Both the position numbers and the translations under genes were made by a program. Under the pieces are notes generated by a model, which made no database searches, was not told where the DNA came from, and was given only the letters and a program-made list of their open reading frames with translations. Positions 1-64,000 of a stretch of 64,000 nucleotides of DNA are shown here, piece after piece. How positions within the stretch are numbered: the first letter of the stretch is position 1; every line of letters starts with the position of its first letter. The stretch comes from Centipeda noxia ATCC 43541 (GTDB taxonomy: Bacteria; Bacillota; Negativicutes; Selenomonadales; Selenomonadaceae): contig NZ_GG749281.1 of assembly GCF_000160555.1 (NCBI RefSeq), positions 94,349-158,348 of the forward strand. The letters run 5' to 3'.

Positions 1-41
1 GGCAAACGCCGAGATTCAGCGGCGTGCAGGAGGGCTCTGAT

Positions 42-587
42 ATGCAGAAGGAACTTCGTCTCTCAGGCTCCGGCGGGCAGGGCGTCATCACTGCCGCCAT
101 CATCTTCGCCGAGGCAGCGGCTGCCTGCGGCATGAATGTCGCGCAGTCGCAGTCCTACGGTCCCGAGGCACGCGGCGGCGCATCCCGCTCCGAGGTCATC
201 GTCAGCGACGACGTGATCTATCATCCGCACGTCGAGCACCCCGACATCGTGCTCGCCATGACACAGGCGGCCGCGGACAAATACGCAGGCGATCTCGATC
301 CCGAAAAGGGCATCCTCATCGTCGACAGCGAGCTCGTCCCGAACGTGCCCGCGGCATCACACATCGTCTCTGTCCCCATCACGACGCTTGCCATCGAGAA
401 GATCGGCAAGGCGCTCTTCGCCAACATCGTCGCCCTCGGCACGATTACGCGCGTCTCCGGCATCGTGCCGCTCGAAGCGGTCAAGACTGCCGTCAGCCAC
501 CGCGTCCCGCCGCATACCGTCGACGCGAATATGCAGGCGCTGATGGTCGGATATGAGGCGGCGGAGGCAGCTGTTGCACAAAAGTAA
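42..587 (+). CDS. korC: 2-oxoacid:ferredoxin oxidoreductase, gamma subunit
   Basis: This is the gamma (catalytic-fold) subunit of a 2-oxoacid:ferredoxin oxidoreductase, probably the 2-oxoglutarate enzyme that makes succinyl-CoA, CO2 and reduced ferredoxin. The N-terminal SGSGGQGV motif and the following YGPEARGG segment are characteristic of the POR gamma domain. The 181-residue length fits a free-standing gamma subunit. I chose the ATG at 42 because AGGAGG at 28-33 lies 8 nt upstream; an in-frame GTG at 24 has no ribosome site. The alpha and beta subunits would lie before the window start. sucCD at 34.5 kb would act on the same product. The choice between 2-oxoglutarate and another 2-oxoacid is inferred. 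Confidence 0.85.
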   Translation: MQKELRLSGSGGQGVITAAIIFAEAAAACGMNVAQSQSYGPEARGGASRSEVIVSDDVIYHPHVEHPDIVLAMTQAAADKYAGDLDPEKGILIVDSELVPNVPAASHIVSVPITTLAIEKIGKALFANIVALGTITRVSGIVPLEAVKTAVSHRVPPHTVDANMQALMVGYEAAEAAVAQK

Positions 588-604
588 AACCGCTTTTGTG
601 CAAC
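573..604 (+). terminator. 12-bp hairpin at the end of korC
   Basis: GTTGCACAAAAG (573-584) pairs perfectly with CTTTTGTGCAAC (593-604) around an 8-nt loop that contains the korC stop codon. No T-run follows, so it may be an mRNA-stabilising or Rho-assisted end rather than a full intrinsic terminator. Confidence 0.45.
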
Positions 605-636
605 GGCCCCTACTATTGTATCAGTCTATAGTTATA

Positions 637-655
637 AGAAATCACTGATAAAAAG
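637..655 (+). repeat. Solo end of the MITE-like repeat
   Basis: AGAAATCACTGATAAAAAG closely matches the left end of the MITE-like elements at 24850 and 46584, but the rest of the element is absent. It may be a decayed remnant or a chance match; no partner end is visible nearby. Confidence 0.3.
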
Positions 656-711
656 ATTGTGCAAAAGTGTCGGCACTGGTTTTATCCGCGATTCATTTAT
701 CTTGAGATTTC

Positions 712-740
712 TTGACAGTGCACATGACTTGCATTATTCT
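712..740 (+). promoter_or_regulatory. Promoter of the relB-yafQ pair
   Basis: TTGACA at 712-717 and TATTCT at 735-740 are separated by 17 bp, 24 nt before the antitoxin start. A TGCA-centred inverted repeat lies in the spacer, where such antitoxins usually bind to repress their own operon. Confidence 0.7.
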
Positions 741-763
741 ATACATAAAAAGGAGGAATTGCA

Positions 764-1039
764 ATGTCACAGACCAACGTCAGCATACGCATGGACAACG
801 ATCTGAAGGAGCAGTTCAGCGCTTTTTGTGCGGATATGGGCATGAGCATGACGACGGCGTTCAATATCTTTGCGCGAAAGACGGTGCGGGAGTACCGTCT
901 TCCTTTTGAGATCGGCGGCGATCCCCTGAATGCCGAAACACGGGAAGCCCTCGACGAAGTCCGCCGTATGAAGGAAGATCCAGATCTCGGAAAACGCTAC
1001 ACCGATGTCGATGCGATGATGAAGGATCTGCTCGCATGA
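764..1039 (+). CDS. relB: RelB/DinJ-family antitoxin
   Basis: This is a 91-residue antitoxin with a ribbon-helix-helix N-terminus (SQTNVSIRMDNDLKEQF) for dimerisation and operator binding, and an acidic C-terminal tail that would wrap the toxin. It should neutralise the YafQ-type RNase encoded next and repress the promoter at 712-740. AGGAGG ends 7 nt before the ATG. Its last four bases (ATGA) overlap the toxin start, so the two are translationally coupled, as is usual for type II pairs. Confidence 0.88.
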   Translation: MSQTNVSIRMDNDLKEQFSAFCADMGMSMTTAFNIFARKTVREYRLPFEIGGDPLNAETREALDEVRRMKEDPDLGKRYTDVDAMMKDLLA

Positions 1040-1317
1040 AGTACACGATCCGTCCGACCTCCCGTTTCCAGAAGGACTTGAAACGTATTGCCAAGCGCGG
1101 CTATGATACGGAACTACTTTCTGCCGTCATTAAGAAACTGGCAAATGGCGAACCGCTGGAACAAAAACATTATGACCACATGCTCACAGGAAACTATATA
1201 GGATGCCGCGAGTGCCACATCACGCCGGACTGGCTACTCATTTATGAGATTTCTGATGATACGCTCCTGCTTTATCTGACGAGAACAGGAACACACAGTG
1301 ACCTGTTCAAAATGTAA
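1036..1317 (+). CDS. yafQ: YafQ/RelE-family mRNA interferase toxin
   Basis: This 93-residue RelE-fold toxin would cleave mRNA on the ribosome when free of its antitoxin. The family signature is complete: HITPDWLLIY near residue 60 and RTGTHSDLF at the C-terminus, which carry the histidine and aspartate residues used by YafQ enzymes. It starts inside the antitoxin stop (ATGA at 1036-1039). Strong MITE-end similarity upstream (637-655) and the terminator just after it suggest a small self-contained module. Confidence 0.88.
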   Translation: MKYTIRPTSRFQKDLKRIAKRGYDTELLSAVIKKLANGEPLEQKHYDHMLTGNYIGCRECHITPDWLLIYEISDDTLLLYLTRTGTHSDLFKM

Positions 1318-1352
1318 AACAAGCCTATGCACGAACGCATGGGCTTGTTTTC
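1316..1352 (+). terminator. Terminator after yafQ
   Basis: AAAACAAGCC...GGCTTGTTTT hairpin with a run of T on the 3' side. The symmetry means it could also end transcripts arriving on the minus strand. Confidence 0.8.
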
Positions 1353-1376
1353 TTATGTCCGCAGATCTTTTGTTCC

Positions 1377-2336
1377 TTATTTCACCCCTGCACCGTCGAG
1401 CGCGGCACGGACACTCTTCTGTGAACGCAGGAGTTTCTCCATCTCGTCATCGGGCAGGCGCACCTCGAAGGAGCGCACGATGCCGTCCTGACTGATCATG
1501 CGCGGAATGGAGAGCGCAACATCACGCATGCCGTATGCACCGTCCATGACAGCGGAGCAGGGCAGGATCGTATGCTCGTTGTAGAGGATCGCCTTGATGA
1601 AGCGGCAGGCGACCATGGCGATGCCCGTATTCGTATATCCCTTCAGATTGACGACATCATAGGCCGTCTGTATGATCCCATGCTCGATATCGCAGCGGTC
1701 GAGTTTTTCACTGCGCTCGAAATACGCGTCGAGATAATCGAGACCGAGACTGGCGCAGTTCACCGTTGACCATGCGACAAAGGCGTCGTTGCCATGCTCT
1801 CCGAGCACGTAGCCCTGGACATTCTTCGGATCGATATCGTAATGTTCGGCAAGGATATAGCGCAGGCGATACGTCTCGAGCAGTGTTCCCGTACCGAGAA
1901 TCTTTGCACGCGGATAGTCGAACTCCGTCGAAACGACATACGTCGCCACATCGAGCGGGTTTGTAATCATGATGATCATGGCATCCTTCGTGTACTTCAC
2001 AATTTCACTGAACACAGAGCGCATGACCTTCGTATTCGTGCTCGCGAGTTTCAGCCGATTGGGCGTCTCACCGGGCAGGATGGACGGTCCCGCCGTGATG
2101 ACGATGAATGACGCATCGCGGCAGTCCTCATACGTCCCGGGATGAATCTTGATGTTCGTACTGTACGGCGAAGACATCGCATGACTCGTATCGAGTGCCT
2201 CGCCGCGCGCACGATCCATATCGAGATCAATGAGCGCGATCTCGGAGGCGAGCTGAAAATCCGTGATCTTATTGAGTACGGCAGAGCCTACATGGCTTGC
2301 CCCGATGATGACGACTTTTCCAATGTGAATCGACAT
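1377..2336 (-). CDS. ldh: L-lactate dehydrogenase
   Basis: This is an NAD-dependent L-lactate dehydrogenase (319 residues) interconverting pyruvate and lactate in fermentation. It has the Rossmann signature KVVIIGASHVGSAV at the N-terminus, the ITNPLDVATY segment, and GEHGND with the catalytic histidine. I chose the ATG at 2336 (MSIHIGKVV) because GGGAGG lies 8 nt upstream; an in-frame upstream extension has no ribosome site. Transcription should start near 2470 from a strong promoter and cross a leader hairpin plus an intrinsic terminator (2359-2397), so expression is probably controlled by attenuation or antitermination. Confidence 0.92.
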   Translation of the reverse strand: MSIHIGKVVIIGASHVGSAVLNKITDFQLASEIALIDLDMDRARGEALDTSHAMSSPYSTNIKIHPGTYEDCRDASFIVITAGPSILPGETPNRLKLASTNTKVMRSVFSEIVKYTKDAMIIMITNPLDVATYVVSTEFDYPRAKILGTGTLLETYRLRYILAEHYDIDPKNVQGYVLGEHGNDAFVAWSTVNCASLGLDYLDAYFERSEKLDRCDIEHGIIQTAYDVVNLKGYTNTGIAMVACRFIKAILYNEHTILPCSAVMDGAYGMRDVALSIPRMISQDGIVRSFEVRLPDDEMEKLLRSQKSVRAALDGAGVK

Positions 2337-2358
2337 GGCAAAAACCTCCCTGCACATC

Positions 2359-2397
2359 AAAAAAGCCCGACCGCACACAGTTCATGTGCAGGCGGGC
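2359..2397 (-). terminator. Leader terminator in front of ldh
   Basis: Read on the minus strand, GCCCG pairs with CGGGC across a longer imperfect stem, followed by six T. It sits between the promoter and the ldh ribosome site, so it can only act as an attenuator. Confidence 0.75.
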
Positions 2398-2427
2398 GTG
2401 AATACTGAAAGGAAAATCGGATCGATC

Positions 2428-2476
2428 ATGGCGCACCCCTTCTTTCGGATACGTTCCGCAGGATGCCCTGCGCCAT
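2428..2476 (-). promoter_or_regulatory. Structured ldh leader stem
   Basis: ATGGCGCA (2428-2435) pairs with TGCGCCAT (2469-2476), extendable with one mismatch. The 5' side of this RNA stem begins at or just before the predicted transcript start near 2470. A second palindrome, CGCAGG-ATGC-CCTGCG (2457-2472), overlaps the start. It does not match a leader class I know. Confidence 0.45.
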
Positions 2477-2477
2477 C

Positions 2478-2506
2478 ATCCTAGCACCGCGGGGAATTGG
2501 TGTCAA
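2478..2506 (-). promoter_or_regulatory. ldh promoter
   Basis: On the minus strand TTGACA (2506-2501), a 17-bp spacer and TAGGAT (2483-2478). Confidence 0.75.
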
Positions 2507-2578
2507 CCGATTTCAGCGTGTATACAGTACAGTTTCTTTTCTTTGCAGCAAGTTTATTTGCACTTTACAAAACACACG

Positions 2579-2607
2579 TTCACAAAAATAATCTTTCGTG
2601 ATATAAT
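2579..2607 (+). promoter_or_regulatory. Promoter of the type I toxin mRNA
   Basis: TTCACA (2579-2584), 17-bp spacer, TATAAT (2602-2607). The predicted transcript runs from about 2614 to the terminator at 2927-2954, leaving a roughly 180-nt untranslated leader before the peptide. Confidence 0.65.
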
Positions 2608-2796
2608 CCACGCAGGTGTTGCCAACAACAACGGGTAGGCGGTCGATTCTCAGCCCCTTTGGCGGTCAACGGCATCCAATCGCGCGTCGCATTTCATGCT
2701 TGCGCTCTTGGGTCGTTTTCGCATACGACCTGTTTCCCAATCGTCTGTGCCCTCCGAGCTTGACTCTTGGACAGGTCAGCAAAAGGGGGCATGCTT

Positions 2797-2865
2797 ATGG
2801 GACCATATGAGTTTCTCTCACTGGTATTCCTCGTTACAATTTGCGTTGTATCGTACAAAGCATAA
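2797..2865 (+). CDS. Type I toxin peptide, holin-like (TxpA-type)
   Basis: This 22-residue peptide (MGPYEFLSLVFLVTICVVSY plus KA) has one hydrophobic segment and a short basic end. It resembles the putative holin-like toxins common in Firmicutes, which insert in the inner membrane. AAGGGGG lies about 8 nt before the ATG; an in-frame ATG at 2791 is too close to it. The 3' half of its mRNA is complementary to a divergently transcribed antisense RNA (2862-2956). The downstream sequence, with a GCCGCC/GGCGGC stem followed by GGGGCTGACCG, is the layout I know from this toxin family. It is short enough to be missed by ordinary gene callers. Confidence 0.75.
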   Translation: MGPYEFLSLVFLVTICVVSYKA

Positions 2866-2956
2866 GAAAAGCCGCCCTCAGTGACCAAACCTAGGCGGCT
2901 AATCTTAGTTCGTTTCTAGCAGAGGGGCTGACCGTTTACCGGCAGCACCTTTTTCT
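2862..2956 (-). ncRNA. Antisense RNA antitoxin (RatA-like)
   Basis: A strong minus-strand promoter (2963-2991) starts an RNA near 2956. It ends at a GCCGCC...GGCGGC hairpin (2871-2899) followed by a T-rich run on that strand. The roughly 95-nt product overlaps the 3' end of the toxin mRNA and would pair with it, blocking translation or triggering decay. The roles follow from txpA/ratA-type systems; the pairing itself is seen directly. Confidence 0.7.
2927..2954 (+). terminator. Terminator of the type I toxin mRNA
   Basis: GCTGACCG pairs with CGGCAGC around a short loop, followed by ACCTTTTT on the plus strand. Confidence 0.6.
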
Positions 2957-2962
2957 GTGTTT

Positions 2963-2991
2963 ATTATACAATTTCCGTGTATTTCCGTCAA
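2963..2991 (-). promoter_or_regulatory. Promoter of the antisense antitoxin RNA
   Basis: On the minus strand TTGACG (2991-2986), 17-bp spacer, TATAAT (2968-2963): near-consensus and stronger than the toxin promoter. It overlaps the stop codon of the neighbouring phosphorylase gene. Confidence 0.8.
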
Positions 2992-3836
2992 CCCTTATCC
3001 GACTCCGCGTTGTAGACATCCTTCAGCAGTGTCTCCTTGCGCAGGCTGCGGCATTCGCAGATGCTCTCCTCGGCGGGAACGCTGCGGATGGCGGCGAGCA
3101 GGATGTCGCCGATCATGGGCGCATCGTCGTAGAATATCTGCGCGAGCGTGTCGTGCGACCACGGACGGATGCCCTCGCCGTAGTTGACGACGAAGTACAG
3201 CCCCGCATAGCACGCGCCGATCTCGCGCGCAAGGTAGACCTCGGGCGCGAGGCTCTGCCCCACGATGTCCGCGTGCCCTTTCAGCATCGCGATCTCTGCA
3301 GGGCTCTCGAAATGCCGCCCGTCGGTGACGGCGTAAATGCCGCGGTCAAAGATGCGGCCCGTATAGCGCTTCCTCGTTTCCTCAATGAGCGCCGTGCGAA
3401 GTTCCGCACAGAGCGCATCCCGCATCACAAGAAGATAGCGCCCGTCGAGCATGACATCCTTGCGCACGGACATATCAAGGTAATCGTCTGGGATGAGGAA
3501 GTCGCGCGGGTCGAGCAGCGGGTTCACCGTCCCGACGCCGCCCTCGGAGAGAATGCGCCGCACGCCCGCCTCCCGCAGCACCCAGAACACCTGCCGCGAG
3601 GCATCCGCGCGCGTCACGCCGCTGCGCCAGCCGTGCATACGGCAGGTCAGCACGCGCCGTCCCGCGACGGAGAAGAGGCGGAAGGCAGGACTCTCGCCGT
3701 AGGGTGTTGCAAAGTGCAGCCCGTCCGCGAGGATCTCCACATCCGCCGCCATCGAGGCACGCGGGAAGTCGCTCGAGAGCGTCCCCGAACCACCGATGAC
3801 GGCATAGCCCGCTGCCGGAACCTGTTGCTCTGCCAT
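2988..3836 (-). CDS. MTAP/PNP-family nucleoside phosphorylase, probably futalosine pathway
   Basis: This 282-residue protein belongs to the methylthioadenosine/purine nucleoside phosphorylase family: GGSGTL near the N-terminus (phosphate loop), MHGWRSG in the middle, and the TDGRHFESPAEI substrate segment. It lies 1 bp downstream of mqnC, which itself overlaps mqnE. The setting suggests that it removes the adenine or hypoxanthine base from aminodeoxyfutalosine or futalosine, the step done by MqnB or MTAN elsewhere. Straight MTA salvage remains possible. The start has an AGG-rich ribosome site in the mqnC end. Confidence 0.72.
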   Translation of the reverse strand: MAEQQVPAAGYAVIGGSGTLSSDFPRASMAADVEILADGLHFATPYGESPAFRLFSVAGRRVLTCRMHGWRSGVTRADASRQVFWVLREAGVRRILSEGGVGTVNPLLDPRDFLIPDDYLDMSVRKDVMLDGRYLLVMRDALCAELRTALIEETRKRYTGRIFDRGIYAVTDGRHFESPAEIAMLKGHADIVGQSLAPEVYLAREIGACYAGLYFVVNYGEGIRPWSHDTLAQIFYDDAPMIGDILLAAIRSVPAEESICECRSLRKETLLKDVYNAESDKG

Positions 3837-3837
3837 A

Positions 3838-4863
3838 TCAAAACCTCCGTATCACGCGATACTGCGTGTCACGCTGTGCCGGCTCTCTGCCTGCGCCGTG
3901 AATCAGATCGATCATCTTCTTGATCGACATATTATACCGCGTCCCCGCGGCACGCACGACATTCTCCTCGAGCATGATGCTCCCGAGATCATCTGCGCCG
4001 AAGCCGAGGGTCAGCTGACCGATGCGCTCGCCCTGCGTCACCCACGAGCCCTGGATGTGCGCAACATTGTCCATGTAGAGACGCGTAAGGGCAAGTGTTC
4101 GCATATAATCCCAGCTCGACGTCTTCTCTCCGCCGAGTGCGGTATTGCCCGGCTGGAACGTCCATGTGATGAACGCACGGAAGCCGCCCGTCTCCTCCTG
4201 CAGCCGGCGGATGTGCTCCATGTGCTCCACGCGCTCCGCCATCGTCTCGCCGAAGCCGATCACCATCGTCGCCGTCGACTTCATGCCGATCTTGTGCGCC
4301 GTCCGCATCACACGCAGCCAATCCTCGGTCATGATCTTCTTCGGTGCGATGAGCTTGCGTACGCGGTCGACGAGGATCTCCGCACCGCCGCCGGGGAGCG
4401 ACGAGAGCCCCGCATCCTGCAGCCGCCGCAGCGTATCCTCGACCGTAAGCCCCTCCTTTTGGGCGAAATACAGGATCTCCGTCGCCGTAAAGGAGTGGAT
4501 CACGATGGAGGGATAGCGGCTGCGGATGGCGCGCAGCATATCCTCGTAGTACGAGAGCGGCAGATCGGGATGGATGCCGCCCTGGATCATGACCTGCGTT
4601 CCTCCCGCTGCCGCCGTCTCGCCGACCTTCGCGAGAATCTCCTCCAGCGGCAGGAGATACGCATCCTCCGCATCCTGTTTCGTGTAGAATGCGCAAAAAC
4701 GGCACTCGTTCACGCAGATATTCGTGTAATTGATGTTGCGGTCAACGATGAACGTCACCGTATCGCCGAACCGCCGCCGCCGCTCCGCGTCCGCCGCGCG
4801 CCCGAGTTCGATCGGGTCGCCGTGCGTGAGGAGATCGGCAGCCTCCTGCTCCGTGAGTCTCAT
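3838..4863 (-). CDS. mqnC: Cyclic dehypoxanthinyl futalosine synthase
   Basis: This radical SAM enzyme cyclises dehypoxanthinyl futalosine in menaquinone synthesis. The CVNECRFC motif near residue 51 (CxxxCxxC) binds the iron-sulfur cluster. GGIHPDLPLSYYEDMLRAI and SLPGGGAEIL are typical MqnC segments. The 341-residue length is normal. It overlaps the upstream mqnE by 4 bp (ATGA) and is followed after 1 bp by the phosphorylase, so the three are one operon. Confidence 0.88.
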   Translation of the reverse strand: MRLTEQEAADLLTHGDPIELGRAADAERRRRFGDTVTFIVDRNINYTNICVNECRFCAFYTKQDAEDAYLLPLEEILAKVGETAAAGGTQVMIQGGIHPDLPLSYYEDMLRAIRSRYPSIVIHSFTATEILYFAQKEGLTVEDTLRRLQDAGLSSLPGGGAEILVDRVRKLIAPKKIMTEDWLRVMRTAHKIGMKSTATMVIGFGETMAERVEHMEHIRRLQEETGGFRAFITWTFQPGNTALGGEKTSSWDYMRTLALTRLYMDNVAHIQGSWVTQGERIGQLTLGFGADDLGSIMLEENVVRAAGTRYNMSIKKMIDLIHGAGREPAQRDTQYRVIRRF

Positions 4864-5957
4864 GCGCCCTCCCCTGCCGCGATCGGTCGATAAAACGTAT
4901 CGCGCTCCACGGGCTCATAGCCCGCCTCGCGGATCATCGCATCCAGTTCGCTCCGCGTGATGCCCGTCTGCGTCTGTGCCCCCGCCGCGTGGATGATCTT
5001 CTCCTCGCCGATCGTGCCGTCGAGATCGTCCGCACCGAAGCCGAGTGCCAGCTGCGCAATCGGCTGCGTCAGCATGACCCAGAACGCCTTGAAATGCGCC
5101 ACATTGTCGAGGACAAGGCGTGAGAGCGCGAGCATCTTCATATCCTCCCACGCGCCGACGCGCGCGAGTTTCCGCTCCGCACCGAGCACCGTATTCTCGG
5201 GGTGAAACGGAAAGAGCATAAACGCCTGAAAGCCGCCCGTCTCATCCTGCAGTTCGCGCAAGGCAAGCAGATGGTCGATGCGCTCCTCCACCATCTCGAT
5301 GTGTCCGTACATCATGGAGGCATTTGTACGGATGCCGAGCGCGTGTGCCGTACGCATACAGTCGAGCCACTCCGAACGCGTCGCCTTGTTCGGGCAGATG
5401 ACGGCGCGCACACGATCGGAGAGAATCTCCGCCCCGCCGCCGGGGAGGGATGAGAGCCCCGCCGCCTGCAAACGGCGCAGGATGTCGCGAACAGAAAGCC
5501 CCTCGCCTTTTGCAAAGTTCACAATCTCCACGGGCGTGAATGCCTTGATGTCCGCATGGGGAAGCGCCGCGCGCACCTGCCGCACCACGCCCTCGTAGTA
5601 GGAGAAGGGACGGTCGGGATGGAGCGCACTCACGATATGGATCTCCGTGAGGCGCGGCGTATTTTTCGCCGTCTCCAGCACGCGCGCCACATCGTCGGTC
5701 TCCATGATGTAGCCGCGCGCATCGCCGCGTTCCACCTGGAACGCGCAGAGCGGACAGTTCGCACTGCAGATGTTCGTGAGATTGATGTGACGGTTCACCG
5801 TATAGTAGACATTCTTCCCGCTCGCGCGCTCCTTCGCCGCACGCGCCCACGCACCGAGCGCGAGGAGGTCGTTGTCCTCATAGAGGAGGAGTGCATCCTC
5901 CTTCGTCAGCCGTGCCCCGCGCTCTGCGGCCGCGCGGGCATTCGTTCGATTGCTCAT
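4860..5957 (-). CDS. mqnE: Aminofutalosine synthase
   Basis: This 365-residue radical SAM enzyme joins the chorismate-derived enolpyruvyl group to SAM-derived adenosine, giving aminofutalosine. CSANCPLC (CxxxCxxC) is present, as are SSLPGGGAEIL, YGHIEMVEERIDHL and LGFGADDLDGT, which set MqnE apart from MqnC. It is first gene of a mqnE-mqnC-phosphorylase operon. A possible promoter lies near 5990 on the minus strand (TTGATA with a poor -10). A second MqnE-type gene lies at 7619. Confidence 0.85.
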   Translation of the reverse strand: MSNRTNARAAAERGARLTKEDALLLYEDNDLLALGAWARAAKERASGKNVYYTVNRHINLTNICSANCPLCAFQVERGDARGYIMETDDVARVLETAKNTPRLTEIHIVSALHPDRPFSYYEGVVRQVRAALPHADIKAFTPVEIVNFAKGEGLSVRDILRRLQAAGLSSLPGGGAEILSDRVRAVICPNKATRSEWLDCMRTAHALGIRTNASMMYGHIEMVEERIDHLLALRELQDETGGFQAFMLFPFHPENTVLGAERKLARVGAWEDMKMLALSRLVLDNVAHFKAFWVMLTQPIAQLALGFGADDLDGTIGEEKIIHAAGAQTQTGITRSELDAMIREAGYEPVERDTFYRPIAAGEGA

Positions 5958-6152
5958 GGTCCGATACTCTCCTTATCACACTCCCGCAAGTGTATCAAAT
6001 GCGGCGCGCTTTTGCAAATTCCGCAGCACGGGGCCGAGCTTGCTTTTCTCGGGTGTTTCATGCTATCATGCGGTTCGTACCGACGAAGGAAAATATATGC
6101 CCACCGATTACCTATCGGACATAGATCAAGGATTTACAAAACGGAGTACTGT

Positions 6153-7550
6153 ATGACACTGCTCGAACAGTGCCAAATTTGGCACGAGAACGAAGAATTT
6201 CAAAAGATCATCGCGGAGCTCGAAGCCATCCCCGCAGAGGAGCGCACGCCGGAACTGGACAGCGAGCTTGCACGCGCCTACAACAACGCGGCGGGCACGG
6301 GTGATCGCGCCTATTTCGAAAAGGCAATCGAGCTCCTCACGCCGCACGCAGATTACTTCCATGGCGATCATCTCTGGAACTACCGCATGGGGTACGCCTA
6401 TTACCACCTCGGTCAGGAGAGACGCGCGCTGCCCTACTTCGAGGCAGCACTTGCCGCGCTCCCGGGTGATGCAGACACGATGCAGATGATCGCGGCCTGC
6501 CAAAAGCATCTTTCCACCCCCAATGCGGCGCGCAAGCCCCTGCTCTCCCCCACAGCGATCCGAAAGCTTGAGGCAATGGACGACGGCGGGACGGGCTATT
6601 TCTACAAGATGCTGTACTATCTGGAGGCGTACATCAAGAACGGCATGATCAAGGGGAATTTTACGCGCGAGGAAGCGCACGCCGATCTCGATATTGCCCT
6701 CTGGTACGCGTACGCGTGCAACAATCTGGACGACTACGAATACTATTACCGCACGATGCAGTGGATGCCGGCCTCTGAGGCGAACGCGCGCGGCTGCGGC
6801 ACATGGTACTACCGCTATGCCGTCGCGCTCATGTACTGCGGCCGCCTCGATGACGCACTCCGCGCGGTCGAAAAGGGCGCACAGGAGGAGCCGGACTATC
6901 CGTGGACGTATCTGCAGCTCGGCAAGCTCCGCGCGCATTTCGGCGACCACGACGGCGCGCTCGATGCCGTGCAGAAGGGACTCTCCCTCGTGCCGGACGA
7001 CCACGAGTTCCTGACGCTCGCGCGCGAGATCAAGGCAGGCGCAACGATTGAACAGATGTCGTACCACTGGATTGACCCCGCCTTTGACGAGGAGCTGCAG
7101 GAGGCATCTGCAGGAGAAACCCTTGGGATGCGCGACGGTGTTGATGCAGACGGGGAACGCGGCGACAAACAGCGCGCCATCGCCTGCATGACGATGAACG
7201 AGGCGGGACTCTCCTATTTCAAGCAGCTCTTTCGTCCCGACCCGCAGGACTACGAGAGGGATGCGCCCTTTTGCAGCTTCTGTTACACCGTGAAGGGCAC
7301 GCCTGTAAAGCTCGTCTTCCGCATGAACGAGGCGGGTCTGTCGAAACGCGATCCCGCGTGGCTGCGCACGCAAAAGGAACGCCTCGACGACGGCCGCTGG
7401 CTGAAACGAGTCAGCGGCGAGGGAACCGGAGTCCTGACTGCAGTCCACTACGAGCTGGACAATCAGGTCACGCTCGCGTACCAGTACCCGTGGCAGGAGA
7501 AAAATGTCTACATCCCGCTCGATGAGGACGGAAATCCCGCCGAAGAATAA
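6153..7550 (+). CDS. TPR-repeat protein of unknown function
   Basis: This 465-residue cytoplasmic protein has tetratricopeptide-type helical repeats from about residue 30 to 300 (for example residues around YRMGYAYYHLGQERRALPYF) and a separate C-terminal domain of about 100 residues rich in aromatic residues. No signal peptide. The ATG at 6153 follows GGAG at 6143-6146; a long in-frame upstream extension has no ribosome site. It is convergent with mqnE2 and divergent from mqnE, so a link to menaquinone synthesis is only positional. Such proteins usually act as scaffolds; no specific function is claimed. Confidence 0.7.
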   Translation: MTLLEQCQIWHENEEFQKIIAELEAIPAEERTPELDSELARAYNNAAGTGDRAYFEKAIELLTPHADYFHGDHLWNYRMGYAYYHLGQERRALPYFEAALAALPGDADTMQMIAACQKHLSTPNAARKPLLSPTAIRKLEAMDDGGTGYFYKMLYYLEAYIKNGMIKGNFTREEAHADLDIALWYAYACNNLDDYEYYYRTMQWMPASEANARGCGTWYYRYAVALMYCGRLDDALRAVEKGAQEEPDYPWTYLQLGKLRAHFGDHDGALDAVQKGLSLVPDDHEFLTLAREIKAGATIEQMSYHWIDPAFDEELQEASAGETLGMRDGVDADGERGDKQRAIACMTMNEAGLSYFKQLFRPDPQDYERDAPFCSFCYTVKGTPVKLVFRMNEAGLSKRDPAWLRTQKERLDDGRWLKRVSGEGTGVLTAVHYELDNQVTLAYQYPWQEKNVYIPLDEDGNPAEE

Positions 7551-7560
7551 CTTCTCTGTC

Positions 7561-7597
7561 AAAAAGACGAACTCTGCTTCATGGAGTTCGTCTTTTT
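7561..7597. terminator. Bidirectional terminator
   Basis: AAAAAGACGAACTC pairs with GAGTTCGTCTTTTT, giving T-runs on both strands between the convergent TPR gene and mqnE2. Confidence 0.85.
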
Positions 7598-7618
7598 GAA
7601 TCCCTAATCAGCGCATCC

Positions 7619-8704
7619 TCAATACGTCTCAATGATATTAAAGTTCGAGTCGCACGCGGCAGGCGTGCGGCCAATCTCGCGAATGATGCGGATGATGTGG
7701 TCCTCGGAGAGAGCACGCGGGCTCTTTGCCCCCGCGTCATGAAGGATCGTCTCCTTGTGCACCGTGCCGTCAATGTCGTTCGCGCCGAAGCCGAGCGCGA
7801 TCTGCGCCACGGGCACGGTGAGCATGACCCAGTACGCCTTGATGTTGCGGAAATTATCGAGCATCAGCCGCGAAATCGCAATCGTCCGAAGATCGTCCCA
7901 CATCGACGTCTGCCGCACGGTCTGCCCGAGCTCCGTGTTCGACGGCAGGAATGGGAACGGGATAAACGTTTGAAAACCGCCCGTCTCATCCTGCAGATCG
8001 CGCAGTCGCATCATGTGCTCGACGCGCTCTTCCACCGTCTCGATGTGCCCGTAGAGCATGGACGCATTCGTCTTGATGCCGAGTTCATGCGCCGTACGCG
8101 CCACCATCAGCCACTCATCCGCCGTCGCCTTGTTCGGGCAGAGCTCGCCGCGCACGCGGTCAGAGAGGATCTCCGCGCCGCCGCCCGCGATCGACTGCAG
8201 CCCCGCCGCGCGCAGCCGCACGAGCACCTCGCGCACCGAGAGCCTCGACGTCTTTGCAAAATGCGTGATTTCAACGCCCGTGAACCCCTTCAGATAGAGC
8301 GAGGGAAACGCCTCATGCAGCGCCTTGAGGCGCATCAGATAGTCGTCGAATGTCCAGTCCGGATGCAGACCGCTCACAACGTGCAGTCCCGCCAGATGCG
8401 GGTCGCGCATCGCATCCGCCACATGCGCCACGGCCTCCTCCACGCTCATCTCGTACGCGCCCTTGTCCTCCGCGTCGCGCCCGAACGCACAGAACTTACA
8501 GTGCGCGAGACAGATGTTCGTGAGATTCACATGACAGTTCACGTTATAGTAGACGATATCGCCGCATTTTTTCTGCCGCACGCGGTCGGCAAGCGCGCCG
8601 ATCCACGCGATGTCATGACATGCAAAGAGCCGCACGCCGTCCTCATACGTCAGCCGTTCGCCGTGCGCGATCTTCTTCTCGATATCCATGTATTCATTGT
8701 GCAA
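7619..8704 (-). CDS. mqnE: Second aminofutalosine synthase-like radical SAM protein
   Basis: This 361-residue protein has CLAHCKFC (CxxxCxxC), GLHPDWTFDDYL, GGGAEILSDRVR, YGHIETVEERVEHM and FGANDIDGT, all features of MqnE rather than MqnC. It is clearly related to the MqnE at 4860 but far from identical. Either could be the main aminofutalosine synthase; the other may use a different enol ether or be redundant. The start is uncertain: ATG at 8704 has GGGAG 13 nt upstream, and ATG at 8689 has no clear site. An operator-like palindrome lies just upstream at 8738-8761. Confidence 0.82.
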   Translation of the reverse strand: MHNEYMDIEKKIAHGERLTYEDGVRLFACHDIAWIGALADRVRQKKCGDIVYYNVNCHVNLTNICLAHCKFCAFGRDAEDKGAYEMSVEEAVAHVADAMRDPHLAGLHVVSGLHPDWTFDDYLMRLKALHEAFPSLYLKGFTGVEITHFAKTSRLSVREVLVRLRAAGLQSIAGGGAEILSDRVRGELCPNKATADEWLMVARTAHELGIKTNASMLYGHIETVEERVEHMMRLRDLQDETGGFQTFIPFPFLPSNTELGQTVRQTSMWDDLRTIAISRLMLDNFRNIKAYWVMLTVPVAQIALGFGANDIDGTVHKETILHDAGAKSPRALSEDHIIRIIREIGRTPAACDSNFNIIETY

Positions 8705-8737
8705 TCTCTTCGTCTCCCAACGTTATACTCCTAACGC

Positions 8738-8761
8738 AAATTCGACGCGCAGCGCGAATTT
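8738..8761. promoter_or_regulatory. Operator-like palindrome upstream of mqnE2
   Basis: AAATTCG and CGAATTT flank a CGC-GCA-GCG core, giving a nearly perfect 24-bp inverted repeat 34 bp before the mqnE2 start. It is a plausible repressor site; the regulator is unknown. Confidence 0.4.
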
Positions 8762-8821
8762 CCTGCCAAAGAGCGCATAGATGAGACGGTCTCGCCCCGC
8801 AGCAAAATTTCTCCTGTGCCA

Positions 8822-8850
8822 TTGACAATTTTCTGGGATTTTACTATACT
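8822..8850 (+). promoter_or_regulatory. Promoter of the large noncoding RNA
   Basis: TTGACA (8822-8827), 17-bp spacer, TATACT (8845-8850). Near-consensus, with a start expected at about 8857. Confidence 0.82.
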
Positions 8851-8856
8851 AAAGAT

Positions 8857-9395
8857 AGTAAAGGAGAACTTCCAGGCAGCTTGATTCAGGACGGGTTGCC
8901 CTCGTGTGATACGTAAGCGCATGAGATGAGTTCTCCGGAGTTTCCACAGTGTTGACCGACGGTTGTTGGAGTGAGGGAGCACGGCAGCAGCTCCGCTGGC
9001 TGAGCGGAGGGAGCACAGCCGGAGTTCCCCGACGGACTGGGAGGAGATTCCGATGGGTCATTGAGTGGCCGCAGGGTTGTCCGCACAGGTGCACCAGGAC
9101 AGCGGTGCAGAGCGAAGGTGCGGCAGGAGGATGCGGCAGCCCGCGCGGGGCGGGTACAGGGATATGCGCGGCGCATGGCAGGAAGATCGTTCCCGCGAGT
9201 GGATTCGCGGTGCATGCGTCGGAGGCATGTCGAGGTAGTTTCTCAGCGTTTTGCCGGAAAGTTCCGCGCTGCATGCTAGCGGCAGCGCGGAACGAAGCAA
9301 CATTGGTTTGGATGCAAGAGAGTTACCTATCACTTCCCGTATTTTCCTCAAGACCGCCGACGGGTGACGAGAAAGCCCGCCGGCGGTTTTGTTTT
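8857..9395 (+). ncRNA. Large structured noncoding RNA, unassigned (about 540 nt)
   Basis: A strong promoter at 8822-8850 and an intrinsic terminator at 9353-9396 bracket about 540 nt with no convincing gene on either strand. Hairpins seen directly: GGAGAACT (8863-8870) with AGTTCTCC (8929-8936); CTCCGCT/AGCGGAG (8991-9009); TGTCC/GGACA (9078-9101); CCGCGA/TCGCGG (9193-9210); CATGC/GCATG (9213-9229); and a perfect 12-bp stem, 9261-9272 with 9282-9293. The RNA is purine- and GC-rich and repeats GGGAGCAC twice (8975 and 9009). I do not find the RNase P core, tmRNA ends, SRP loop or any riboswitch core I know. It could be a very large leader of the downstream oxidoreductase, but its length and terminator favour a free-standing RNA. 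Confidence 0.62.
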
Positions 9396-9396
9396 G
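9353..9396 (+). terminator. Terminator of the large noncoding RNA
   Basis: ACCGCCGACGGG pairs with CCCGCCGGCGGT (one bulged A), followed by TTTTGTTTTG. It ends 18 bp before the next gene. Confidence 0.85.
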
Positions 9397-9413
9397 TCCG
9401 GAAAGGAGTCTCT

Positions 9414-10010
9414 ATGAAAATCTCCGTCATCTTGGGGCATCCCTACAAGCACAGCCTCAACGCCGCCATCGCGGAAATTATTGTAAAAACACTGAAGTCA
9501 TCCGGCCATGATGTACGTTTCCACGATCTCTGCCGCGAGCATTTCGATCCCGCCATCCCAAAGGAGGAGCTCGTCAGCGGCACAACGCGTGATCCGCTCG
9601 TCCGTCTCCATCAGGAGGAGATTCGTTCGGCGGACGGCATCATCATCGTCCATCCGAACTGGTGGGGGCAGCCACCCGCCGTGCTCAAAGGCTGGGTTGA
9701 TCGGGTTCTGCGCGAGAATATCGCCTACACATTCCCCGCAGGCGACAGCGGCGGCGGTCTCCCCATCGGTCTGCTGCGCGCGAAGAGGGCGCTTGTCTTC
9801 AACACATCCAACACGTCCGCACAGCGGGAGGACGAGGTCTTCGGCGACCCGCTGCAGCGTCTTTGGCGCGACTGCATCTTCGACTTTTGCGGCGTAAAGG
9901 ACTTCGACCGTGTGATGTTCCGCATCGTCGCAGACAGCTCCGCCGACGAGAGGTCCGCGTGGCTGGAAGAAGCTGCAGACCGCGCGCGGCGCGCCTTCCC
10001 CTCTCCATGA
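9414..10010 (+). CDS. Flavodoxin-fold NAD(P)H-dependent oxidoreductase
   Basis: This 198-residue protein has the KefF/MdaB-type flavodoxin-like fold: GHPYKHSLNAAI at the N-terminus for FMN/FAD phosphate, then VHPNWWGQPPAVLKGWVDRV, the typical quinone reductase segment. It would reduce quinones or related electrophiles with NAD(P)H in the cytoplasm. AAAGGAG lies 6 nt before the ATG. It starts immediately after the terminator of the large noncoding RNA, so it may depend on read-through. Confidence 0.8.
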   Translation: MKISVILGHPYKHSLNAAIAEIIVKTLKSSGHDVRFHDLCREHFDPAIPKEELVSGTTRDPLVRLHQEEIRSADGIIIVHPNWWGQPPAVLKGWVDRVLRENIAYTFPAGDSGGGLPIGLLRAKRALVFNTSNTSAQREDEVFGDPLQRLWRDCIFDFCGVKDFDRVMFRIVADSSADERSAWLEEAADRARRAFPSP

Positions 10011-10050
10011 CGGGAGCAGTCTGCTCCTTGTATACATTCCGCTTCGGAAT

Positions 10051-10078
10051 TTTACATTCTTTATTTCTATGTTATAAT
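10051..10078 (+). promoter_or_regulatory. Promoter of the OPT transporter
   Basis: TTTACA (10051-10056), 16-bp spacer, TATAAT (10073-10078), 52 nt upstream of the start codon. Confidence 0.65.
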
Positions 10079-10129
10079 ATTATCGGTATTTTTTCATTTT
10101 ACTGAACAAAAAGGACAGGTGGTTATCGC

Positions 10130-12157
10130 ATGAAAGAAGCGGAAAACGAGTTTATGCAGCACGAGCTGAGGCTCCCCGAGCTCACCGTGCGCGGCATCCT
10201 GCTCGGCGCGATCCTGACGATCATCTTCACCGCATCGAACGTCTACCTCGGGCTGAAGGTCGGCCTGACATTCTCGTCGGCGATCCCTGCGGCGGTCATC
10301 TCAATGGCAGTGCTCAAGATGGCAAAGGATGCAAACATCCTCGAAAACAACATGGTACAGACGCAGGCATCCGCTGCGGGAACACTGTCCGCCATCATCT
10401 TCATCATCCCCGGTATGCTCATGATCGGCTACTGGCAGGGATTTGAGTTCTGGCAGACCCTCGTCGTATCGGCGTGCGGCGGCTGCCTCGGCGTCCTCTT
10501 TACCATTCCTCTGCGCCGCGCCATGGTCGTGCACAGCGACCTCGCCTATCCTGAGGGCGTTGCTGCGGCCGAGATTCTAAAGGTCGGCAGCCGCACGCGT
10601 GCGGACGGCAAATCCGAATCCGGCATCAAGGAAATCCTCTCGGGCAGTGTCGTCGCCGGCATCATCGCCTTCCTCACGAACGGCCTGCAGGTGCTCGGCG
10701 GCAGTCTTTCGGCATGGTTCCACGTCGGCCGCGGCATGACGCAGCTGCCGCTCGGCTACTCGACCGCTCTCGTAGGTGCGGGCTACCTCATCGGCATTGC
10801 GAGCGGACTCGCCATGCTGGTCGGCATCCTCATCGCATGGGCGGGTTTCGTCCCCTATTTCACCATGACCGAGGCACTGCCGGACGGCATGACGCTCCAA
10901 AAATTCGCCGGTGCCGTCTATCAGCAGAAGGTGCGCCTCATCGGTGCGGGTGCAATGGGCGTTGCGGCGATCTGGACACTCATGACGCTCGCCCGCCCCG
11001 TCATCGACGGAGTCAAGGAGTCCATCGCAGGTACACGCATGGACGATACAGAGAAGGGTCTGCACCGCATGGACATCGACATGTCGATGAAGAGCATTGC
11101 GCTCGTCTTCGGCGTAACGGTCATCGGCCTCCTTGCGATTTTCTATCTCTTCGTCTCGCCGGAGAGCATCCCCCCGAATCAAAAGCTCATCTTCACCGTT
11201 GTCGGCGTCGGCGTATCCGTCCTCATGGGCTTCTTTGTCGCTGCCGCCTGCGCCTACATGGCAGGACTTGTCGGCACATCCGCGAGTCCGATCTCGGGCA
11301 TCGGGATCCTCGGCATCATCGTCTCCTCACTCGTCATGTACGCGCTGTGCTCCTCGTTCGGCATCTTTGATCTGCCGGGCGGTGAGAAATTTGCAACAGC
11401 AACCGCCATCTTTACCACCTCGATCATCCTCGCGATTGCCTGCATCTCGAACGACAATATGCAGGATCTCAAGACGGGCTGGCTCGTCGGAGCAACGCCG
11501 TGGCGCCAGCAGGCCGCGCTCCTCATCGGCTGCGTGGTCGGGGCGCTTGTCATCGCCCCCGTGCTCAACCTCCTCTACGAGGCATACGGCTTCCCCGGCG
11601 CCATGCCGCGTCCGGGCATGGATCCCGCGCAGGCACTCTCCGCACCGCAGGCCGTGCTCATGACCACCATCGCACAGGGCATCTTCTCCAGCAAGCTCGC
11701 GTGGGAGTATATCTACATCGGCATCGGCCTGGGTGTTGTCCTGGTCCTCATCGACCAGCTGCTCAAGCGCACGACGAAGAATCTCGTCCTGCCGCCGCTC
11801 GCCGTCGGCATGGGCATCTACCTCCCGCCCGTCATCCAGACGCCGCTCGTCGTCGGTGCCATCCTCGGCTACTTCCTCAACCGCCATCTGCGCAAAACCG
11901 CAGGCGCTGAGGCAGAGACGGCAGGTCTCAGGCGCGGCACGCTCTTTGCATCGGGTCTCATCGTCGGCGAGTCCATCGTCGGCGTCCTGCTCGCAGGCCT
12001 CATCGTCCTCTCCGTCTCGAACGGCGGCGATGAGAATCCGCTCGCAATGGTTGGAAGCGACTTCGCAGATACCGCCGAGATGCTCGGCCTCGCCGTCTTC
12101 CTCGGCCTCCTCCTCCTCTTCAGCAAGGTTGTACTGAGCGGGAAAAAAACCTCATAA
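10130..12157 (+). CDS. OPT-family oligopeptide transporter
   Basis: This 675-residue inner-membrane protein has about 15 hydrophobic segments and belongs to the oligopeptide transporter family, bacterial branch. The N-terminus LPELTVRGILLGAI and the following NVYLGLKVGLTFSSAIPAA are the family signature. It should import short peptides or metal-peptide complexes by proton symport; the substrate is not evident. AGGTGG lies 7 nt before the ATG. It forms a single-gene unit between its own promoter and terminator. Confidence 0.88.
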   Translation: MKEAENEFMQHELRLPELTVRGILLGAILTIIFTASNVYLGLKVGLTFSSAIPAAVISMAVLKMAKDANILENNMVQTQASAAGTLSAIIFIIPGMLMIGYWQGFEFWQTLVVSACGGCLGVLFTIPLRRAMVVHSDLAYPEGVAAAEILKVGSRTRADGKSESGIKEILSGSVVAGIIAFLTNGLQVLGGSLSAWFHVGRGMTQLPLGYSTALVGAGYLIGIASGLAMLVGILIAWAGFVPYFTMTEALPDGMTLQKFAGAVYQQKVRLIGAGAMGVAAIWTLMTLARPVIDGVKESIAGTRMDDTEKGLHRMDIDMSMKSIALVFGVTVIGLLAIFYLFVSPESIPPNQKLIFTVVGVGVSVLMGFFVAAACAYMAGLVGTSASPISGIGILGIIVSSLVMYALCSSFGIFDLPGGEKFATATAIFTTSIILAIACISNDNMQDLKTGWLVGATPWRQQAALLIGCVVGALVIAPVLNLLYEAYGFPGAMPRPGMDPAQALSAPQAVLMTTIAQGIFSSKLAWEYIYIGIGLGVVLVLIDQLLKRTTKNLVLPPLAVGMGIYLPPVIQTPLVVGAILGYFLNRHLRKTAGAEAETAGLRRGTLFASGLIVGESIVGVLLAGLIVLSVSNGGDENPLAMVGSDFADTAEMLGLAVFLGLLLLFSKVVLSGKKTS

Positions 12158-12173
12158 CATCATAGGAAATACA

Positions 12174-12210
12174 AACACGCCAGCAGAGTCTGCCGGCGTG
12201 TTGTTTTTTG
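12174..12210 (+). terminator. Terminator after the OPT transporter
   Basis: ACACGCC and GGCGTGT pair around an inner GCAGA/TCTGC stem, followed by TGTTTTTTG. Confidence 0.85.
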
Positions 12211-12294
12211 TATATCATAAACGATAAGACCGTATGCGCACAATCCCGTCACGGCTGCCGATGATCTGTCGGCACACAGATTCTGCGTCAATTT

Positions 12295-12323
12295 AAAAGG
12301 AGAGGTTATGCCTCTCCTTTTTT
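12295..12323. terminator. Bidirectional terminator
   Basis: AAAAGGAGAGG pairs with CCTCTCCTTTT. It lies downstream of the minus-strand gene at 12367 and of the plus-strand OPT unit. Confidence 0.75.
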
Positions 12324-12366
12324 GCTGTTCGTATGTGATTATCTGCTTCTTCTGACACAGATAACT

Positions 12367-12756
12367 TCAGCTGAAACGAATATGGTTGTCTACATGCCAG
12401 CGAATCGTCCCATTATAGGCTCTGCAGTTCGGATTGTGGATGTGAAACACGTGTCCATGCGAACCGCCGGCAGGAACGTAAACGCCTACATTCGCAAAAT
12501 CACCGCTGTCCTGCCAGAATACATTTCCTGCATCGTCCTGAACAATAACTGAAATACTTGCCGCTGTAACCGTCGCGCCTGCATCACCCAAGTTGACCAG
12601 ATACCCCTTGATAAGTGTCTCTCCGTCCAGCAGCTGGACTTCTGCCGCATTGAAAACGATATTCGCATTGGCAGATACCTCCTGTGCCTGCGCCAAAACG
12701 CCAAGCATACATGCTGCAGTCAGCACCATCATCAAAAATTTTTTCATCGTTGCCAT
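12367..12756 (-). CDS. Small secreted protein of unknown function
   Basis: This 129-residue protein has a signal peptide (basic MATMKK start, hydrophobic core, AQA cleavage region near residue 24). The rest looks like one beta-sandwich domain with IKGYLVNLGDAGATV and a C-terminal HGHVFHIHNPNCRAYNG segment rich in histidine. The pattern recalls FxLYD or SLAP surface domains, but I cannot place it firmly. The ATG at 12756 follows GGGAG. It is downstream of the M48 protease on the same strand, so the two may be co-transcribed. Confidence 0.7.
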   Translation of the reverse strand: MATMKKFLMMVLTAACMLGVLAQAQEVSANANIVFNAAEVQLLDGETLIKGYLVNLGDAGATVTAASISVIVQDDAGNVFWQDSGDFANVGVYVPAGGSHGHVFHIHNPNCRAYNGTIRWHVDNHIRFS

Positions 12757-12818
12757 GATAACTTCTCCCTTCATGCCTTTCAAACATTCTGCTTCATATT
12801 ACCGAGCCTTGATGTACT

Positions 12819-14114
12819 TCATCTCTTAGCCCCCTTCGCGGTGCGGGCTCCTCCCTTGCGGTCGACATCCTTCTGCGCATCGTACGCCTCCGCCACCTGG
12901 AAGATTACGCCCATAGCGCCCATATCCTCTTTGGAACTCGTGACAACCTCCATATTATCTTCAAAACTAAGAGATTCGTTGTAGCGAACCTTGTCAATAA
13001 TCTTGTAATCTGTTCCGGCATCATTTACTGCGATGAAATACATTTCATCGACACGCGCAGGATCCCTTGCGTCGATACTCTTCGGCACCGAAACAAACGT
13101 AAGATTTCTAGAATGGAACATATCCTTCTTTATCGCCGCTGCAATTTGTCCTGCGACATAAAAAACACGTTCCTTGCTCACGACATCTGCACGACCATCA
13201 AGAGGAATGAGCTGGTTATCCACATAAAGGTCGCCATTATCAATTTTAACCCGTCCATTTGAAGAGTTTGCAATATACTTCATCGCTCTCTGGTAACGCT
13301 TCATCGTTTGAGGATGTGGATTGCGAAAATTCTTGGGACGCTTCCCATCAGGGAACCGAATCTCCTCCAAACGCAGGAAACGATCAAATTTCATAAGCGC
13401 ACCGCCTGTTGAATATTCCGGAACGTTCTCAAGGAACTTAAGCCCCCACTCATCCGCCCCATACTCCTGACTGAGCGACATCTTACGCTCCCAGAGCGTA
13501 TCCACGAGGTTTATGCCGATGCTCTGCGCCGTCGCCGCTGACATCGAGCCGCCGCCCATGCCAAGAAAGCTCGCAATCAGATTCAGTCCGAACTGCTTGT
13601 CATAGCTCTCGAGATGATCCTTCCCTGCCCAATGTCCGAACTCATGCCCCATAACAAAAGCGATGGCGGATGTGTTGTAAATGTTCGACTTATTCATTGG
13701 GCGAAGATAATGCTTGTTGATGTAACCATCATTCTGCACCGTATTCATAAAGTTCACCATCGAGTCCGCCATATAGGAATACCCGCCGGGGAGCATAAAT
13801 GCGTTGGGGGAATCACTGTGGTACATCTTGATCGGTTCCAGCCAGCGCTTGTGCACGCCATCGCGCCGGTTCAGCGTACCCGGATTGCAGACAACCAGCC
13901 GCCGCTGGATCTCGAGGAGATCATCATCCGATACCACCTCATATTTCTCCTCGACACGCTCTGCTGCAGCCTGACCAATCTCATGCTCCTCCCAGCTCGA
14001 GACGACATGAGCCTCTGCAGTGCCTCCGAACGCCCCCGGATACGCAGCCGCTGCAAGCAGAGATATCCCGAGCATCCGATACACAGCCGTCATGCCCCTC
14101 TTCATCATCTTCAT
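12819..14114 (-). CDS. Secreted M48-family zinc metalloprotease
   Basis: This 431-residue protease has a signal peptide (MKMMKRGMTAVYRMLGISLL) ending in an AEA-type site. The zinc site HEFGH lies in the middle, with the third ligand expected in LSQEYGADEWG. This arrangement is that of periplasmic M48 proteases such as BepA and LoiP, which act on misfolded outer-membrane proteins. The C-terminal 200 residues are an extra domain ending in a lysine- and arginine-rich tail. The ATG at 14114 has AGGAG 8 to 9 nt upstream. A promoter lies at 14244-14272. Confidence 0.82.
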   Translation of the reverse strand: MKMMKRGMTAVYRMLGISLLAAAAYPGAFGGTAEAHVVSSWEEHEIGQAAAERVEEKYEVVSDDDLLEIQRRLVVCNPGTLNRRDGVHKRWLEPIKMYHSDSPNAFMLPGGYSYMADSMVNFMNTVQNDGYINKHYLRPMNKSNIYNTSAIAFVMGHEFGHWAGKDHLESYDKQFGLNLIASFLGMGGGSMSAATAQSIGINLVDTLWERKMSLSQEYGADEWGLKFLENVPEYSTGGALMKFDRFLRLEEIRFPDGKRPKNFRNPHPQTMKRYQRAMKYIANSSNGRVKIDNGDLYVDNQLIPLDGRADVVSKERVFYVAGQIAAAIKKDMFHSRNLTFVSVPKSIDARDPARVDEMYFIAVNDAGTDYKIIDKVRYNESLSFEDNMEVVTSSKEDMGAMGVIFQVAEAYDAQKDVDRKGGARTAKGAKR

Positions 14115-14243
14115 TCCATACAACTCCTTTGCACTACGCCTCCCCATCCGTAGGGAGGCTTCTCTCTATCCAAACGGCCCCGATCCCTTCTCATACAGCT
14201 CCTTTCACATTATTTTCGGGCTTTCCCGTTAAGGAAAAATAGT

Positions 14244-14272
14244 AGAATATCATGAGGAAAAAACTTTGTCAA
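14244..14272 (-). promoter_or_regulatory. Promoter of the M48 protease
   Basis: On the minus strand TTGACA (14272-14267), 17-bp spacer, TATTCT (14249-14244). The region between it and cas2 (14273-14321) is AT-rich and otherwise empty. Confidence 0.75.
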
Positions 14273-14321
14273 CCACTTTTTTACATATTTTTATAAAAAT
14301 ACCCACAGAGAGCACGGCCCG

Positions 14322-14639
14322 CTAAAAGATAATCACATCCTCCACATGTCGGTCTCCAAGACCCCATGAGCGCACCGACGTATGATTCGCCAGCAGATAG
14401 ATGCGCAGGGAGTCCGTGCGCGGATCGATCAGGCGATGTGCCTGATCCGCCAGCTTCGCATATTTCTTCTCCGTCAGGAACCCCTCAAAGGCTGACTTTT
14501 GCACACGGACACCATATCTCTCCAGACACTTTACCATCTTCGCCCTCCGCTTATTCTCTGTAATATCATAGATCACAAGCACAATATAGCGGCGTTCATC
14601 CTCAGCAACGAACTCATTCTCCTCGTACTCGTATTCCAT
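14322..14639 (-). CDS. cas2: CRISPR adaptation endoribonuclease-fold protein Cas2
   Basis: This 105-residue protein has the Cas2 ferredoxin fold with the strand-one motif YIVLVIYDI carrying the conserved aspartate, and YGVRVQKSAFEG after it. Cas2 is the dimeric core of the Cas1-Cas2 integrase that inserts spacers. The ATG at 14639 follows GAGGTG. It starts 11 bp after the cas1 stop. With cas1 frameshifted, this Cas2 may have no working partner in this locus. Confidence 0.9.
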   Translation of the reverse strand: MEYEYEENEFVAEDERRYIVLVIYDITENKRRAKMVKCLERYGVRVQKSAFEGFLTEKKYAKLADQAHRLIDPRTDSLRIYLLANHTSVRSWGLGDRHVEDVIIF

Positions 14640-14649
14640 TCCCGACACC

Positions 14650-15649
14650 TCACCGCAGACGAATCGGCTCATAGATCTCAGCATTCTCCGCCATCAGCGC
14701 CTGCGCATATTGGCGCCCCTGATGCCCAAGCAACGCACGATATGAACGGCGCCCGCCCCCATAGAGACTCGTCGCACGCATCTTCTTCTCATAGGCACGC
14801 AGGAAGATCGCACGCCCCTCCCGCGTCAGGAAGATCCCGGGTCTCCCCTCCTCCTCGGACGGAGCAAAATGTTCGGGCCTCATCTCATGATGATGCACGA
14901 GCGACAACACCATCGCATCCACCAGCACCGGACGCCACTCCTCCATCAGATCAGAGGCAAGTGCCGGATGGCGGTTCTTCAGCGCATGGAGAAATCCAAA
15001 ATACGGGTGCAGGCCCTCATTATTCACCACCGTATAGAGATCATACATCAACAGCGTGTAGCCAAAACTCAGCATCGTATTAAATGGGTCCATCGGCGGA
15101 CGGCGGCTCCGCTTGACAAAGGCAAAAGCCTCCGGAACGAGAAGCCCGAGCGCACGGAAATAGACCTTTGCGATCGCCCCCTCATAGCCCATCAGCTGTG
15201 TATTCGTCTCGCACCGCGGAATATGCTTGCTCAGCGCTGTGATCTCCGCCATTGCCGTACGAACCTCAGGCAGCGAAGCACTGCGGTTATAGCGCCGCAG
15301 GAGAATGAACTGATTGTGCGCCTTTGCTGCGATCACCTTGCGTGCCATCGCAAGGTAAAAAAAAGAGTCCCTCAACAGGATCTGCCGTTCCTGCCGAAAG
15401 ACATTCACATGACGCGTTGACTCCAAACGCCCAAAGAAATACCCCGTACGCGAAAGCCACGTCACGGGAATGCCAAGACGAAGGAGCTCCACCATCGCCC
15501 TCGACGAGACCTGCACCGTGTCGATCAGCGTCAGACCCTCAAGCGTCTGCGGGAATCTCCATCACAGACTCCTCATTACGCCCTACCGTAAAATTCCCGC
15601 CGCGCTTCCGGATGAACGCCCCTTCCTCCGTGATATAGGCAAAACTCAT
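14650..15649 (-). pseudogene. cas1: CRISPR integrase Cas1, frameshifted
   Basis: The reading frame from ATG 15649 (MSFAYITEEGAFIRKRGG) runs into a stop after about 36 codons. The remainder continues in a second frame from about 15550 to 14650. The whole region is 1000 nt, one more than a multiple of three. Removing one base in the CCCG at 15550-15553 joins the parts as EIPQTLEGLTLIDTVQVSS, normal for Cas1. The downstream part keeps the metal-site segments YEGAIAKVYF, LHPYFGFLH and LMEEWRP. The change would stop spacer uptake unless it is a sequencing error or is bypassed. Confidence 0.88.
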
Positions 15650-15689
15650 TGCTCAGACTCCTTCCGTGTAAAAGAGAACATCCTTGGAA

Positions 15690-16594
15690 AATCCGCCCCC
15701 TTGCGGGGATGTGGTTTTGAAATGGCAAAGCCCGTTGATTTTGTACGCGGCCGATTGGAGTTTCCGTCCCCTTGCGGGGATGTGGTTTTGAAATACGCTC
15801 GCCAAGCACTACGGCGTACATCTCCCGATATTTCCGTCCCCTTGCGGGGATATGGTTTTGAAATGATATGACCTCTACTGGCGCGGCGGGAAGTGGGAGC
15901 AGTTTCCGTCCCCTTGCGGGGATGTAGTTTTGAAATGCTCGCCTTGAGTGCGTTAAGGCAGGTACAACGGGCGCAGAGTTTCCGTCCCCTTGCGGGGATG
16001 TAGTTTTGAAATGCTCGCCTTGAGTGCGTTAAGGCAGGTACAACGGGCGCAGAGTTTCCGTCCCCTTGCGGGGATGTAGTTTTGAAATACTTCTCTTCAG
16101 AATTGGATCTCGAAGAAGATGAATGGGTTTCCGTCCCCTTGCGGGGATATGGTTTTGAAATGCAAGGTGATTAGTCTCGTGAAATAGGAGGAAGAGTTTC
16201 CGTCCCCTTGCGGGGATGTGGTTTTGAAATATGCACAGCGCTATGCCAATATCCGCGCGGAGATGTATAGTTTCCGTCCCCTTGCGGGGATGTGGTTTTG
16301 AAATTGAGAAGGCGACCTTATGGTTGATGTTCCGTCCAGCACGTTTCCGTCCCCTTGCGGGGATGTGGTTTTGAAATCGGATATCGGATCGCAGGATAAC
16401 GCGTCTGCAAGTCAGTTTCCGTCCCCTTGCGGGGATGTGGTTTTGAAATTTTAACAACCTTCTCTCCGTCACCGCTACTGCTGGTGAATTTCCGTCCCCT
16501 TGCGGGGATGTGGTTTTGAAATTTGACGCGGAAGCCGAAGGCTACCTTGCACGCATCAAATTTCCGTCCCCTTGCGGGGATGTGGTTTTGAAAT
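15690..16594 (-). CRISPR. CRISPR array: 13 repeats, 12 spacers
   Basis: The repeats are about 35 nt (on the minus strand ATTTCAAAACC...GGGGACGGAAAC, with a CCCCGCAAGGGG stem). The GAAAC end and the degenerate repeat at 15690-15723 show that the array is read on the minus strand, with its leader at the high-coordinate end. Repeats begin at 15690, 15761, 15831, 15903, 15979, 16055, 16128, 16197, 16271, 16344, 16416, 16489 and 16561. Spacers are 35 to 42 nt. The spacers at 15937-15978 and 16013-16054 are identical, and their three flanking repeats share a GTAG variant, so one unit was duplicated. The repeats at 15831 and 16128 carry a TATGG variant. Confidence 0.97.
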
Positions 16595-16797
16595 TCCTTG
16601 CGTTGGGATGCCTTGTGCTGACTGCATGAAAAAATACTTTTGCGGTGCGAATGAGATTCCCCTCCTTTTCGCGGCAGCTCTTGTTCGAAAATTCTTTGCA
16701 GTCATTGCGGCTCTAAGTGCGGCGCAGATTCTACGTGCAGTATAGCATAATGCTCCATGACGCACAATCCCGCCGGCACAAAGAGCAGACATCTTCC
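16595..16797 (-). promoter_or_regulatory. CRISPR leader with probable pre-crRNA promoter
   Basis: This 203-nt gap between csm6 and the array's newest end has no gene. On the minus strand TTGTGC (16767-16762), 17 bp and TATACT (16744-16739) would start transcription about 140 nt before the first repeat. Confidence 0.6.
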
Positions 16798-18168
16798 TTA
16801 TTCGTGGATTTCGAGGGCTTCTTCGAGCCAGTTGTTGATGCGGCTATAGGTTGTGCGTGCCTCCTTGACTTTCGTTCCATAGACGAGGGTGAGCATCTTG
16901 GCAAAGGTGTCCATAAGCGCGGGTGGGGTCATCTGTGTGTCCTTCTGAAAGCTCTCGCGTGTCACGTTGACGATGACGTGAGCGACACTATTGCGTACTT
17001 TTCTGACGGTCCCCAGCTTGCCGAGTTCGTCCATCATATCGCTGTGAAGTTGTGCATCCTTTGCCAGCCCTGCCTCCTGCATATAGGTACAGTAGTGGAT
17101 GAGCAACAAGAAGGACAGGTCGGTATTGGTGTATTGGTGGGCATTTGATCCCGCAAATTCCTGATCCAGCAGGTCTAGGAAGTTCCGCGCATTTTTTTCG
17201 ATTTTCTTGCGCTGTAGTATGTAGCCATCGGTATTGTACTTTTTGATACAGAGGTTGTCGATGTGCTGTGCATTCTTTCTGCCGCCCTTCACATTTTTTG
17301 CGACGTAGTCGTGCAGGAATTCATAGAGGAAGGGTGTGATGCGCAGCATGAAGTTGGAAAGGCGTTCGTTCTCCTGATCGATCTGCATGACGAGGAAGTA
17401 TTCGACGATGCGCTCTTCGTCTTCCTTGAACAGGAACAGTTTCTGTCCGTTGTACTCAGGCAGGATTTTACGTGCCTTGTCGGGAAGGAGCATGGTGCGG
17501 GCAGCAGCATGTTTGAGCAGCGTTTTCGCATCGGTGGGAACGAGACGGCTATTGCGTGCAAGGGTAAGTGCGGCATTGTATTCGTACGAATGGATAAGAG
17601 CAAGGATGCGGTTCTTCTCCGCGTGGTAACGAAAAATTTTGAGTGGTGGCTCATCACAGCGGCGTACCGCCCCGGGCTTGTTGTCTTCATTCATCTGAAG
17701 CATAGACTGAAGTTCTTCGGGGGTGATCTTTTGCGGATTATTCGCACGCCTCTCAGGTGTAACAGTCTGTATGCCGATGCATCGCTCATTGTCTGCGGCA
17801 AGCATGGCGAGGATAGTCTTGATCTGGGGGGTACCCGAACTGAGGTTGAGCAGGATCTCGTGCTCGGGGTACTTTTGCAGGAGATCCTGCACAGTCTGCG
17901 GCAGGATCTGACTGAACTCCTCATAGCGGCTTGCATCCACAATGTCAGTGAAGATCGGCGGGTCGATGATGCAGTCAGGGGCAACATACCGAACAGCTGT
18001 AGTGTAACGCTTCTCGTTCCGCTCGATCTCGCCCATCTCCTTGGTGAAGAAGAGGACAACGCGCTCGGGCTGATAGTGGCGCAGGATGTGCAGGCAACCA
18101 CCATCATGGAAGTTGTTGCTGCTCACAGGGTCGGTTGTTCCAATGGGCGAGAACAAAATTCGCTTCAT
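16798..18168 (-). CDS. csm6: CARF-HEPN ribonuclease Csm6
   Basis: Csm6 is the accessory RNase of type III systems. Its N-terminal CARF domain (MKRILFSPIG, then LNLSSGTPQIKT near residue 110) senses cyclic oligoadenylate made by Csm1. Its C-terminal HEPN domain cuts RNA unspecifically; the catalytic R-x4-H motif is RNSVAH near residues 392-397. The 456-residue length is normal. I prefer the ATG at 18168 with GGAAAGG 9 nt upstream; an in-frame ATG at 18177 overlaps the cas6 stop but is too close to that site. Because Csm1 lacks its HD nuclease, Csm6 is probably the main effector here. Confidence 0.88.
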   Translation of the reverse strand: MKRILFSPIGTTDPVSSNNFHDGGCLHILRHYQPERVVLFFTKEMGEIERNEKRYTTAVRYVAPDCIIDPPIFTDIVDASRYEEFSQILPQTVQDLLQKYPEHEILLNLSSGTPQIKTILAMLAADNERCIGIQTVTPERRANNPQKITPEELQSMLQMNEDNKPGAVRRCDEPPLKIFRYHAEKNRILALIHSYEYNAALTLARNSRLVPTDAKTLLKHAAARTMLLPDKARKILPEYNGQKLFLFKEDEERIVEYFLVMQIDQENERLSNFMLRITPFLYEFLHDYVAKNVKGGRKNAQHIDNLCIKKYNTDGYILQRKKIEKNARNFLDLLDQEFAGSNAHQYTNTDLSFLLLIHYCTYMQEAGLAKDAQLHSDMMDELGKLGTVRKVRNSVAHVIVNVTRESFQKDTQMTPPALMDTFAKMLTLVYGTKVKEARTTYSRINNWLEEALEIHE

Positions 18169-18173
18169 CTCGT

Positions 18174-18929
18174 TCATCCTTTCCAGATGTCAGTCTCTAC
18201 CGCGCCCATGCCGAGGGCGGTTTTGATGCCGATGCCAGCGTAGGGAGCAAAGGCGAGGAGTGTGCCGAGGATGCGGCGCACCATGTCGCTGCCCGCGAAC
18301 TGTAGGACAATCTGTCCGCGAAATCCGCGGATGTTGTAACCATCGACAGAGAATCCTACGGAGCGCAGTGTATAGCGCGTGAGGCGCGTATGCGCTGCAA
18401 GGGTCTGCGCGAGGTCGTCCTCCTCGATGCGGATGTCGGGGCAGAATCTGTTCCACCGTGCGAGGAGGCTCTGCAGGATGAGTGTGCTCTCAGGCAGGAT
18501 GATGTATGCGCCGCCCTGTTTGAAGCTGGTCGGCGTGAGAAAGTGGAGCTCTGCACCGCGCGGTGCGGTCTCCGCGCGAAAGTATTCATCGGCGATGTCC
18601 TGATAGCTGCGCTCCTCGACGCATTGTATGTTTTGCACGTCGACGGTGTAGCCCTTTTGTCTGAGATGGATGTGCTCCAAGCTCTGCAGTACTGTCCCGA
18701 TGATCTCGCCCGCCGTCTGATCGAGTGTGCCAATGCGCCAAATGACGCGCTCCCGTTCTTTGTCCCAGCGGATACTCTGGCTGTAGGGGCGCAGGTTCTG
18801 CGTGTGGAGAGCGTCGGCGTAGTCCTCCGGCAGGAGTTCCATGAGCGCACCGTGGAGGACGGAGCCCATGGAAGAAGGCGCACGCGCGCCGTCGGGCAGG
18901 CGCAGCTCCGCCTCAAAGCGTCTCAGCAT
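18174..18929 (-). CDS. cas6: CRISPR RNA processing endoribonuclease Cas6
   Basis: Cas6 cuts the pre-crRNA within the repeats. The 251-residue protein has two ferredoxin-like halves and ends in the glycine-rich loop GIGIKTALGMGAVE, typical of the family. The ATG at 18929 follows AGGAG at 7 nt spacing and lies 17 nt inside the end of csm5; a longer in-frame extension covers csm5 coding sequence and is arginine-rich nonsense. The stop overlaps a possible csm6 start. Confidence 0.88.
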   Translation of the reverse strand: MLRRFEAELRLPDGARAPSSMGSVLHGALMELLPEDYADALHTQNLRPYSQSIRWDKERERVIWRIGTLDQTAGEIIGTVLQSLEHIHLRQKGYTVDVQNIQCVEERSYQDIADEYFRAETAPRGAELHFLTPTSFKQGGAYIILPESTLILQSLLARWNRFCPDIRIEEDDLAQTLAAHTRLTRYTLRSVGFSVDGYNIRGFRGQIVLQFAGSDMVRRILGTLLAFAPYAGIGIKTALGMGAVETDIWKG

Positions 18930-20145
18930 TGCCAACTCCTGTGATGGAGCAGAGCCCCATGAGCCAGTCCGCCCCATCGGTCTGTGCTCTCTTGAGTGTG
19001 CGCGGGGTAAGCTGCGTATCCGTCTCTCTGTGCTTGTGCGATGGGTTGGTGAACTGCTCGTCGAAATACGCCGCCGCAAAACGTCGTGCATCCGTTTCTT
19101 TGTCTGCAAGTGCATAGGTGAGCGTCTTGGAGAGGAAGCCCGTGCCCCCGCCGAGAAGTGCGTTCGCCTTGTACTTTCCGATATCGGCAAAGAGATCGCC
19201 GTAGTATTTGGCATCAATGGCCTCAAAGACGCGCTGTTGGCGTGTCAGTCCGTCGAGGGTATAGGCGCGCAGCATATTGAGGACGGACGGCAGGGAGTCA
19301 ATGCCCGCCGCGTGAAGCATAGGGAGGTTCGCAGTGATGGTAAAGCGCAGTCTGCTGTCTGCTGGGATACACTCGCGAAAGAGAACGATCGGGCTTTCGC
19401 CGCGCTTTTCACCAGGCTTGATGAGGGTTGTTGCGTCGATTTTCTGTACGATGACGGTCGGGGCTTTTGCCACGCATCCAACGAGCATCGCGTCGCTGAC
19501 AGAGAGTCCGCGCAGTGCGCTCGCGGCGGCATCCCCGCGCTCTGTGTCCTCATAGGTGAGGGTGTGCAGGAGTTCCTGTTCGAGCCGCAGGATAATCTCG
19601 TTCCACTTGTGCTCTTTTTCCTTCAGTGAACCTTTGACGGAAGAGATTTCCTGCCAGTAGGCGCGAAAACGCGCGGGGTCTTTGCGAATGAGATGGTAGA
19701 GGATGCCCGTACGCAACGCACCCTTGATGGTGCTGCCGGGGATGTAGGGGTGCGCGTTGTCGGCGCGCACGAGGTGACACACGACTTTGTTGAGGTTGGG
19801 CTTGCGGTTTCGGTATTTTTTCTCCGAGAGCATCGCAACGGGGACTCTGCGGCGGATGACACCCGCCTTGCGCAGATCCGCCTCAGTGACACGGTTGGCA
19901 GTCAGCCACTCGAGCAGGTTGCGTGATCTGTTGCCCTGCCCCTCGATCTCGATGTATTTGATGAACGCATCGGTGAGCCCGCGCGCATCAAGAAAGGCGA
20001 GCCATTTGGACTCGTGCAGGAGACTCATCTCGAGTTTGTCTCTATCGTAGAGATACTCGAATGTTCTCAGTTCCTCCCCCGAGCCGATGTGGACGGGGGC
20101 GATGCACTTGATCTCATAGGTCTGCCGAACCATATCGCCTCTCAT
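18913..20145 (-). CDS. csm5: Type III-A effector subunit Csm5
   Basis: This 410-residue RAMP protein caps the crRNA 3' end of the Csm complex. It has the N-terminal CIAPVHIGSGEEL and the YIPGSTIKGALRT motif found in Csm5 and related Cas7-type subunits. The start at 20145 overlaps the csm4 stop by 4 bp (ATGA); an alternative ATG lies at 20133. It is cotranscribed with its neighbours. Confidence 0.9.
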   Translation of the reverse strand: MRGDMVRQTYEIKCIAPVHIGSGEELRTFEYLYDRDKLEMSLLHESKWLAFLDARGLTDAFIKYIEIEGQGNRSRNLLEWLTANRVTEADLRKAGVIRRRVPVAMLSEKKYRNRKPNLNKVVCHLVRADNAHPYIPGSTIKGALRTGILYHLIRKDPARFRAYWQEISSVKGSLKEKEHKWNEIILRLEQELLHTLTYEDTERGDAAASALRGLSVSDAMLVGCVAKAPTVIVQKIDATTLIKPGEKRGESPIVLFRECIPADSRLRFTITANLPMLHAAGIDSLPSVLNMLRAYTLDGLTRQQRVFEAIDAKYYGDLFADIGKYKANALLGGGTGFLSKTLTYALADKETDARRFAAAYFDEQFTNPSHKHRETDTQLTPRTLKRAQTDGADWLMGLCSITGVGNAETL

Positions 20146-21152
20146 GCTGTCACCCCCGCATAAAATCCATAGCCATAGCGCCAGACAGGATGCCCATCAT
20201 GTGTCCCCAGCATACCGCACGTGCCGCTAATCCGCGCAGGAAAACACGAGCCCGCGTCGAGGAGGTAGACGCTGTTCTTCTTCTCGGCAGAATGAACGGG
20301 ATAGCTGATGAAGCCGCCCGCACGGCGCAGACGATAGGCACCGCGCTTGACGGTAGCAAGATCGTCCGCTGTCGGGAGGACGGGCGCGAGTGCGAGCTGC
20401 CACGGGGCACTGTCTGCTGCGAGCATGTCTCTGAGCGCTGCAATGTCGCCGCCATCGTCCGCGTCCATGTGGATGATTTCGCCGGCACGAAATTTGCCAT
20501 AGCCGCTCGTACGCTTGCCGCCGATGCCCGCAGTACCAAGCCACACAAGGAGGCGGTGCAGCCACGAGATCGTCTTCTCATCACGAACGCAAGCGATGAG
20601 GTAAAGCCCCGCCTCTGTACGAAAGTCGAACTGTGCGACATAGTAGGGCAAAGGCTCCTCTCCCCGTCGATTCACACGTTGGCGCAAAGACTCCATGCCG
20701 AAATTGGCATCGAACTCGCGGTCCTCAAAGGGGTTCCCGCTCTGCATGGCACAGATGTAGTCCTGCATGCGGCAGGCGCGAATGTATTTCAGTTTTTTCT
20801 GCTTCTTGCGCATGGTAGCATTCTCACAGGTGCTGCGGTAGTCCTCGCGCTCCTGTGCCTGTGTATGCTCAATGCGCAGGACGGGGCGCGGGAGGAAGAG
20901 GGCAAGTGCGCCGTCATGTTCCCGCCGCTGCCACGGCAGGAGGTCGGAGAGACGCAGGTCGCCGCGCTCAACAGTCTCTGCGAGTCGCCCAAGCTCCTCG
21001 GTTTCGCCAGAGGCGGCGAGCTCTGCGCAGAGTGCACCAAAGAGTGCATCGGCGGGGTACTCCATGCATGCCTCGTCCAGTCTGCCGCCGCGTCCCGGCA
21101 CACCGAAGCGGACGGCAGTCCTAAAGTGCAGCGGATAGATCACATAGCTCAC
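20142..21152 (-). CDS. csm4: Type III-A effector subunit Csm4
   Basis: This 336-residue Cas5-type RAMP binds the crRNA 5' tag and the Csm1 subunit. It shows the glycine-rich GIGGKRTSGYGKF loop and an aromatic C-terminus. It starts with GTG at 21152, which overlaps the csm3 stop (GTGA) and has AGGTGG 8 nt upstream. Confidence 0.9.
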   Translation of the reverse strand: MSYVIYPLHFRTAVRFGVPGRGGRLDEACMEYPADALFGALCAELAASGETEELGRLAETVERGDLRLSDLLPWQRREHDGALALFLPRPVLRIEHTQAQEREDYRSTCENATMRKKQKKLKYIRACRMQDYICAMQSGNPFEDREFDANFGMESLRQRVNRRGEEPLPYYVAQFDFRTEAGLYLIACVRDEKTISWLHRLLVWLGTAGIGGKRTSGYGKFRAGEIIHMDADDGGDIAALRDMLAADSAPWQLALAPVLPTADDLATVKRGAYRLRRAGGFISYPVHSAEKKNSVYLLDAGSCFPARISGTCGMLGTHDGHPVWRYGYGFYAGVTA

Positions 21153-21889
21153 ACGGATCCGCCACCTTTCTCCAGTAAGTCCGCAAGCCCCTGCAACCGT
21201 TCCTGTGTCATGGCGTTCTCGGCAGAGAGCGTGAAGTGTTTTACATGAAAGTCGTGCAACGACACTCTGCCGTAACCGCGCGAGCCGTGCCCGCCGAGGT
21301 AGTCCATCTGCAGGAGGCGAATACCGTTAGCGAGGAGTTGCATGTCCTCTGCCAGCTCACCCTCGTCCTCGATGTTGTAAACAAGGCGGAAGTCGAACTC
21401 TGCGCCGGCGGGAACGCGCTCGATCTGGCGCGGGTTTGCGGCGGCACTGATGCGGCTGATGGTGTTCTCGAATTTGATCTCACCGATGTACGTATCCAGC
21501 TCCATCTCAGCAAAATATTGATAGGATTCCTTCCTCATGCGGATATCCGAGAACTGAAGGCGTGCCGCCTTGCCTCCCGCTTTGCCCTGTGCTGCAGAGC
21601 CAAAGAGACGCTGAATCGTAGTGCTATCCTCATCAATCTTATTCAGGAAGTATTCATTTGTTGAGAAGCTGCGCGCAAGGAGGGTACGAATCTTTCCTTT
21701 GAGCGAGCTGCCGGGAATAATCGGCCGCTTCGTCATCGGGTCACGCAAAAACGGGCTGTCAACTGCACCGATGGGTGAAAAATCAGAGGAAGCGCCAATG
21801 TGTAGACCAGTCTTGAGACACAATATCGCCTCAATCTCAAGTTTTCCTTTCAGCGCGCGCTGTCTTGTATCCTGCTGCTCCATCATCAT
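21149..21889 (-). CDS. csm3: Type III-A backbone RNase Csm3
   Basis: Csm3 forms the backbone of the Csm complex and cuts target RNA every six nucleotides. The segment IGAVDSPFLRDP contains the catalytic aspartate (Asp44 in this numbering), and IIPGSSLKGKIRTLL and the C-terminal GGHGSRGYGRV loop are standard. It is 246 residues long. The start at 21889 overlaps csm2 by ATGA. The catalytic residue is intact, so target RNA cleavage should work. Confidence 0.93.
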   Translation of the reverse strand: MMMEQQDTRQRALKGKLEIEAILCLKTGLHIGASSDFSPIGAVDSPFLRDPMTKRPIIPGSSLKGKIRTLLARSFSTNEYFLNKIDEDSTTIQRLFGSAAQGKAGGKAARLQFSDIRMRKESYQYFAEMELDTYIGEIKFENTISRISAAANPRQIERVPAGAEFDFRLVYNIEDEGELAEDMQLLANGIRLLQMDYLGGHGSRGYGRVSLHDFHVKHFTLSAENAMTQERLQGLADLLEKGGGSV

Positions 21890-22335
21890 TCTCCTTCCTT
21901 TTCCCCATAAAATTTGTGATAGGCAACAAGTGCCTCGATGAACTGTGCGAACGCCATGTACTCTCTGAGATCCGTGCCGACAGTGTCGATGTACTCCTTC
22001 AGCCGCGTATCCTCCGCGAATCTCTTGACGCCCTTATTCCCACGCGCGACCTGATAGGCAAGCTTGACCTTTAGGAATCGAACCGCCTTGGCAAGCTCAT
22101 CGCTCATCTCAAATGCCTTTTCCTGCTCCCTCCCCCGTGCCTTCATCTGCTGATAGCGATATAGGATGATCTTGTTCGTCAGCGTGTTGACCGCCGTGAG
22201 GAATTTACGGATCTGGTTGGTTGTCAGTCCATTTGTTCCCCCGAGCAGTCTGTCATTTTTGAGCCCGAGGATGATCTTCTCTGCTTTTCCTGCAATATCA
22301 TCCGTCTCCGTCAGTTTTTTGATTGTCTCAGCCAT
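21886..22335 (-). CDS. csm2: Type III-A small subunit Csm2
   Basis: This 149-residue all-helical small subunit lines the crRNA-target duplex. It contains LTTNQIRKFLTAVN and a basic KVKLAYQVARGNKGV helix, both typical of Csm2. The start at 22335 has GGGAGAG 8 nt upstream and overlaps the csm1 end by 8 bp. Confidence 0.9.
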   Translation of the reverse strand: MAETIKKLTETDDIAGKAEKIILGLKNDRLLGGTNGLTTNQIRKFLTAVNTLTNKIILYRYQQMKARGREQEKAFEMSDELAKAVRFLKVKLAYQVARGNKGVKRFAEDTRLKEYIDTVGTDLREYMAFAQFIEALVAYHKFYGEKEGE

Positions 22336-24724
22336 CGATGTTCTCTCCCTTCTCTCGGATGCTGTATATGATCAGCTGGAATGCAGTTGACAGCTGTCTG
22401 CGCTCGGATGGTGCGCGATACCATTCGTAGAGCTGCGCACGCACGCGCCGATATGCCTCCTGCAGAGGACTCTTTGTCCCCGGGTCGAGGCGCGCCAGCA
22501 TGTATGCGAAGCGTGCGAGCTGGATTTGTCCGTCCTGCTCCAAAAGGGTGAGCATCCGATAGACAGCACTCTTGCCGAGGTTCAGCCGCGCCCCGTTACC
22601 GCCCTCTTCAAAGGAGCAATTCTCATGCAGAAATGTGAGTTTTTCCCCACAAACATTGTCGATGAAGTCATCCCAGCCGTAGACCTGCGCATGCGTCTCG
22701 AACTCCGCGAGAGAGCGCCCCTCCGTGACCGCACCGAAGAGTGCAACACTGTCCTTCTTCGGGCGCCCGTCCGCATCGCGCAGATCTTTCGCGCGTGATT
22801 CGAGATCGCCTGTACGGCGTGCCATCTCTGCAATGGGGCATTTGTCCTTGAAGAACCCGATTCCTGCTGAGAAATGAAGCTTTCCGCTCGTAAAGCGGAG
22901 GAATGCGCGTCTGAGGTCGACGGCGAGTTCGACGATGTCATCCCACGCGCCGAGGAGGAAGATGTCGTCTCCGCCCGAGTAGACGATATGAACGTCACGT
23001 GTCGCCTTCTTTTCCCTGCCAAAGAGGGAGAAGTGTGTACTGAACTTTCCATCGCAGATATCGTTGATGTAGTGCTTGAAAAAGAGCGAGAGCCGCTGCG
23101 AAAGTGCCGCCGTTCGCGTCATGGTGACGTACTCCGACGGGAATCCCGCGAGGAATGCCGCGCCGAGGTTGTCCACGTCGGCGCGCATGACACCGATGCG
23201 CGGGATACCCTTGCTATCCTCCGTGCCGCCGCTGCGCCGTGCAAGGTTCTCCATCTCGAGCACCGCCTTGTTTTCACGCGCAGAGTAGTCGCCGAGCCAG
23301 AGGTGTGCGACGGGCAGATCGCCCGTGTACGCTGCGTTCTTCGCATAGATGCGATCGATCTTATACGAGAGACGGTCGACATCGTCCAGCTCCTCTGCCG
23401 TGAGGTAGAGTGTACGCCCGATGCCGGGCAGGGAGAGCGCCTCCGCACTGCGCTCTGCAGAGACGCAGAAGGCGTTCTTTGTCAGGATGCGCTCGCCAAA
23501 GGTGAAGAGATGAGAGCACATCCCGCACGCCTCAATGGAGGGGTCGGCGGGGTAGGGCATGAGATGTGCTGTGGAGGTACGGCAGACGCCGCACTCGCGT
23601 TCCTTGTCCCGCGTTTTGTTCCAGTCGCTCTCAGGCATGAACATCGCTGCGAGCTGCTCCTCAGAGTAGCGGCAAAGTTTTTCCGCCGAAAGCCCCTCGC
23701 TCACGCGGTGAAACGCCTCCTGTGTACCCTGCCCCGCAAGCTCCGCGCCCGTGCACGCCGTCCACGCCATCGCGAGGTAGAGGCTGCTGCCGAAGTGCTC
23801 CAGCATCCAGTTGTTGACCTCCGTATGGCAGCGTGCGAGAATGTTCTGCACGTCCTCGGTGTTCGGCAGGAGCAGGTAGAAGTGTCCGCCGCCCGTATAG
23901 AGGAGTGCACTGCGGCTGATGCCGCACGCGGCGAGAATCTCGTCTACGATGTTCTCAAGCAGGATCTCGAGGTAGAACGAGCGGCCGCGCAGGCTCTTGA
24001 GTGCGCCCTTGGACGGGATCGCATAGATGAACGGCTGTATCCCCGAGATGTCCGCTGACACGAGGAGGAATGCGGGCAATGTCGCACCGCCCCGCTCCTC
24101 GTATGTGTGTGCACTGTGGATGTCCTGCGCCGCCGCATAGCGATGGAGCGCAGCCGCGTACGCCGCTGTCATGCGTGCGTAGTCGTAGAGCGAGATGTCC
24201 GCGCCCGCAGGGGACGGCACATAGCTCATCGTCTCCTCGATGACGCGCAGGAGTTCGCCAAGCGGCATGTGTACGGGGGATTTGCGTGCAAAGTGTCTCG
24301 CGAGCCGATCGCAGACCTCCCGATGACCGCGCACTGCGTCATCGAGGTCGCCGACGGGGCGCGGGAAGAGCATCCCCGCCCCATCCGTCAGACTGCGGAT
24401 TGGAAAGCCCTCCTTCGCCCCATCGGCAGCACCGAAGCGATTGAACACGCTCTCAAGGTGTGCGGGCTCATGCGGCGCGGCATGCTCCGATGCGGATGTT
24501 CCCGCACCGGCAAGCCGCTGCGCAGCATCGAGGATCCATCCAATCGCGTCGTCGGATGCGCCTGCGTCGGCACGCAGCAGTTGCAAAAGCGCCGCATCCT
24601 CCGCGCAGTATTCTGCGAGGAATGCCGTCCCCGCATCGTGTGCAGCAGGATGCGCACGCGCCGCGAGAATGCGGACGGCGCGCAGGAGTGCCGCCCGTTC
24701 GATCCGTTCACACAGATCTTCCAT
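22328..24724 (-). CDS. cas10: Type III-A Cas10 protein Csm1, HD motif lost
   Basis: This 798-residue signature subunit has an intact second Palm domain with GGDD (about residues 584-587, YSGGDDIFLLG). It should make cyclic oligoadenylates when target RNA is bound. The zinc site is a CGVC...CGMC pair around residues 385-415. The N-terminal HD nuclease motif is not there: where family members read ALLHDIGK, this protein reads ALLRAVRI (Arg15-Ala16). DNA cleavage by this subunit is therefore probably lost. AGGAG lies 9 nt before the ATG at 24724. It is first gene of the csm operon. Confidence 0.93.
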   Translation of the reverse strand: MEDLCERIERAALLRAVRILAARAHPAAHDAGTAFLAEYCAEDAALLQLLRADAGASDDAIGWILDAAQRLAGAGTSASEHAAPHEPAHLESVFNRFGAADGAKEGFPIRSLTDGAGMLFPRPVGDLDDAVRGHREVCDRLARHFARKSPVHMPLGELLRVIEETMSYVPSPAGADISLYDYARMTAAYAAALHRYAAAQDIHSAHTYEERGGATLPAFLLVSADISGIQPFIYAIPSKGALKSLRGRSFYLEILLENIVDEILAACGISRSALLYTGGGHFYLLLPNTEDVQNILARCHTEVNNWMLEHFGSSLYLAMAWTACTGAELAGQGTQEAFHRVSEGLSAEKLCRYSEEQLAAMFMPESDWNKTRDKERECGVCRTSTAHLMPYPADPSIEACGMCSHLFTFGERILTKNAFCVSAERSAEALSLPGIGRTLYLTAEELDDVDRLSYKIDRIYAKNAAYTGDLPVAHLWLGDYSARENKAVLEMENLARRSGGTEDSKGIPRIGVMRADVDNLGAAFLAGFPSEYVTMTRTAALSQRLSLFFKHYINDICDGKFSTHFSLFGREKKATRDVHIVYSGGDDIFLLGAWDDIVELAVDLRRAFLRFTSGKLHFSAGIGFFKDKCPIAEMARRTGDLESRAKDLRDADGRPKKDSVALFGAVTEGRSLAEFETHAQVYGWDDFIDNVCGEKLTFLHENCSFEEGGNGARLNLGKSAVYRMLTLLEQDGQIQLARFAYMLARLDPGTKSPLQEAYRRVRAQLYEWYRAPSERRQLSTAFQLIIYSIREKGENIDG

Positions 24725-24817
24725 AGCCTCATCTCCTTTCGTTTACCCTTAATCTCAAACTAATAAAAAATATTCTCTCTCCCGATGAAAATTCCTGCAA
24801 ATTTTCAAGACTGCAAC

Positions 24818-24842
24818 AAAAAAAGCAGCACGCGGCTGCTTT
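24818..24842 (-). terminator. Terminator between pectate lyase and csm1
   Basis: AAAGCAGC and GCTGCTTT pair around ACGCG; on the minus strand a seven-T run follows. It separates the pectate lyase transcript from the CRISPR operon. No strong csm1 promoter was found in 24725-24817. Confidence 0.8.
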
Positions 24843-24849
24843 GCTTATA

Positions 24850-25005
24850 GAAATCGCTGATAAAATGAAGTCTGTCAGATTGGTGCAGATTTTTCGCCCT
24901 GCCAAGGAGACAAACCTAACACTGCAAGGGCTATATGGAGGATCGCGGGCGCAGTGCTGGCAAAAAGATGCGCTAAGACAGCGTGGCTGAATTTATCAGT
25001 GCTTC
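24850..25005. mobile_element. MITE-like element, copy A
   Basis: This 156-bp non-coding element is related to the one at 46584-46745. Shared parts include CGCTGATAAAATGAAGTCTG near the left end, TATGGAGGAT in the middle and GGCTGAATTTATCAGTG near the right end. The two ends are imperfect inverted repeats centred on CTGATAAA. It carries no gene. Its right end supplies the last codons and stop of the pectate lyase gene. Confidence 0.7.
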
Positions 25006-26261
25006 TTTAGCACACCTGCATGCTGTAAAACGTTTTCTTTCACCTCATTCACATCGTCGATTTTAATGTATCGTTCCGGTGTCCATTCGACCGCCGATAA
25101 ACGATCATTGAATGTATCGATTTTCTCACCGTTAAAGATATTATTGATCGCTGTAAGCGCAGTGCCGCCAAACACTTTCACAAAATCTTTATACGTTCTG
25201 CCTTCGATCTCTGCGACATTGTTTTCGGCATATATTTTTGAATTTTTCCCAACGCCCAACGAATACGCATAGCGATACGCGCCGCTCTCATCATCGGATT
25301 GGTAATAATTGTTGTAGACATGAACCTTGCCCAATCTCACTCTTGGAGCGCGCTGAACCAGATTATGGAAATAATTATGATGCAGCGTCACATTCAGCTT
25401 CCCCTCGTCCGCTGTTTTTGAATCGCTGTTCCCGATCAAAATTGCTTTATTATGTCGTTCAAAAACATTGTATGACATCGTGATGTGATCCGCTTGATTT
25501 GTGATATCAAGCAAGCCGTCTCGATGCTCGTATTCACGATTAAAATACGTTTCCGTCGGCTCCTTCCCATCCTCGAAATGACAATGATCGATCCAAATAT
25601 GCGTGCCGCCACTGATCGTAATGCTGTCATACTGGGAATTCCAGTTGCCTTCCGGCCCATCGTTTGGATCCCACGACGGGAAATAATCATAAGGGGACTC
25701 AAACATGATATTTCGGATGATAATATTATCCGCATTGAGGACTAAATCCACGCCCTTTAATTTCGCATTTTCAATTCCAATGATGCTCGTATTGGCAGGG
25801 ACATGAACCATGATGTTTTTTCCCTGATTTTTTTGAGATTGTTTTCTTTTTTCCTCCTGCTCTTCTTTTAGGCTTTTCGGCGCTGTACTATGCGGCGCAT
25901 GCGATTCCAAATACTGCTGAAAATCATAGCCCTCCGCCATATAATCGGTCATCGTTAGCCGCTTGCCATCCGCATCCGTATCAAAGTCAATCGTTCCATA
26001 GATCATCAAAATCCTAGGTTCTGTGTTTTTTCGATCCCCAAGTGCGGCAACTAACTCCTGCTTATTGGTCACGCGAAATATATTGTCCTGCACCGCAGCA
26101 GCACCGCCGGTCGTGCCGCTGCCCTCTGAAGCAAATCCATCATTTTGGGCGAGCACTTCCCGTATAAAATCCGGTTTTGCCATCGGACTCTGGACGAACA
26201 GCAATCGAAAAACAGCTGCTAACGCTCCGATGCAAGCAATCAGCAAAATTATTTTTTTCAT
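24996..26261 (-). CDS. pel: Secreted pectate lyase (PL1 family)
   Basis: This 421-residue exported beta-helix enzyme would cleave polygalacturonate by beta-elimination. The N-terminus is a signal peptide or anchor (MKKIILLIACIGALAAVFRL). Family 1 motifs are present: IWIDHCHFEDG, calcium-site aspartates nearby, and RAPRVRLGKVHVYNNYY with the catalytic arginine. The ATG at 26261 follows GAGGAG. The gene is clearly richer in A and T than its neighbours, which points to horizontal transfer. Its last codons (VLKKH, TGA) lie in or beside the MITE end, so the original C-terminus may have been altered. Confidence 0.85.
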   Translation of the reverse strand: MKKIILLIACIGALAAVFRLLFVQSPMAKPDFIREVLAQNDGFASEGSGTTGGAAAVQDNIFRVTNKQELVAALGDRKNTEPRILMIYGTIDFDTDADGKRLTMTDYMAEGYDFQQYLESHAPHSTAPKSLKEEQEEKRKQSQKNQGKNIMVHVPANTSIIGIENAKLKGVDLVLNADNIIIRNIMFESPYDYFPSWDPNDGPEGNWNSQYDSITISGGTHIWIDHCHFEDGKEPTETYFNREYEHRDGLLDITNQADHITMSYNVFERHNKAILIGNSDSKTADEGKLNVTLHHNYFHNLVQRAPRVRLGKVHVYNNYYQSDDESGAYRYAYSLGVGKNSKIYAENNVAEIEGRTYKDFVKVFGGTALTAINNIFNGEKIDTFNDRLSAVEWTPERYIKIDDVNEVKENVLQHAGVLKKH

Positions 26262-26321
26262 ATTCTTCTCCTCATCCCCCCTTAAACAGAATATCATACA
26301 ACGGATCTGTATACAAGGTAT

Positions 26322-26810
26322 TCAATCCTGCCGCAGCTTCGGCAGCAGGAAGCGCAGGAGGACATAGGCGAGGAGGCTGCCCGCACTCGTGGAGAGGAGG
26401 AAGGGGACGATGTAGACGGTATAGCTCGCGGGGTTCAGCCCCATGAGGAGGACGGCGACGGGATAGGCGGCGAGCGCGCCGATCAGCCCCGTGCCGAGTC
26501 CCTCGGCGATACAGGTGATACCGAGGCGCTTCGTATAGTGGTAGGCGAGCCCGCAGCAGAGCGCACCGATCATGCTGCCGGGAAATGCCATGAGTGTGCC
26601 GACTCCCGCGATGTTGCGCAGGAGGCTCGCAGCGAACGCAGCGCCGACGCCCCAGAGCGGTCCGAGGAATACGGCAGCGAGGATGTTGACGAGGTGCTAC
26701 ATGGGCGCGCAGCGGCTGCCGAGCACGGGAAAGCTGAATACGCCGCCGAGGACGGCGGCAGCGACGAAGATGCCGGCGAGGGTGAGTTTACGGGTTCGTG
26801 TGTCAAGCAT
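26322..26810 (-). pseudogene. thiW: ThiW thiazole transporter S component, nonsense mutation
   Basis: Translation from the ATG at 26810 (GAAGGAG ribosome site) gives MLDTRTRKLTLAGIF and four to six membrane helices of ThiW, the thiazole-specific S component of an ECF importer. Codon 38 at 26699-26697 is TAG. It stands where the family has CAG in the motif CAPMQHLVN. The frame then continues open to 26322 through GTLMAFPGSMIGALCCG. One base change would restore a 162-residue protein. It may be a very recent loss, a suppressed codon or a read error. Confidence 0.85.
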
Positions 26811-26894
26811 TGATAATCTCCTTCGGTAAAAGCGGCCCTTCTGCCACTCCGGCGAGTGGTCCCCCTCCTCCGCCGCAGCGGGGAAGGCCGGAGC

Positions 26895-27701
26895 TTACAC
26901 GATAAAGCGGCTCTTCAGGTCAAAGGTATGTGCGAGCGGACCGCTCCCGTGTCCAAGGTCGAGCCCCGCCGCGAGGGCGCCGGAGAGATATGCCTTTGCC
27001 TGCGCGACGGCGCTGTCTGTGTCTATGCCGCGCGCGAGGTTGGACGCAATGGCGCTCGAGAGGGTGCAGCCGGTGCCGTGGGTATTCGACGTCGCGATGC
27101 GCCGTCCCTCGAACCAGCGCGCGCCCGTATCATCGACGAGAAGATCATTCGCATCATCAACGCTGTGCCCGCCCTTCATCAGAACGGCCGCATGCGTGCG
27201 TTCATGGATGCGCGCCGCTGCGGCGGTCATGGCAGTGCGGTCCGTGATCGCCATGTCGGCAAGCACCTCCGCCTCGGGGATGTTCGGCGTGATGAGCGCC
27301 GCGCGGGGCAAAAGCTCGCTGACGAGCGCCTCCACGGCATCCTCGCTGATGAGACGCGCCCCGCTGGTCGCGACCATGACGGGGTCAACAACAACATTTT
27401 TTGCGTCATATTCGTCAAGTTTCTCCGCGATGACATGGATGAGTGCGGCGTCCGCGACCATGCCGATCTTGACGGCATCGGGCGGAATATCGGCAAAGAC
27501 GGCGTCAAGCTGCGCCGCGAGGAAGGCGGGCGGCACGGCAAGGATATCTGTAACGCCCGTCGTATTCTGCGCGGTGAGTGCCGTGACGGCGCTCATGCCG
27601 TAGACGCCGTGCGCCGTCATGGTCTTGAGGTCTGCCTGAATCCCCGCCCCGCCGCTGGAGTCGCTGCCCGCAATGGTCAGTGCCGTATGCATTTTCATCA
27701 T
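26895..27701 (-). CDS. thiD: Hydroxymethylpyrimidine/phosphomethylpyrimidine kinase
   Basis: ThiD phosphorylates HMP to HMP-P and HMP-PP for thiamine synthesis and salvage. The 268-residue ribokinase-fold protein shows TIAGSDSSGGAGIQADLKT at the N-terminus and NTHGTGCTLSSAIA near the C-terminus, the anion-hole and catalytic aspartate region. The ATG pair at 27701 and 27698 follows AGGAGG. It starts 11 nt after the thiM stop in the cytX-thiM-thiD-thiW operon under the TPP riboswitch. Confidence 0.93.
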   Translation of the reverse strand: MMKMHTALTIAGSDSSGGAGIQADLKTMTAHGVYGMSAVTALTAQNTTGVTDILAVPPAFLAAQLDAVFADIPPDAVKIGMVADAALIHVIAEKLDEYDAKNVVVDPVMVATSGARLISEDAVEALVSELLPRAALITPNIPEAEVLADMAITDRTAMTAAAARIHERTHAAVLMKGGHSVDDANDLLVDDTGARWFEGRRIATSNTHGTGCTLSSAIASNLARGIDTDSAVAQAKAYLSGALAAGLDLGHGSGPLAHTFDLKSRFIV

Positions 27702-27711
27702 AGTCCCCTCC

Positions 27712-28533
27712 TCATACGCTCGTGATCTTCGCATGGTCAGCGAGTTCCTGCGCCGTCATGCAGCAGATGGCGTCAATGATGCGCGTGCGGTAGGATGCGT
27801 TGCCGTCGTACTCCTCCATGCGCGCCCGAGCCAGTTCGCCCGCGGTGCCCATGAGTGCCGCGGTTTCTGTGACCGCTGAAAGAGGCGCATCAGGCGCGGA
27901 GGCAAGCGCCGCCGCGAGGAGCGCGGAGAGCTGGCAGCCCGTGCCCGTGACCTGCCCCATCTCGGGATGTCCGTTCCGCACCGCATAGCAGTCCGTTCCG
28001 TCTGAGATGAGGTCAATCGCCCCCGTGACGGCGGCGATGCAACCCGTACGTGCAGCAAAGCCGCGTACAAACGCGGCAGTCTCCGCAAGATTCTCCTCGG
28101 TGACGGCATCCGCCGCGCTGGCATCAACGCCCTGTGTGCTGCCGCTGCCGACGGCAAGCGTGCGGATCTCGGAGATGTTTCCGCGCACGACTGCAGGACG
28201 AACTTCATCGAGAATCTGCAGCGCCGTCTCCGTGCGCAGTTTGCTCGCGCCCGCACCGACAGGGTCGAGCACGACGGGATGACCGAGCGCCCGTGCGCGC
28301 TTTCCGGCAAGGAGCATGCTCGGAATCGTACGCGCGTTCAGTGTGCCGATATTGATGCAGAGCCCCGCGCAGAGCGCCGTGATCTCCTCGACCTCGGCGG
28401 GATCATCTGCCATGATGGGGCGCGCGCCGATCGCGAGCAGGACGTTCGCGACGTCGTTGACCGTGACATAGTTGGTGATGCAGTGTACGAGCGGGGTCGT
28501 CCTGCGGATCTGATCGATGATAGATGTATGCAT
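27712..28533 (-). CDS. thiM: Hydroxyethylthiazole kinase
   Basis: ThiM phosphorylates the thiazole alcohol in salvage of thiamine breakdown products. The 273-residue protein shows PLVHCITNYVTVNDVAN at the N-terminus, VVLDPVGAGAS in the middle and GTGCQLSALLA at the active site. It lies between cytX and thiD. thiE, which would join the two products, is not in the window. Confidence 0.93.
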   Translation of the reverse strand: MHTSIIDQIRRTTPLVHCITNYVTVNDVANVLLAIGARPIMADDPAEVEEITALCAGLCINIGTLNARTIPSMLLAGKRARALGHPVVLDPVGAGASKLRTETALQILDEVRPAVVRGNISEIRTLAVGSGSTQGVDASAADAVTEENLAETAAFVRGFAARTGCIAAVTGAIDLISDGTDCYAVRNGHPEMGQVTGTGCQLSALLAAALASAPDAPLSAVTETAALMGTAGELARARMEEYDGNASYRTRIIDAICCMTAQELADHAKITSV

Positions 28534-28583
28534 GATATCCTTTCAATTGATGCGTCTTGACCGCGCGCTGCGGCAGGGACGGC

Positions 28584-29762
28584 TTATTGCTCGATTCTCT
28601 TCCCCAACACACGATTTGCAATCAATACGAGCACGAGGGTGACGGCCATGGTCGGCAGGGTGCTGCCGACGGGCGTGTTGAGCGTCATGAGGCAACGGTA
28701 GCAGAGGAATCCGACGAACCAGACGCCGAGGTTGACAGCATGCACGCTGCGCCCCGAGGCATCCTCGCGCAGGAGGAAACAGCTCGCGATCTGCACGGCG
28801 ATCATCGGCACAAAGACTGAGCCGATGATGTAGAGGAATCCCGTGATGTCGTCCATCGGATAGAGACACGCGGCAAGTGCGCCGAACACGGTCACGCCGA
28901 TGCCGACTGTCCGCCCCGATGCGCCGCGCACAATGCTCTCGCTCGAAACGCCCGCCGAGTATGCGTCGAGATAGGTGGTCGTCACGGTGGATAGGATGAC
29001 GACACCGAGCCCGGCCACGCCGAGTCCCGCGTGAAGCATGATCTGCGCGATGTCATTTTCGCCCGTAAAGATCGCCGCCCCCATGCCGATGAAGTACATC
29101 CAGCAGCTGACGAGGCCGTAGACGAGTGCGCTGACGGCCGCAGCCCCCGCGGGTTTCTCCGCCGCGCGCGTGTAGTCCGAGATGAGCGGCAGCCACGAGA
29201 GCGGCATGGCAATCGAGAGCTCAAGCGCCATCGCAAAGCTCATCGCCTCGCCTGCGGCGCTGCCCTCCGCTGTGCCCGCCCCGCCCATGATGACGCTGCA
29301 GAGGAGCACCGTGAGGAGGAAGAGCCCCGTCATGGCGACGGCGTTCACGCGCTCAATGCGGAGAATCCCGATGCGGACCCAGACGATGATGAGCACACCG
29401 ATCACGAGGCACCAGAGCCAGTGTCCCGCATCCATCACACTGTTGGCCGCAAGCGCACCGTCGTAGATCATGATCGATGTCCAGCCGACGAGCTGCATGA
29501 CGTTCAGCACCGCAAAGAGCAGTCCCCCGCGCGCCCCGAACGCCATCTTCACCGTCTCCATCGCGCTGCGCCGTGTCCGCGCGCCGATGAGACCGGCGAG
29601 AAAGAGCAGGAAGCAGCCGATCACATGTCCCGCGATGATGGCGATGCCGCCGTCGCGAAACCCCAGCGGCGCAAAGAATGTTCCCGTTAAAATCTCCGCG
29701 AGCGACACGCCTGCGCCGAACCATATGAGCGCATTCGCATGAATGCTTGTCCTCTTTTCCAT
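28584..29762 (-). CDS. cytX: Hydroxymethylpyrimidine transporter CytX (NCS1 family)
   Basis: This 392-residue protein with about 12 membrane helices belongs to the NCS1 nucleobase permeases, CytX branch, which imports HMP. GISLAEI-like segments near residue 20 and SWLPLISDYTRAA mark the family. The ATG at 29762 follows AAAGGAG. It is first gene of the salvage operon and is preceded by a TPP riboswitch with a terminator, so it should be off when thiamine diphosphate is plentiful. Confidence 0.88.
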   Translation of the reverse strand: MEKRTSIHANALIWFGAGVSLAEILTGTFFAPLGFRDGGIAIIAGHVIGCFLLFLAGLIGARTRRSAMETVKMAFGARGGLLFAVLNVMQLVGWTSIMIYDGALAANSVMDAGHWLWCLVIGVLIIVWVRIGILRIERVNAVAMTGLFLLTVLLCSVIMGGAGTAEGSAAGEAMSFAMALELSIAMPLSWLPLISDYTRAAEKPAGAAAVSALVYGLVSCWMYFIGMGAAIFTGENDIAQIMLHAGLGVAGLGVVILSTVTTTYLDAYSAGVSSESIVRGASGRTVGIGVTVFGALAACLYPMDDITGFLYIIGSVFVPMIAVQIASCFLLREDASGRSVHAVNLGVWFVGFLCYRCLMTLNTPVGSTLPTMAVTLVLVLIANRVLGKRIEQ

Positions 29763-29783
29763 GACAGACTCCTTTATTATATG

Positions 29784-29818
29784 AAAAAAACGCGGCCATG
29801 CCAACTGACATAGCCGCG
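29784..29818 (-). terminator. Terminator of the TPP riboswitch
   Basis: On the minus strand GCGGCTATG pairs with CATGGCCGC, followed by GTTTTTTTC. It is the expression platform between the riboswitch and cytX. Confidence 0.88.
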
Positions 29819-29829
29819 CTGCTGTGCGC

Positions 29830-29922
29830 ATGTTTATCCCTACGTTGGCATTACCCAAATCAGGTTCCGGGTCGGGACGCATCGTCCCCTCTCAGCCGCC
29901 GTATGGCAGCTCCCCCTATTCG
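29830..29922 (-). promoter_or_regulatory. TPP riboswitch (THI box)
   Basis: Read on the minus strand it carries the conserved parts in order: GGGGGAGC, GGCTGAGA, GACCC, GAACCTGAT, and GGGTAATGCCAACGTAGGGA. These are the pyrimidine- and phosphate-binding arms. Together with the terminator downstream it should stop transcription of cytX-thiM-thiD-thiW when TPP is bound. Confidence 0.96.
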
Positions 29923-29938
29923 GTTGTAAATTGTCTAT

Positions 29939-30841
29939 TTACTGTGCGCTCATCGAGAGCTCGATGAACTTGTTGCCGAGCTTCGCCTTCTGCAGGACTT
30001 CCTCGGTGATGTCGGCACCTGCCTCAACGATGACGACGCCGTTGTCCATCTTGATCGTGCGCGTCGCCTTCTTGCCGAGCAGGAAGCGGCGGTGACGATC
30101 CTCATTCACGCGGTCCGCATTCTTATCCTCAGCCGGCTCCTCAGCGGCCGCTTCTGCCGCAGGAGTCTCTGCCGGCGCATCCTCTACCGCGAGCTCCTCA
30201 ATCGTGGGCTCGGCGGATGGTTCCGCCGCCGCAGCCGTATCCTCTGCCGGAGTCTCAGCGGAGGCCGCAGGCTCCTCGGCAGCAGGTTCTGTTGCCGGCT
30301 CAGCCGCAGGCTCTTCTGCGGACGTTGTCACAGCGGATGCCGCCGGCGCATCCGCTGCGTCAGATTTTTTTCCGGCGTCCCCCTCCGGAGAGATGACCGT
30401 AACTTCCTTGCCGAAGATCGAGACCTGATCCGCCGTCACCTCGGACGTAGAGCCCTCAGGCGCCGTGATCTCGCACTTTTCGATGCTGCCGTCCTTGCCG
30501 ATGAAGATCTCGGTGATCGTCCCCTGAATGACGCCCGTGCGCGTGATTGCCTTCGTGCCGATCACGCGGATGTTGTCGTCGAGCAGGGTCTCGAAATCGC
30601 CGGCCGCATCGAGCGTCAGGATGTTTTCGCTGTGGTTGACCGTGACCGCATCATCGCCGACCGCAATGACATTATCGTAGGGAATGAGCTTGACTCCGCG
30701 ATACCAGTCCTCGTCCTCAATCGTGATCGCCGCCACAACGCGGTTCGGCGCATCAATGAGCAGGGTCTTGCTCATGCCGAGCTCGCGGCCCTCGGTGATG
30801 CTGATGACGGGAAGTCCCAGGATGTCAACGCTTTTCTTCAT
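29939..30841 (-). CDS. PRC-barrel protein with Ala/Glu/Pro-rich linker
   Basis: This 300-residue soluble protein begins with two PRC-barrel-type beta domains (LGLPVISITEGRELG, then VIGTKAITRTGVIQGT). A 100-residue linker of alanine, glutamate and proline follows (about 155-245), then a short basic and beta C-terminal part. PRC barrels bind partners such as RNA or ribosome maturation factors. The low-complexity linker suggests a flexible two-module adaptor. GGAGG lies 7 nt before the ATG. It is followed by the thiamine riboswitch region and preceded by the TPR membrane protein on the same strand. Confidence 0.72.
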   Translation of the reverse strand: MKKSVDILGLPVISITEGRELGMSKTLLIDAPNRVVAAITIEDEDWYRGVKLIPYDNVIAVGDDAVTVNHSENILTLDAAGDFETLLDDNIRVIGTKAITRTGVIQGTITEIFIGKDGSIEKCEITAPEGSTSEVTADQVSIFGKEVTVISPEGDAGKKSDAADAPAASAVTTSAEEPAAEPATEPAAEEPAASAETPAEDTAAAAEPSAEPTIEELAVEDAPAETPAAEAAAEEPAEDKNADRVNEDRHRRFLLGKKATRTIKMDNGVVIVEAGADITEEVLQKAKLGNKFIELSMSAQ

Positions 30842-30868
30842 TTGTATTCCTCCATTTTACCAAAAATG

Positions 30869-31588
30869 TCAGATGGTTGGATGCTCTGCGCGGCGGTCCG
30901 CCTCCGCAAGCAGTTCCTTCGGAATCTCTCCGTAGGGAAGCGCGGGCGTCCCCTGCGCGGCGAGCATGGCAGAAACGGCGCCCAAAAATCTGCGGGAGCG
31001 CTGAAACTCCTGCACCACGACGGCGTTCTTTGCGACGACGGGCAGTGCGAGCATCTCGTCAAAGAGCGCCAGCGCCGCATCATAGTCCCCCATACGCTTG
31101 TAGAGCGTGGAGAGCTCGATGATGAGATAGGGCATATACGAGTCGTCCGGATAGCGCGCAAGCGCCCGGCGATACGCTGCAACTGCACGCAGCGGCATAT
31201 GCTCCGTGGCTGCGTGCGCAGCATCGAGCAGACCGTCGAGACTCTCCGGCAGATCGTCGTCCGCAGCCGCTGCAGCATCGCTCGGCAGCGCGGCAGGCTC
31301 CTGCCCCGGCGAATCGGGCGCTGTCCCGTCCTCCGCTGCGGCGCGCGCAGATTCCTCAGCATGCTCCTCCGTAAAGGTACGCAGCTCCTCCTCCGCACGC
31401 CGCCGCGCGTGTGCCGTCATCGCACGGTCGTAGAGCGTCACGACGAGCCCTGCCCCTGCGATCAGTCCCGCGAACCGTATGCAGTAGGCCCGCGTGAGCG
31501 GCGGATGCAGGGCGATCGCTCCCGCAACGAGCGCAGCGCTGATGAGCGCGGCAAAGGCAAGCGAAGAGAGCCGAATCTGCGTCTGCAT
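30869..31588 (-). CDS. Membrane-anchored TPR protein
   Basis: This 239-residue protein has two N-terminal hydrophobic segments (about residues 8-25 and 35-55), an acidic alanine-rich linker, and two or three TPR-like helix pairs (RAVAAYRRALARYPDDSYMP and so on). It would display the repeats on one face of the inner membrane. The ATG at 31588 follows GGGAAG. It lies 27 bp before the PRC-barrel gene, so the two may form a unit. Function unknown. Confidence 0.65.
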   Translation of the reverse strand: MQTQIRLSSLAFAALISAALVAGAIALHPPLTRAYCIRFAGLIAGAGLVVTLYDRAMTAHARRRAEEELRTFTEEHAEESARAAAEDGTAPDSPGQEPAALPSDAAAAADDDLPESLDGLLDAAHAATEHMPLRAVAAYRRALARYPDDSYMPYLIIELSTLYKRMGDYDAALALFDEMLALPVVAKNAVVVQEFQRSRRFLGAVSAMLAAQGTPALPYGEIPKELLAEADRRAEHPTI

Positions 31589-31708
31589 CGCCGTCACTTC
31601 CCTTCGTGCAGCCGTCTCCCGATGCGGCAAATGCACTGCCGCATACAGGTATTCTAAGTTGGTTTCGACACAGAGGGACAAAATCCTTCTTCGCAGGAGA
31701 AATATTGT

Positions 31709-31731
31709 GGGAAAAAACTAATCTTTTTCCC
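31709..31731. other. Palindrome upstream of ptsH
   Basis: GGGAAAAA and TTTTTCCC flank a 7-nt centre. It lies about 50 bp before the ptsH -10 element and has no T-run, so it looks more like a protein site than a terminator. Confidence 0.3.
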
Positions 31732-31777
31732 AAAAAACTTTTTTCCTTCTACTCTTTTTTCATTTCGCTTTTTATAG

Positions 31778-31783
31778 TATAAT
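31778..31783 (+). promoter_or_regulatory. Probable ptsH promoter (-10 element)
   Basis: TATAAT at 31778-31783 is preceded by an AT-rich tract but no good -35. The transcript would start about 95 nt before ptsH. Confidence 0.5.
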
Positions 31784-31885
31784 GACCGTGACATTCATTC
31801 GCGCATGACGGGCGCATCCACGGTATGCAGCGGACGTGTGCGGGGGGAATACAGACAGACTGACTAACGGATGGGAGATGTTCAC

Positions 31886-32152
31886 ATGACGCAGGAAACA
31901 GTTATGATCGAGAACAAGACGGGCATTCATGCGCGTCCCGCATCGGTATTCGTTCAGACGGCAACGAAGTTCAAGTCCAAGATCCAAATCGAGGCGAAGG
32001 GCAAGAAGGTTGACGCCAAGAGCATCCTCATGCTGATGAGCATGGGCCTCGTCAAGGGCACGGAGCTCACCATCATTGCCGAGGGGGAGGACGAGGCAGC
32101 TGCCGTGAAGGAGCTCGCCGATCTCGTCAACTCGAAGTTCGGCGAAGAGTAA
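31886..32152 (+). CDS. ptsH: Phosphocarrier protein HPr
   Basis: HPr carries phosphate from EI to sugar-specific EII proteins. The 88-residue protein has the phospho-acceptor site GIHARPA (His15-type) and the AKSILMLMSMGL region where Gram-positive HPr is phosphorylated on serine. The ATG at 31886 follows GGGAG. It is separated from ptsI by a terminator, so HPr is probably made in excess over EI. Confidence 0.93.
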   Translation: MTQETVMIENKTGIHARPASVFVQTATKFKSKIQIEAKGKKVDAKSILMLMSMGLVKGTELTIIAEGEDEAAAVKELADLVNSKFGEE

Positions 32153-32163
32153 GCCTGTTTGAA

Positions 32164-32206
32164 AACGCCCGAGGCAGTGCATCGTTTCGCCTCGCGGCGT
32201 TTTTTC
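32164..32206 (+). terminator. Terminator between ptsH and ptsI
   Basis: AACGCCCGAGGC pairs with GCCTCGCGGCGTT, followed by a run of T. It probably lowers ptsI expression relative to ptsH. Confidence 0.8.
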
Positions 32207-32246
32207 GTAAGCATTCATAGACTAAATATCAGGAGGGGTGTCACAT

Positions 32247-33980
32247 ATGGCGGAAACGATCCGTGGAAAAGGGGTCATCTCAGGCATTGCCGTCGGTCAG
32301 GTCATGCTCGCGGGCCAGAATCTTGACGGCTATCTCGCTGCCTATCATCCCGGCAGCATTGCCGAGGAGCAGGGCAAGGCGGAGGCGGCGATCGTTGCCG
32401 TCACCGAAATTCTCCTCACGACCATCGAACGTCTGCGCAAAGAGGAGCAGACGGAGCAGGCGGCGATCCTCGAAGCGCACCGCATGATGGTGCAGGATCC
32501 CATGATGGCGGAAAACATCAAAACGAAAATCGAGGCGACAGGCAGCGCTCCGCAGGGCATCCTCGACGCTGCAAACGAACAGGCACAGCTCTTTGAGCAG
32601 ATGGAGGACGAGTACTTCGCCGCCCGCGCTGTTGACCTGCGCGATGTCGGCAAGCGCATCGCGAAATACGTCCTCGGCGTCAAGGAACCAGAGATCGGTG
32701 CAGGCCAGGTCATCCTCTGCGGAGAGGAGATCGAGCCGTCCGTCGTCGCCGGCATGCCGACCGAGCAGATCGCGGGCGTCATCCTCGGCTCCGGCAGCGC
32801 AACCAGCCACGTCGTCATCATCGCAAAGGCGCGCGCCATCCCGACGGTTCTCGGCATCGGCGACAAGATCAGCCGCATCAACGACGGCGACGAGGTCATC
32901 CTCGACGGCAGTCGCGGCGACATCATCATCCGCCCGACCGAGGAGGAGCGCACCCTCTATGAGGGCAAACTCGAGGAACAGAAGAAGCTCGCGGCGCACT
33001 ATGCCGCACTCAAGGATCTGCCGGCCGTAACAAAGGACGGCGTGCGCATCGAGCTCACAGCAAACATCGGCACGCATATGGATGTGGACAACGCGCTCAC
33101 CTACGGCGCGGAGGGCGTCGGCCTCTTCCGCTCCGAGTTCGTCTTCATGGGCTCGACGACAATTCCGACGGAGGAGGATCAGTTCAAGGCGTACAGCGCC
33201 GCGGTCGAGAAATGCGACGGGAATATCTGCATCATCCGCACCATGGACATCGGCGGCGACAAGCCTCTGCCCTATCTCAACATCGACCCCGAGGAGAACC
33301 CGTTCCTCGGCTACCGAGCGCTGCGCATCAGCCTCGACCGGCATGACCTCTTCCTTCCGCAGATCAAGGCGATCCTGCGTGCCGGTCTCTACGGCAAAGC
33401 AGCGATGATGGTCCCGATGGTCATCAGCGTCAGCGAGATTCAGCGCGTGCTGAAACTCGTCGAGCAGGCGAAGCTCGAGCTCGCCCACGAGGGCAAGGAG
33501 TACTCCGACGACGTGCAGATCGGCATCATGGTCGAGACGCCGGCCGCCGCTGTCATCTCCCCGCTGCTCGCACAGTACGTCGACTTTTTCAGCATCGGCA
33601 CGAACGATCTCATCCAGTACACTCTCGCGGTCGACCGCGGCAACGCCCAGATCGCACACCTCTACAACCCGTTCAACCCCGCCGTCCTGCGCCTCATCCA
33701 ACGCACGATCCAGAGTGCGCACGAACACGGCATCTGGGCCGGCATGTGCGGCGAGATGGCGAGCGACCCCTATGCCGCCGTCATCCTGCTCGGCATGGGC
33801 ATCACAGAGCTCTCCATGAGTGCACCGTCCATCCCGCGCGTCAAGGAGATGATCCGCTCCGTCACCTCGGCGCAGGCGAAGGAGCTCCTTGACGACATCA
33901 TGAAGATGGAACACGGCGTCGAGATCCGCACCTACCTGCACAAAGTGCTCAAGGCATCCGATGCCAGCGCGGAAATCTGA
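32247..33980 (+). CDS. ptsI: Phosphoenolpyruvate-protein phosphotransferase (Enzyme I)
   Basis: EI transfers phosphate from phosphoenolpyruvate to HPr. The 577-residue protein shows the active-site histidine segment GSATSHVVIIAKA, the phosphoenolpyruvate-binding FRSEFVFM and MDIGGDKPLPY, and GTNDLIQYTLAVDR near the C-terminus. I start at ATG 32247 (AGGAGG at 32231-32236); an in-frame GTG at 32238 is too close to that site. Confidence 0.94.
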   Translation: MAETIRGKGVISGIAVGQVMLAGQNLDGYLAAYHPGSIAEEQGKAEAAIVAVTEILLTTIERLRKEEQTEQAAILEAHRMMVQDPMMAENIKTKIEATGSAPQGILDAANEQAQLFEQMEDEYFAARAVDLRDVGKRIAKYVLGVKEPEIGAGQVILCGEEIEPSVVAGMPTEQIAGVILGSGSATSHVVIIAKARAIPTVLGIGDKISRINDGDEVILDGSRGDIIIRPTEEERTLYEGKLEEQKKLAAHYAALKDLPAVTKDGVRIELTANIGTHMDVDNALTYGAEGVGLFRSEFVFMGSTTIPTEEDQFKAYSAAVEKCDGNICIIRTMDIGGDKPLPYLNIDPEENPFLGYRALRISLDRHDLFLPQIKAILRAGLYGKAAMMVPMVISVSEIQRVLKLVEQAKLELAHEGKEYSDDVQIGIMVETPAAAVISPLLAQYVDFFSIGTNDLIQYTLAVDRGNAQIAHLYNPFNPAVLRLIQRTIQSAHEHGIWAGMCGEMASDPYAAVILLGMGITELSMSAPSIPRVKEMIRSVTSAQAKELLDDIMKMEHGVEIRTYLHKVLKASDASAEI

Positions 33981-34066
33981 GAGAGGCAAACTGTTGCCCG
34001 AGTCACAGACAGATCCATCCGACTGCGGCATACTATAAGCGTGTGTTATATTTATTTTGAAAAAAC

Positions 34067-34092
34067 TCCTGCTGTGCTTCGGCGCAGCAGGA
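34067..34092 (+). terminator. Weak terminator-like hairpin after ptsI
   Basis: TCCTGCTG pairs with CAGCAGGA, followed by AATTTTCATTTT. The T-run is interrupted. Confidence 0.45.
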
Positions 34093-34114
34093 AATTTTCA
34101 TTTTGGTGACTTTC

Positions 34115-34318
34115 ATGAATCTTTCCATTGATTCGACAGCATGCATCTCCTGCGGCATGTGTGAGGAGCGGCTGCCCGCTGTCTTTCATATCGACCGCAC
34201 GCAGCGCTCCGCCGTCATCCTGCGGCAGCCGACCTGTCTCGAGCAGGACGACGCACTGGAGGCGGCCGAGGACTGTCCCGTCGGTGCGATTGCTGCCTCT
34301 GCCTCCGAGAAGACGTGA
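34115..34318 (+). CDS. Ferredoxin, single 4Fe-4S
   Basis: This 67-residue protein has CISCGMC near the N-terminus and CPVGAI near the end, giving the four cysteines for one 4Fe-4S cluster. It should be a small electron carrier, a possible partner of the ferredoxin-linked oxidoreductase at the window start. The ATG at 34115 has only a weak GGTGA before it. It stands alone between ptsI and sucC. Confidence 0.75.
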   Translation: MNLSIDSTACISCGMCEERLPAVFHIDRTQRSAVILRQPTCLEQDDALEAAEDCPVGAIAASASEKT

Positions 34319-34512
34319 TGTCAGCATGACAGTGAATCGCCTCTGCGTTTCAATATTTATAAAGCTTCATCACATTTATAGAAAATATTTATGCAGCACC
34401 AAGTTTTTCAATCATGCGCCGCACCGAAATCGCTAGACATTCCGCAAAAAGAAGCGTAATATAGCAGCTATACTGGAGTTCTGCTCATAATAATTAAAGG
34501 AGGCTTAACCAG

Positions 34513-35703
34513 ATGAACATTCACGAGTACCAGTCCAAGCAGATACTGCGTGAGTTCGGCGTCAACGTACCAAACGGGCTGCCCGCGTTCAGTGTCCAAG
34601 AGGCCGTCACCAATGCTGAAAAACTCGATACTCCTGTTGTCGTTGTCAAGGCGCAGATCCATGCGGGCGGGCGCGGCAAAGCCGGCGGCGTGAAGCTCGC
34701 AAAGAGCGCCGAAGAAGTCCGTGCCGTCGCACAGGAACTTCTCGGCAAGGTTCTCGTCACACATCAGACCGGTCCCGAGGGCAAAGTCGTCGAACGCCTC
34801 CTCATCGAAGAGGCGTCAAAGATCAAGAAGGAATACTATCTCTCCTTTATCATCGACCGCCATACGGCAAGCGTCGTCATGATGGGCTCGGAGGAGGGCG
34901 GCGTCGAGATCGAAAAAGTCGCTGCCGAGACACCCGAGAAGATCATCAAGGAATACATCGATCCCGTCATCGGTCTGGCAGGATTCCAAGCGACGCGCAT
35001 GGCATATGCCATCAACATCCCGGAGACCGCCATCCGCAGAGCCGTTTCAACCATGCAGAAGCTTTACACTGCATTCGTTGACAAAGACTGCTCTCAGCTC
35101 GAGATCAATCCGCTCGTCCTCACCGAGGACGACAAAATCGTCGTGCTCGACGCAAAGCTCAACTTCGACGACAGTGCGCTCTTCCGCCACTCTGACATCG
35201 CGATGCTGCGCGACGAGAGCGAGGAGGATCCGAAGGAGCGCATAGCGGCGGCAGCGGGGCTCAACTACGTCAACCTCGGTGGTGACGTCGCATGCATGGT
35301 CAACGGCGCAGGGCTTGCGATGGCGACCGTTGACATGCTCAAGTTCTACGGCGGCGAGCCGGCGAACTTCCTCGACGTCGGCGGCGACTCCGCGCCCGAG
35401 AAGATCGCCAAGGCATTCAGCATCATGCTCGAAGGCGGTCAGGCAAAGGGCATCTTCGTCAATATCATGGGCGGCATCAACCGCTGCGACAACATCGCAA
35501 AGGGCATCATCGAGGCCGCACATATCATCTCCAAGGACGGCAGTTCCCTCCCCGTTCCCGTCGTCGTACGCCTCGAGGGTTCGATGGTCGAAGAGGGGCG
35601 CGAGATCCTGCGGAACACCCCTATCACCAACGTATTTGCCGCGCCCACGATGGAGGGCGGCGCCGAGCAGATCGTGAAACTTGTCGCTGCGGCTAAGAAC
35701 TAA
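34513..35703 (+). CDS. sucC: Succinyl-CoA synthetase, beta subunit
   Basis: The beta subunit supplies the ATP-grasp nucleotide site and a subunit interface of the succinate-CoA ligase. It has 396 residues with [17 protein letters not shown] at the start, [17 protein letters not shown] (nucleotide) and the C-terminal [25 protein letters not shown] lies 9 nt before the ATG. It is followed after 15 bp by sucD. With korC it fits a partial reductive or oxidative TCA segment. Confidence 0.94.
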
Positions 35704-35718
35704 GAGGGAGGGCGCACC

Positions 35719-36624
35719 ATGTCAGTTCTGATTGATAAGGACACCAAAGTCATCGTCCAGGGCATCACCGGCACAGCGGCGATGTTCCACACGGAGCAGA
35801 TGCTCAAATACGGCACGCAGATTGTCGCCGGCGTCACCCCCGGCAAGGCGGGACAGACGGCGCTCGGCGTCCCCGTATTCAACACCGTCAAGGATGCGGT
35901 CGATGCGACCGGTGCAACCGTCTCCGTCATCTACGTCCCCGCGCGCTTTGCTGCGGACGCCATCCTCGAGGCGATCGACGCGGAACTCGATCTCGTCGTC
36001 TGCATCACCGAGAACATTCCCGTTCTCGATATGGTCAAGGTACGCCGCTACATGCGGGGGAAAAAGACGCGCTTCCTCGGGCCGAACTGCCCGGGTCTCC
36101 TCACCTCCGGGCAGTCGAAGGTCGGCATCACGCCCGGCAGCGTCAGCAAGCCCGGCCACGTCGGCCTCGTCTCGCGCTCCGGTACCCTCACATACGAAGC
36201 GGCATTCCAGCTCACGAACGCCGGCATCGGACAGACCACCACCGTCGGCATCGGCGGTGACCCGGTCAAGGGACTTGATTTCATCGACGTATTGCAGCTC
36301 TTCCGCGACGATCCCGACACCTACGCCGTGCTCATGATCGGCGAGATCGGCGGCACAGCAGAGGAGGAGGCCGCCGCCTGGATCAAGGAGAACATGCCCG
36401 ACAAGCCCGTCGGCGCATTCATCGCCGGTCGTCAGGCACCTCCGGGCAAACGCATGGGACATGCCGGCGCGATCATCTCCGGCGGCAAGGGCACAGCAGC
36501 GGACAAGGTCGCAGCGCTCAACGCGGCAGGCATTCCCGTCGCAGAGACCGTCGCGCACATCGGCGAGACCATGGTCAAGCTGCTCAAGGATAAAGGCATC
36601 TATGACAAGTGCCGCACCTGCTGA
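35719..36624 (+). CDS. sucD: Succinyl-CoA synthetase, alpha subunit
   Basis: The alpha subunit binds CoA and carries the phosphohistidine. The 301-residue protein has the CoA-binding [14 protein letters not shown], the motif [18 protein letters not shown], and [17 protein letters not shown] with the active-site histidine. GAGGGAGG precedes the ATG. The stop is 14 bp before the next gene's start codon. Confidence 0.94.
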
Positions 36625-36637
36625 GGCCGCTCCTTCC

Positions 36638-37549
36638 ATGCAAAGAGAACGCATTGTGAATTTTTTACACAAAATCATTCCCGCAGTCCTCACCTCGCTT
36701 ACCCTCAGCCTTTCATTGCCTGCCTGCGCGGCTCCGCCCGCAGTCGATACCCAGCTCGACATCATCGCACACAGCAAAGAAGTGTGGAGCAGGGATATCT
36801 CCTTGACGGAACAGATGTGGCACCTCGGCAAAGAAAAAACGGATTGGTCTGATGATATGTCAGGCATCTCCTATGCCGTTACCGATCTGGACGCAAACGG
36901 ACGACTCGAGTTGCTCATTCGAGGCCTGTACTTTGATGTTTCCGCCTTTTTGGAGGCAAAGGCTGCAGGCCTTGGAGAGCCTGCTCTCCAAGCGATGACA
37001 GCAATGACAAGCATCCCCCGCAGCATCGACAGCTACGTCTACGAGATCAGCGCAGACGGCACGCGGCTCGAGCCTGTACGAACGGATATTCCGCCGGCAG
37101 ACTACACCATCACACCCGACCTTTCCTACCTGTGGGGGCATAATGTCCCCATGGTCATGATCGACGGAAATCGCGTCTATCATATTGATACGTGGATACG
37201 CACCGGGCGAAGAAACGGCCGCGAGGAATCAATGCACCAATATCAGCAGGTTTTCCTAAAGGACGGCATTCTTCACGTAAGCGCTGTTGCGGCGAAATAT
37301 TCCTACGCAGATTCTTCGTCCGCCAATCAGCCCGGCTTCGTTGATGCCTCTGCTGTATTCTACGTGCCGTATAGAATGCATGCCGATCCGTATGGCTCTG
37401 AGTTTCAGGCATTTCTCGCCGATTTTCTCCCCTCCCGCGGCAATCCTACGAAAGCAGCGATCCAATGGAAGCCCTACGCTGAGCTCGACAGGAATCCCCG
37501 CCAAGCGCTTGCCGATTCCTGGCAGGGATTTTCCTATGGTGACCGCTGA
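36638..37549 (+). CDS. Secreted or lipid-anchored protein with an EF-hand-like motif
   Basis: This 303-residue protein has a clear export signal ending LSLPACAAPP; LPAC is close to a lipobox, so it may be a lipoprotein. The mature part contains DLDANGRLELLI, which matches calcium-binding DxDxNGxxE loops, and then mixed beta structure. The start is uncertain: ATG at 36638 or GTG at 36656, neither with a strong ribosome site. It follows sucD closely and may be cotranscribed. Function unknown. Confidence 0.62.
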   Translation: MQRERIVNFLHKIIPAVLTSLTLSLSLPACAAPPAVDTQLDIIAHSKEVWSRDISLTEQMWHLGKEKTDWSDDMSGISYAVTDLDANGRLELLIRGLYFDVSAFLEAKAAGLGEPALQAMTAMTSIPRSIDSYVYEISADGTRLEPVRTDIPPADYTITPDLSYLWGHNVPMVMIDGNRVYHIDTWIRTGRRNGREESMHQYQQVFLKDGILHVSAVAAKYSYADSSSANQPGFVDASAVFYVPYRMHADPYGSEFQAFLADFLPSRGNPTKAAIQWKPYAELDRNPRQALADSWQGFSYGDR

Positions 37550-37707
37550 CGAGCATCAACGCCAAGGCCCTTTGCAAATGTGCGAACATCTCCCCGAAAT
37601 GAAGTTCCAAGAGGCGAAAGGGCGAACACAATGTGCCGTACCCATAGAAAGAAATCTATGCTCGCTTCCTCATGATGCGCCTGTCGCATGAGGAAGGAAA
37701 GGCAATC

Positions 37708-37746
37708 AAAAACAGCGATTTGCATGGTGTGCAAATCGCTGTTTTT
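37708..37746. terminator. Bidirectional terminator
   Basis: AAAAACAGCGATTTGCA pairs with TGCAAATCGCTGTTTTT, a 17-bp perfect stem with T-runs on both strands. It separates two convergent genes. Confidence 0.92.
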
Positions 37747-37756
37747 GTATATAGCC

Positions 37757-38566
37757 TTACATCTCCTCTGCAGGAGCGATCCGATGCAAAAGCGCACGCG
37801 CACACTCTGCTGCGCGCCTAAAATCCGCCCGCGGCAGAACGAGCAGGACGTAGTCCTCGTTGTTCATGTCCATCGCAGCGAGGACATAATTGTGCCACGA
37901 TGCGTTCACCGCCTTGCTCCAAAGGGGAATCCCGTCCGTTTCACCGAGCATATCCGCATGGACGGCGAGCCCCGTGCCCGCTGACAGCGTGTCTGCGGCA
38001 GCCACAAAATCCTCCTTCCAGCTCTTCCAATCGAGCGCGATTGCCCTGCCGCTGCGCACGAGTTTTTTGCAGAGCCTTTCCCACCCGACGTCAACGCCCG
38101 CCGCGCCTTTCGCCTGCATCTTCTTCTGGAGGCTCTTCGTATACGCGGCGTCCCCGAGCAGGATGTCCGCCAGCGCAGCAAATGCATCTGCGATCGCTTT
38201 CGAGTCGTCCTCCATCGGCTCATACTCCCTTGCAGCGGGGCGCACTCTTTTTTGCACGAAGTCTTTCATGATCCGCGCAGCATCGTCGTAGGAAATCCCC
38301 GCACGGCGATACTTCTTCCCGTCGATTTCCAGCAGCAGGTCTGCCTGGTCGGCAGCCTTCCCGCCCACCGCCTTCATGGACGTGCAGCCCTCGACTGCGC
38401 GCGGCGGGCAGAGTTCCACGAACATATTGCGTCCGTCCCGCATTGACTTCAACTCGTTCTCGATGCCCACGATGTGAAAGCCGTGCCGGTTCATCGAGCT
38501 GCTCTTCAAGCACCAGTCCTCATATGTGCTGAATATCTTCGCCTGAATCAGATTGTATAGACTCAT
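37757..38566 (-). CDS. Conserved-looking cytoplasmic protein, function unknown
   Basis: This 269-residue protein has no signal peptide or membrane segment. The N-terminus is basic and mixed; the C-terminal 100 residues include LDWKSWKEDFVAAADTL and MDMNNEDYVLLVLP. The latter recalls DUF6630-type domains, but I am not sure. GGAG precedes the ATG at 38566 (MSLYNLIQ), and a TTGACC/TATGGT promoter lies 80 bp upstream. Confidence 0.6.
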   Translation of the reverse strand: MSLYNLIQAKIFSTYEDWCLKSSSMNRHGFHIVGIENELKSMRDGRNMFVELCPPRAVEGCTSMKAVGGKAADQADLLLEIDGKKYRRAGISYDDAARIMKDFVQKRVRPAAREYEPMEDDSKAIADAFAALADILLGDAAYTKSLQKKMQAKGAAGVDVGWERLCKKLVRSGRAIALDWKSWKEDFVAAADTLSAGTGLAVHADMLGETDGIPLWSKAVNASWHNYVLAAMDMNNEDYVLLVLPRADFRRAAECARALLHRIAPAEEM

Positions 38567-38646
38567 GTAAATCTCCTGCAATATGCCGCAGCCAGAAAGC
38601 TCCCCTGCCCCTTTTTCTTTACAAGCCCCATCTTTTCCATAAGATT

Positions 38647-38675
38647 ACCATACGATACTTTTCGCCGCGGGTCAA
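38647..38675 (-). promoter_or_regulatory. Promoter of the 37757-38566 gene
   Basis: On the minus strand TTGACC (38675-38670), 17-bp spacer, TATGGT (38652-38647). Confidence 0.6.
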
Positions 38676-38885
38676 GCAGGAGCTCCTTCCAAGGAGGTCA
38701 ACGGGAGTTGTGGAACCATAGATGATCCCGCGGCTGTGCCCGGAGGCTGCGGGAAATTCGGCTGCATCGACTGAAAGCAGGGGGGCATGATGACGCCGCA
38801 GGGTGCATACCCGGCGTCAGCAGCCGCCTCCCTGCGGACGCTCCTGCAGCGCAAGAGTCCGCGCAGATCGGCAGCGACAAATAAA
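38676..38885. other. Structured GC-rich intergenic region
   Basis: Between two divergent promoters lies about 210 bp without a convincing gene. It contains GACGCCG/CGGCGTC around a GGGTGCATACC loop, an outer GGAGGC/GCCTCC with GGCTGC/GCAGCC, and GCGGAC/GTCCGC. Neither strand ends in a clear terminator. It may encode a small RNA or be a decayed one. A short proline-rich frame on the minus strand has no ribosome site. Confidence 0.3.
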
Positions 38886-38911
38886 ATTTATGATAAGCAC
38901 TTTCAATGTCG

Positions 38912-38940
38912 TTGTATTCTTCTGAAAATCGCGCTATAAT
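38912..38940 (+). promoter_or_regulatory. Promoter of fba
   Basis: TTGTAT (38912-38917), 17-bp spacer, TATAAT (38935-38940). The 126-nt leader contains a CTGATCC/GGATCAG stem. Confidence 0.68.
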
Positions 38941-39072
38941 AAAATATAGAAGCAAACGGGGCCATGTCCCTGATCCGCACGCTCGGTTTCCCCGCCTGCG
39001 CGGAGGATCAGACGCAGAGCGGCGAAAGGGGTGCCCTCTCCCTCATATTTCTCACAACAGGAGGTATGTCCA

Positions 39073-39960
39073 ATGAATCAGGAACAGCTGAACCGCATGC
39101 AGCATGACAAGGGCTTCATCGCAGCGCTCGACCAGAGCGGCGGCTCCACGCCCAAGGCGCTGAAAGCGTACGGCATCGACGAGAGCGCGTACCACGGCGA
39201 TGACGAGATGTTTACACGCGTCCACGAAATGCGCACACGCATCATCAAGAGCCCGTCATTCGACAAGAACCAGATCCTCGCGGCCATCCTCTTTGAGAAC
39301 ACCATGGACCGCCAGATCGACGGTCTCTTCACTGCGGACTTCCTTTGGACCAAGAAGGGCATCATCCCCATCCTGAAGGTCGACAAAGGCCTCGCCGAGG
39401 AGAAGGACGGCGTCCAGCTCATGAAGCCCATCCCGGGTCTCGACGCCCTGCTGGATCGCGCAAAGGAACGCCACATCTTCGGCACGAAAATGCGCTCCGT
39501 CATCAAGCAGGCAAACCCGGCCGGCATCCGCGCCATCATTGACCAGCAGTTCGAGGTCGGCATGCAGATCGTCCGCAAGGGTTTTGTCCCCATCCTCGAG
39601 CCGGAGGTCGACATCCACTGCCCCGATAAAGAAAAGGCAGAGGAGATCATGCTCGGCGCCATCAAAGAGCACCTCGCAAAGCTGCCCGCCGATGCCAAGA
39701 TCATGTTCAAGGTCACCATCCCGACCGTCGACAACCTCTACGAAGGTATCATGAAAGACCCGCACGTCGTACGTGTCGTCGCCCTCAGCGGCGGCTACAC
39801 GCAGGACGATGCGAACGAAAAACTCGCGCGCAACCACGGCCTCATCGCCAGCTTCTCCCGCGCCCTCGCACAGGAGCTGCGCGTCAGCCAGAGCGACGCC
39901 GAATTCGACGCCGTCCTCAAAAAGGCCGTCGACAGCATCTATCGGGCATCCATTACCTGA
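39073..39960 (+). CDS. fba: Class I fructose-bisphosphate aldolase
   Basis: This enzyme splits fructose 1,6-bisphosphate into two triose phosphates through a lysine Schiff base. The 295-residue protein shows [17 protein letters not shown] at the N-terminus, ILKVDKGL and the substrate-site [12 protein letters not shown], which mark the bacterial class I branch. AGGAGG lies 8 nt before the ATG. It is a single-gene unit with its own promoter and a very strong terminator. Confidence 0.92.
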
Positions 39961-39998
39961 GAACGACGACGGATTCCCCCTGTATTTTTATGAATACA

Positions 39999-40036
39999 AC
40001 ACAACCCCCGCCGCAATGCGGCGGGGGTTGTGTTAT
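39999..40036. terminator. Terminator after fba
   Basis: ACAACCCCCGCCGC pairs with GCGGCGGGGGTTGT around AAT, a 14-bp stem. No long T-run follows on the plus strand. Confidence 0.7.
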
Positions 40037-40071
40037 GCGGGAACTATAGCAAACAATTTATTTTAATAAAT

Positions 40072-41835
40072 TCATGTCACTACAAGATTATTAATAGGAA
40101 ACATTTCATACTGTTCCAGTTGCTCCGAAGTCATCTGCCCCTTATAAAAAGTAACATCTCCCTTATTGCCAAGCAGAGCTGCAAAACCGGCATGATAGAA
40201 AACCGCACTCTTGTCTTGATCGGATGTCTGAGTTCGTCGTTTCATAATTTCAGCAATCTCACACGTTGTAAACTCTCGTTTCCGCCGAATCACCTGCATT
40301 CTATTGATAAAGTTAGAAATATTGTCTGCATGCTCTAATAAATAGCAAGAAAGCTTCTCGGCAATTTCTAATAGACGAAGATTCGTTGTATGATCATATG
40401 CCATCAGAATACGAAGAAGTGTATTAACGGCCACCATTCCATAGTTCTCTGAGTATGGCACATTTATCAAACTCTGCTCCACAACATCATAGTCGATATT
40501 ATCCAGGTTAACATAATCATCCACAGAAAGCATGACATAAAGACTAGACGCAAACCTATGATCGCCCTCGTCAAGTGACATTTCAAAGTTTTCCAGCTCA
40601 ATCCGAAAGGTATCATAAAGGTAACAACCAGTTTCCGACTGTCTGCTGATGATAAAGTTTTTGAGAGGTCCGCAGGTCCATCGGCCAAAAACATTATTTT
40701 CCGCCTCATAGGGAACTCTCTCAACCATATAGAAAAATATTGCGTTCAGCTCATACAATTCATCATCCGTAAAATCAGAAACATGCACTTGTTTGGTGAC
40801 GTGCATATACGTCAATAATTCTTGGATGCGCTCGTAAAATAAAATGTCTCGACTTAGCTCATCCACATTGTGCGAAAACTTCAATTCACTCACTGTTAAG
40901 AAATCTCCAATACGAACTTCTCCGCCTTCCGCTGCAAGCTTGATAAACTTCAAATTATCTACCATCTGCTGAACTGTGCATTCCCGATCTGAATCTACCA
41001 ATCCCGTCTTTTTCTCCCTTGATAGCTTGCTAAAACGCAACCCCGGATTAATAACAATTTCTTCGATTTTATTATTCCGTCCTAAAACGACTTCTCCTTG
41101 ACGAAAATATTCCTGGCCATTAACGTAGGTAACGAGCGGAGCATCTTTAATCGTCATTGTATCAAAAGTCCCCTTCATCAGGGGCACTGAAACTGATTCC
41201 GTCAGATTTTGATATATATACCTTGGACGTTCATCAAAATATGGAATCCCATTTTTAGATGGCAGACTAAAGGTATATTGATTAACTGCGGAGAATACCT
41301 TATCCGTTTTCCCATAGATAACCGTATTGGATTGTTTTCTCTGATCGCTGAGAAAATCTCTAAAAATGGTCTCCACGTCATCGAGTTCTCTCGGTAATGG
41401 CAGGAATTCCAAGACACGCGTCTTCTGCTTTGAATACCACTCTAGGATTTCATGTAAATCATACGGTAAAAGAGCATTATAATAGATTTTGGCATCTGTA
41501 TCATTCTCAACCTCTGCTAAATATACAACAAAGAATAGAACACCACGAGATGTAACAAAATTCCCCACATCACCTATTTCTACCGGAAATGTTATCTTCT
41601 CCTTTTCCAGTTCCATGAGGTTGACAAGATGGCCTTTCACCTGTATCGGTATATGTCCTATAAAGTTCTCCTTCGAGAAAGGTGATTGTATGTAGTAATC
41701 AATTCCTCCGTCCCAAGAAACATTCTTGTCGTGCTTTTGGATTTTGGGATCTAAATGCTCGCTCCTTTGCAAGAAGTTAGAGAGCCTATCCACTGCAATA
41801 TTTCCTATTTTTTCGGGATTGTTCTTTAACGCCAT
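40072..41835 (-). CDS. AT-rich protein with DUF4365-like nuclease-fold N-terminus
   Basis: This 587-residue protein begins with NIAVDRLSNFLQRSEHLDPK, then VSWDGGIDYYI and IPIQVKGHL. The D...QxK spacing is that of PD-(D/E)xK nuclease folds, as in DUF4365 proteins. The remainder is a long, mostly helical part with no motif I can name. The gene is much richer in A and T than its surroundings and lies beside a gene remnant, which suggests recent transfer. A role in phage defence is inferred from similar standalone genes, not shown. The ATG at 41835 has a GAGATT stretch before it, a weak ribosome site. Confidence 0.6.
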   Translation of the reverse strand: MALKNNPEKIGNIAVDRLSNFLQRSEHLDPKIQKHDKNVSWDGGIDYYIQSPFSKENFIGHIPIQVKGHLVNLMELEKEKITFPVEIGDVGNFVTSRGVLFFVVYLAEVENDTDAKIYYNALLPYDLHEILEWYSKQKTRVLEFLPLPRELDDVETIFRDFLSDQRKQSNTVIYGKTDKVFSAVNQYTFSLPSKNGIPYFDERPRYIYQNLTESVSVPLMKGTFDTMTIKDAPLVTYVNGQEYFRQGEVVLGRNNKIEEIVINPGLRFSKLSREKKTGLVDSDRECTVQQMVDNLKFIKLAAEGGEVRIGDFLTVSELKFSHNVDELSRDILFYERIQELLTYMHVTKQVHVSDFTDDELYELNAIFFYMVERVPYEAENNVFGRWTCGPLKNFIISRQSETGCYLYDTFRIELENFEMSLDEGDHRFASSLYVMLSVDDYVNLDNIDYDVVEQSLINVPYSENYGMVAVNTLLRILMAYDHTTNLRLLEIAEKLSCYLLEHADNISNFINRMQVIRRKREFTTCEIAEIMKRRTQTSDQDKSAVFYHAGFAALLGNKGDVTFYKGQMTSEQLEQYEMFPINNLVVT

Positions 41836-41847
41836 AATCTCACCCCA

Positions 41848-42123
41848 TCAAAAATGAAATTCCTCCGTCCTCCCCACGACATCAATCGTGAACCGCTCAC
41901 GCTACTCCGGAGTGTGTCTGCTCTCGTCTGCAATGACAAGGTTGTAGCGGGCACTGCGGTCATAGCCCTGTGCGCGTAGATGGAAGGGCTTTCGAAGGAT
42001 ACGCTGTGCACCGTCCTCTTCCGTGCGGTCTGCGATGATCTGCACCGTATCGCTCACGGGCGCGCCCTTTCTCCTCCATATAACGAAACTTCTCCCCATA
42101 TGATCTTGGCTTTTTGCTATCAA
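41848..42123 (-). pseudogene. C-terminal remnant of an unidentified protein
   Basis: A coding-like segment reads APVSDTVQIIADRTEEDG, then RILRKPFHLRAQGYDRSARY and NLVIADESRHTPE, meets TAG at 41904-41902, and continues RERFTIDVVGRTEEFHF to a natural stop at 41848. A codon for tyrosine in place of TAG would restore the run. Further upstream the frame breaks, so only the end of the gene survives. I do not recognise the parent; the ending recalls large defence-island proteins, but that is a weak impression. Confidence 0.5.
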
Positions 42124-42131
42124 AGCGTACC

Positions 42132-43010
42132 TTAGCCCATGGAACAGCCAATATGCTGCACGACGATTGCTGCCACTCGATTCGCCTCTTCGCAGGCCTC
42201 GCGCAGCGTTTTCCCCTGTGACAGCGCCGACAGGAATCCTGCTGTATGCGAATCTCCGGCGCCGATCGTATCGATCGCCTTGACCGGAGCGGAGGGCACG
42301 AGCATTTCGCCTTCATCGCTGCGGCAAAGCGTCCCCTCCCTGCCGAGTGTCACGACGACGGGCTGACGCGTAACCGCATAGAGTCTGCGCGCAGCAGCAG
42401 CAGCGTTTGCTTCTCCCGTCATCGCCTTTGCCTCGGCCGCATTCATTTCGAGAATCGTACACATACCCAGAAGCTCGTCGGCAAAACGCATCCCCAAAAG
42501 CCTCGGCCCCGGGTCAAGCACCAGACGGCAGCTGCGTTTCCTGCGGCGCAGGAAACGCAGCAGGACTTCACTGCCGGGATTGTCATCCTGAAATCCATAG
42601 CCGGAGGCATAGATGTAATCGTAGGCCTGCGCATCAATCTTGTCCAGCCACGCATCGAGCCACATCGTCTCAATGCCGTCCATCGTAATGAATGTACGCT
42701 CGCCGTCAGCCTCGACAAGAGAGAGGCAGTATCCGTTGTCGCAGCGTTCATCTTCGATCATCGGCCAATGCCCGGACTGCAGGAGTTCCTGCCGGATGAT
42801 GTCCGCATACATTCCCTTGCCGAGCGGCACGCAGAGATCATGCGCAGTGCCCAGGGCGCCCATGATTTTCGATACGTTGAATGCACAGCCGCCGACGATC
42901 ATGCCCTTCTGCCTTCCGGCAATATCTTCTCCGGCCTGCGGCAGACGATCGATATGGATGACGACATCGATCACTGCCGCGCCGAGGATCAGTATCTTTG
43001 CGTTTCCCAT
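42132..43010 (-). CDS. PfkB-family sugar or nucleoside kinase
   Basis: This 292-residue kinase has the ribokinase fold: VGGCAFNVSKIMGALG near the N-terminus and the C-terminal signature DTIGAGDSHTAGFLSAL with the catalytic aspartate. The ATG at 43010 follows GGAGGAG. It is last of three genes with an ADP-ribosylglycohydrolase and an NCS1 permease. The set resembles E. coli yegT-yegU-yegV. Its substrate is probably the nucleoside or sugar released by the hydrolase; this is inferred. Confidence 0.8.
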   Translation of the reverse strand: MGNAKILILGAAVIDVVIHIDRLPQAGEDIAGRQKGMIVGGCAFNVSKIMGALGTAHDLCVPLGKGMYADIIRQELLQSGHWPMIEDERCDNGYCLSLVEADGERTFITMDGIETMWLDAWLDKIDAQAYDYIYASGYGFQDDNPGSEVLLRFLRRRKRSCRLVLDPGPRLLGMRFADELLGMCTILEMNAAEAKAMTGEANAAAAARRLYAVTRQPVVVTLGREGTLCRSDEGEMLVPSAPVKAIDTIGAGDSHTAGFLSALSQGKTLREACEEANRVAAIVVQHIGCSMG

Positions 43011-43023
43011 ACGCTCTCCTCCG

Positions 43024-44388
43024 TCAGGCCGCATTTCGCCTGCCGCCGAACAGTGTCAGGAGGATGTACAGTCCGCCGCTTACAACGAGGGTCAGCAGAA
43101 CATTGAGGCTGTTGCCGGCGAAGATGCCCGTGGCAAAGGGGCCTGCAAAAACAAACGTCTTGGAAAACAGCATACCCACGACAAAGCCGACGACCCAACT
43201 GACAACGCCGTGATAATTCAGCGCATTCCTCGCAGGATCGGTGAGCAGCTCCTTATCATATCCCTGCCTGCGGCGCAGCAGCAGATAATCCGCAAGGAAT
43301 ACCGAGGCCCACGCCGCGAGCAGCTTCCCGATGATACTCAGGAAGCCTTCCAGTGTCCCCTGAAAATCCTGCGCCACAAAGAGGATATAGGTCGGGATGA
43401 CCGTGACAACAACCGTCTGGAACAGGAGAATCCAGCGTTCATTCACCAGAATATGCGCCGCCTGGAGCACGAGCTTGGAGGATTTCAGTCCCAGGAAGCA
43501 CTGCGGCGTCAGGCCGCCGATTGCCGTGATGTAATAGAGGATCGCCAGATTGACCGGCAACACGCCCTTGATCACCTCGATGGGGTTTGCCGAACTCGCA
43601 AGATCCGGCACCCGTGTCGAAAGCAGTATACCGACACCGAGCATCAAAATGAGCGGCACGGCGCCGCCAAGCGTAACGGCCCAGCCTACCTTGGTGCGCG
43701 AATGCTCCGGTGCCTGATGACAGCTGTAGTCCGCCGCATAACTCGTCCAGCCGATGCCGGTGCCGGCGGCGACAAAGGCAAGTGCCGGCAGGAAATTCCC
43801 CAGCCAGTCACCACTCGGCATCGACAAGAGCATTGCCCAGTCCGTCTGCGGTATGATGATCGCAAGAATGACGAGTGTGAAAAAACCGAATAAATAGGTG
43901 CAGAGTGTCTGCATACGGATCAGCATCGCATGACTGAACAATACGGAGGCCAGTACCAGCGCTACAAAAATTGCCAGAGCCGCGCCCATACTCAGAGTCG
44001 TCGTCCCAATCCCCAGCGCGGCAAATAGGGCCAACACCGTCAGTGCGCCGGTACAGACATTGATCGACAGCCATCCGGCATGCGCGATCAGAGCCGCCGC
44101 TGCAGGGATTAAATTGCCCCGAAAGCCGAACGAAGCACGCGACAAAACAAATGTGATGGCTCCTGTATCGCGTCCGGCCAGGCTCATCAGCCCAACGATG
44201 CCGAACGAAAACGAACCGATGACCGCAACGAGAACGGCCTGCAGGAAACTCAGCTGATAACCGACGATAATGGCGCCGTAGACGAGACCGAGGATCCCGA
44301 TATTGGCAGCGCAATATAGGAAAAACAGGCTTCTGGGCCGGTCTGTCCGCTCCTCCGGCGACAGAAAGGTCTTTTCTTCTTCGTGCAT
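43024..44388 (-). CDS. NCS1-family nucleobase/nucleoside permease
   Basis: This 454-residue protein has about 12 membrane helices and belongs to the NCS1 purine/cytosine permease family. Typical segments are SRASFGFRGNLIPAAAALI and GIGWTSYAADYSCHQAP. The ATG at 44388 follows GGGAGG. It starts 46 bp after the glycohydrolase gene and ends 13 bp before the kinase, so the three form one operon. It should bring in the substrate that the other two process. Confidence 0.83.
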   Translation of the reverse strand: MHEEEKTFLSPEERTDRPRSLFFLYCAANIGILGLVYGAIIVGYQLSFLQAVLVAVIGSFSFGIVGLMSLAGRDTGAITFVLSRASFGFRGNLIPAAAALIAHAGWLSINVCTGALTVLALFAALGIGTTTLSMGAALAIFVALVLASVLFSHAMLIRMQTLCTYLFGFFTLVILAIIIPQTDWAMLLSMPSGDWLGNFLPALAFVAAGTGIGWTSYAADYSCHQAPEHSRTKVGWAVTLGGAVPLILMLGVGILLSTRVPDLASSANPIEVIKGVLPVNLAILYYITAIGGLTPQCFLGLKSSKLVLQAAHILVNERWILLFQTVVVTVIPTYILFVAQDFQGTLEGFLSIIGKLLAAWASVFLADYLLLRRRQGYDKELLTDPARNALNYHGVVSWVVGFVVGMLFSKTFVFAGPFATGIFAGNSLNVLLTLVVSGGLYILLTLFGGRRNAA

Positions 44389-44434
44389 AATAATCCCTCC
44401 CGCTCTTTTTTCTTGAAGCAGCGCTTCAAAAGGG

Positions 44435-45433
44435 TCAACAATGTACCCTGCCGCGGTGTGCGAGCAGGCTGTCGGCATAATGTCCGAAATCCACGGCATT
44501 GCTCCGCTCCAACACGGCGATCCATTCTTCCTCGATGTGCTTTGCTCCGACCTTCGCACCGCAGATCGCAGTTGCCATAGCGCCGATCGTATCCGTATCG
44601 CCGCCGAGATTCGCACAGGCCAAACTGCATGCTTTCGGCTCCTTGAAATAGTACGCCATCGCCAGAGCAGCCGGCACAGCCTCGCTCATCAGTGTTGTCG
44701 TGCCGATGATTTCATAAATGGAGAGAGAGAACGCCTCCTCATCTGCCCGATACCGCTGTGCAAATTCCAGCGCCAAAGCAAGCCGTGCTTTTGGCGAGGC
44801 ACTGTATGTCTCCGCACCGTACTGCGCGATCATGGCACAGCAGTCCATTGCAGTATCCATAATGTCATCCCACGACCTGCCGTCGAGCGCGGCGCTGACC
44901 GCTGCCGCCACCATGCCGGCGCCGCTGAGTGCCACGTCGGTCTTATGCGTCGCCTCGCTGATATGAAAGACATATGCGGCAAGATCCTGCAGATCATGGG
45001 AGGAAAAGAGGCAGCCGATCGGCGCAATCCGCATCGCCGCGCCATTCGTCAGCGCCTTTACGGTGTAAGGTTCGGGATCTTCTCCATGTGCAACAGCATA
45101 GAGCGCAGCCTTCGTGCTCTGCCCCAGGATATTTTTGTCGAACGCATTCGTTCGAACGGCCCATTGCAGGAGATTACGCGCGATCAGTCCCTTGTCCGGC
45201 ACGTAGTCGTTTTCCATCAGGGAGTCGAGAATGACGAGTGCCTGCGCCGTATCATCGGTAAACTCCCCCTTCTTCAAACCGATTGCGGCAGGATTTTCCG
45301 CGGGACTGTCCTCGAACGCCTCAATGCGCCCGAAAATCTCCCGAAGCCTTCTGCGGCTCAACAGCTCCGACGGCATTCCCATCGCATCGCCCAGCGCCAT
45401 ACCGTAAAGCGTCCCCAAAATATGATCTCTCAT
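44435..45433 (-). CDS. ADP-ribosylglycohydrolase-family protein
   Basis: This 332-residue protein has the family fold: LGTLYGMALGDAMGMPSELL at the start, GEFTDDTAQALVI with metal-binding threonine and aspartates, and NLGGDTDTIGAMATAICGA near the end. Members hydrolyse N-glycosidic bonds of ADP-ribose conjugates or nucleosides. It is the first gene of the operon. GAGGCG precedes the ATG. Confidence 0.85.
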   Translation of the reverse strand: MRDHILGTLYGMALGDAMGMPSELLSRRRLREIFGRIEAFEDSPAENPAAIGLKKGEFTDDTAQALVILDSLMENDYVPDKGLIARNLLQWAVRTNAFDKNILGQSTKAALYAVAHGEDPEPYTVKALTNGAAMRIAPIGCLFSSHDLQDLAAYVFHISEATHKTDVALSGAGMVAAAVSAALDGRSWDDIMDTAMDCCAMIAQYGAETYSASPKARLALALEFAQRYRADEEAFSLSIYEIIGTTTLMSEAVPAALAMAYYFKEPKACSLACANLGGDTDTIGAMATAICGAKVGAKHIEEEWIAVLERSNAVDFGHYADSLLAHRGRVHC

Positions 45434-45473
45434 ACGATCGCCTCTTTTCCTGTCCGGTTGTTTCCATAAGTAA

Positions 45474-45502
45474 AGTATATAATACGCAAGGAGTTTTTAC
45501 AA
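45474..45502 (-). promoter_or_regulatory. Promoter of the glycohydrolase operon
   Basis: On the minus strand TTGTAA (45502-45497), 17-bp spacer, TATACT (45479-45474). Confidence 0.6.
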
Positions 45503-45639
45503 TGTGAAAGCCTAATCCGAGGAGGATGGGTTAAGATTTATCAGCGGGCGGGAAAGCCATATCGAACCGGCACTATTATGCGCGGGATTTTCGTCCTATA
45601 ACTACTCTTGATGCAATCATGCGGATAGGAAGATCGACG

Positions 45640-45771
45640 ATGACGCGAAACAAAACAAGCACCTACAAATACCTCATGGCGTTCGGGTATCTGTGCATGG
45701 ACATCAATCCGTGCCGCCGTCTTTGCGAAAACTGTAAACACAAAAGACGCAGACAGACGCCTGCGCCTTGA
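45640..45771 (+). pseudogene. N-terminal fragment of an MFS transporter
   Basis: This 43-codon frame reads KYLMAFGYLCMDINPCRR, which matches the first helix region of fosmidomycin-resistance-like MFS proteins (LMAFGYLCxDINQG), then turns into a basic, cysteine-containing tail and stops. AGGAAG precedes the ATG. The rest of the transporter is missing. The surrounding 45503-45639 holds nothing else I can support. Confidence 0.45.
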
Positions 45772-45786
45772 TATAAAAGAGTCCCC

Positions 45787-46383
45787 CTAATTTAAATTTT
45801 TCCGCATCATATCCGCAATTCCCGTGAGCATCTCAATTTTTTCTCTCTGCCAATCATCGCATTCATCATAAAAGCACATATTCTTCTGCTTCTTGAAGAT
45901 ACGAAACGGCTCCTCCGCGGAGTTATCATAAATGTGGCATATATCACTCACGGCAATGACCGCGGGAACGAGATCCATTGCGCGATCATAGCGCGCATAG
46001 ATCTTCTCCTTTGGAACATCGTGCCCGCCCGATGCCACGCGCGTTTTTACACGGTAGACATTGATAATCGGGGCTATGGTCAGGACATAATAACAGCGGA
46101 TAAAACAGCCCATTTCCCGCGCACGTTTCAAAAGCTTCAAATTACGCGACGTGGAAAGCACAGTTTCAAAACAGAACTCTCTCTTGTCAGAAAGACATGC
46201 CTCTCGCTGCCGTTCGGCAGTCTGCGCCGCTTCAAGATCATCACACTTGAGGTTCTTCTTAATCTCATCGGCGTTGATATAATCCATCTGAGGAGGACGC
46301 AAAATTTCTGTAAACGTGCTCTTGCCCGAACCGTTCGGCCCCGCAAAAACGATGATTTCAGGCCTCTTCTGCACGTTTTCCAT
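45787..46383 (-). CDS. Zeta-toxin-like P-loop kinase
   Basis: This 198-residue protein has a Walker A motif in IIVFAGPNGSGKSTFTE at the N-terminus, then INADEIKK and FCFETVLSTSRNLKLLKRA, the order found in zeta-toxin-type kinases that phosphorylate UDP-activated sugars. It starts inside the end of the small gene upstream (26-bp overlap), as toxins often do. I start at ATG 46383 (MENVQKRP); the ribosome site is weak. A toxin role is inferred from fold and layout. Confidence 0.7.
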   Translation of the reverse strand: MENVQKRPEIIVFAGPNGSGKSTFTEILRPPQMDYINADEIKKNLKCDDLEAAQTAERQREACLSDKREFCFETVLSTSRNLKLLKRAREMGCFIRCYYVLTIAPIINVYRVKTRVASGGHDVPKEKIYARYDRAMDLVPAVIAVSDICHIYDNSAEEPFRIFKKQKNMCFYDECDDWQREKIEMLTGIADMMRKNLN

Positions 46384-46552
46384 CACATTCTGCCCGTATG
46401 GGCACACGCTGCCCATCGCTCCTGATCTCATAGAGTATCTTCGTCTTGCGGTCGTAAACAACACTCGACACGCCTCTTGCTTTGTTCTTCGCCAGTGCAA
46501 TACGCACCGCCGCGCGAGCGCCCTGCACGACCATATCATCCGTTATCTCCAT
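46358..46552 (-). CDS. Small protein before the zeta-like kinase, candidate antitoxin
   Basis: This 64-residue protein (MEITDDMVVQGARAAVRIAL, then a short beta pair and an acidic end) has AAGGAGG 7 nt before the ATG. It overlaps the kinase start by 26 bp. Size, order and overlap are those of an antitoxin, though I do not recognise the family. Only 31 bp separate it from the MITE at 46584, so its promoter probably lies inside that element. Confidence 0.6.
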   Translation of the reverse strand: MEITDDMVVQGARAAVRIALAKNKARGVSSVVYDRKTKILYEIRSDGQRVPIRAECDGKRAEEA

Positions 46553-46583
46553 CGTGCAGCCTCCTTCCAAAGTCTTTGCTTAA

Positions 46584-46745
46584 GGAATCGCTGATAAAAT
46601 GAAGTCTGTCAGATTGGCGTAGATTTTTTCGTCCGATTGAGGAGGCAAACCGGACGCATAGCCAAAGCTATGTGGAGGATTTGCCGACAAAAAGCGGGCA
46701 AAAAAGATACGCTAAGATGGCGCGGCTGAATTTATCAGTGTTTCC
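46584..46745. mobile_element. MITE-like element, copy B, flanked by TTAA
   Basis: This 162-bp element has ends GGAATCGCTGATAAA and, on the other strand, GGAAACACTGATAAA. It is flanked on both sides by TTAA (46580-46583 and 46746-46749), a probable target-site duplication. It shares its ends and several inner blocks with copy A at 24850-25005. No gene is inside. Confidence 0.75.
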
Positions 46746-46846
46746 TTAACTATATCACATTTTAAAGAAAAGTTCACGAGAGGACGGTATCGCACCACAT
46801 CATTTTGCTCTATAATAGAGGCAAATCAACCGGCAGGAGGTGCCCC

Positions 46847-47338
46847 ATGCTCTACACATCGCACTACGCTTCCCCGCTCGGCGGGATGACGCTCGTAAGC
46901 GACGGCACGGCGCTCGTCGGACTCTATTTCGACGGGCAGAAATATGCTGCAGAGGGACTCGACGCAACGCGCACGCAAAAAAACCTCCTCATATTTGAGG
47001 AGGCGCGCCGCTGGCTCGATGTCTATTTCAGCGGCAGAAAGCCCGACTTTACCCCGCCGACTGCGCCGGCGGGCACGGCATTCCAGCAATCGGTATGGGA
47101 GATTCTGCGCACAATCCCATACGGACAGACGGTCACCTACGGTGCGATCGCACGGCGCATTGAGCAGAATACCGGCTGCCGCATGTCGGCGCAGGCGGTC
47201 GGTGGCGCGGTCGGTCGCAACCCGATCTCCATCCTCATCCCCTGTCACAGAGTCGTCGGCACGAACGGCAGCCTGACGGGCTATGCGGGCGGCATTGATA
47301 AGAAGGAGCGTCTGCTCCGATGGGAGAGAGCACGCTGA
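46847..47338 (+). CDS. ogt: Methylated-DNA--protein-cysteine methyltransferase
   Basis: This 163-residue suicide enzyme takes alkyl groups from O6-alkylguanine. The active-site motif is ILIPCHRVVG with the acceptor cysteine, preceded by IPYGQTVTYGAIA and the GGAVGRNP turn. GGAGG lies 6 nt before the ATG, and TATAAT at 46811-46816 may be its -10 element. Confidence 0.93.
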   Translation: MLYTSHYASPLGGMTLVSDGTALVGLYFDGQKYAAEGLDATRTQKNLLIFEEARRWLDVYFSGRKPDFTPPTAPAGTAFQQSVWEILRTIPYGQTVTYGAIARRIEQNTGCRMSAQAVGGAVGRNPISILIPCHRVVGTNGSLTGYAGGIDKKERLLRWERAR

Positions 47339-47360
47339 GACGCGCCTTCCCTCCCGCTGC

Positions 47361-47392
47361 AAAAACGCATGATCTCCGGGTCATGCGTTTTT
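47361..47392. terminator. Bidirectional terminator
   Basis: AAAAACGCATGA pairs with TCATGCGTTTTT between the convergent ogt and thioesterase genes. Confidence 0.88.
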
Positions 47393-47420
47393 ATTTGCAT
47401 CAATTTATGAGAGCAAATGC

Positions 47421-47957
47421 TTATTCCTTTTCTGCTTTTGACTTGCTCCTCAGTATCGCGCAGACGCAACCGCCTACAGGATTCGCCGCCCCGCGTTTGC
47501 GCGCCTTGTGCGCGGCATAGCGGCGCTTGCCCTCCTCGAAGGCGATGCGTGCCTCCTCGGTATCGAGCGCGAGCGGCGGCACGGACTTCGGACGCGCATT
47601 GCGGTCGAGTGCAACCATTGTGAAATACGCCGAGAGTGCCAGCTGCGGATCGCTGTCCTCATCCAGATCCTCGACGATGACATTGACGGCGATCTCCATC
47701 GAGCTGTGCCCGACGTAGACAATGTCCGCCGTGACAACGACGAGGTCGCCGATGCGGATGGGCAGGTGGAACTCGAGCTCATCCACGCGCGCGGTGACGA
47801 CGTTCGAGCGTGCGTAGCGCCGCGCCGCTGTATATGCTGCCGAGTCCATCAGCTTCATGATCTCGCCGCCGTGTACGTTCCCGTTCGGGTTCGCCTGGCT
47901 CGGCATCATGACCTCGCTGATGACAATGCGGCTTTCTTTCATCTCACATGTATTCAT
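47421..47957 (-). CDS. Hotdog-fold acyl-CoA thioesterase
   Basis: This 178-residue protein is of the YciA/BFIT type: MMPSQANPNGNVHGGEIMKL with the catalytic asparagine and histidine region, then ARVDELEFHLPIRIGD and a conserved beta sheet. It would hydrolyse acyl-CoA in the cytoplasm. The last 30 residues are basic and atypical. GGAGGG lies 5 nt before the ATG. Confidence 0.87.
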   Translation of the reverse strand: MNTCEMKESRIVISEVMMPSQANPNGNVHGGEIMKLMDSAAYTAARRYARSNVVTARVDELEFHLPIRIGDLVVVTADIVYVGHSSMEIAVNVIVEDLDEDSDPQLALSAYFTMVALDRNARPKSVPPLALDTEEARIAFEEGKRRYAAHKARKRGAANPVGGCVCAILRSKSKAEKE

Positions 47958-48061
47958 ACAGACCCTCCATCGAGTTGACTTCCATTTTTGCAGCGTCTAC
48001 TTTACCACCGCTTCCTGAAAATAATCCGTTGCTTTGGAAACATTTTCCAAAAAACTCTTTC

Positions 48062-48092
48062 TTGACATGTGAGCGCACTCCAATGCTATAAT
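48062..48092 (+). promoter_or_regulatory. Promoter of the first DXS-like gene
   Basis: TTGACA (48062-48067), 19-bp spacer, TATAAT (48087-48092) with an extended -10 TG. Confidence 0.65.
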
Positions 48093-48152
48093 GCGGCGTA
48101 GCAGGATGGATGTTTTATGGGGGCTCCCGCACGATTCAAAGGGGGATTTCAC

Positions 48153-49910
48153 TTGTATTTGGAAAAGATCACATCACCGGCCGACATCAAGGGCTACGGC
48201 CCGGCAGAACGCAAGGCGCTCGCGCAGGAGATGCGCGATGCGATGCTCCGGCGCGCGAGCATTCACGGCGGACATTTCGGTCCGGACTTCGGTGCGGTCG
48301 AGGCGATCATTGCGCTGCACACGGTATTCGACTCGCCGCGCGACAAGATCGTCTACGACATCTCGCACCAGTCCTATCCGCACAAGATGCTGACGGGCCG
48401 TGTCGAGGCATACATCGACGAGGCGCACTACGACGCGGTCTCGGGCTACACGAATCCGGAGGAGAGTCCGCACGACTTCTTCAACGTCGGACACACATCG
48501 ACCTCGATCAGCCTGGCCTCAGGCCTTGCGAAGGCACGCGATCTCGCAGGTCGGAAAGAAAATATAATCGCCTTTATCGGCGACGGCTCGATGTCGGGCG
48601 GCGAGGCGCTTGAGGGGCTGAACGTCGCGGGCGAGATGGACACCAACTTCATCATTGTGTTCAACGACAACGACCAGTCCATCGCGGAGAATCACGGCGG
48701 CATGTACCGCGAGTTCCGCCGCCTGCGCGAGACGGGCGGCACCGCGCCGAACAACCTCTTCCGCGCGATGGGGCTCGACTACCGCTATGTCGCCCGCGGC
48801 AACGATGCCGAGGCACTGATTGCAGCGTTCGCAGCAGTCAAGGACAGCCAAAAACCGGTTGTGGTGCACATTCATACGCAGAAGGGCAAGGGCTACAAGT
48901 TCGCCGAGGAGGACCGCGAGACTTGGCACTACCGCATGGCGTTCGATATTGAGACGGGCGAACTGAAGCGCCCGTACACCGACCCGTTCCAGGAGACAAC
49001 AAAGGCATTTGTCAAAGAGACAGCCAAGGTGAACCCGAACTTCGTCTTTCTCGCGGCGGGCACGATGGGCGGCATCGGTCTCTCCCCCGCCGACCGTGCG
49101 GAGCTCGGCAGCCAGTACGTCGATGTCGGCATTGCCGAGGAGCACGCCGTCGCGATGGCATCGGGGCTCGCACGCGGCGGTGCGCGTCCGGTGTTCGGCA
49201 CGTACAGCACGTTCTTCCAGCGCACCTACGATCAGATGGCGCAGGATGTCGCGGTGAATCATAATCCCGCGGTCTTTCTCTCCGTCGGCGCGTCCATGTA
49301 CTACATGAACGACGTGACGCACCTCGGCTTCTTCGATATTCCCCTCTTTGCCAACATCCCGAACCTCGTCTTCCTCGCACCTGCGAGCCTCGACGAGTAC
49401 GCGGCGGTGCTGCGCTGGTCTGTCGAACAGACAGCGCACCCCGTCATGATCCGCATGCCGGTCATGGGCTACGAAGAGAGCCCCTACGCCGTGCGCACGG
49501 ATTACAGCGCGCTCAACAAATATCAGATCGTCACCGAGGGCAGCGGCGTCGCTCTCATCGGCGCGGGCAATTTTGCCCAGCTGGCGAGCGCTGCAGCGGC
49601 CGAGCTCGAGAAGGACGGCATCAAGGCAACCGTCATCAACCCGATCTTTCTCTCGGGACTCGATACGGCGCTCCTCGACGCACTCAAGGAAAAGCACAGC
49701 CTCATCCTCACGCTCGAGGACGGCATCCTCGACGGCGGCTTCGGGCAGAAGATCGCCGCCTACTACGGCATGGACAAGAATATCCGCGTGCGCTGCTACG
49801 GGCTCTCGAAGGAGTTCTATGACCGTTACCGCAGCAAAGAGCTCGCGCGTGCCCATCATCTCACCGCCGAGCAGATCGCCGCGGATACGCTGACGGCATT
49901 GAAGGTCTGA
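48153..49910 (+). CDS. 1-deoxy-D-xylulose-5-phosphate synthase-like protein, copy 1
   Basis: This 585-residue protein belongs to the thiamine-diphosphate synthase family of DXS, shorter than the usual 620-640 residues. Thiamine-site GDGSMSGGEALEGLNVAG and FNDNDQSIAENHGGMY are present, as are the C-terminal VGIAEEHAVAMASGLA and LEDGILDGGFGQK. The start appears to be TTG at 48153, with AAGGGGG 7 nt upstream; its paralogue starts with TTG in the same place. It may make deoxyxylulose phosphate or a related acyloin. A tandem paralogue follows. Confidence 0.82.
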   Translation: MYLEKITSPADIKGYGPAERKALAQEMRDAMLRRASIHGGHFGPDFGAVEAIIALHTVFDSPRDKIVYDISHQSYPHKMLTGRVEAYIDEAHYDAVSGYTNPEESPHDFFNVGHTSTSISLASGLAKARDLAGRKENIIAFIGDGSMSGGEALEGLNVAGEMDTNFIIVFNDNDQSIAENHGGMYREFRRLRETGGTAPNNLFRAMGLDYRYVARGNDAEALIAAFAAVKDSQKPVVVHIHTQKGKGYKFAEEDRETWHYRMAFDIETGELKRPYTDPFQETTKAFVKETAKVNPNFVFLAAGTMGGIGLSPADRAELGSQYVDVGIAEEHAVAMASGLARGGARPVFGTYSTFFQRTYDQMAQDVAVNHNPAVFLSVGASMYYMNDVTHLGFFDIPLFANIPNLVFLAPASLDEYAAVLRWSVEQTAHPVMIRMPVMGYEESPYAVRTDYSALNKYQIVTEGSGVALIGAGNFAQLASAAAAELEKDGIKATVINPIFLSGLDTALLDALKEKHSLILTLEDGILDGGFGQKIAAYYGMDKNIRVRCYGLSKEFYDRYRSKELARAHHLTAEQIAADTLTALKV

Positions 49911-50030
49911 TTTTTAGGGATGCCCCCGTTTACGGGGCCGCTTGCGGCGGAAGGGGCGGCGGCCCATGCGCACGCAAAACGCCTGGCGGAGAAGATTCAT
50001 TCGCTCGCATAATCAAACATATTTCATCGA

Positions 50031-50059
50031 GGATTGCCGCAGCAGCGGCAGTCCTTTTT
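50031..50059 (+). terminator. Terminator between the two DXS-like genes
   Basis: GGATTGCCGC pairs with GCGGCAGTCC, followed by a T-run. The second gene therefore has its own promoter, probably using TATAAT at 50115-50120. Confidence 0.82.
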
Positions 50060-50164
50060 CTTTGCTCTCATTCGTATTTTTTGACCAATCATGATATTTT
50101 CTCAGAATTTATGTTATAATAGGGTCAATATTTTATCATATGTAAAATTAGGAGGATATCTTCC

Positions 50165-51931
50165 TTGTATCTTGAAACCATCACCAGCCCTGCGGACATC
50201 AAGCACTATAGTGCAGCACAGCGCTCTGCACTCGCGCAGGAGATGCGGGATGCACTCATCCGCCGTACGAGTATCGCCGGCGGGCACATTGGGCCGAATC
50301 TGGGCATAGTCGAGGCGACGATCGCACTTCACACCGTCTTTGATTCGCCGCGCGACAAGATTGTATTCGATGTCTCGCACCAGTGCTACCCGCACAAGAT
50401 GCTGACGGGACGCGCCGCGGCCTACATCGACGAAGCGCAGTACGGTGCGGTCTCCGGCTTTACGAATACGGATGAGAGCCCGCACGACATCTTCAACATC
50501 GGACATACATCCACCTCGATCAGCCTTGCGACCGGTCTCGCCAAGGCGCGCGATCTTGCCGGGGGCACAGAGAACGTCATCGCCCTCATCGGCGACGGCT
50601 CGATGTCCGGCGGTGAGGCGCTCGAGGGGCTGAACGTCGCGGGCGAGATGGAGACGAACCTCATCATCGTGTTCAACGACAACGAGCAGTCGATCTCCGA
50701 GAACCACGGCGGCATGTACCGCACGTTCCAGAGGCTGCGCGAGACAAACGGCACTGCGCCGGACAACCTCTTCCGCGCAATGGGCCTGGACTACCGCTAT
50801 GTCGCCGACGGCAACGACGCAGAGGAGCTGATCCGCGTGTTCTCCGCAGTAAAGGGCACACAAAAACCCGTCGTCATACACATCCATACGCAGAAAGGCA
50901 AGGGCCTTTCCTTCGCCGAGGACGATCCCGAGGGCTGGCACCGCCATGCGCCCTTTCACCTGGAAAGCGGCGCGAGCAAGAACCCCGGCGCGCCCGAACC
51001 TTATGCCGCGGCTACGGTGAATTTCGTGCTGGAAACGGCGCGGAAGAATCCGAACTTTGTCTATCTCTCGGCGGGCATTGTCGGCGGCATCAACCTCTCT
51101 CCCGCCGACCGCGCAGCGCTCGGCAGCCAGTACGTCGATGTCGGCATTGCCGAGGAGCACGCCGTTGCGATGGCGTCGGGGCTCGCGCGCGGCGGTGCGC
51201 GCCCGGTATTCGGCACGTACAGCAGTTTCTTTCAGCGGACCTACGATCAGATGGCGCAGGATGTCGCGATCAACCGCAGTCCCGCCGTCTTTCTCGCAAC
51301 AGGCACGTCACTCTACCGCTCAACGGATGTGACGCATCTCGGCTTCTATGACATCGCCATCTTCTCGAACATCCCGAACCTCGTCCACATCGCGCCGACG
51401 AGCGTCGCGGAGCACATCGCCGTCCTGCGCTGGGCAGTGGAGCAGACAGGGCATCCCGTCATGATCCGCATGCCGTTCTCCGGCTATGCAGAGAGTCCCT
51501 ATCCCGTGCGCACGGATTACAGCGGGCTCAACAAGTCCGTTGTCGTCACTGAGGGTGCGGACGTCGCCCTCGTCGGCGTCGGCGACTTCGCCGCGCTCGC
51601 CTCTGCAGCCGCGGAGGAACTCAGACGCGAGGGCATCCATGCCACCGTCATCAATCCGCTCTATCTCTCGGGACTCGATGCGGAGCTGCTCACCTCACTG
51701 CGCGCAAAGCACCGTCTCATCCTCACGCTCGAGGACGGCATCCTCGACGGCGGATTCGGGCAGAAGGTCGCCGCGTTCTACGGGGATGCGCCGGATATGC
51801 GCGTGCGCTGCTATGGACTGCCAAAGAAGTTCTTCAACCGCTACAATCCCCATGATCTTGCACGCGAGCATCACCTCACCGCCCCGCAGATTGCAGCGGA
51901 TGTCGTGCGGGAGATGCGTGTGCGGGCGTGA
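50165..51931 (+). CDS. 1-deoxy-D-xylulose-5-phosphate synthase-like protein, copy 2
   Basis: This 588-residue protein is about three-quarters identical by eye to copy 1 and shares the same thiamine-site, EEHAVAMASG and LEDGILDGGFGQK segments. It starts with TTG at 50165, with AGGAGG 9 nt upstream. Differences cluster around residues 270-290 and in the C-terminal third. Two TTG starts suggest both are translated at reduced rate. Separate terminators and promoters mean the pair is not one operon. Confidence 0.82.
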   Translation: MYLETITSPADIKHYSAAQRSALAQEMRDALIRRTSIAGGHIGPNLGIVEATIALHTVFDSPRDKIVFDVSHQCYPHKMLTGRAAAYIDEAQYGAVSGFTNTDESPHDIFNIGHTSTSISLATGLAKARDLAGGTENVIALIGDGSMSGGEALEGLNVAGEMETNLIIVFNDNEQSISENHGGMYRTFQRLRETNGTAPDNLFRAMGLDYRYVADGNDAEELIRVFSAVKGTQKPVVIHIHTQKGKGLSFAEDDPEGWHRHAPFHLESGASKNPGAPEPYAAATVNFVLETARKNPNFVYLSAGIVGGINLSPADRAALGSQYVDVGIAEEHAVAMASGLARGGARPVFGTYSSFFQRTYDQMAQDVAINRSPAVFLATGTSLYRSTDVTHLGFYDIAIFSNIPNLVHIAPTSVAEHIAVLRWAVEQTGHPVMIRMPFSGYAESPYPVRTDYSGLNKSVVVTEGADVALVGVGDFAALASAAAEELRREGIHATVINPLYLSGLDAELLTSLRAKHRLILTLEDGILDGGFGQKVAAFYGDAPDMRVRCYGLPKKFFNRYNPHDLAREHHLTAPQIAADVVREMRVRA

Positions 51932-51947
51932 TGTCTGAAAAAATCAC

Positions 51948-51976
51948 TTGCTTTTTCCATTTCAGAGCGGTATAAT
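51948..51976 (+). promoter_or_regulatory. tRNA-Ala promoter
   Basis: TTGCTT (51948-51953), 17-bp spacer, TATAAT (51971-51976), 17 nt before the tRNA. Confidence 0.75.
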
Positions 51977-51992
51977 GTCCTTTGTCAGTCAC

Positions 51993-52068
51993 GGGGACGT
52001 AGCTCAGCTGGGAGAGCACCAGGTTCGCAATCTGGGGGTCGAGAGTTCAATCCTCTTCGTCTCCACCA
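51993..52068 (+). tRNA. tRNA-Ala (anticodon CGC)
   Basis: The 76-nt cloverleaf has acceptor GGGGACG/CGTCTCC with the G3:U70 pair that defines alanine tRNAs, D arm AGCTCAGCTGGGAGAGC, anticodon stem CCAGG/TCTGG with loop TTCGCAA, and GAGAGTTCAATCCTCT as the T arm. The CCA end is encoded. Confidence 0.95.
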
Positions 52069-52083
52069 TCCTTGACCATATAC

Positions 52084-52114
52084 GGAGGAATCCATGCGGA
52101 TATCCTCCTTTTTT
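52084..52114 (+). terminator. Terminator of the tRNA
   Basis: GGAGGA pairs with TCCTCC around an inner ATCC/GGAT, followed by six T. Confidence 0.85.
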
Positions 52115-52130
52115 GATACGGAGGTACATG

Positions 52131-52619
52131 ATGTTCCACACGATGCGCCGCAAGATACAGCAGCTTTCTCCGGAGGAAGCCGAGGCCGTGCTCCTGCGCG
52201 GCGCTTCCGGCGTGCTTGCGCTCGCGGGGGACAAGGCCTTTCCCTATGCTGTGCCGATCAGTTACGTCTATGATGGTGCGCACATCTACTTTCACAGCGC
52301 ACTTGAGGGGCACAAGATCAATGCCATTCGCCAGAATCCGAATGCGTCCTTCGCCGTGATCGATCAGGATGAGATCATCCCGGAAAAATATACGACCGCA
52401 TTTCGCAGCGTCATTGTCTTCGGCAGTATCCGCATCATCGAGGACGATGCGGAAAAGCGCGCATCGATACGCAAACTCGCCCTCAAATACGCGCCCGACA
52501 ACACTGAGGCGCAGCACAACGAGATGATCGACCGCACCTGGGAGCGATTCTGCATGCTTGAGATGAGCATCGCCCACATGACGGGCAAGCAGGGCAAGGA
52601 GCTCCTCGCAAAGAAATAG
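52131..52619 (+). CDS. Pyridoxamine 5'-phosphate oxidase-like flavin protein
   Basis: This 162-residue split-barrel protein resembles the NimA/PNPOx-like group: AFPYAVPISYVYDGAHIYFHS followed by HKINAIRQNPNASFAVID, the flavin-binding region. Many members bind FMN, F420 or heme, and some reduce nitroimidazoles. I prefer ATG 52131 (6 nt after GGAGG); ATG 52128 is only 3 nt away. It is a single-gene unit. Confidence 0.82.
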   Translation: MFHTMRRKIQQLSPEEAEAVLLRGASGVLALAGDKAFPYAVPISYVYDGAHIYFHSALEGHKINAIRQNPNASFAVIDQDEIIPEKYTTAFRSVIVFGSIRIIEDDAEKRASIRKLALKYAPDNTEAQHNEMIDRTWERFCMLEMSIAHMTGKQGKELLAKK

Positions 52620-52630
52620 CATGATACGAG

Positions 52631-52664
52631 AAAAGCGGTCACGCAATATGCGTGACCGCTTTTT
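52631..52664. terminator. Bidirectional terminator
   Basis: AAAAGCGGTCACGCA pairs with TGCGTGACCGCTTTT, followed by T on both sides. Confidence 0.92.
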
Positions 52665-52679
52665 GACTGCACAATAGGT

Positions 52680-54107
52680 TCATCCCTCGACATTCAGCAC
52701 GATCAGTTTCTCCTCAGTGAGCTCGCGGATGGCGTAGGCGGGACCCTCGCGGCCGATGCCGCTGTCCTTGACCCCGCCGTAGGGCATGTTGTCCATGCGG
52801 AAAGTCGCACCGTCACCGATGATGACGCCGCCGACCTCGAGATGCTCGGCGCAGTAGTTCGCAACGGCGAGCGAGCGCGTGAAGACACCCGCCTGCAGGC
52901 CGTAGCGCGTGTCGTTGACGGCGGCGACGGCCTCCTCAATCGTATCGTAGGGGATGATGCTGACGACGGGGGCAAAGGTCTCCTCGGAGACAACCTTCAT
53001 CGCAGGGGTGACATCCGTGAGCACGGTCGGCTCGTAGAATGCGCCCGTCCGCTGCCCGCCCGTGAGAACGCGCGCACCTGCGGACGCTGCCTCCTCGACC
53101 CATGCCTCAATGCGCTCTGCCTCGCGCACGGAGATCATGGGACCGATCTGCGTGTGCACGTCCATGAGGTCGCCGCCCTTGAAATTCTGAGCAGCTTCCG
53201 CCGCCGCCGCGCAGAACTCCTCATAAATGCTGCGCGCTGCGTAGACGCGCTGGCAGGAGATGCAGACCTGCCCCGCATTCACGAATGCATGGCGCGCGCA
53301 GTGTTCGGCAGCCCATGCAACATCCGCCACATCCTCGTGCACAATATTCGCGGAGTTCGAGCCGAGCTCGAGCGAGATGCGGCGAAATCCCACCGCCTCA
53401 TGAAGCGCCTTCCCGACAGGAACGCTGCCGGTGAAGGAAAACATGCGGATGCGCTCGTCCGCCGTGAGGAGACGCCCGACCCTGCCGCCCTCGCCGTAGA
53501 TGAGATTCAGGCACCCCGCAGGAAGCCCTGCCTCCTGAAACACATCGCAGAGAAGCGCTGCCGTGAGCGGCGTTGCCGAGGCGGGCTTGTAGATGACGGT
53601 ATTGCCCGCCGCAAGGGCCGGGCCGATCTTGTGCGCCGCGAGATTGACGGGGAAGTTGAACGGGGTGATCGCGCAGACAATGCCGAGCGGGCGGCGGATC
53701 GTAAATGCCATGCGGCCTGCGCAGCCCGGCGCTCCCGCAAGCGGCACCGTCTCACCATGCAGACGCTTTGCCTCCTCTGCCGAGAGGATGAGCGTCTGAT
53801 AGGCGCGGTCGATCTCGCCGCGCGCGTCGCGGATGGGTTTTCCCGCCTCGGCAGAAAGCGCCTCCGCAAACTCCTCGCGGCGCTCGCGCATGAGATTTGC
53901 CGCCCGCATGAGGATCTCATAACGTTCATAGGGACTGAGCTTCACTTCGCGGAAAGCCCTCTCTGCCGCATCTGCGGCTGCCCGCACCTCGGCCTCTCCC
54001 GCCGTACAAATCGCTGCGATCTGCTCCCCTGTCGCCTTGTGACAGACGGGCAGCGTGCTCTCCCCCGAAACATATGCGCCGCCAATGAGCATTTCGATCG
54101 TCTTCAT
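52680..54107 (-). CDS. NAD(P)-dependent aldehyde dehydrogenase
   Basis: This 475-residue enzyme oxidises an aldehyde to the acid. It has ITPFNFPVNLAAHKIGPALA, the nucleotide segment FTGSVPVGKAL, ELGSNSANIV with the general-base glutamate, and NAGQVCISCQRV with the catalytic cysteine. It is closest to the lactaldehyde/succinate-semialdehyde and GapN-like members; the substrate is not clear. The ATG at 54107 follows GGAGG. The upstream region 54108-54377 holds no other gene. Confidence 0.88.
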   Translation of the reverse strand: MKTIEMLIGGAYVSGESTLPVCHKATGEQIAAICTAGEAEVRAAADAAERAFREVKLSPYERYEILMRAANLMRERREEFAEALSAEAGKPIRDARGEIDRAYQTLILSAEEAKRLHGETVPLAGAPGCAGRMAFTIRRPLGIVCAITPFNFPVNLAAHKIGPALAAGNTVIYKPASATPLTAALLCDVFQEAGLPAGCLNLIYGEGGRVGRLLTADERIRMFSFTGSVPVGKALHEAVGFRRISLELGSNSANIVHEDVADVAWAAEHCARHAFVNAGQVCISCQRVYAARSIYEEFCAAAAEAAQNFKGGDLMDVHTQIGPMISVREAERIEAWVEEAASAGARVLTGGQRTGAFYEPTVLTDVTPAMKVVSEETFAPVVSIIPYDTIEEAVAAVNDTRYGLQAGVFTRSLAVANYCAEHLEVGGVIIGDGATFRMDNMPYGGVKDSGIGREGPAYAIRELTEEKLIVLNVEG

Positions 54108-54377
54108 TTCATCGTCCTCCCTCCGCAGGCGGTACTGGAACCGCGCTGTCCCGCAGAAAATCATCCCGAAAGTTCATCATCCGCACTTCCGATCGAAAAA
54201 GAACCGCGCGCGGCCCATGTCAGCTGTTTTTCATTATAGACACGCCTCTTCCAAAAATCAAGAAATCATGCGCCTGCAGATTTTTACCAATATATAATCC
54301 CATCCTTACGCCGTTCCCCATTACTTTTGCTACACTATCATTCGTCAGCAATCAACAGAAGAACAAATGGAGGAACC

Positions 54378-55010
54378 ATGATGAAGAGAACTCTGCGCGC
54401 TGCGGCGCTTACCGCGGCGATGACGACGATGCTTTCCGGCGCGGCTTTTGCGATGGCGACTGTCACGGACGGACAGGAGACCAGCGACGGTGCGACGCTC
54501 ACCTATCCCGTCGTAAAGGCCGATGCGCCTGAGGCACAGCAGCGCATCAATACGGTGATCGAGGACGATGTGAAGGCATTCATGCAGGAGATCGACGCCG
54601 CACGCGTTGCGGGCAAGCCGCCCACGGCAAAGATGAGCTACGAGATCACAAAGAGCAGCGACGATCTGCTCAGCCTGAAGACGAACCAACTCATATCCGA
54701 GGAGGGAGCGGCGCATCCGATGTCCTATGCACACGGCTATATCTTCCGTCTGTCCGACGGCAAGGCACTCACCCTCGCCGACGTGCAGCAGCTGCCGGAT
54801 CGGAAAGAACATGCTTCACGCTACACGCTGGAGTCACTGAACAAGCGCCTCGCCGAGCCGAAAGACGGCGCGGCCAAGGACTTCAAAAAGCTCGAGACCG
54901 CGCCCAAGGACATCTATATGGATGCCAACGGACACATCCATGTACTCATTCAGCGCTATGAGGCGGCTTCCTACGCAGCGGGCATCCTCGACATCGACCT
55001 CGACGCATAA
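54378..55010 (+). CDS. Secreted DUF3298/DUF4163-type protein
   Basis: This 210-residue protein has a signal peptide (MMKRTLRAAALTAAMTTML, cleavage near AFA). The rest has the features of the RsiV-like pair of domains: TLTYPVVKADAPEAQQRIN at the start and an aromatic LSDGKALTLADVQQL segment after. It is probably a periplasmic or cell-surface protein. GGAGG lies 4 nt before ATG 54378 and 7 before ATG 54381. It is a single-gene unit. Confidence 0.75.
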   Translation: MMKRTLRAAALTAAMTTMLSGAAFAMATVTDGQETSDGATLTYPVVKADAPEAQQRINTVIEDDVKAFMQEIDAARVAGKPPTAKMSYEITKSSDDLLSLKTNQLISEEGAAHPMSYAHGYIFRLSDGKALTLADVQQLPDRKEHASRYTLESLNKRLAEPKDGAAKDFKKLETAPKDIYMDANGHIHVLIQRYEAASYAAGILDIDLDA

Positions 55011-55037
55011 CATCAACATTGCCCCAGCCTCCCTTTC

Positions 55038-55071
55038 CCGTCTGCACCCATGCGGTGCAGGCGGTTTTTTT
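55038..55071 (+). terminator. Terminator after the DUF3298-type gene
   Basis: CCGTCTGCACC pairs with GGTGCAGGCGG, followed by seven T. Confidence 0.88.
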
Positions 55072-55134
55072 GTGCGCTGGAATGCCTCTAATCTGCAAGA
55101 ATATATCTATTATAGTATTTGCGAAAGATTTTCA

Positions 55135-55163
55135 TTGACAGCATCTCTGAAATACCGTATTCT
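55135..55163 (+). promoter_or_regulatory. Promoter of the iron/cofactor uptake operon
   Basis: TTGACA (55135-55140), 17-bp spacer, TATTCT (55158-55163). No convincing Fur box overlaps it. Confidence 0.75.
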
Positions 55164-55225
55164 GCAAAAGTGAATATAATTCGTCTTTAAGTGCTTCTCA
55201 AAACAAACACAGAAAGGAGGTCGCC

Positions 55226-56257
55226 GTGCATATTCGATCGCTGCTCACATCACCGCCCGCACTCGCTGCTTTGCTTGTCCTCACCGCCGTCTTTGCTGTA
55301 TCGGCGGGCAGCGTCTTTATCCCTGCCGGCGATACACTCGCTATCATCACGGCAAAGCTGACGGGCAGCGTCCCCGCCGCCGATCCTGCCGTCACGGACA
55401 TCATCTGGTCGCTGCGCGTGCCGCGCGTCCTGCTTGCGATGACAGCGGGCGCGGGGCTTGCGCTCGCGGGGGTTGTCATGCAGGCGAGCGTGCAGAACCC
55501 GCTCGCGGAGCCCTTCATCCTCGGCATCGCCTCGGGCGCGTCCGTCGGCGCAACGCTCGCGATCCTCATCGGCTCTGCGGCGATCCCGTTCGGTGTGCCG
55601 GGCTGCGCCTTCGTCGGCGCAATCCTCGCTACGCTCGCCGTACTCATACTCGCAGGGATGCATCGCCGCGTCTCGACGGTGAAGCTCGTACTCGCGGGTG
55701 CAGCGATCAGCGCTCTGTGCATTGCGGTGACGAACTTCATCGTCTACATGGCGGCGGATGCGGAGGGCATGCAGTCGGCCGCGTTCTGGACGATGGGCAG
55801 CCTCGCGGATGCAAAATGGCACAGCCTCTTCCTGCCCGTCCTCATCGTCACCGCGCTCGCCGTCTACTTCCTCTCGCAGCTGCGTACGCTCGACGTGCTG
55901 CTGCTCGGAGAGGAGCTCGCCGTCACGCTCGGCATCGACGCGAGCGCGAAGCGCCGCCTCTACATGGGACTTCTCGCCCTGCTGACGGGTGTCCTCGTCG
56001 CGACCTGCGGCATCATTGGCTTCGTCGGACTCGTCGTCCCGCATCTCGTGCGCTCGTTTACGGGCGCCTCACATCGTCGTCTGCTGCCGGCGGCGCTCCT
56101 CGTCGGGGCGATCTTTCTCGTCATCGCCGACCTCCTCGCGCGCACACTGCTGCCCGCGGGCGATCTGCCGATCGGCATCATCACGGCGCTCATCGGCGCG
56201 CCCCTCTTCATGAAGCTGCTCTTCGGCAGCGGCGGGAATTTTGGGGGTTCGCGATGA
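55226..56257 (+). CDS. FecCD/BtuC-type ABC transporter permease
   Basis: This 343-residue protein with about nine membrane helices is the permease of a siderophore, heme or cobalamin importer. Typical segments are LRVPRVLLAMTAGAGLALAG, QNPLAEPFILGIASGAS and IIGFVGLVVPHLVRS. It starts with GTG at 55226, 5 nt after AAAGGAGG. It overlaps the ATPase gene by 4 bp and is first of four operon genes. Confidence 0.9.
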   Translation: MHIRSLLTSPPALAALLVLTAVFAVSAGSVFIPAGDTLAIITAKLTGSVPAADPAVTDIIWSLRVPRVLLAMTAGAGLALAGVVMQASVQNPLAEPFILGIASGASVGATLAILIGSAAIPFGVPGCAFVGAILATLAVLILAGMHRRVSTVKLVLAGAAISALCIAVTNFIVYMAADAEGMQSAAFWTMGSLADAKWHSLFLPVLIVTALAVYFLSQLRTLDVLLLGEELAVTLGIDASAKRRLYMGLLALLTGVLVATCGIIGFVGLVVPHLVRSFTGASHRRLLPAALLVGAIFLVIADLLARTLLPAGDLPIGIITALIGAPLFMKLLFGSGGNFGGSR

Positions 56258-57027
56258 AGGAGATCCACATTGAGAACCTGCATTTCCGCATCGGCGCAAA
56301 GGAAATCCTCCGCGGCATCACCGCGGACCTCCCGGCCGACCGCTTCGTTGCGCTCCTCGGGCCGAACGGCTGCGGCAAATCGACGCTCCTCAAGCACCTC
56401 TACCGCGTCCACCGCGTACAGGAGGGCGCAGTTACGATGGACGGCACGCCGATTGACGGGATTCCTCTGCGCGCCGCAGCACAGAAGATCGGCGTCATGG
56501 GGCAGTTCCATGCTGTCGACTTCGACTTCAGCGTCGAGGAGATCGTGCTCATGGGACGCGCGCCGTATAAGGAGAGCTTCGAGGAGGACACGGCGGCGGA
56601 CTTCGCGCTCGTACGCACCGCGCTCGAGCGCGTCGGCATGGCGGGCGCGGCACAGCGCAGCTTCAACGAGCTCTCGGGCGGCGAGCAGCAGCGCGTCATG
56701 CTTGCGCGCTGTCTCGTGCAGGAGCCGCAGCTGCTCATCCTCGATGAACCGACAAACCATCTCGACATCAAGTACCAGCTGCATATCCTGGAGCTGGTCA
56801 AAGGGCTCGGCATCGGCGTGATCGCAGCACTGCACGATCTCAATCTCGCGGCGATGTACGCCGACCTCCTCGTCGTCATGAAGGAGGGGCGCATCGAGCG
56901 TATCGGCACGCCGCAGGAGATCATCACGGAGAACATGCTCGCACATATCTACAGCGTACGCGCAAATGTCACCCACGATGCGGCGGGACTTCCGCTCGTC
57001 GACTACCGCACGGAGCAGATGACGTGA
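56254..57027 (+). CDS. ABC transporter ATP-binding protein of the same importer
   Basis: This 257-residue ATPase has Walker A GPNGCGKSTLLK, the signature LSGGEQQRVMLARCL, Walker B LLILDEPTNHLD and the H-loop ALHDLN. It belongs to the FepC/BtuD group. It starts at ATG 56254, overlapping the permease stop, and overlaps the next gene by 4 bp. Confidence 0.92.
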   Translation: MKEIHIENLHFRIGAKEILRGITADLPADRFVALLGPNGCGKSTLLKHLYRVHRVQEGAVTMDGTPIDGIPLRAAAQKIGVMGQFHAVDFDFSVEEIVLMGRAPYKESFEEDTAADFALVRTALERVGMAGAAQRSFNELSGGEQQRVMLARCLVQEPQLLILDEPTNHLDIKYQLHILELVKGLGIGVIAALHDLNLAAMYADLLVVMKEGRIERIGTPQEIITENMLAHIYSVRANVTHDAAGLPLVDYRTEQMT

Positions 57028-58055
57028 AGCGCGCGCAGACGAGCGGCAAAGTACTCCGCTGCATCTCCCATATGCTCCATCTCCTCCCCCTCCTCGCGCT
57101 CGCCGCGCTCATCCTCTGGCTGTCCCTCACCGATGGGCGCGGGACGCAGGCAGCAGCACCGCATACAGGCGGAATTTCCTACACGACATCGGACAGCGAG
57201 GGACGCCCTGCGACGTTCACACTTGCCCATACACCTGAACGCGTGCTCGTTTCCTATCCGGGCGCGACGGAGCTCATGATCGATCTCGGTCTCGAGCGCC
57301 GGATCATCGGCACGACCGCGCCCTATGGGAAGGAGCCGCCTGCGTATGCAGACGCCTATGCGGAACTGCCGATTCTCGCCGCGCCCTATGTGCCGAGCCG
57401 CGAGGAGGTTGTTGCACTCGCCCCCGATCTCATCATTGGCTGGTCGCACCACTTCACCCCCGAGGCGCTCGGCGATGTGTACTCCTATTTCGATCACGGT
57501 GTCGGTGCGTACATTGTGCCCGCCACCGTGCGCAGGGGAGCGCCGACGCTCGAGGAGACAGTCTATCCGTTCATCGCGGATATGGGACACATCTTCGACG
57601 CGGAGGACCGTGCCGCGGACTATATCGCAGCATTAAAAGCGCGCGTTGCTGCCGTCGAAGACCACACCGCTGTACGCGGGAAACGCTTTTCTGCAATGAT
57701 CCTGCAATCGCATGGAAACAGTCTTTACAGCATGTACGCCCCCGCCTACATCATCGACGACATTGCGCGCAAGGCGGGCGCGGACAACGTCGTCACGCGT
57801 CAGATGCGTGCGGTCGGCCCCGAGCGCGTGCTCGGCTTTGCCCCCGACGTTATCATCTGCGTGAATCCGCGGGACATACCGCCGGAAGAAGCGCGCGCGG
57901 AGCTGCGTGCGGACGTCAACCTCCAAAACATGAAAGCCGTGCGGGAGAACCGCATCATTGTCGTGAATTTTTCCGATGTCAACAACGGGAACGGACGCTG
58001 CATCACAGCGCTGGAAGATATAGCAAGAGGGCTAGATGCCCTTGAAGGTGAGTAA
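57024..58055 (+). CDS. ABC transporter substrate-binding protein
   Basis: This 343-residue protein has an N-terminal membrane anchor or uncleaved signal (about residues 18-36) and the BtuF/FepB fold: TPERVLVSYPGATELMIDLG, ALAPDLIIGW and the long central helix region. It would deliver the ligand to the permease in the periplasm. It starts with GTG at 57024. No lipobox cysteine is seen. It is followed after 15 bp by the receptor gene. Confidence 0.87.
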   Translation: MKRAQTSGKVLRCISHMLHLLPLLALAALILWLSLTDGRGTQAAAPHTGGISYTTSDSEGRPATFTLAHTPERVLVSYPGATELMIDLGLERRIIGTTAPYGKEPPAYADAYAELPILAAPYVPSREEVVALAPDLIIGWSHHFTPEALGDVYSYFDHGVGAYIVPATVRRGAPTLEETVYPFIADMGHIFDAEDRAADYIAALKARVAAVEDHTAVRGKRFSAMILQSHGNSLYSMYAPAYIIDDIARKAGADNVVTRQMRAVGPERVLGFAPDVIICVNPRDIPPEEARAELRADVNLQNMKAVRENRIIVVNFSDVNNGNGRCITALEDIARGLDALEGE

Positions 58056-58070
58056 GGAAGGGATAAAAAG

Positions 58071-59999
58071 ATGAAAAAATCGGTATTAAGCGGCCTCATC
58101 ACGGGCGTACTGACGATTGTAACGGCGTATGCCGCTCCGTCGGCGAGTGCGGAGGAAACGACGGACGAGAGCACACAAACCTACGAGACGGACGCGATCG
58201 TAATCACCGCAAGCCGTAGCGAAACAACGATCAGTGACGTGCCGGCAGATGTCACGCTGATCTCGGGAGAACAGATCGAGCGCGGCAACTACAAGAGCGT
58301 CTCCGATGCACTGAAGGGCGCAAATATCAACGTCGTGCAGAAGGGCTTTGCCGCCTATCCCGTCATCAACGGCGACTCGCGCGTCCTCGTCATGGTGGAC
58401 GGCAAGAAGGTCAACTGGGATCACCTCGTCGTCAGCGGTGACACGAACGCCGTCGATGTGGATCAGATCGCCATCGGCGACGTGGAGCGCATCGAGATCG
58501 TACGTGGGCCGAACTCCTCGCTGTACGGTGAGCGTGCCGTCTCGGGCGTCATCAACATCATCACAAAGCGTCCAACGACGGGAAAACCGTCCGGCAGTTT
58601 CAACATGCAGCTTGGCTCGTGGGGCGAAAAGCGTGCGGGGGTGAACGTCAGCGGCGGCGATGAAAAGAACACCATCAAGGTCGGCATCGCGCATGAGCGC
58701 CGCAGGGACTTCCAATATAAGAACGCCTATGGCGAAAAGCGCACCTTTGAGAACAGTGACATCAACCGCACGGACTACAACGTCGGATTTGACCGCATCC
58801 TTGGCAATGACCGCCTGCGCCTCGAGTTCAGTCGCCACGAGGCGGACGACGGCTACGGCGTTCTTTTGAGCAATCCGCGAACCGGTGCATCCATGTATCA
58901 AGGACGCACAGACATCGTCGATACGGGCTACGGCATCACTTATATGTTCGGCTCGGAGAAGGAGGGCGAGGGCACCTTCATGCGTTTCTATCGAAATGAA
59001 GCAACTGCGGTCGGCGGATTCAATTCGCAGTACGATCACCACCTGCGCCGCAACGCCTTTGAGGGGCAAAAGCTGTGGATGCTGAACGATAAAAATATGC
59101 TCATCGGCGGCTTCCTCTGGTCGCAGGAGAAAATTCATGAGATGAGCGGCAATGTCCCGATGGATGTATCCGCCGTCACAAAGGCGCTCTTCCTCGAAGA
59201 TGACTGGCAGCTCGGGCGCGGTTACTCGCTGAAGCTCGGCTCGCGCCTCGAAAACCACAACGACTTCGGCACGGATGTCACCTCGCACATCAGCCTCAAC
59301 AAGAAGTTCGACCGCAAAACGCACGCCTATATCTCATGGGGGCAGGCGGTCAACAATCCGTCCCTCAAGATGCGCTATGCAAGAACGCCCTTCTGGATTG
59401 GGAATCCTGATCTCAAACAGGAGAAATCCCACACCTTCACCATTGGCGCGGACAGTCAAATCACGCGCAAGTGGAACGTCTCTGCCAGCATCTACTGGAG
59501 CAAGCTAAAGAATGCGCTCAACTGGGTGAACGGAACGGGCGGTAATCCGGGTCACTACGAGAACGTCGATACGGAATACCGCCGCGGACTCGAACTCAGC
59601 ACGCGCTATCGCGCCGACGACCACTGGACAATCCGCACGGCATACAGCTATGCGCATGTCGACTCCACCGATCCCGCCAAGGACTTCCTTCGGACGAATA
59701 CATGCCCGAACGGCTACAATCTCGGTGTCTCCTACACGCAGGGAAAATGGGATGCGGATCTCGACCTCAACTATGTGACAGGACGCAGCACGGTACACTA
59801 TACCGACTCTCGCTATCTGACGCTTGATCTCGGCGTAAACTATCATGTGACGAAGGATTTCAAGATCTACTTGAAGGGCGTCAACCTCACCGATGAATCG
59901 TATGAATCCATGGGTGCAACACCGTCTATTTGGTCGCCCCTGGGCGGCTATGCGGCACCGAGTCGCCACTTCATCCTCGGCGGGACGTATAACTTCTAA
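58071..59999 (+). CDS. TonB-dependent outer-membrane receptor
   Basis: This 642-residue protein has a signal peptide (MKKSVLSGLITGVLTIVTAY), a TonB-box region, a plug (DAIVITASRSETTISDVPAD, then GPNSSLYGERAVSGVINIIT) and a beta-barrel ending in the outer-membrane signature FILGGTYNF with a terminal phenylalanine. It takes up a siderophore, heme or cobalamin across the outer membrane. Its presence shows the cell is diderm. It shares an operon with the ABC importer; the ligand is not evident. Confidence 0.93.
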   Translation: MKKSVLSGLITGVLTIVTAYAAPSASAEETTDESTQTYETDAIVITASRSETTISDVPADVTLISGEQIERGNYKSVSDALKGANINVVQKGFAAYPVINGDSRVLVMVDGKKVNWDHLVVSGDTNAVDVDQIAIGDVERIEIVRGPNSSLYGERAVSGVINIITKRPTTGKPSGSFNMQLGSWGEKRAGVNVSGGDEKNTIKVGIAHERRRDFQYKNAYGEKRTFENSDINRTDYNVGFDRILGNDRLRLEFSRHEADDGYGVLLSNPRTGASMYQGRTDIVDTGYGITYMFGSEKEGEGTFMRFYRNEATAVGGFNSQYDHHLRRNAFEGQKLWMLNDKNMLIGGFLWSQEKIHEMSGNVPMDVSAVTKALFLEDDWQLGRGYSLKLGSRLENHNDFGTDVTSHISLNKKFDRKTHAYISWGQAVNNPSLKMRYARTPFWIGNPDLKQEKSHTFTIGADSQITRKWNVSASIYWSKLKNALNWVNGTGGNPGHYENVDTEYRRGLELSTRYRADDHWTIRTAYSYAHVDSTDPAKDFLRTNTCPNGYNLGVSYTQGKWDADLDLNYVTGRSTVHYTDSRYLTLDLGVNYHVTKDFKIYLKGVNLTDESYESMGATPSIWSPLGGYAAPSRHFILGGTYNF

Positions 60000-60013
60000 C
60001 CATACGCAGCAAT

Positions 60014-60050
60014 AAAAGAAGAGCAGACAAAATCTGTCTGCTCTTCTTTT
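60014..60050. terminator. Terminator after the receptor gene
   Basis: AAAAGAAGAGCAGACA pairs with TGTCTGCTCTTCTTTT, a 16-bp stem. Confidence 0.93.
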
Positions 60051-60136
60051 GTGCTTCCAAGCAGCAAAAGTATGTACTATAATATTACCCAGCAGCTGGT
60101 GAATGTTGGGAGGCTCTCTTTAGGGAGGTGATGCAC

Positions 60137-60226
60137 GTGACGCTTTTTGAAAGGCTGTCACTTTTGATTGCGGCAATAATGCTCGTAGGAACAGCGTGTC
60201 TCATCGTGGAGATGCGCCGTTTTTGA
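60137..60226 (+). CDS. Short membrane peptide, holin-like toxin type
   Basis: This 29-residue peptide (MTLFERLSLLIAAIMLVGTA, then a short polar end) is one hydrophobic helix with the xLFExLSLLI start typical of putative holin-like toxins. GGGAGG is 8 nt before GTG 60137; ATG 60131 in the same frame is too close. TATAAT at 60078-60083 gives a likely promoter. No clear antisense promoter was found, so the type I toxin role is less sure than for 2797. Confidence 0.55.
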   Translation: MTLFERLSLLIAAIMLVGTACLIVEMRRF

Positions 60227-60294
60227 TTCTGCTGCATGAGCGCATTGCATTTCGCTCCTACTTTCGGTAGAATGTGAATAAAGGAGGATCTATC

Positions 60295-60951
60295 ATGCTG
60301 AAAAAATTGTTCCTGCTGAGTCTCGTTCTCCTGCCTCTCCTGTTCCTGGCCCCATGCAGTCAGGTTCACGCAGAAAAGCCCCTTCCCAAAACGACGTCAG
60401 TCCAGCCGGTTCCCGAGGATGCGGTCAGCCGCTCAAGATTTTCATTGGCGACAGAACACCTGAGATTCCGTGACCAGGACTCCGCCCTCACGATGTCAGT
60501 ACCGCTCATTAATGGTCCGTTTGATATCTATAGGCTCAGGGGCGGCATTACCCTATTTGTCAATGACAAATTTTTAAACGGCGATGTGCCGCTGCGCCTT
60601 ACAGCGCTGCTCACGCATATGCCTGCTCCTGCAGGCAAGGCACAGACGACAGCCGAACCTTTCAAAGATGACGCTGACCGCACCATCCTCTCCTACCAGA
60701 CATCGCCCCTCATGCGCAATGTCAAGATCCTCAGCAACGAGACACTAAAACAGAATGGCTCTCCCGCACGGCGCCTGACGATGAGCGTATTCACACACGA
60801 GAGAGATACCATTGTCGAAATCCTGTGGATTGGCGATTCATCGGGAGCATGGCTCGTTCAATTTGACTGCAATGCCGATGATACGAATACGGTCGATCTC
60901 CTTCCTCGCCTCCTCTCCTCTGTGAGCATCGGCGAAGATACAGAAAAATAA
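60295..60951 (+). CDS. Secreted protein, paralogue family member 1
   Basis: This 218-residue exported protein has a signal peptide (MLKKLFLLSLVLLPLLFL, cleavage near VHA). It shares with the genes at 61788 and 63155 the sequence pattern DxxSALTM..P then QNGSPARRLTM and a final LL.SV.I. GGAGG lies 7 nt before the ATG. The family is not one I can name. It stands before the sirtuin gene. Confidence 0.72.
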   Translation: MLKKLFLLSLVLLPLLFLAPCSQVHAEKPLPKTTSVQPVPEDAVSRSRFSLATEHLRFRDQDSALTMSVPLINGPFDIYRLRGGITLFVNDKFLNGDVPLRLTALLTHMPAPAGKAQTTAEPFKDDADRTILSYQTSPLMRNVKILSNETLKQNGSPARRLTMSVFTHERDTIVEILWIGDSSGAWLVQFDCNADDTNTVDLLPRLLSSVSIGEDTEK

Positions 60952-60991
60952 CTCCCATCTATGGATACTGGATTCCAAGAGGAGGACAATC

Positions 60992-61726
60992 ATGGATTCC
61001 ATCGAAAAACTTCGCACCATCCTCAGCCAAAGCCGCCGCGCGGTCTTCTTCGGCGGGGCGGGCATGTCAACCGAGTCGGGCATTCCGGACTTTCGCAGCG
61101 CGGGCGGGATATACAGTGAGACGCTGCATCAGGAGTTCAGTCCTGAACAGATGGCGTCGCACAGCTTTCTCATGGCGCATCCGGAGGAGTTCTTCGACTT
61201 TTACCGGCGGCGCTTCGTCTATCTCGATGCTGCGCCGAATCTGGGCCACACCGCGCTCGCAGAGCTCGAGCGGCGCGGGCATCTCGCAGCGATCGTAACG
61301 CAGAACATCGACGGGCTCCATCAGGCGGCTGGCTCCAAGACCGTCTACGAGCTGCACGGCTCCATCCGCCGCGCGCACTGCATGGACTGCGGCGCGCACT
61401 ACGAGCTCGACTACATCATGGAGCACACACCCATCCCCTACTGCTCCTGCGGCGGCACTGTCCGCCCCGACGTCGTGCTCTATGAGGAAAGTCTCGATAC
61501 CGCAACGATCGAAGGGGCCGTTGCCGCGATCCGTGCGGCGGACACGCTCATCATCGGCGGCACGTCGCTCATTGTCTATCCCGCAGCGGGGCTGATCGAT
61601 TACTTCCGCGGCGACCATCTCGTCCTCATCAACAAGAGCGAGACGCGTGCAGACCGCCGCGCAGAGCTCGTCATCCGCGAACCGATCGGTGATGTGCTGC
61701 ATGCTGCGCTGCCGGAGGTACACTGA
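60992..61726 (+). CDS. cobB: NAD-dependent protein deacylase, sirtuin
   Basis: This 244-residue sirtuin removes acyl groups from lysine using NAD. It has GAGMSTESGIPDFRS, TQNIDGLHQ, ELHGSIRRAHCMDCG with the catalytic histidine and the first zinc cysteines, and YCSCGG for the second pair. GGAGG lies 6 nt before the ATG. It sits inside the paralogous secreted family, apparently unrelated to them. Confidence 0.93.
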   Translation: MDSIEKLRTILSQSRRAVFFGGAGMSTESGIPDFRSAGGIYSETLHQEFSPEQMASHSFLMAHPEEFFDFYRRRFVYLDAAPNLGHTALAELERRGHLAAIVTQNIDGLHQAAGSKTVYELHGSIRRAHCMDCGAHYELDYIMEHTPIPYCSCGGTVRPDVVLYEESLDTATIEGAVAAIRAADTLIIGGTSLIVYPAAGLIDYFRGDHLVLINKSETRADRRAELVIREPIGDVLHAALPEVH

Positions 61727-61787
61727 TCCGAACACCAAGCGTACGGCGCGCACACAGCATCATCAGACACAAAACAAGGTGGTTTCC

Positions 61788-62966
61788 ATGTCCATCAGAA
61801 AGATTCTCGCAGTGACCGTCTGCGCTCTTCTCCTCGCTGCGGCAACGGTCTCGGCACAGGAAAAGACAGAGACCAACCCGTGGGCAGCAGCTCTGCAGGC
61901 AACGACACTGGAGGGATTCGGCGCACGCCTCACCATCGATCTGCCGCCGCTGGAATACTGCCAGCTGGGACGTTTTTCGACGAAACCGGAGGGAAACGAT
62001 TTTGGATTTGTCGGAAACACATTCTCGTCAGGGGATCGTGATGCCCTCTACATTGGAATCTCCTGGGAAGAAAATGCCGCCTTTTCCAAGGACGGCGATA
62101 CGATAAATCAGCTCTCCGACTATGCGCACAATTTTATTTCCACCATCCCCGCATCCGATTCCGCCCCCCGCATCATCCGCGAATATTTGCTCACGCGGGA
62201 CAAACATCCTGCATGGATGATCAGCCTCTCCTATAACGGGGGTGCTGCACGGCGTGACTTTCTCTTCATTGCCGACGAGGGGAGGATCTGGCGCATCAGT
62301 ATATTGTGCCACGCCCCGAGCGCACAGCAGGAAAGGCGTATCGACACGATACTGACCTCTGTCAAACTCAGCTCTGCCGAGGCGACAGTGCCTCGCGTTC
62401 ACATGGACGGCATACAGCCCATCGAGTTCACAAAGAGAGCCGCTGAGAACAGCGATGCATCTTCCCCCGCGCTCAGCACGACAACACTCCGCGACCGCGG
62501 CAGCGCTCTCACAATGCAGCTGCCAACCTCTGGGGTGCCGTTTTCCGTCGACACCTCGCGCACGGAGGGCACATTCTTCACCAGCAACCGATTCTCACAC
62601 GATGACACGCCTCTTGCCCTGTCCGCCGTGCTGATCCATACGCCCGATACAGACGCAGGGCAAACGAGCGGATCCATGGAGGAGCGTCTGAACGAACAAA
62701 CGACGCTGCTGACCCAAGGCATCCTGACCTCCCCGCAGGGAAGCGAGAAAAAGATCCTCCGCGACGACGTCCAATCCCAAAACGGCTGCCCTGCACAGCG
62801 GCTGACCGTGCAGGCGCACTATCAAGGTCAAAACATCATCACCGAGATCCTGCTCATCCGCGGCAAGACAGATACATGGATCGCCGAGCTGACCTTTTAT
62901 GCAGAGGACACTGTACTGGCGGAGCTTGTTCCCGTTCTCTTATCCTCCATAAAAATCGGCGCATAG
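61788..62966 (+). CDS. Secreted two-domain protein, paralogue family member 2
   Basis: This 392-residue protein has a signal peptide (MSIRKILAVTVCALLLAAAT, cleavage near SAQ). Residues about 35-200 are a separate beta-rich domain; residues about 235-390 repeat the family domain with RDRGSALTMQLP, SHDDTPLALSAVLIH and QNGCPAQRLTVQ. It is thus longer than its paralogues by one extra domain. AAGGTGG precedes the ATG. Confidence 0.72.
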   Translation: MSIRKILAVTVCALLLAAATVSAQEKTETNPWAAALQATTLEGFGARLTIDLPPLEYCQLGRFSTKPEGNDFGFVGNTFSSGDRDALYIGISWEENAAFSKDGDTINQLSDYAHNFISTIPASDSAPRIIREYLLTRDKHPAWMISLSYNGGAARRDFLFIADEGRIWRISILCHAPSAQQERRIDTILTSVKLSSAEATVPRVHMDGIQPIEFTKRAAENSDASSPALSTTTLRDRGSALTMQLPTSGVPFSVDTSRTEGTFFTSNRFSHDDTPLALSAVLIHTPDTDAGQTSGSMEERLNEQTTLLTQGILTSPQGSEKKILRDDVQSQNGCPAQRLTVQAHYQGQNIITEILLIRGKTDTWIAELTFYAEDTVLAELVPVLLSSIKIGA

Positions 62967-63154
62967 GAACCTGCCAAGAAAATCACAGATACATTTAGGC
63001 AGCCGCCCTTGACACATTTTTCCATGCTTCGACGGAAAATTCTCCACACAGCCCTTGTTGTGCGTCTCTCTTTTCACCTCATGCGGACGAAAACGTCTGC
63101 GCCGATCAACCGACTCCATTTCAGCTGCGTTTCGTTAGAGAAAGGAATTCGTTA

Positions 63155-63811
63155 ATGCTCCGACAAATGATACCGCTGTGTCTTACGTTCCTATGTTTTT
63201 TTGTCTGCGCACCGGTGGATGCGGAAATCCAGTCATACGCCAGTGCAGAGGAAACGCCGGAGGAGGTACGTCATCTCCCTGCGCCGACCATCCCCGTTAT
63301 GTCCGTCAAAATCGGCGAATTCCACGACCGCGGCTCTGTCCTAACGATGGACATCCCCTCGACGAATACACCGTTCGTCCAACAGCATCTTCGCAACGGC
63401 GACACCGTCTTTATCAACAATCAATTCGCGAACTACTACAAAACGCCTCTGGCGTTGGCCATGTTACTCACCCACTTCTTTCCTGCGTCAGACGCGGCCT
63501 CAAAAACGGCGGACCAATGCTTGGACGAAATAGCTGCGGGATTTCTCGACAGCATCATGACATCTGCAAAGCTGCAAGAGAAGGAACTACAGCGCAATGA
63601 ATCCCTGCAGCAAAACGGTTCTCCGGCACGACGACTAACGATACGATCATTGGTAAACGGACGGGAAATCATCACAGACACCCTGTTTCTTTCCTTCAAA
63701 GACGACATATGGAGCATCCAGCTGATGTACGACACCAGTGATCCGATCATCCCCTACCACGCAGACAGTCTTCTATCTACCGTAACGATCAGCAAAAGCG
63801 AAGAAAAATAA
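63155..63811 (+). CDS. Secreted protein, paralogue family member 3
   Basis: This 218-residue protein has a signal peptide (MLRQMIPLCLTFLCFFVC, cleavage near VDA) and the family pattern DRGSVLTMDIPS, TPLALAMLLTH and QNGSPARRLTIRS. It is the same length as member 1. AAAGGAA precedes the ATG. Confidence 0.7.
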   Translation: MLRQMIPLCLTFLCFFVCAPVDAEIQSYASAEETPEEVRHLPAPTIPVMSVKIGEFHDRGSVLTMDIPSTNTPFVQQHLRNGDTVFINNQFANYYKTPLALAMLLTHFFPASDAASKTADQCLDEIAAGFLDSIMTSAKLQEKELQRNESLQQNGSPARRLTIRSLVNGREIITDTLFLSFKDDIWSIQLMYDTSDPIIPYHADSLLSTVTISKSEEK

Positions 63812-63873
63812 TATCCACATCCGCGCGCTGTTCCTATCGGATGCAGTACGCATATGCAAAGGAGGTCGTTCCC

Positions 63874-64000
63874 ATGTTCAGCCGAAAATTTCTTGTACAC
63901 ATTCTGATCCTCATGCTCTTTCTGCTTGCCGGAACGGCACACGCAGAGGTCGCGGTCAATCCGCTCCTGCTTGAGCTGCGCGCGTCAACGTTCACGGACC
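63874..64000 (+). CDS. Secreted protein, paralogue family member 4 (cut by window end)
   Basis: The first 42 codons give a signal peptide (MFSRKFLVHILILMLFLLAG, cleavage near AHA) and EVAVNPLLLELRASTFTD. The beginning resembles the N-terminus of the two-domain member at 61788 (ETNPWAAALQATTLEG). GGAGG precedes the ATG. The gene continues beyond the window. Confidence 0.6.
   Translation, partial: MFSRKFLVHILILMLFLLAGTAHAEVAVNPLLLELRASTFTD

Follow-up and report, generated by a model that had tools for sequence, protein, structure and literature searches.

Comparative analysis of a 64,000-nt stretch of the Centipeda noxia ATCC 43541 genome (hereafter the window) points to a structured, autonomously transcribed RNA that is built round a minigene of three codons, a setting not described in the literature that we searched. 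Sequence comparison shows that the RNA carries its own transcription signals, folds in a conserved manner, is related to shorter RNAs in other genera of Selenomonadaceae and is under selection for the start and the early stop of its minigene, but not for a peptide. About even is the chance we give to the functional reading developed below, of an autonomous regulatory RNA whose start-stop minigene would capture initiating ribosomes whilst the structured body scaffolds or gates it.

A single-copy unit conserved across the genus

The features of the locus and the gene that follows it are, in window coordinates:

8822..8850 (+): sigma-70 type promoter, TTGACA-17-TATACT, 11 of 12 consensus bases, kept in 14/14 homologues
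8857..9395 (+): predicted transcript of ~540 nt; the start was deduced from the -10 box
8862..8867 (+): 5' arm of the long-range closing helix (helix 1, nearly invariant), partner 9343-9348
9039..9044 (+): GGGAGG, which includes the minigene's Shine-Dalgarno (SD) sequence (GGAGG, 9040-9044) and has a potential pairing partner in CUUCCC at 9333-9338
9053..9064 (+): minigene ORF1, AUG GGU CAU UGA (Met-Gly-His-stop), in 14/14 species of the genus
9261..9293 (+): 12-bp hairpin, 9261-9272/9282-9293, its loop with an invariant GCUAGC (9275-9280)
9333..9348 (+): pyrimidine-rich CUUCCCGUAUUUUCCU, which in the consensus fold pairs with the SD region and with the 5' end
9352..9395 (+): intrinsic terminator; its loop UGACGAGAAAG (9365-9375) is near-identical in short relatives from other genera
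9414..10010 (+): flavodoxin-like / FMN-reductase family gene (Pfam PF02525, PF03358)

A first-pass annotation made from the letters alone had proposed a near-consensus promoter, an intrinsic terminator and a perfect 12-bp hairpin, and all three were confirmed at the positions listed. The TTGACA box is without any variation across the 14 homologues. The terminator has a stem of 14 bp (9352-9365/9375-9388) followed by TTTTGTTTT, and its stem is 98.5% paired over the 14 species, with compensatory changes (helix 22); an automatic terminator scan, which allows a loop of 8 nt, did not pick it up, probably because the loop here is 9 nt. Promoter, ~540-nt stretch and terminator are conserved together, as a unit present once in each of the 14 species of the genus: 12 of the other 13 match over the full length at 70-81% DNA identity, and the thirteenth matches in two pieces. 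Very little variation is seen in the promoter, in several internal blocks and in the terminator. DNA similarity did not reveal the locus in other genera, and nothing resembling the locus was found in phage and plasmid collections. The public records matched by the minigene pattern come from oral Selenomonas and Centipeda (S. infelix, S. flueggei, S. artemidis, C. periodontii and others).

Conserved protein coding was looked for on both strands and rejected: most insertions and deletions between the genus homologues have lengths that three does not divide, and no long frame is open in all of them, so that there is no long conserved reading frame, and no Pfam family matches within the RNA stretch. 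The earlier statement that the stretch is without coding sequence therefore holds for long frames, but not for the SD-led AUG GGU CAU UGA, which is kept throughout the genus. Upstream of the RNA, and divergent from it, lie two radical-SAM genes of the CofH/MqnC family (4860-5957 and 7619-8704, minus strand), possibly belonging to the menaquinone (futalosine) pathway.

Comparison with known RNA classes

At gathering thresholds, Rfam finds one tRNA and one TPP riboswitch (29820-29926, minus strand) in the whole window, which also holds a CRISPR array at 15760-16596 whose repeats, spaced by ~73 nt, match CRISPR-DR57 just under threshold. At the RNA locus itself, the best match up to E = 10 is a chance microRNA hit (E = 8.3), and no Rfam model, raiA included, matched the short relatives that were tested. 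The proposal of a structured RNA that has a promoter and terminator of its own and belongs to no Rfam family is thus borne out, by these searches together with the covariation described below.

Individual classes were considered and rejected. OLE RNA (RF01071) resembles the Selenomonas RNA in its length of about 600 nt, complex structure, conserved blocks and Bacillota-type host, but cmscan gave no OLE match at the locus to E = 10, nor in the genus homologues to E = 5, and the Selenomonas RNA, unlike OLE, has short relatives; we also know of no minigene core in OLE. The raiA motif, or ModT RNA (RF03072), is likewise standalone, structured and trans-acting and, at ~200 nt, of a size with the short relatives, but its model matches neither these nor the window's own genome (E<=10). 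RNase P and 6S RNA were rejected as identities, the genome's own copies lying elsewhere (G000:C18 and G000:C19, respectively).

A conserved fold supported by compensatory changes

The plus strand of the stretch has a folding energy of -247.9 kcal/mol, whereas dinucleotide shuffles reach -211.7+-6.1 (z = -6.0; 0/100 as good), in keeping with its earlier description as a GC-rich structured element of ~540 nt; the opposite strand is likewise stable (z = -4.2). Firmer support comes from covariation. The RNAalifold consensus contains 136 pairs in a global architecture that joins the 5' end to a segment close to the 3' end and pairs GGGAGG (9039) with CUUCCC (9333), and 95.0% of the cells of the genus alignment are paired in it. 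Changes on both sides are seen at 34 pairs, compared with 14.7+-2.5 in shuffles, none of 500 of which reaches 34, and the covariation score is 0.193 compared with 0.130, a signal that disappears once the partners are slid against each other. Compensatory base changes of this kind, the check that had been proposed for homologues, mark the locus as a probable structured RNA gene.

Most of the covariation support derives from helices 3, 8, 9, 15, 16, 20 and 22, with five pairs changed on both sides in helix 20, the 12-bp hairpin. In the long-range helices 1 and 10 all pairs are invariant or nearly so, and covariation cannot test these two helices because there is too little variation. Helix 10 is the one that pairs the SD of the minigene in the consensus fold; in predicted ensembles this SD is only about half accessible, with a mean unpaired probability of 0.23-0.82 across the genus. 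Both observations weigh against ribosome capture, and the predicted accessibilities speak neither for nor against a gating of the SD by helix 10.

An enlarged member of a family of short RNAs

A covariance model of the 3' domain gave weak matches in other genera of Selenomonadaceae, which led to a set of short relatives, mostly of ~190-240 nt and each with its own promoter. Type A relatives share with the window RNA, exactly or nearly, the blocks GGGAGGAGAUUCCGAUGGG as well as the terminator loop GGUGACGAGAAAGCC; type B relatives have a different terminator, but contain GCUAGC, a motif that the window RNA likewise keeps invariant. A model of the short-RNA core, searched against 380 genomes of the class, matched 61 of them in 13 genera, all within Selenomonadaceae but one, and that exception is without the motif. 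Among the R1 and R3 matches, six were set aside as false positives, three for want of the motif (L032, L111, L126) and three that lie inside a gene (L113, L127, L129). The family as a whole spreads over about a dozen genera of Selenomonadaceae, and the window RNA is best interpreted as its enlarged, genus-specific form. The first-pass annotation had regarded the locus as isolated, which is right in so far as it is usually independent of the downstream gene; it does, however, belong to this family.

A three-codon minigene as the likely core

Common to all RNAs of the family are a GGAGG, a spacer whose last bases are UCC(A/G), the codons AUG GGN and a stop no more than a few codons on. In the window this reads GGAGG-8 nt-AUG GGU CAU UGA (9040-9064), and the same arrangement in the RNAs of other genera contradicts the earlier claim that no coding sequence with a ribosome site is present. 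With its strong SD, AUG and early stop, the element is by its sequence a minigene, and it is the most widely conserved part of the RNA and probably the functional core of the family; a plainly noncoding reading is not supported.

The early stop was examined in 72 distinct module contexts, none of them found through a stop requirement, although the species are related and the counts are not independent. An in-frame stop falls at codon 3, 4 or 6 in 71/72 (codon 4 in 58, codon 3 in 12, codon 6 in one), compared with 4/72 and 9/72 with a stop in the same interval of the +1 and +2 frames. In the sole exception, L071, an 8-nt duplication recreates AUG GGC AGG UAA downstream. All three stops are used (TAA 40, TGA 16, TAG 15); codon 2 is glycine (GGN) throughout and occurs with each of the four third bases; and codon 3 is free, with CCG, CAU, AGG, CGG, CAG, UGG and others. 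As the stops are kept whilst the glycine codons vary synonymously and the third codon varies freely, selection would appear to act on starting and promptly stopping translation, and not on the peptide. The conservation of AUGGGC in the short forms can be explained in part by an AUGGGC/GCCCAU hairpin.

Within the genus the motif occurs once per genome in 14/14 species. Some other RNAs of the family carry two or three minigenes (L105, L108-L110); in L105 (G034), minigenes encoding MGR, MGT and MGR lie between one promoter and one terminator (about 1120-1680).

Beyond the family, the stop-containing pattern is found at 56 places across all GTDB species, 44 of them in Selenomonadaceae and the remainder mostly in Clostridia, where several sites are in leaders of secreted-protein genes. 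When the motif was sought without the stop requirement in 11 Clostridia genomes, which had themselves been picked by the stop-requiring search, 14/14 matches stop by codon 4 and a reversed control gave none; two of these matches, absent from the first search, stop by codon 4 too. The only Rfam match at the Clostridia minigene loci is Clostridiales-1, far from the minigene. The SD-AUG-GGN-NNN-stop arrangement was observed in Lachnospiraceae and other Clostridia at L133, L134, L135, L140, L141, L149, L152, L156, L158, L160 and L178, of which L149, L156 and L158 have it about 55-60 nt upstream of secreted-protein genes. A single viral contig, L189 (IMGVR_UViG_2861347227_000005), carries the motif as MGK-stop.

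Relationship to downstream genes

One must consider whether the RNA is simply the leader of the gene that follows. On such a reading, read-through into the downstream gene would be controlled by translating the minigene together with a second micro-ORF that ends at the terminator. A comparable layout is known from fthC and similar uORF motifs, which also combine an SD-led short uORF with an intrinsic terminator (PMC11109978). Those motifs are tied to one downstream gene, whereas the neighbours of the Selenomonas-family RNA vary, and the downstream genes indeed differ from genus to genus. In favour of a leader, a second ORF ends exactly at the terminator base in 16/20 short type A RNAs, compared with 4.3 expected from shuffles. 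These ORFs have about 7-14 codons, use TAA, TAG and TGA and encode no conserved peptide; examples are L035, L037, L072 and other type A loci. Type A RNAs, moreover, often lie ~40 nt upstream of a gene that we take, from its sequence rather than through a search, to encode a ferredoxin-type protein (4Fe-4S motif), and the gap yielded no promoter. The flavodoxin-like gene of the window begins only ~20 nt past the terminator, which leaves no room for a promoter.

Against this stand several observations on the long form and on type B. Spacing as close as about 20 nt is peculiar to the window among members of the genus; in most of the other species the next gene encodes an OPT transporter, further off and with its own promoter. 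Type B precedes what is presumably guaB, again named from its sequence, and the guaB promoter lies after the type B terminator. For these reasons the long RNA generally stands as a unit of its own. The frame of the long form that corresponds to the second ORF, MQESYLSLPVFSS, lacks its stop in several species; in the window there is no stop at the terminator base, and an open frame (8949-10010, plus strand) consequently runs from inside the RNA through the terminator and, in frame, into the flavodoxin-like gene. A cis-acting leader is therefore improbable as an account of the family; such a role is possible for some type A copies, but not as the rule for the genus form.

Proposed mechanism and its alternatives

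A tiny three-codon gene behind a strong ribosome-binding site suggests that the RNA works by catching ribosomes. Ribosomes would initiate on the minigene through its strong SD, stop after two or three codons, and then either re-initiate or release a short peptidyl-tRNA, with the structured body scaffolding the minigene or gating access to it. Capture itself would be the job of the RNA, as a brake on or sensor of translation initiation, or as a means of protecting or regulating the RNA; the outcome may thus be a translational brake, an initiation sensor, or stability for an RNA with some other task. From E. coli it is known that strong-SD minigenes cause repeated initiation, can set peptidyl-tRNA free and can protect or silence the mRNA (PMC8708949), and early NGG codons favour drop-off (PMC12204400). 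NGG stands at codon 3 in 17/58 modules, about a third.

The closest known likenesses are the minigenes or mini-ORFs in leaders (axe-txe mg2, the EHEC LEE operons, B. subtilis ycbK; PMC8708949), which share the strong SD, the few codons and the stop, and in which the peptide sequence is unimportant and the effect is exerted by ribosome occupancy, re-initiation or drop-off. Those minigenes, however, belong to protein operons, either within them or in their leaders, whereas the Selenomonas minigene is the conserved heart of an autonomous, terminated and highly structured RNA and, in some relatives, is repeated two or three times. The further proposal that the minigene acts in trans, so that the RNA would represent a new class sensing or braking initiation through Met-Gly-X-stop ribosome cycling, is a tentative one that we consider doubtful; the 540-nt ornate form in oral Selenomonas, the single or tandem minigenes of its relatives and the motif in Clostridia leaders would then be its several guises.

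It is worth noting that the 540-nt body goes far beyond what a minigene needs, and because of this the essential function could lie elsewhere in the RNA. The body might be a large RNA of the OLE or raiA type, a trans-acting RNP scaffold or ribozyme in which ribosome occupancy of the minigene does no more than stabilise the transcript. Its size and complexity, the long invariant stretches and the covariation all suit such an interpretation, as does an autonomous unit with varying neighbours; yet the long body is confined to one genus, the parts common to the family are the minigene, the terminator loop and short motifs, and no large class in Rfam matches, so that we regard it as rather unlikely. 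Far less plausible is a CsrB-like sponge that titrates CsrA through GGA motifs. Like the CsrB/RsmZ sRNAs, the window RNA has an autonomous promoter and terminator and is rich in GGA (21 compared with 14.2+-2.9; A(N)GGA 12 compared with 6.5+-2.5), and CsrA is encoded in the same genome and nearly universally in Selenomonadaceae. The excess is mild, however, at about 2 sd in the long form and with none clear in the short forms, the motifs being counted irrespective of loop position. No CsrA gene was matched in four genomes that carry the RNA: G034 and the Mitsuokella-group genomes G022, G080 and G081, which are near-complete (at least 99%). The sponge is disfavoured because of these four genomes and of the minigene, whose conserved reading frame, with its kept stops and synonymous glycine codons, it leaves unexplained. 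An antisense sRNA, which would bind the Shine-Dalgarno sequences of target mRNAs through its CUUCCC/UUUUCC segment, is at least as improbable: this segment hardly varies within the genus and could pair with GGAGG, but it is internally paired in the consensus fold and is not conserved in such a form in the short relatives.

Implications

Neither Rfam nor the literature searched, supplements aside, holds an RNA class built round a three-codon frame or a report of the Selenomonas RNA. The minigene offers a concrete explanation, open to testing, of why a large RNA should be so extremely conserved. Provided that ribosomes do cycle on the minigene, this RNA would serve as a natural means of sensing or limiting the initiation of translation and, should the reading prove true, as an example of a short element that has grown into an ornate RNA within one genus.
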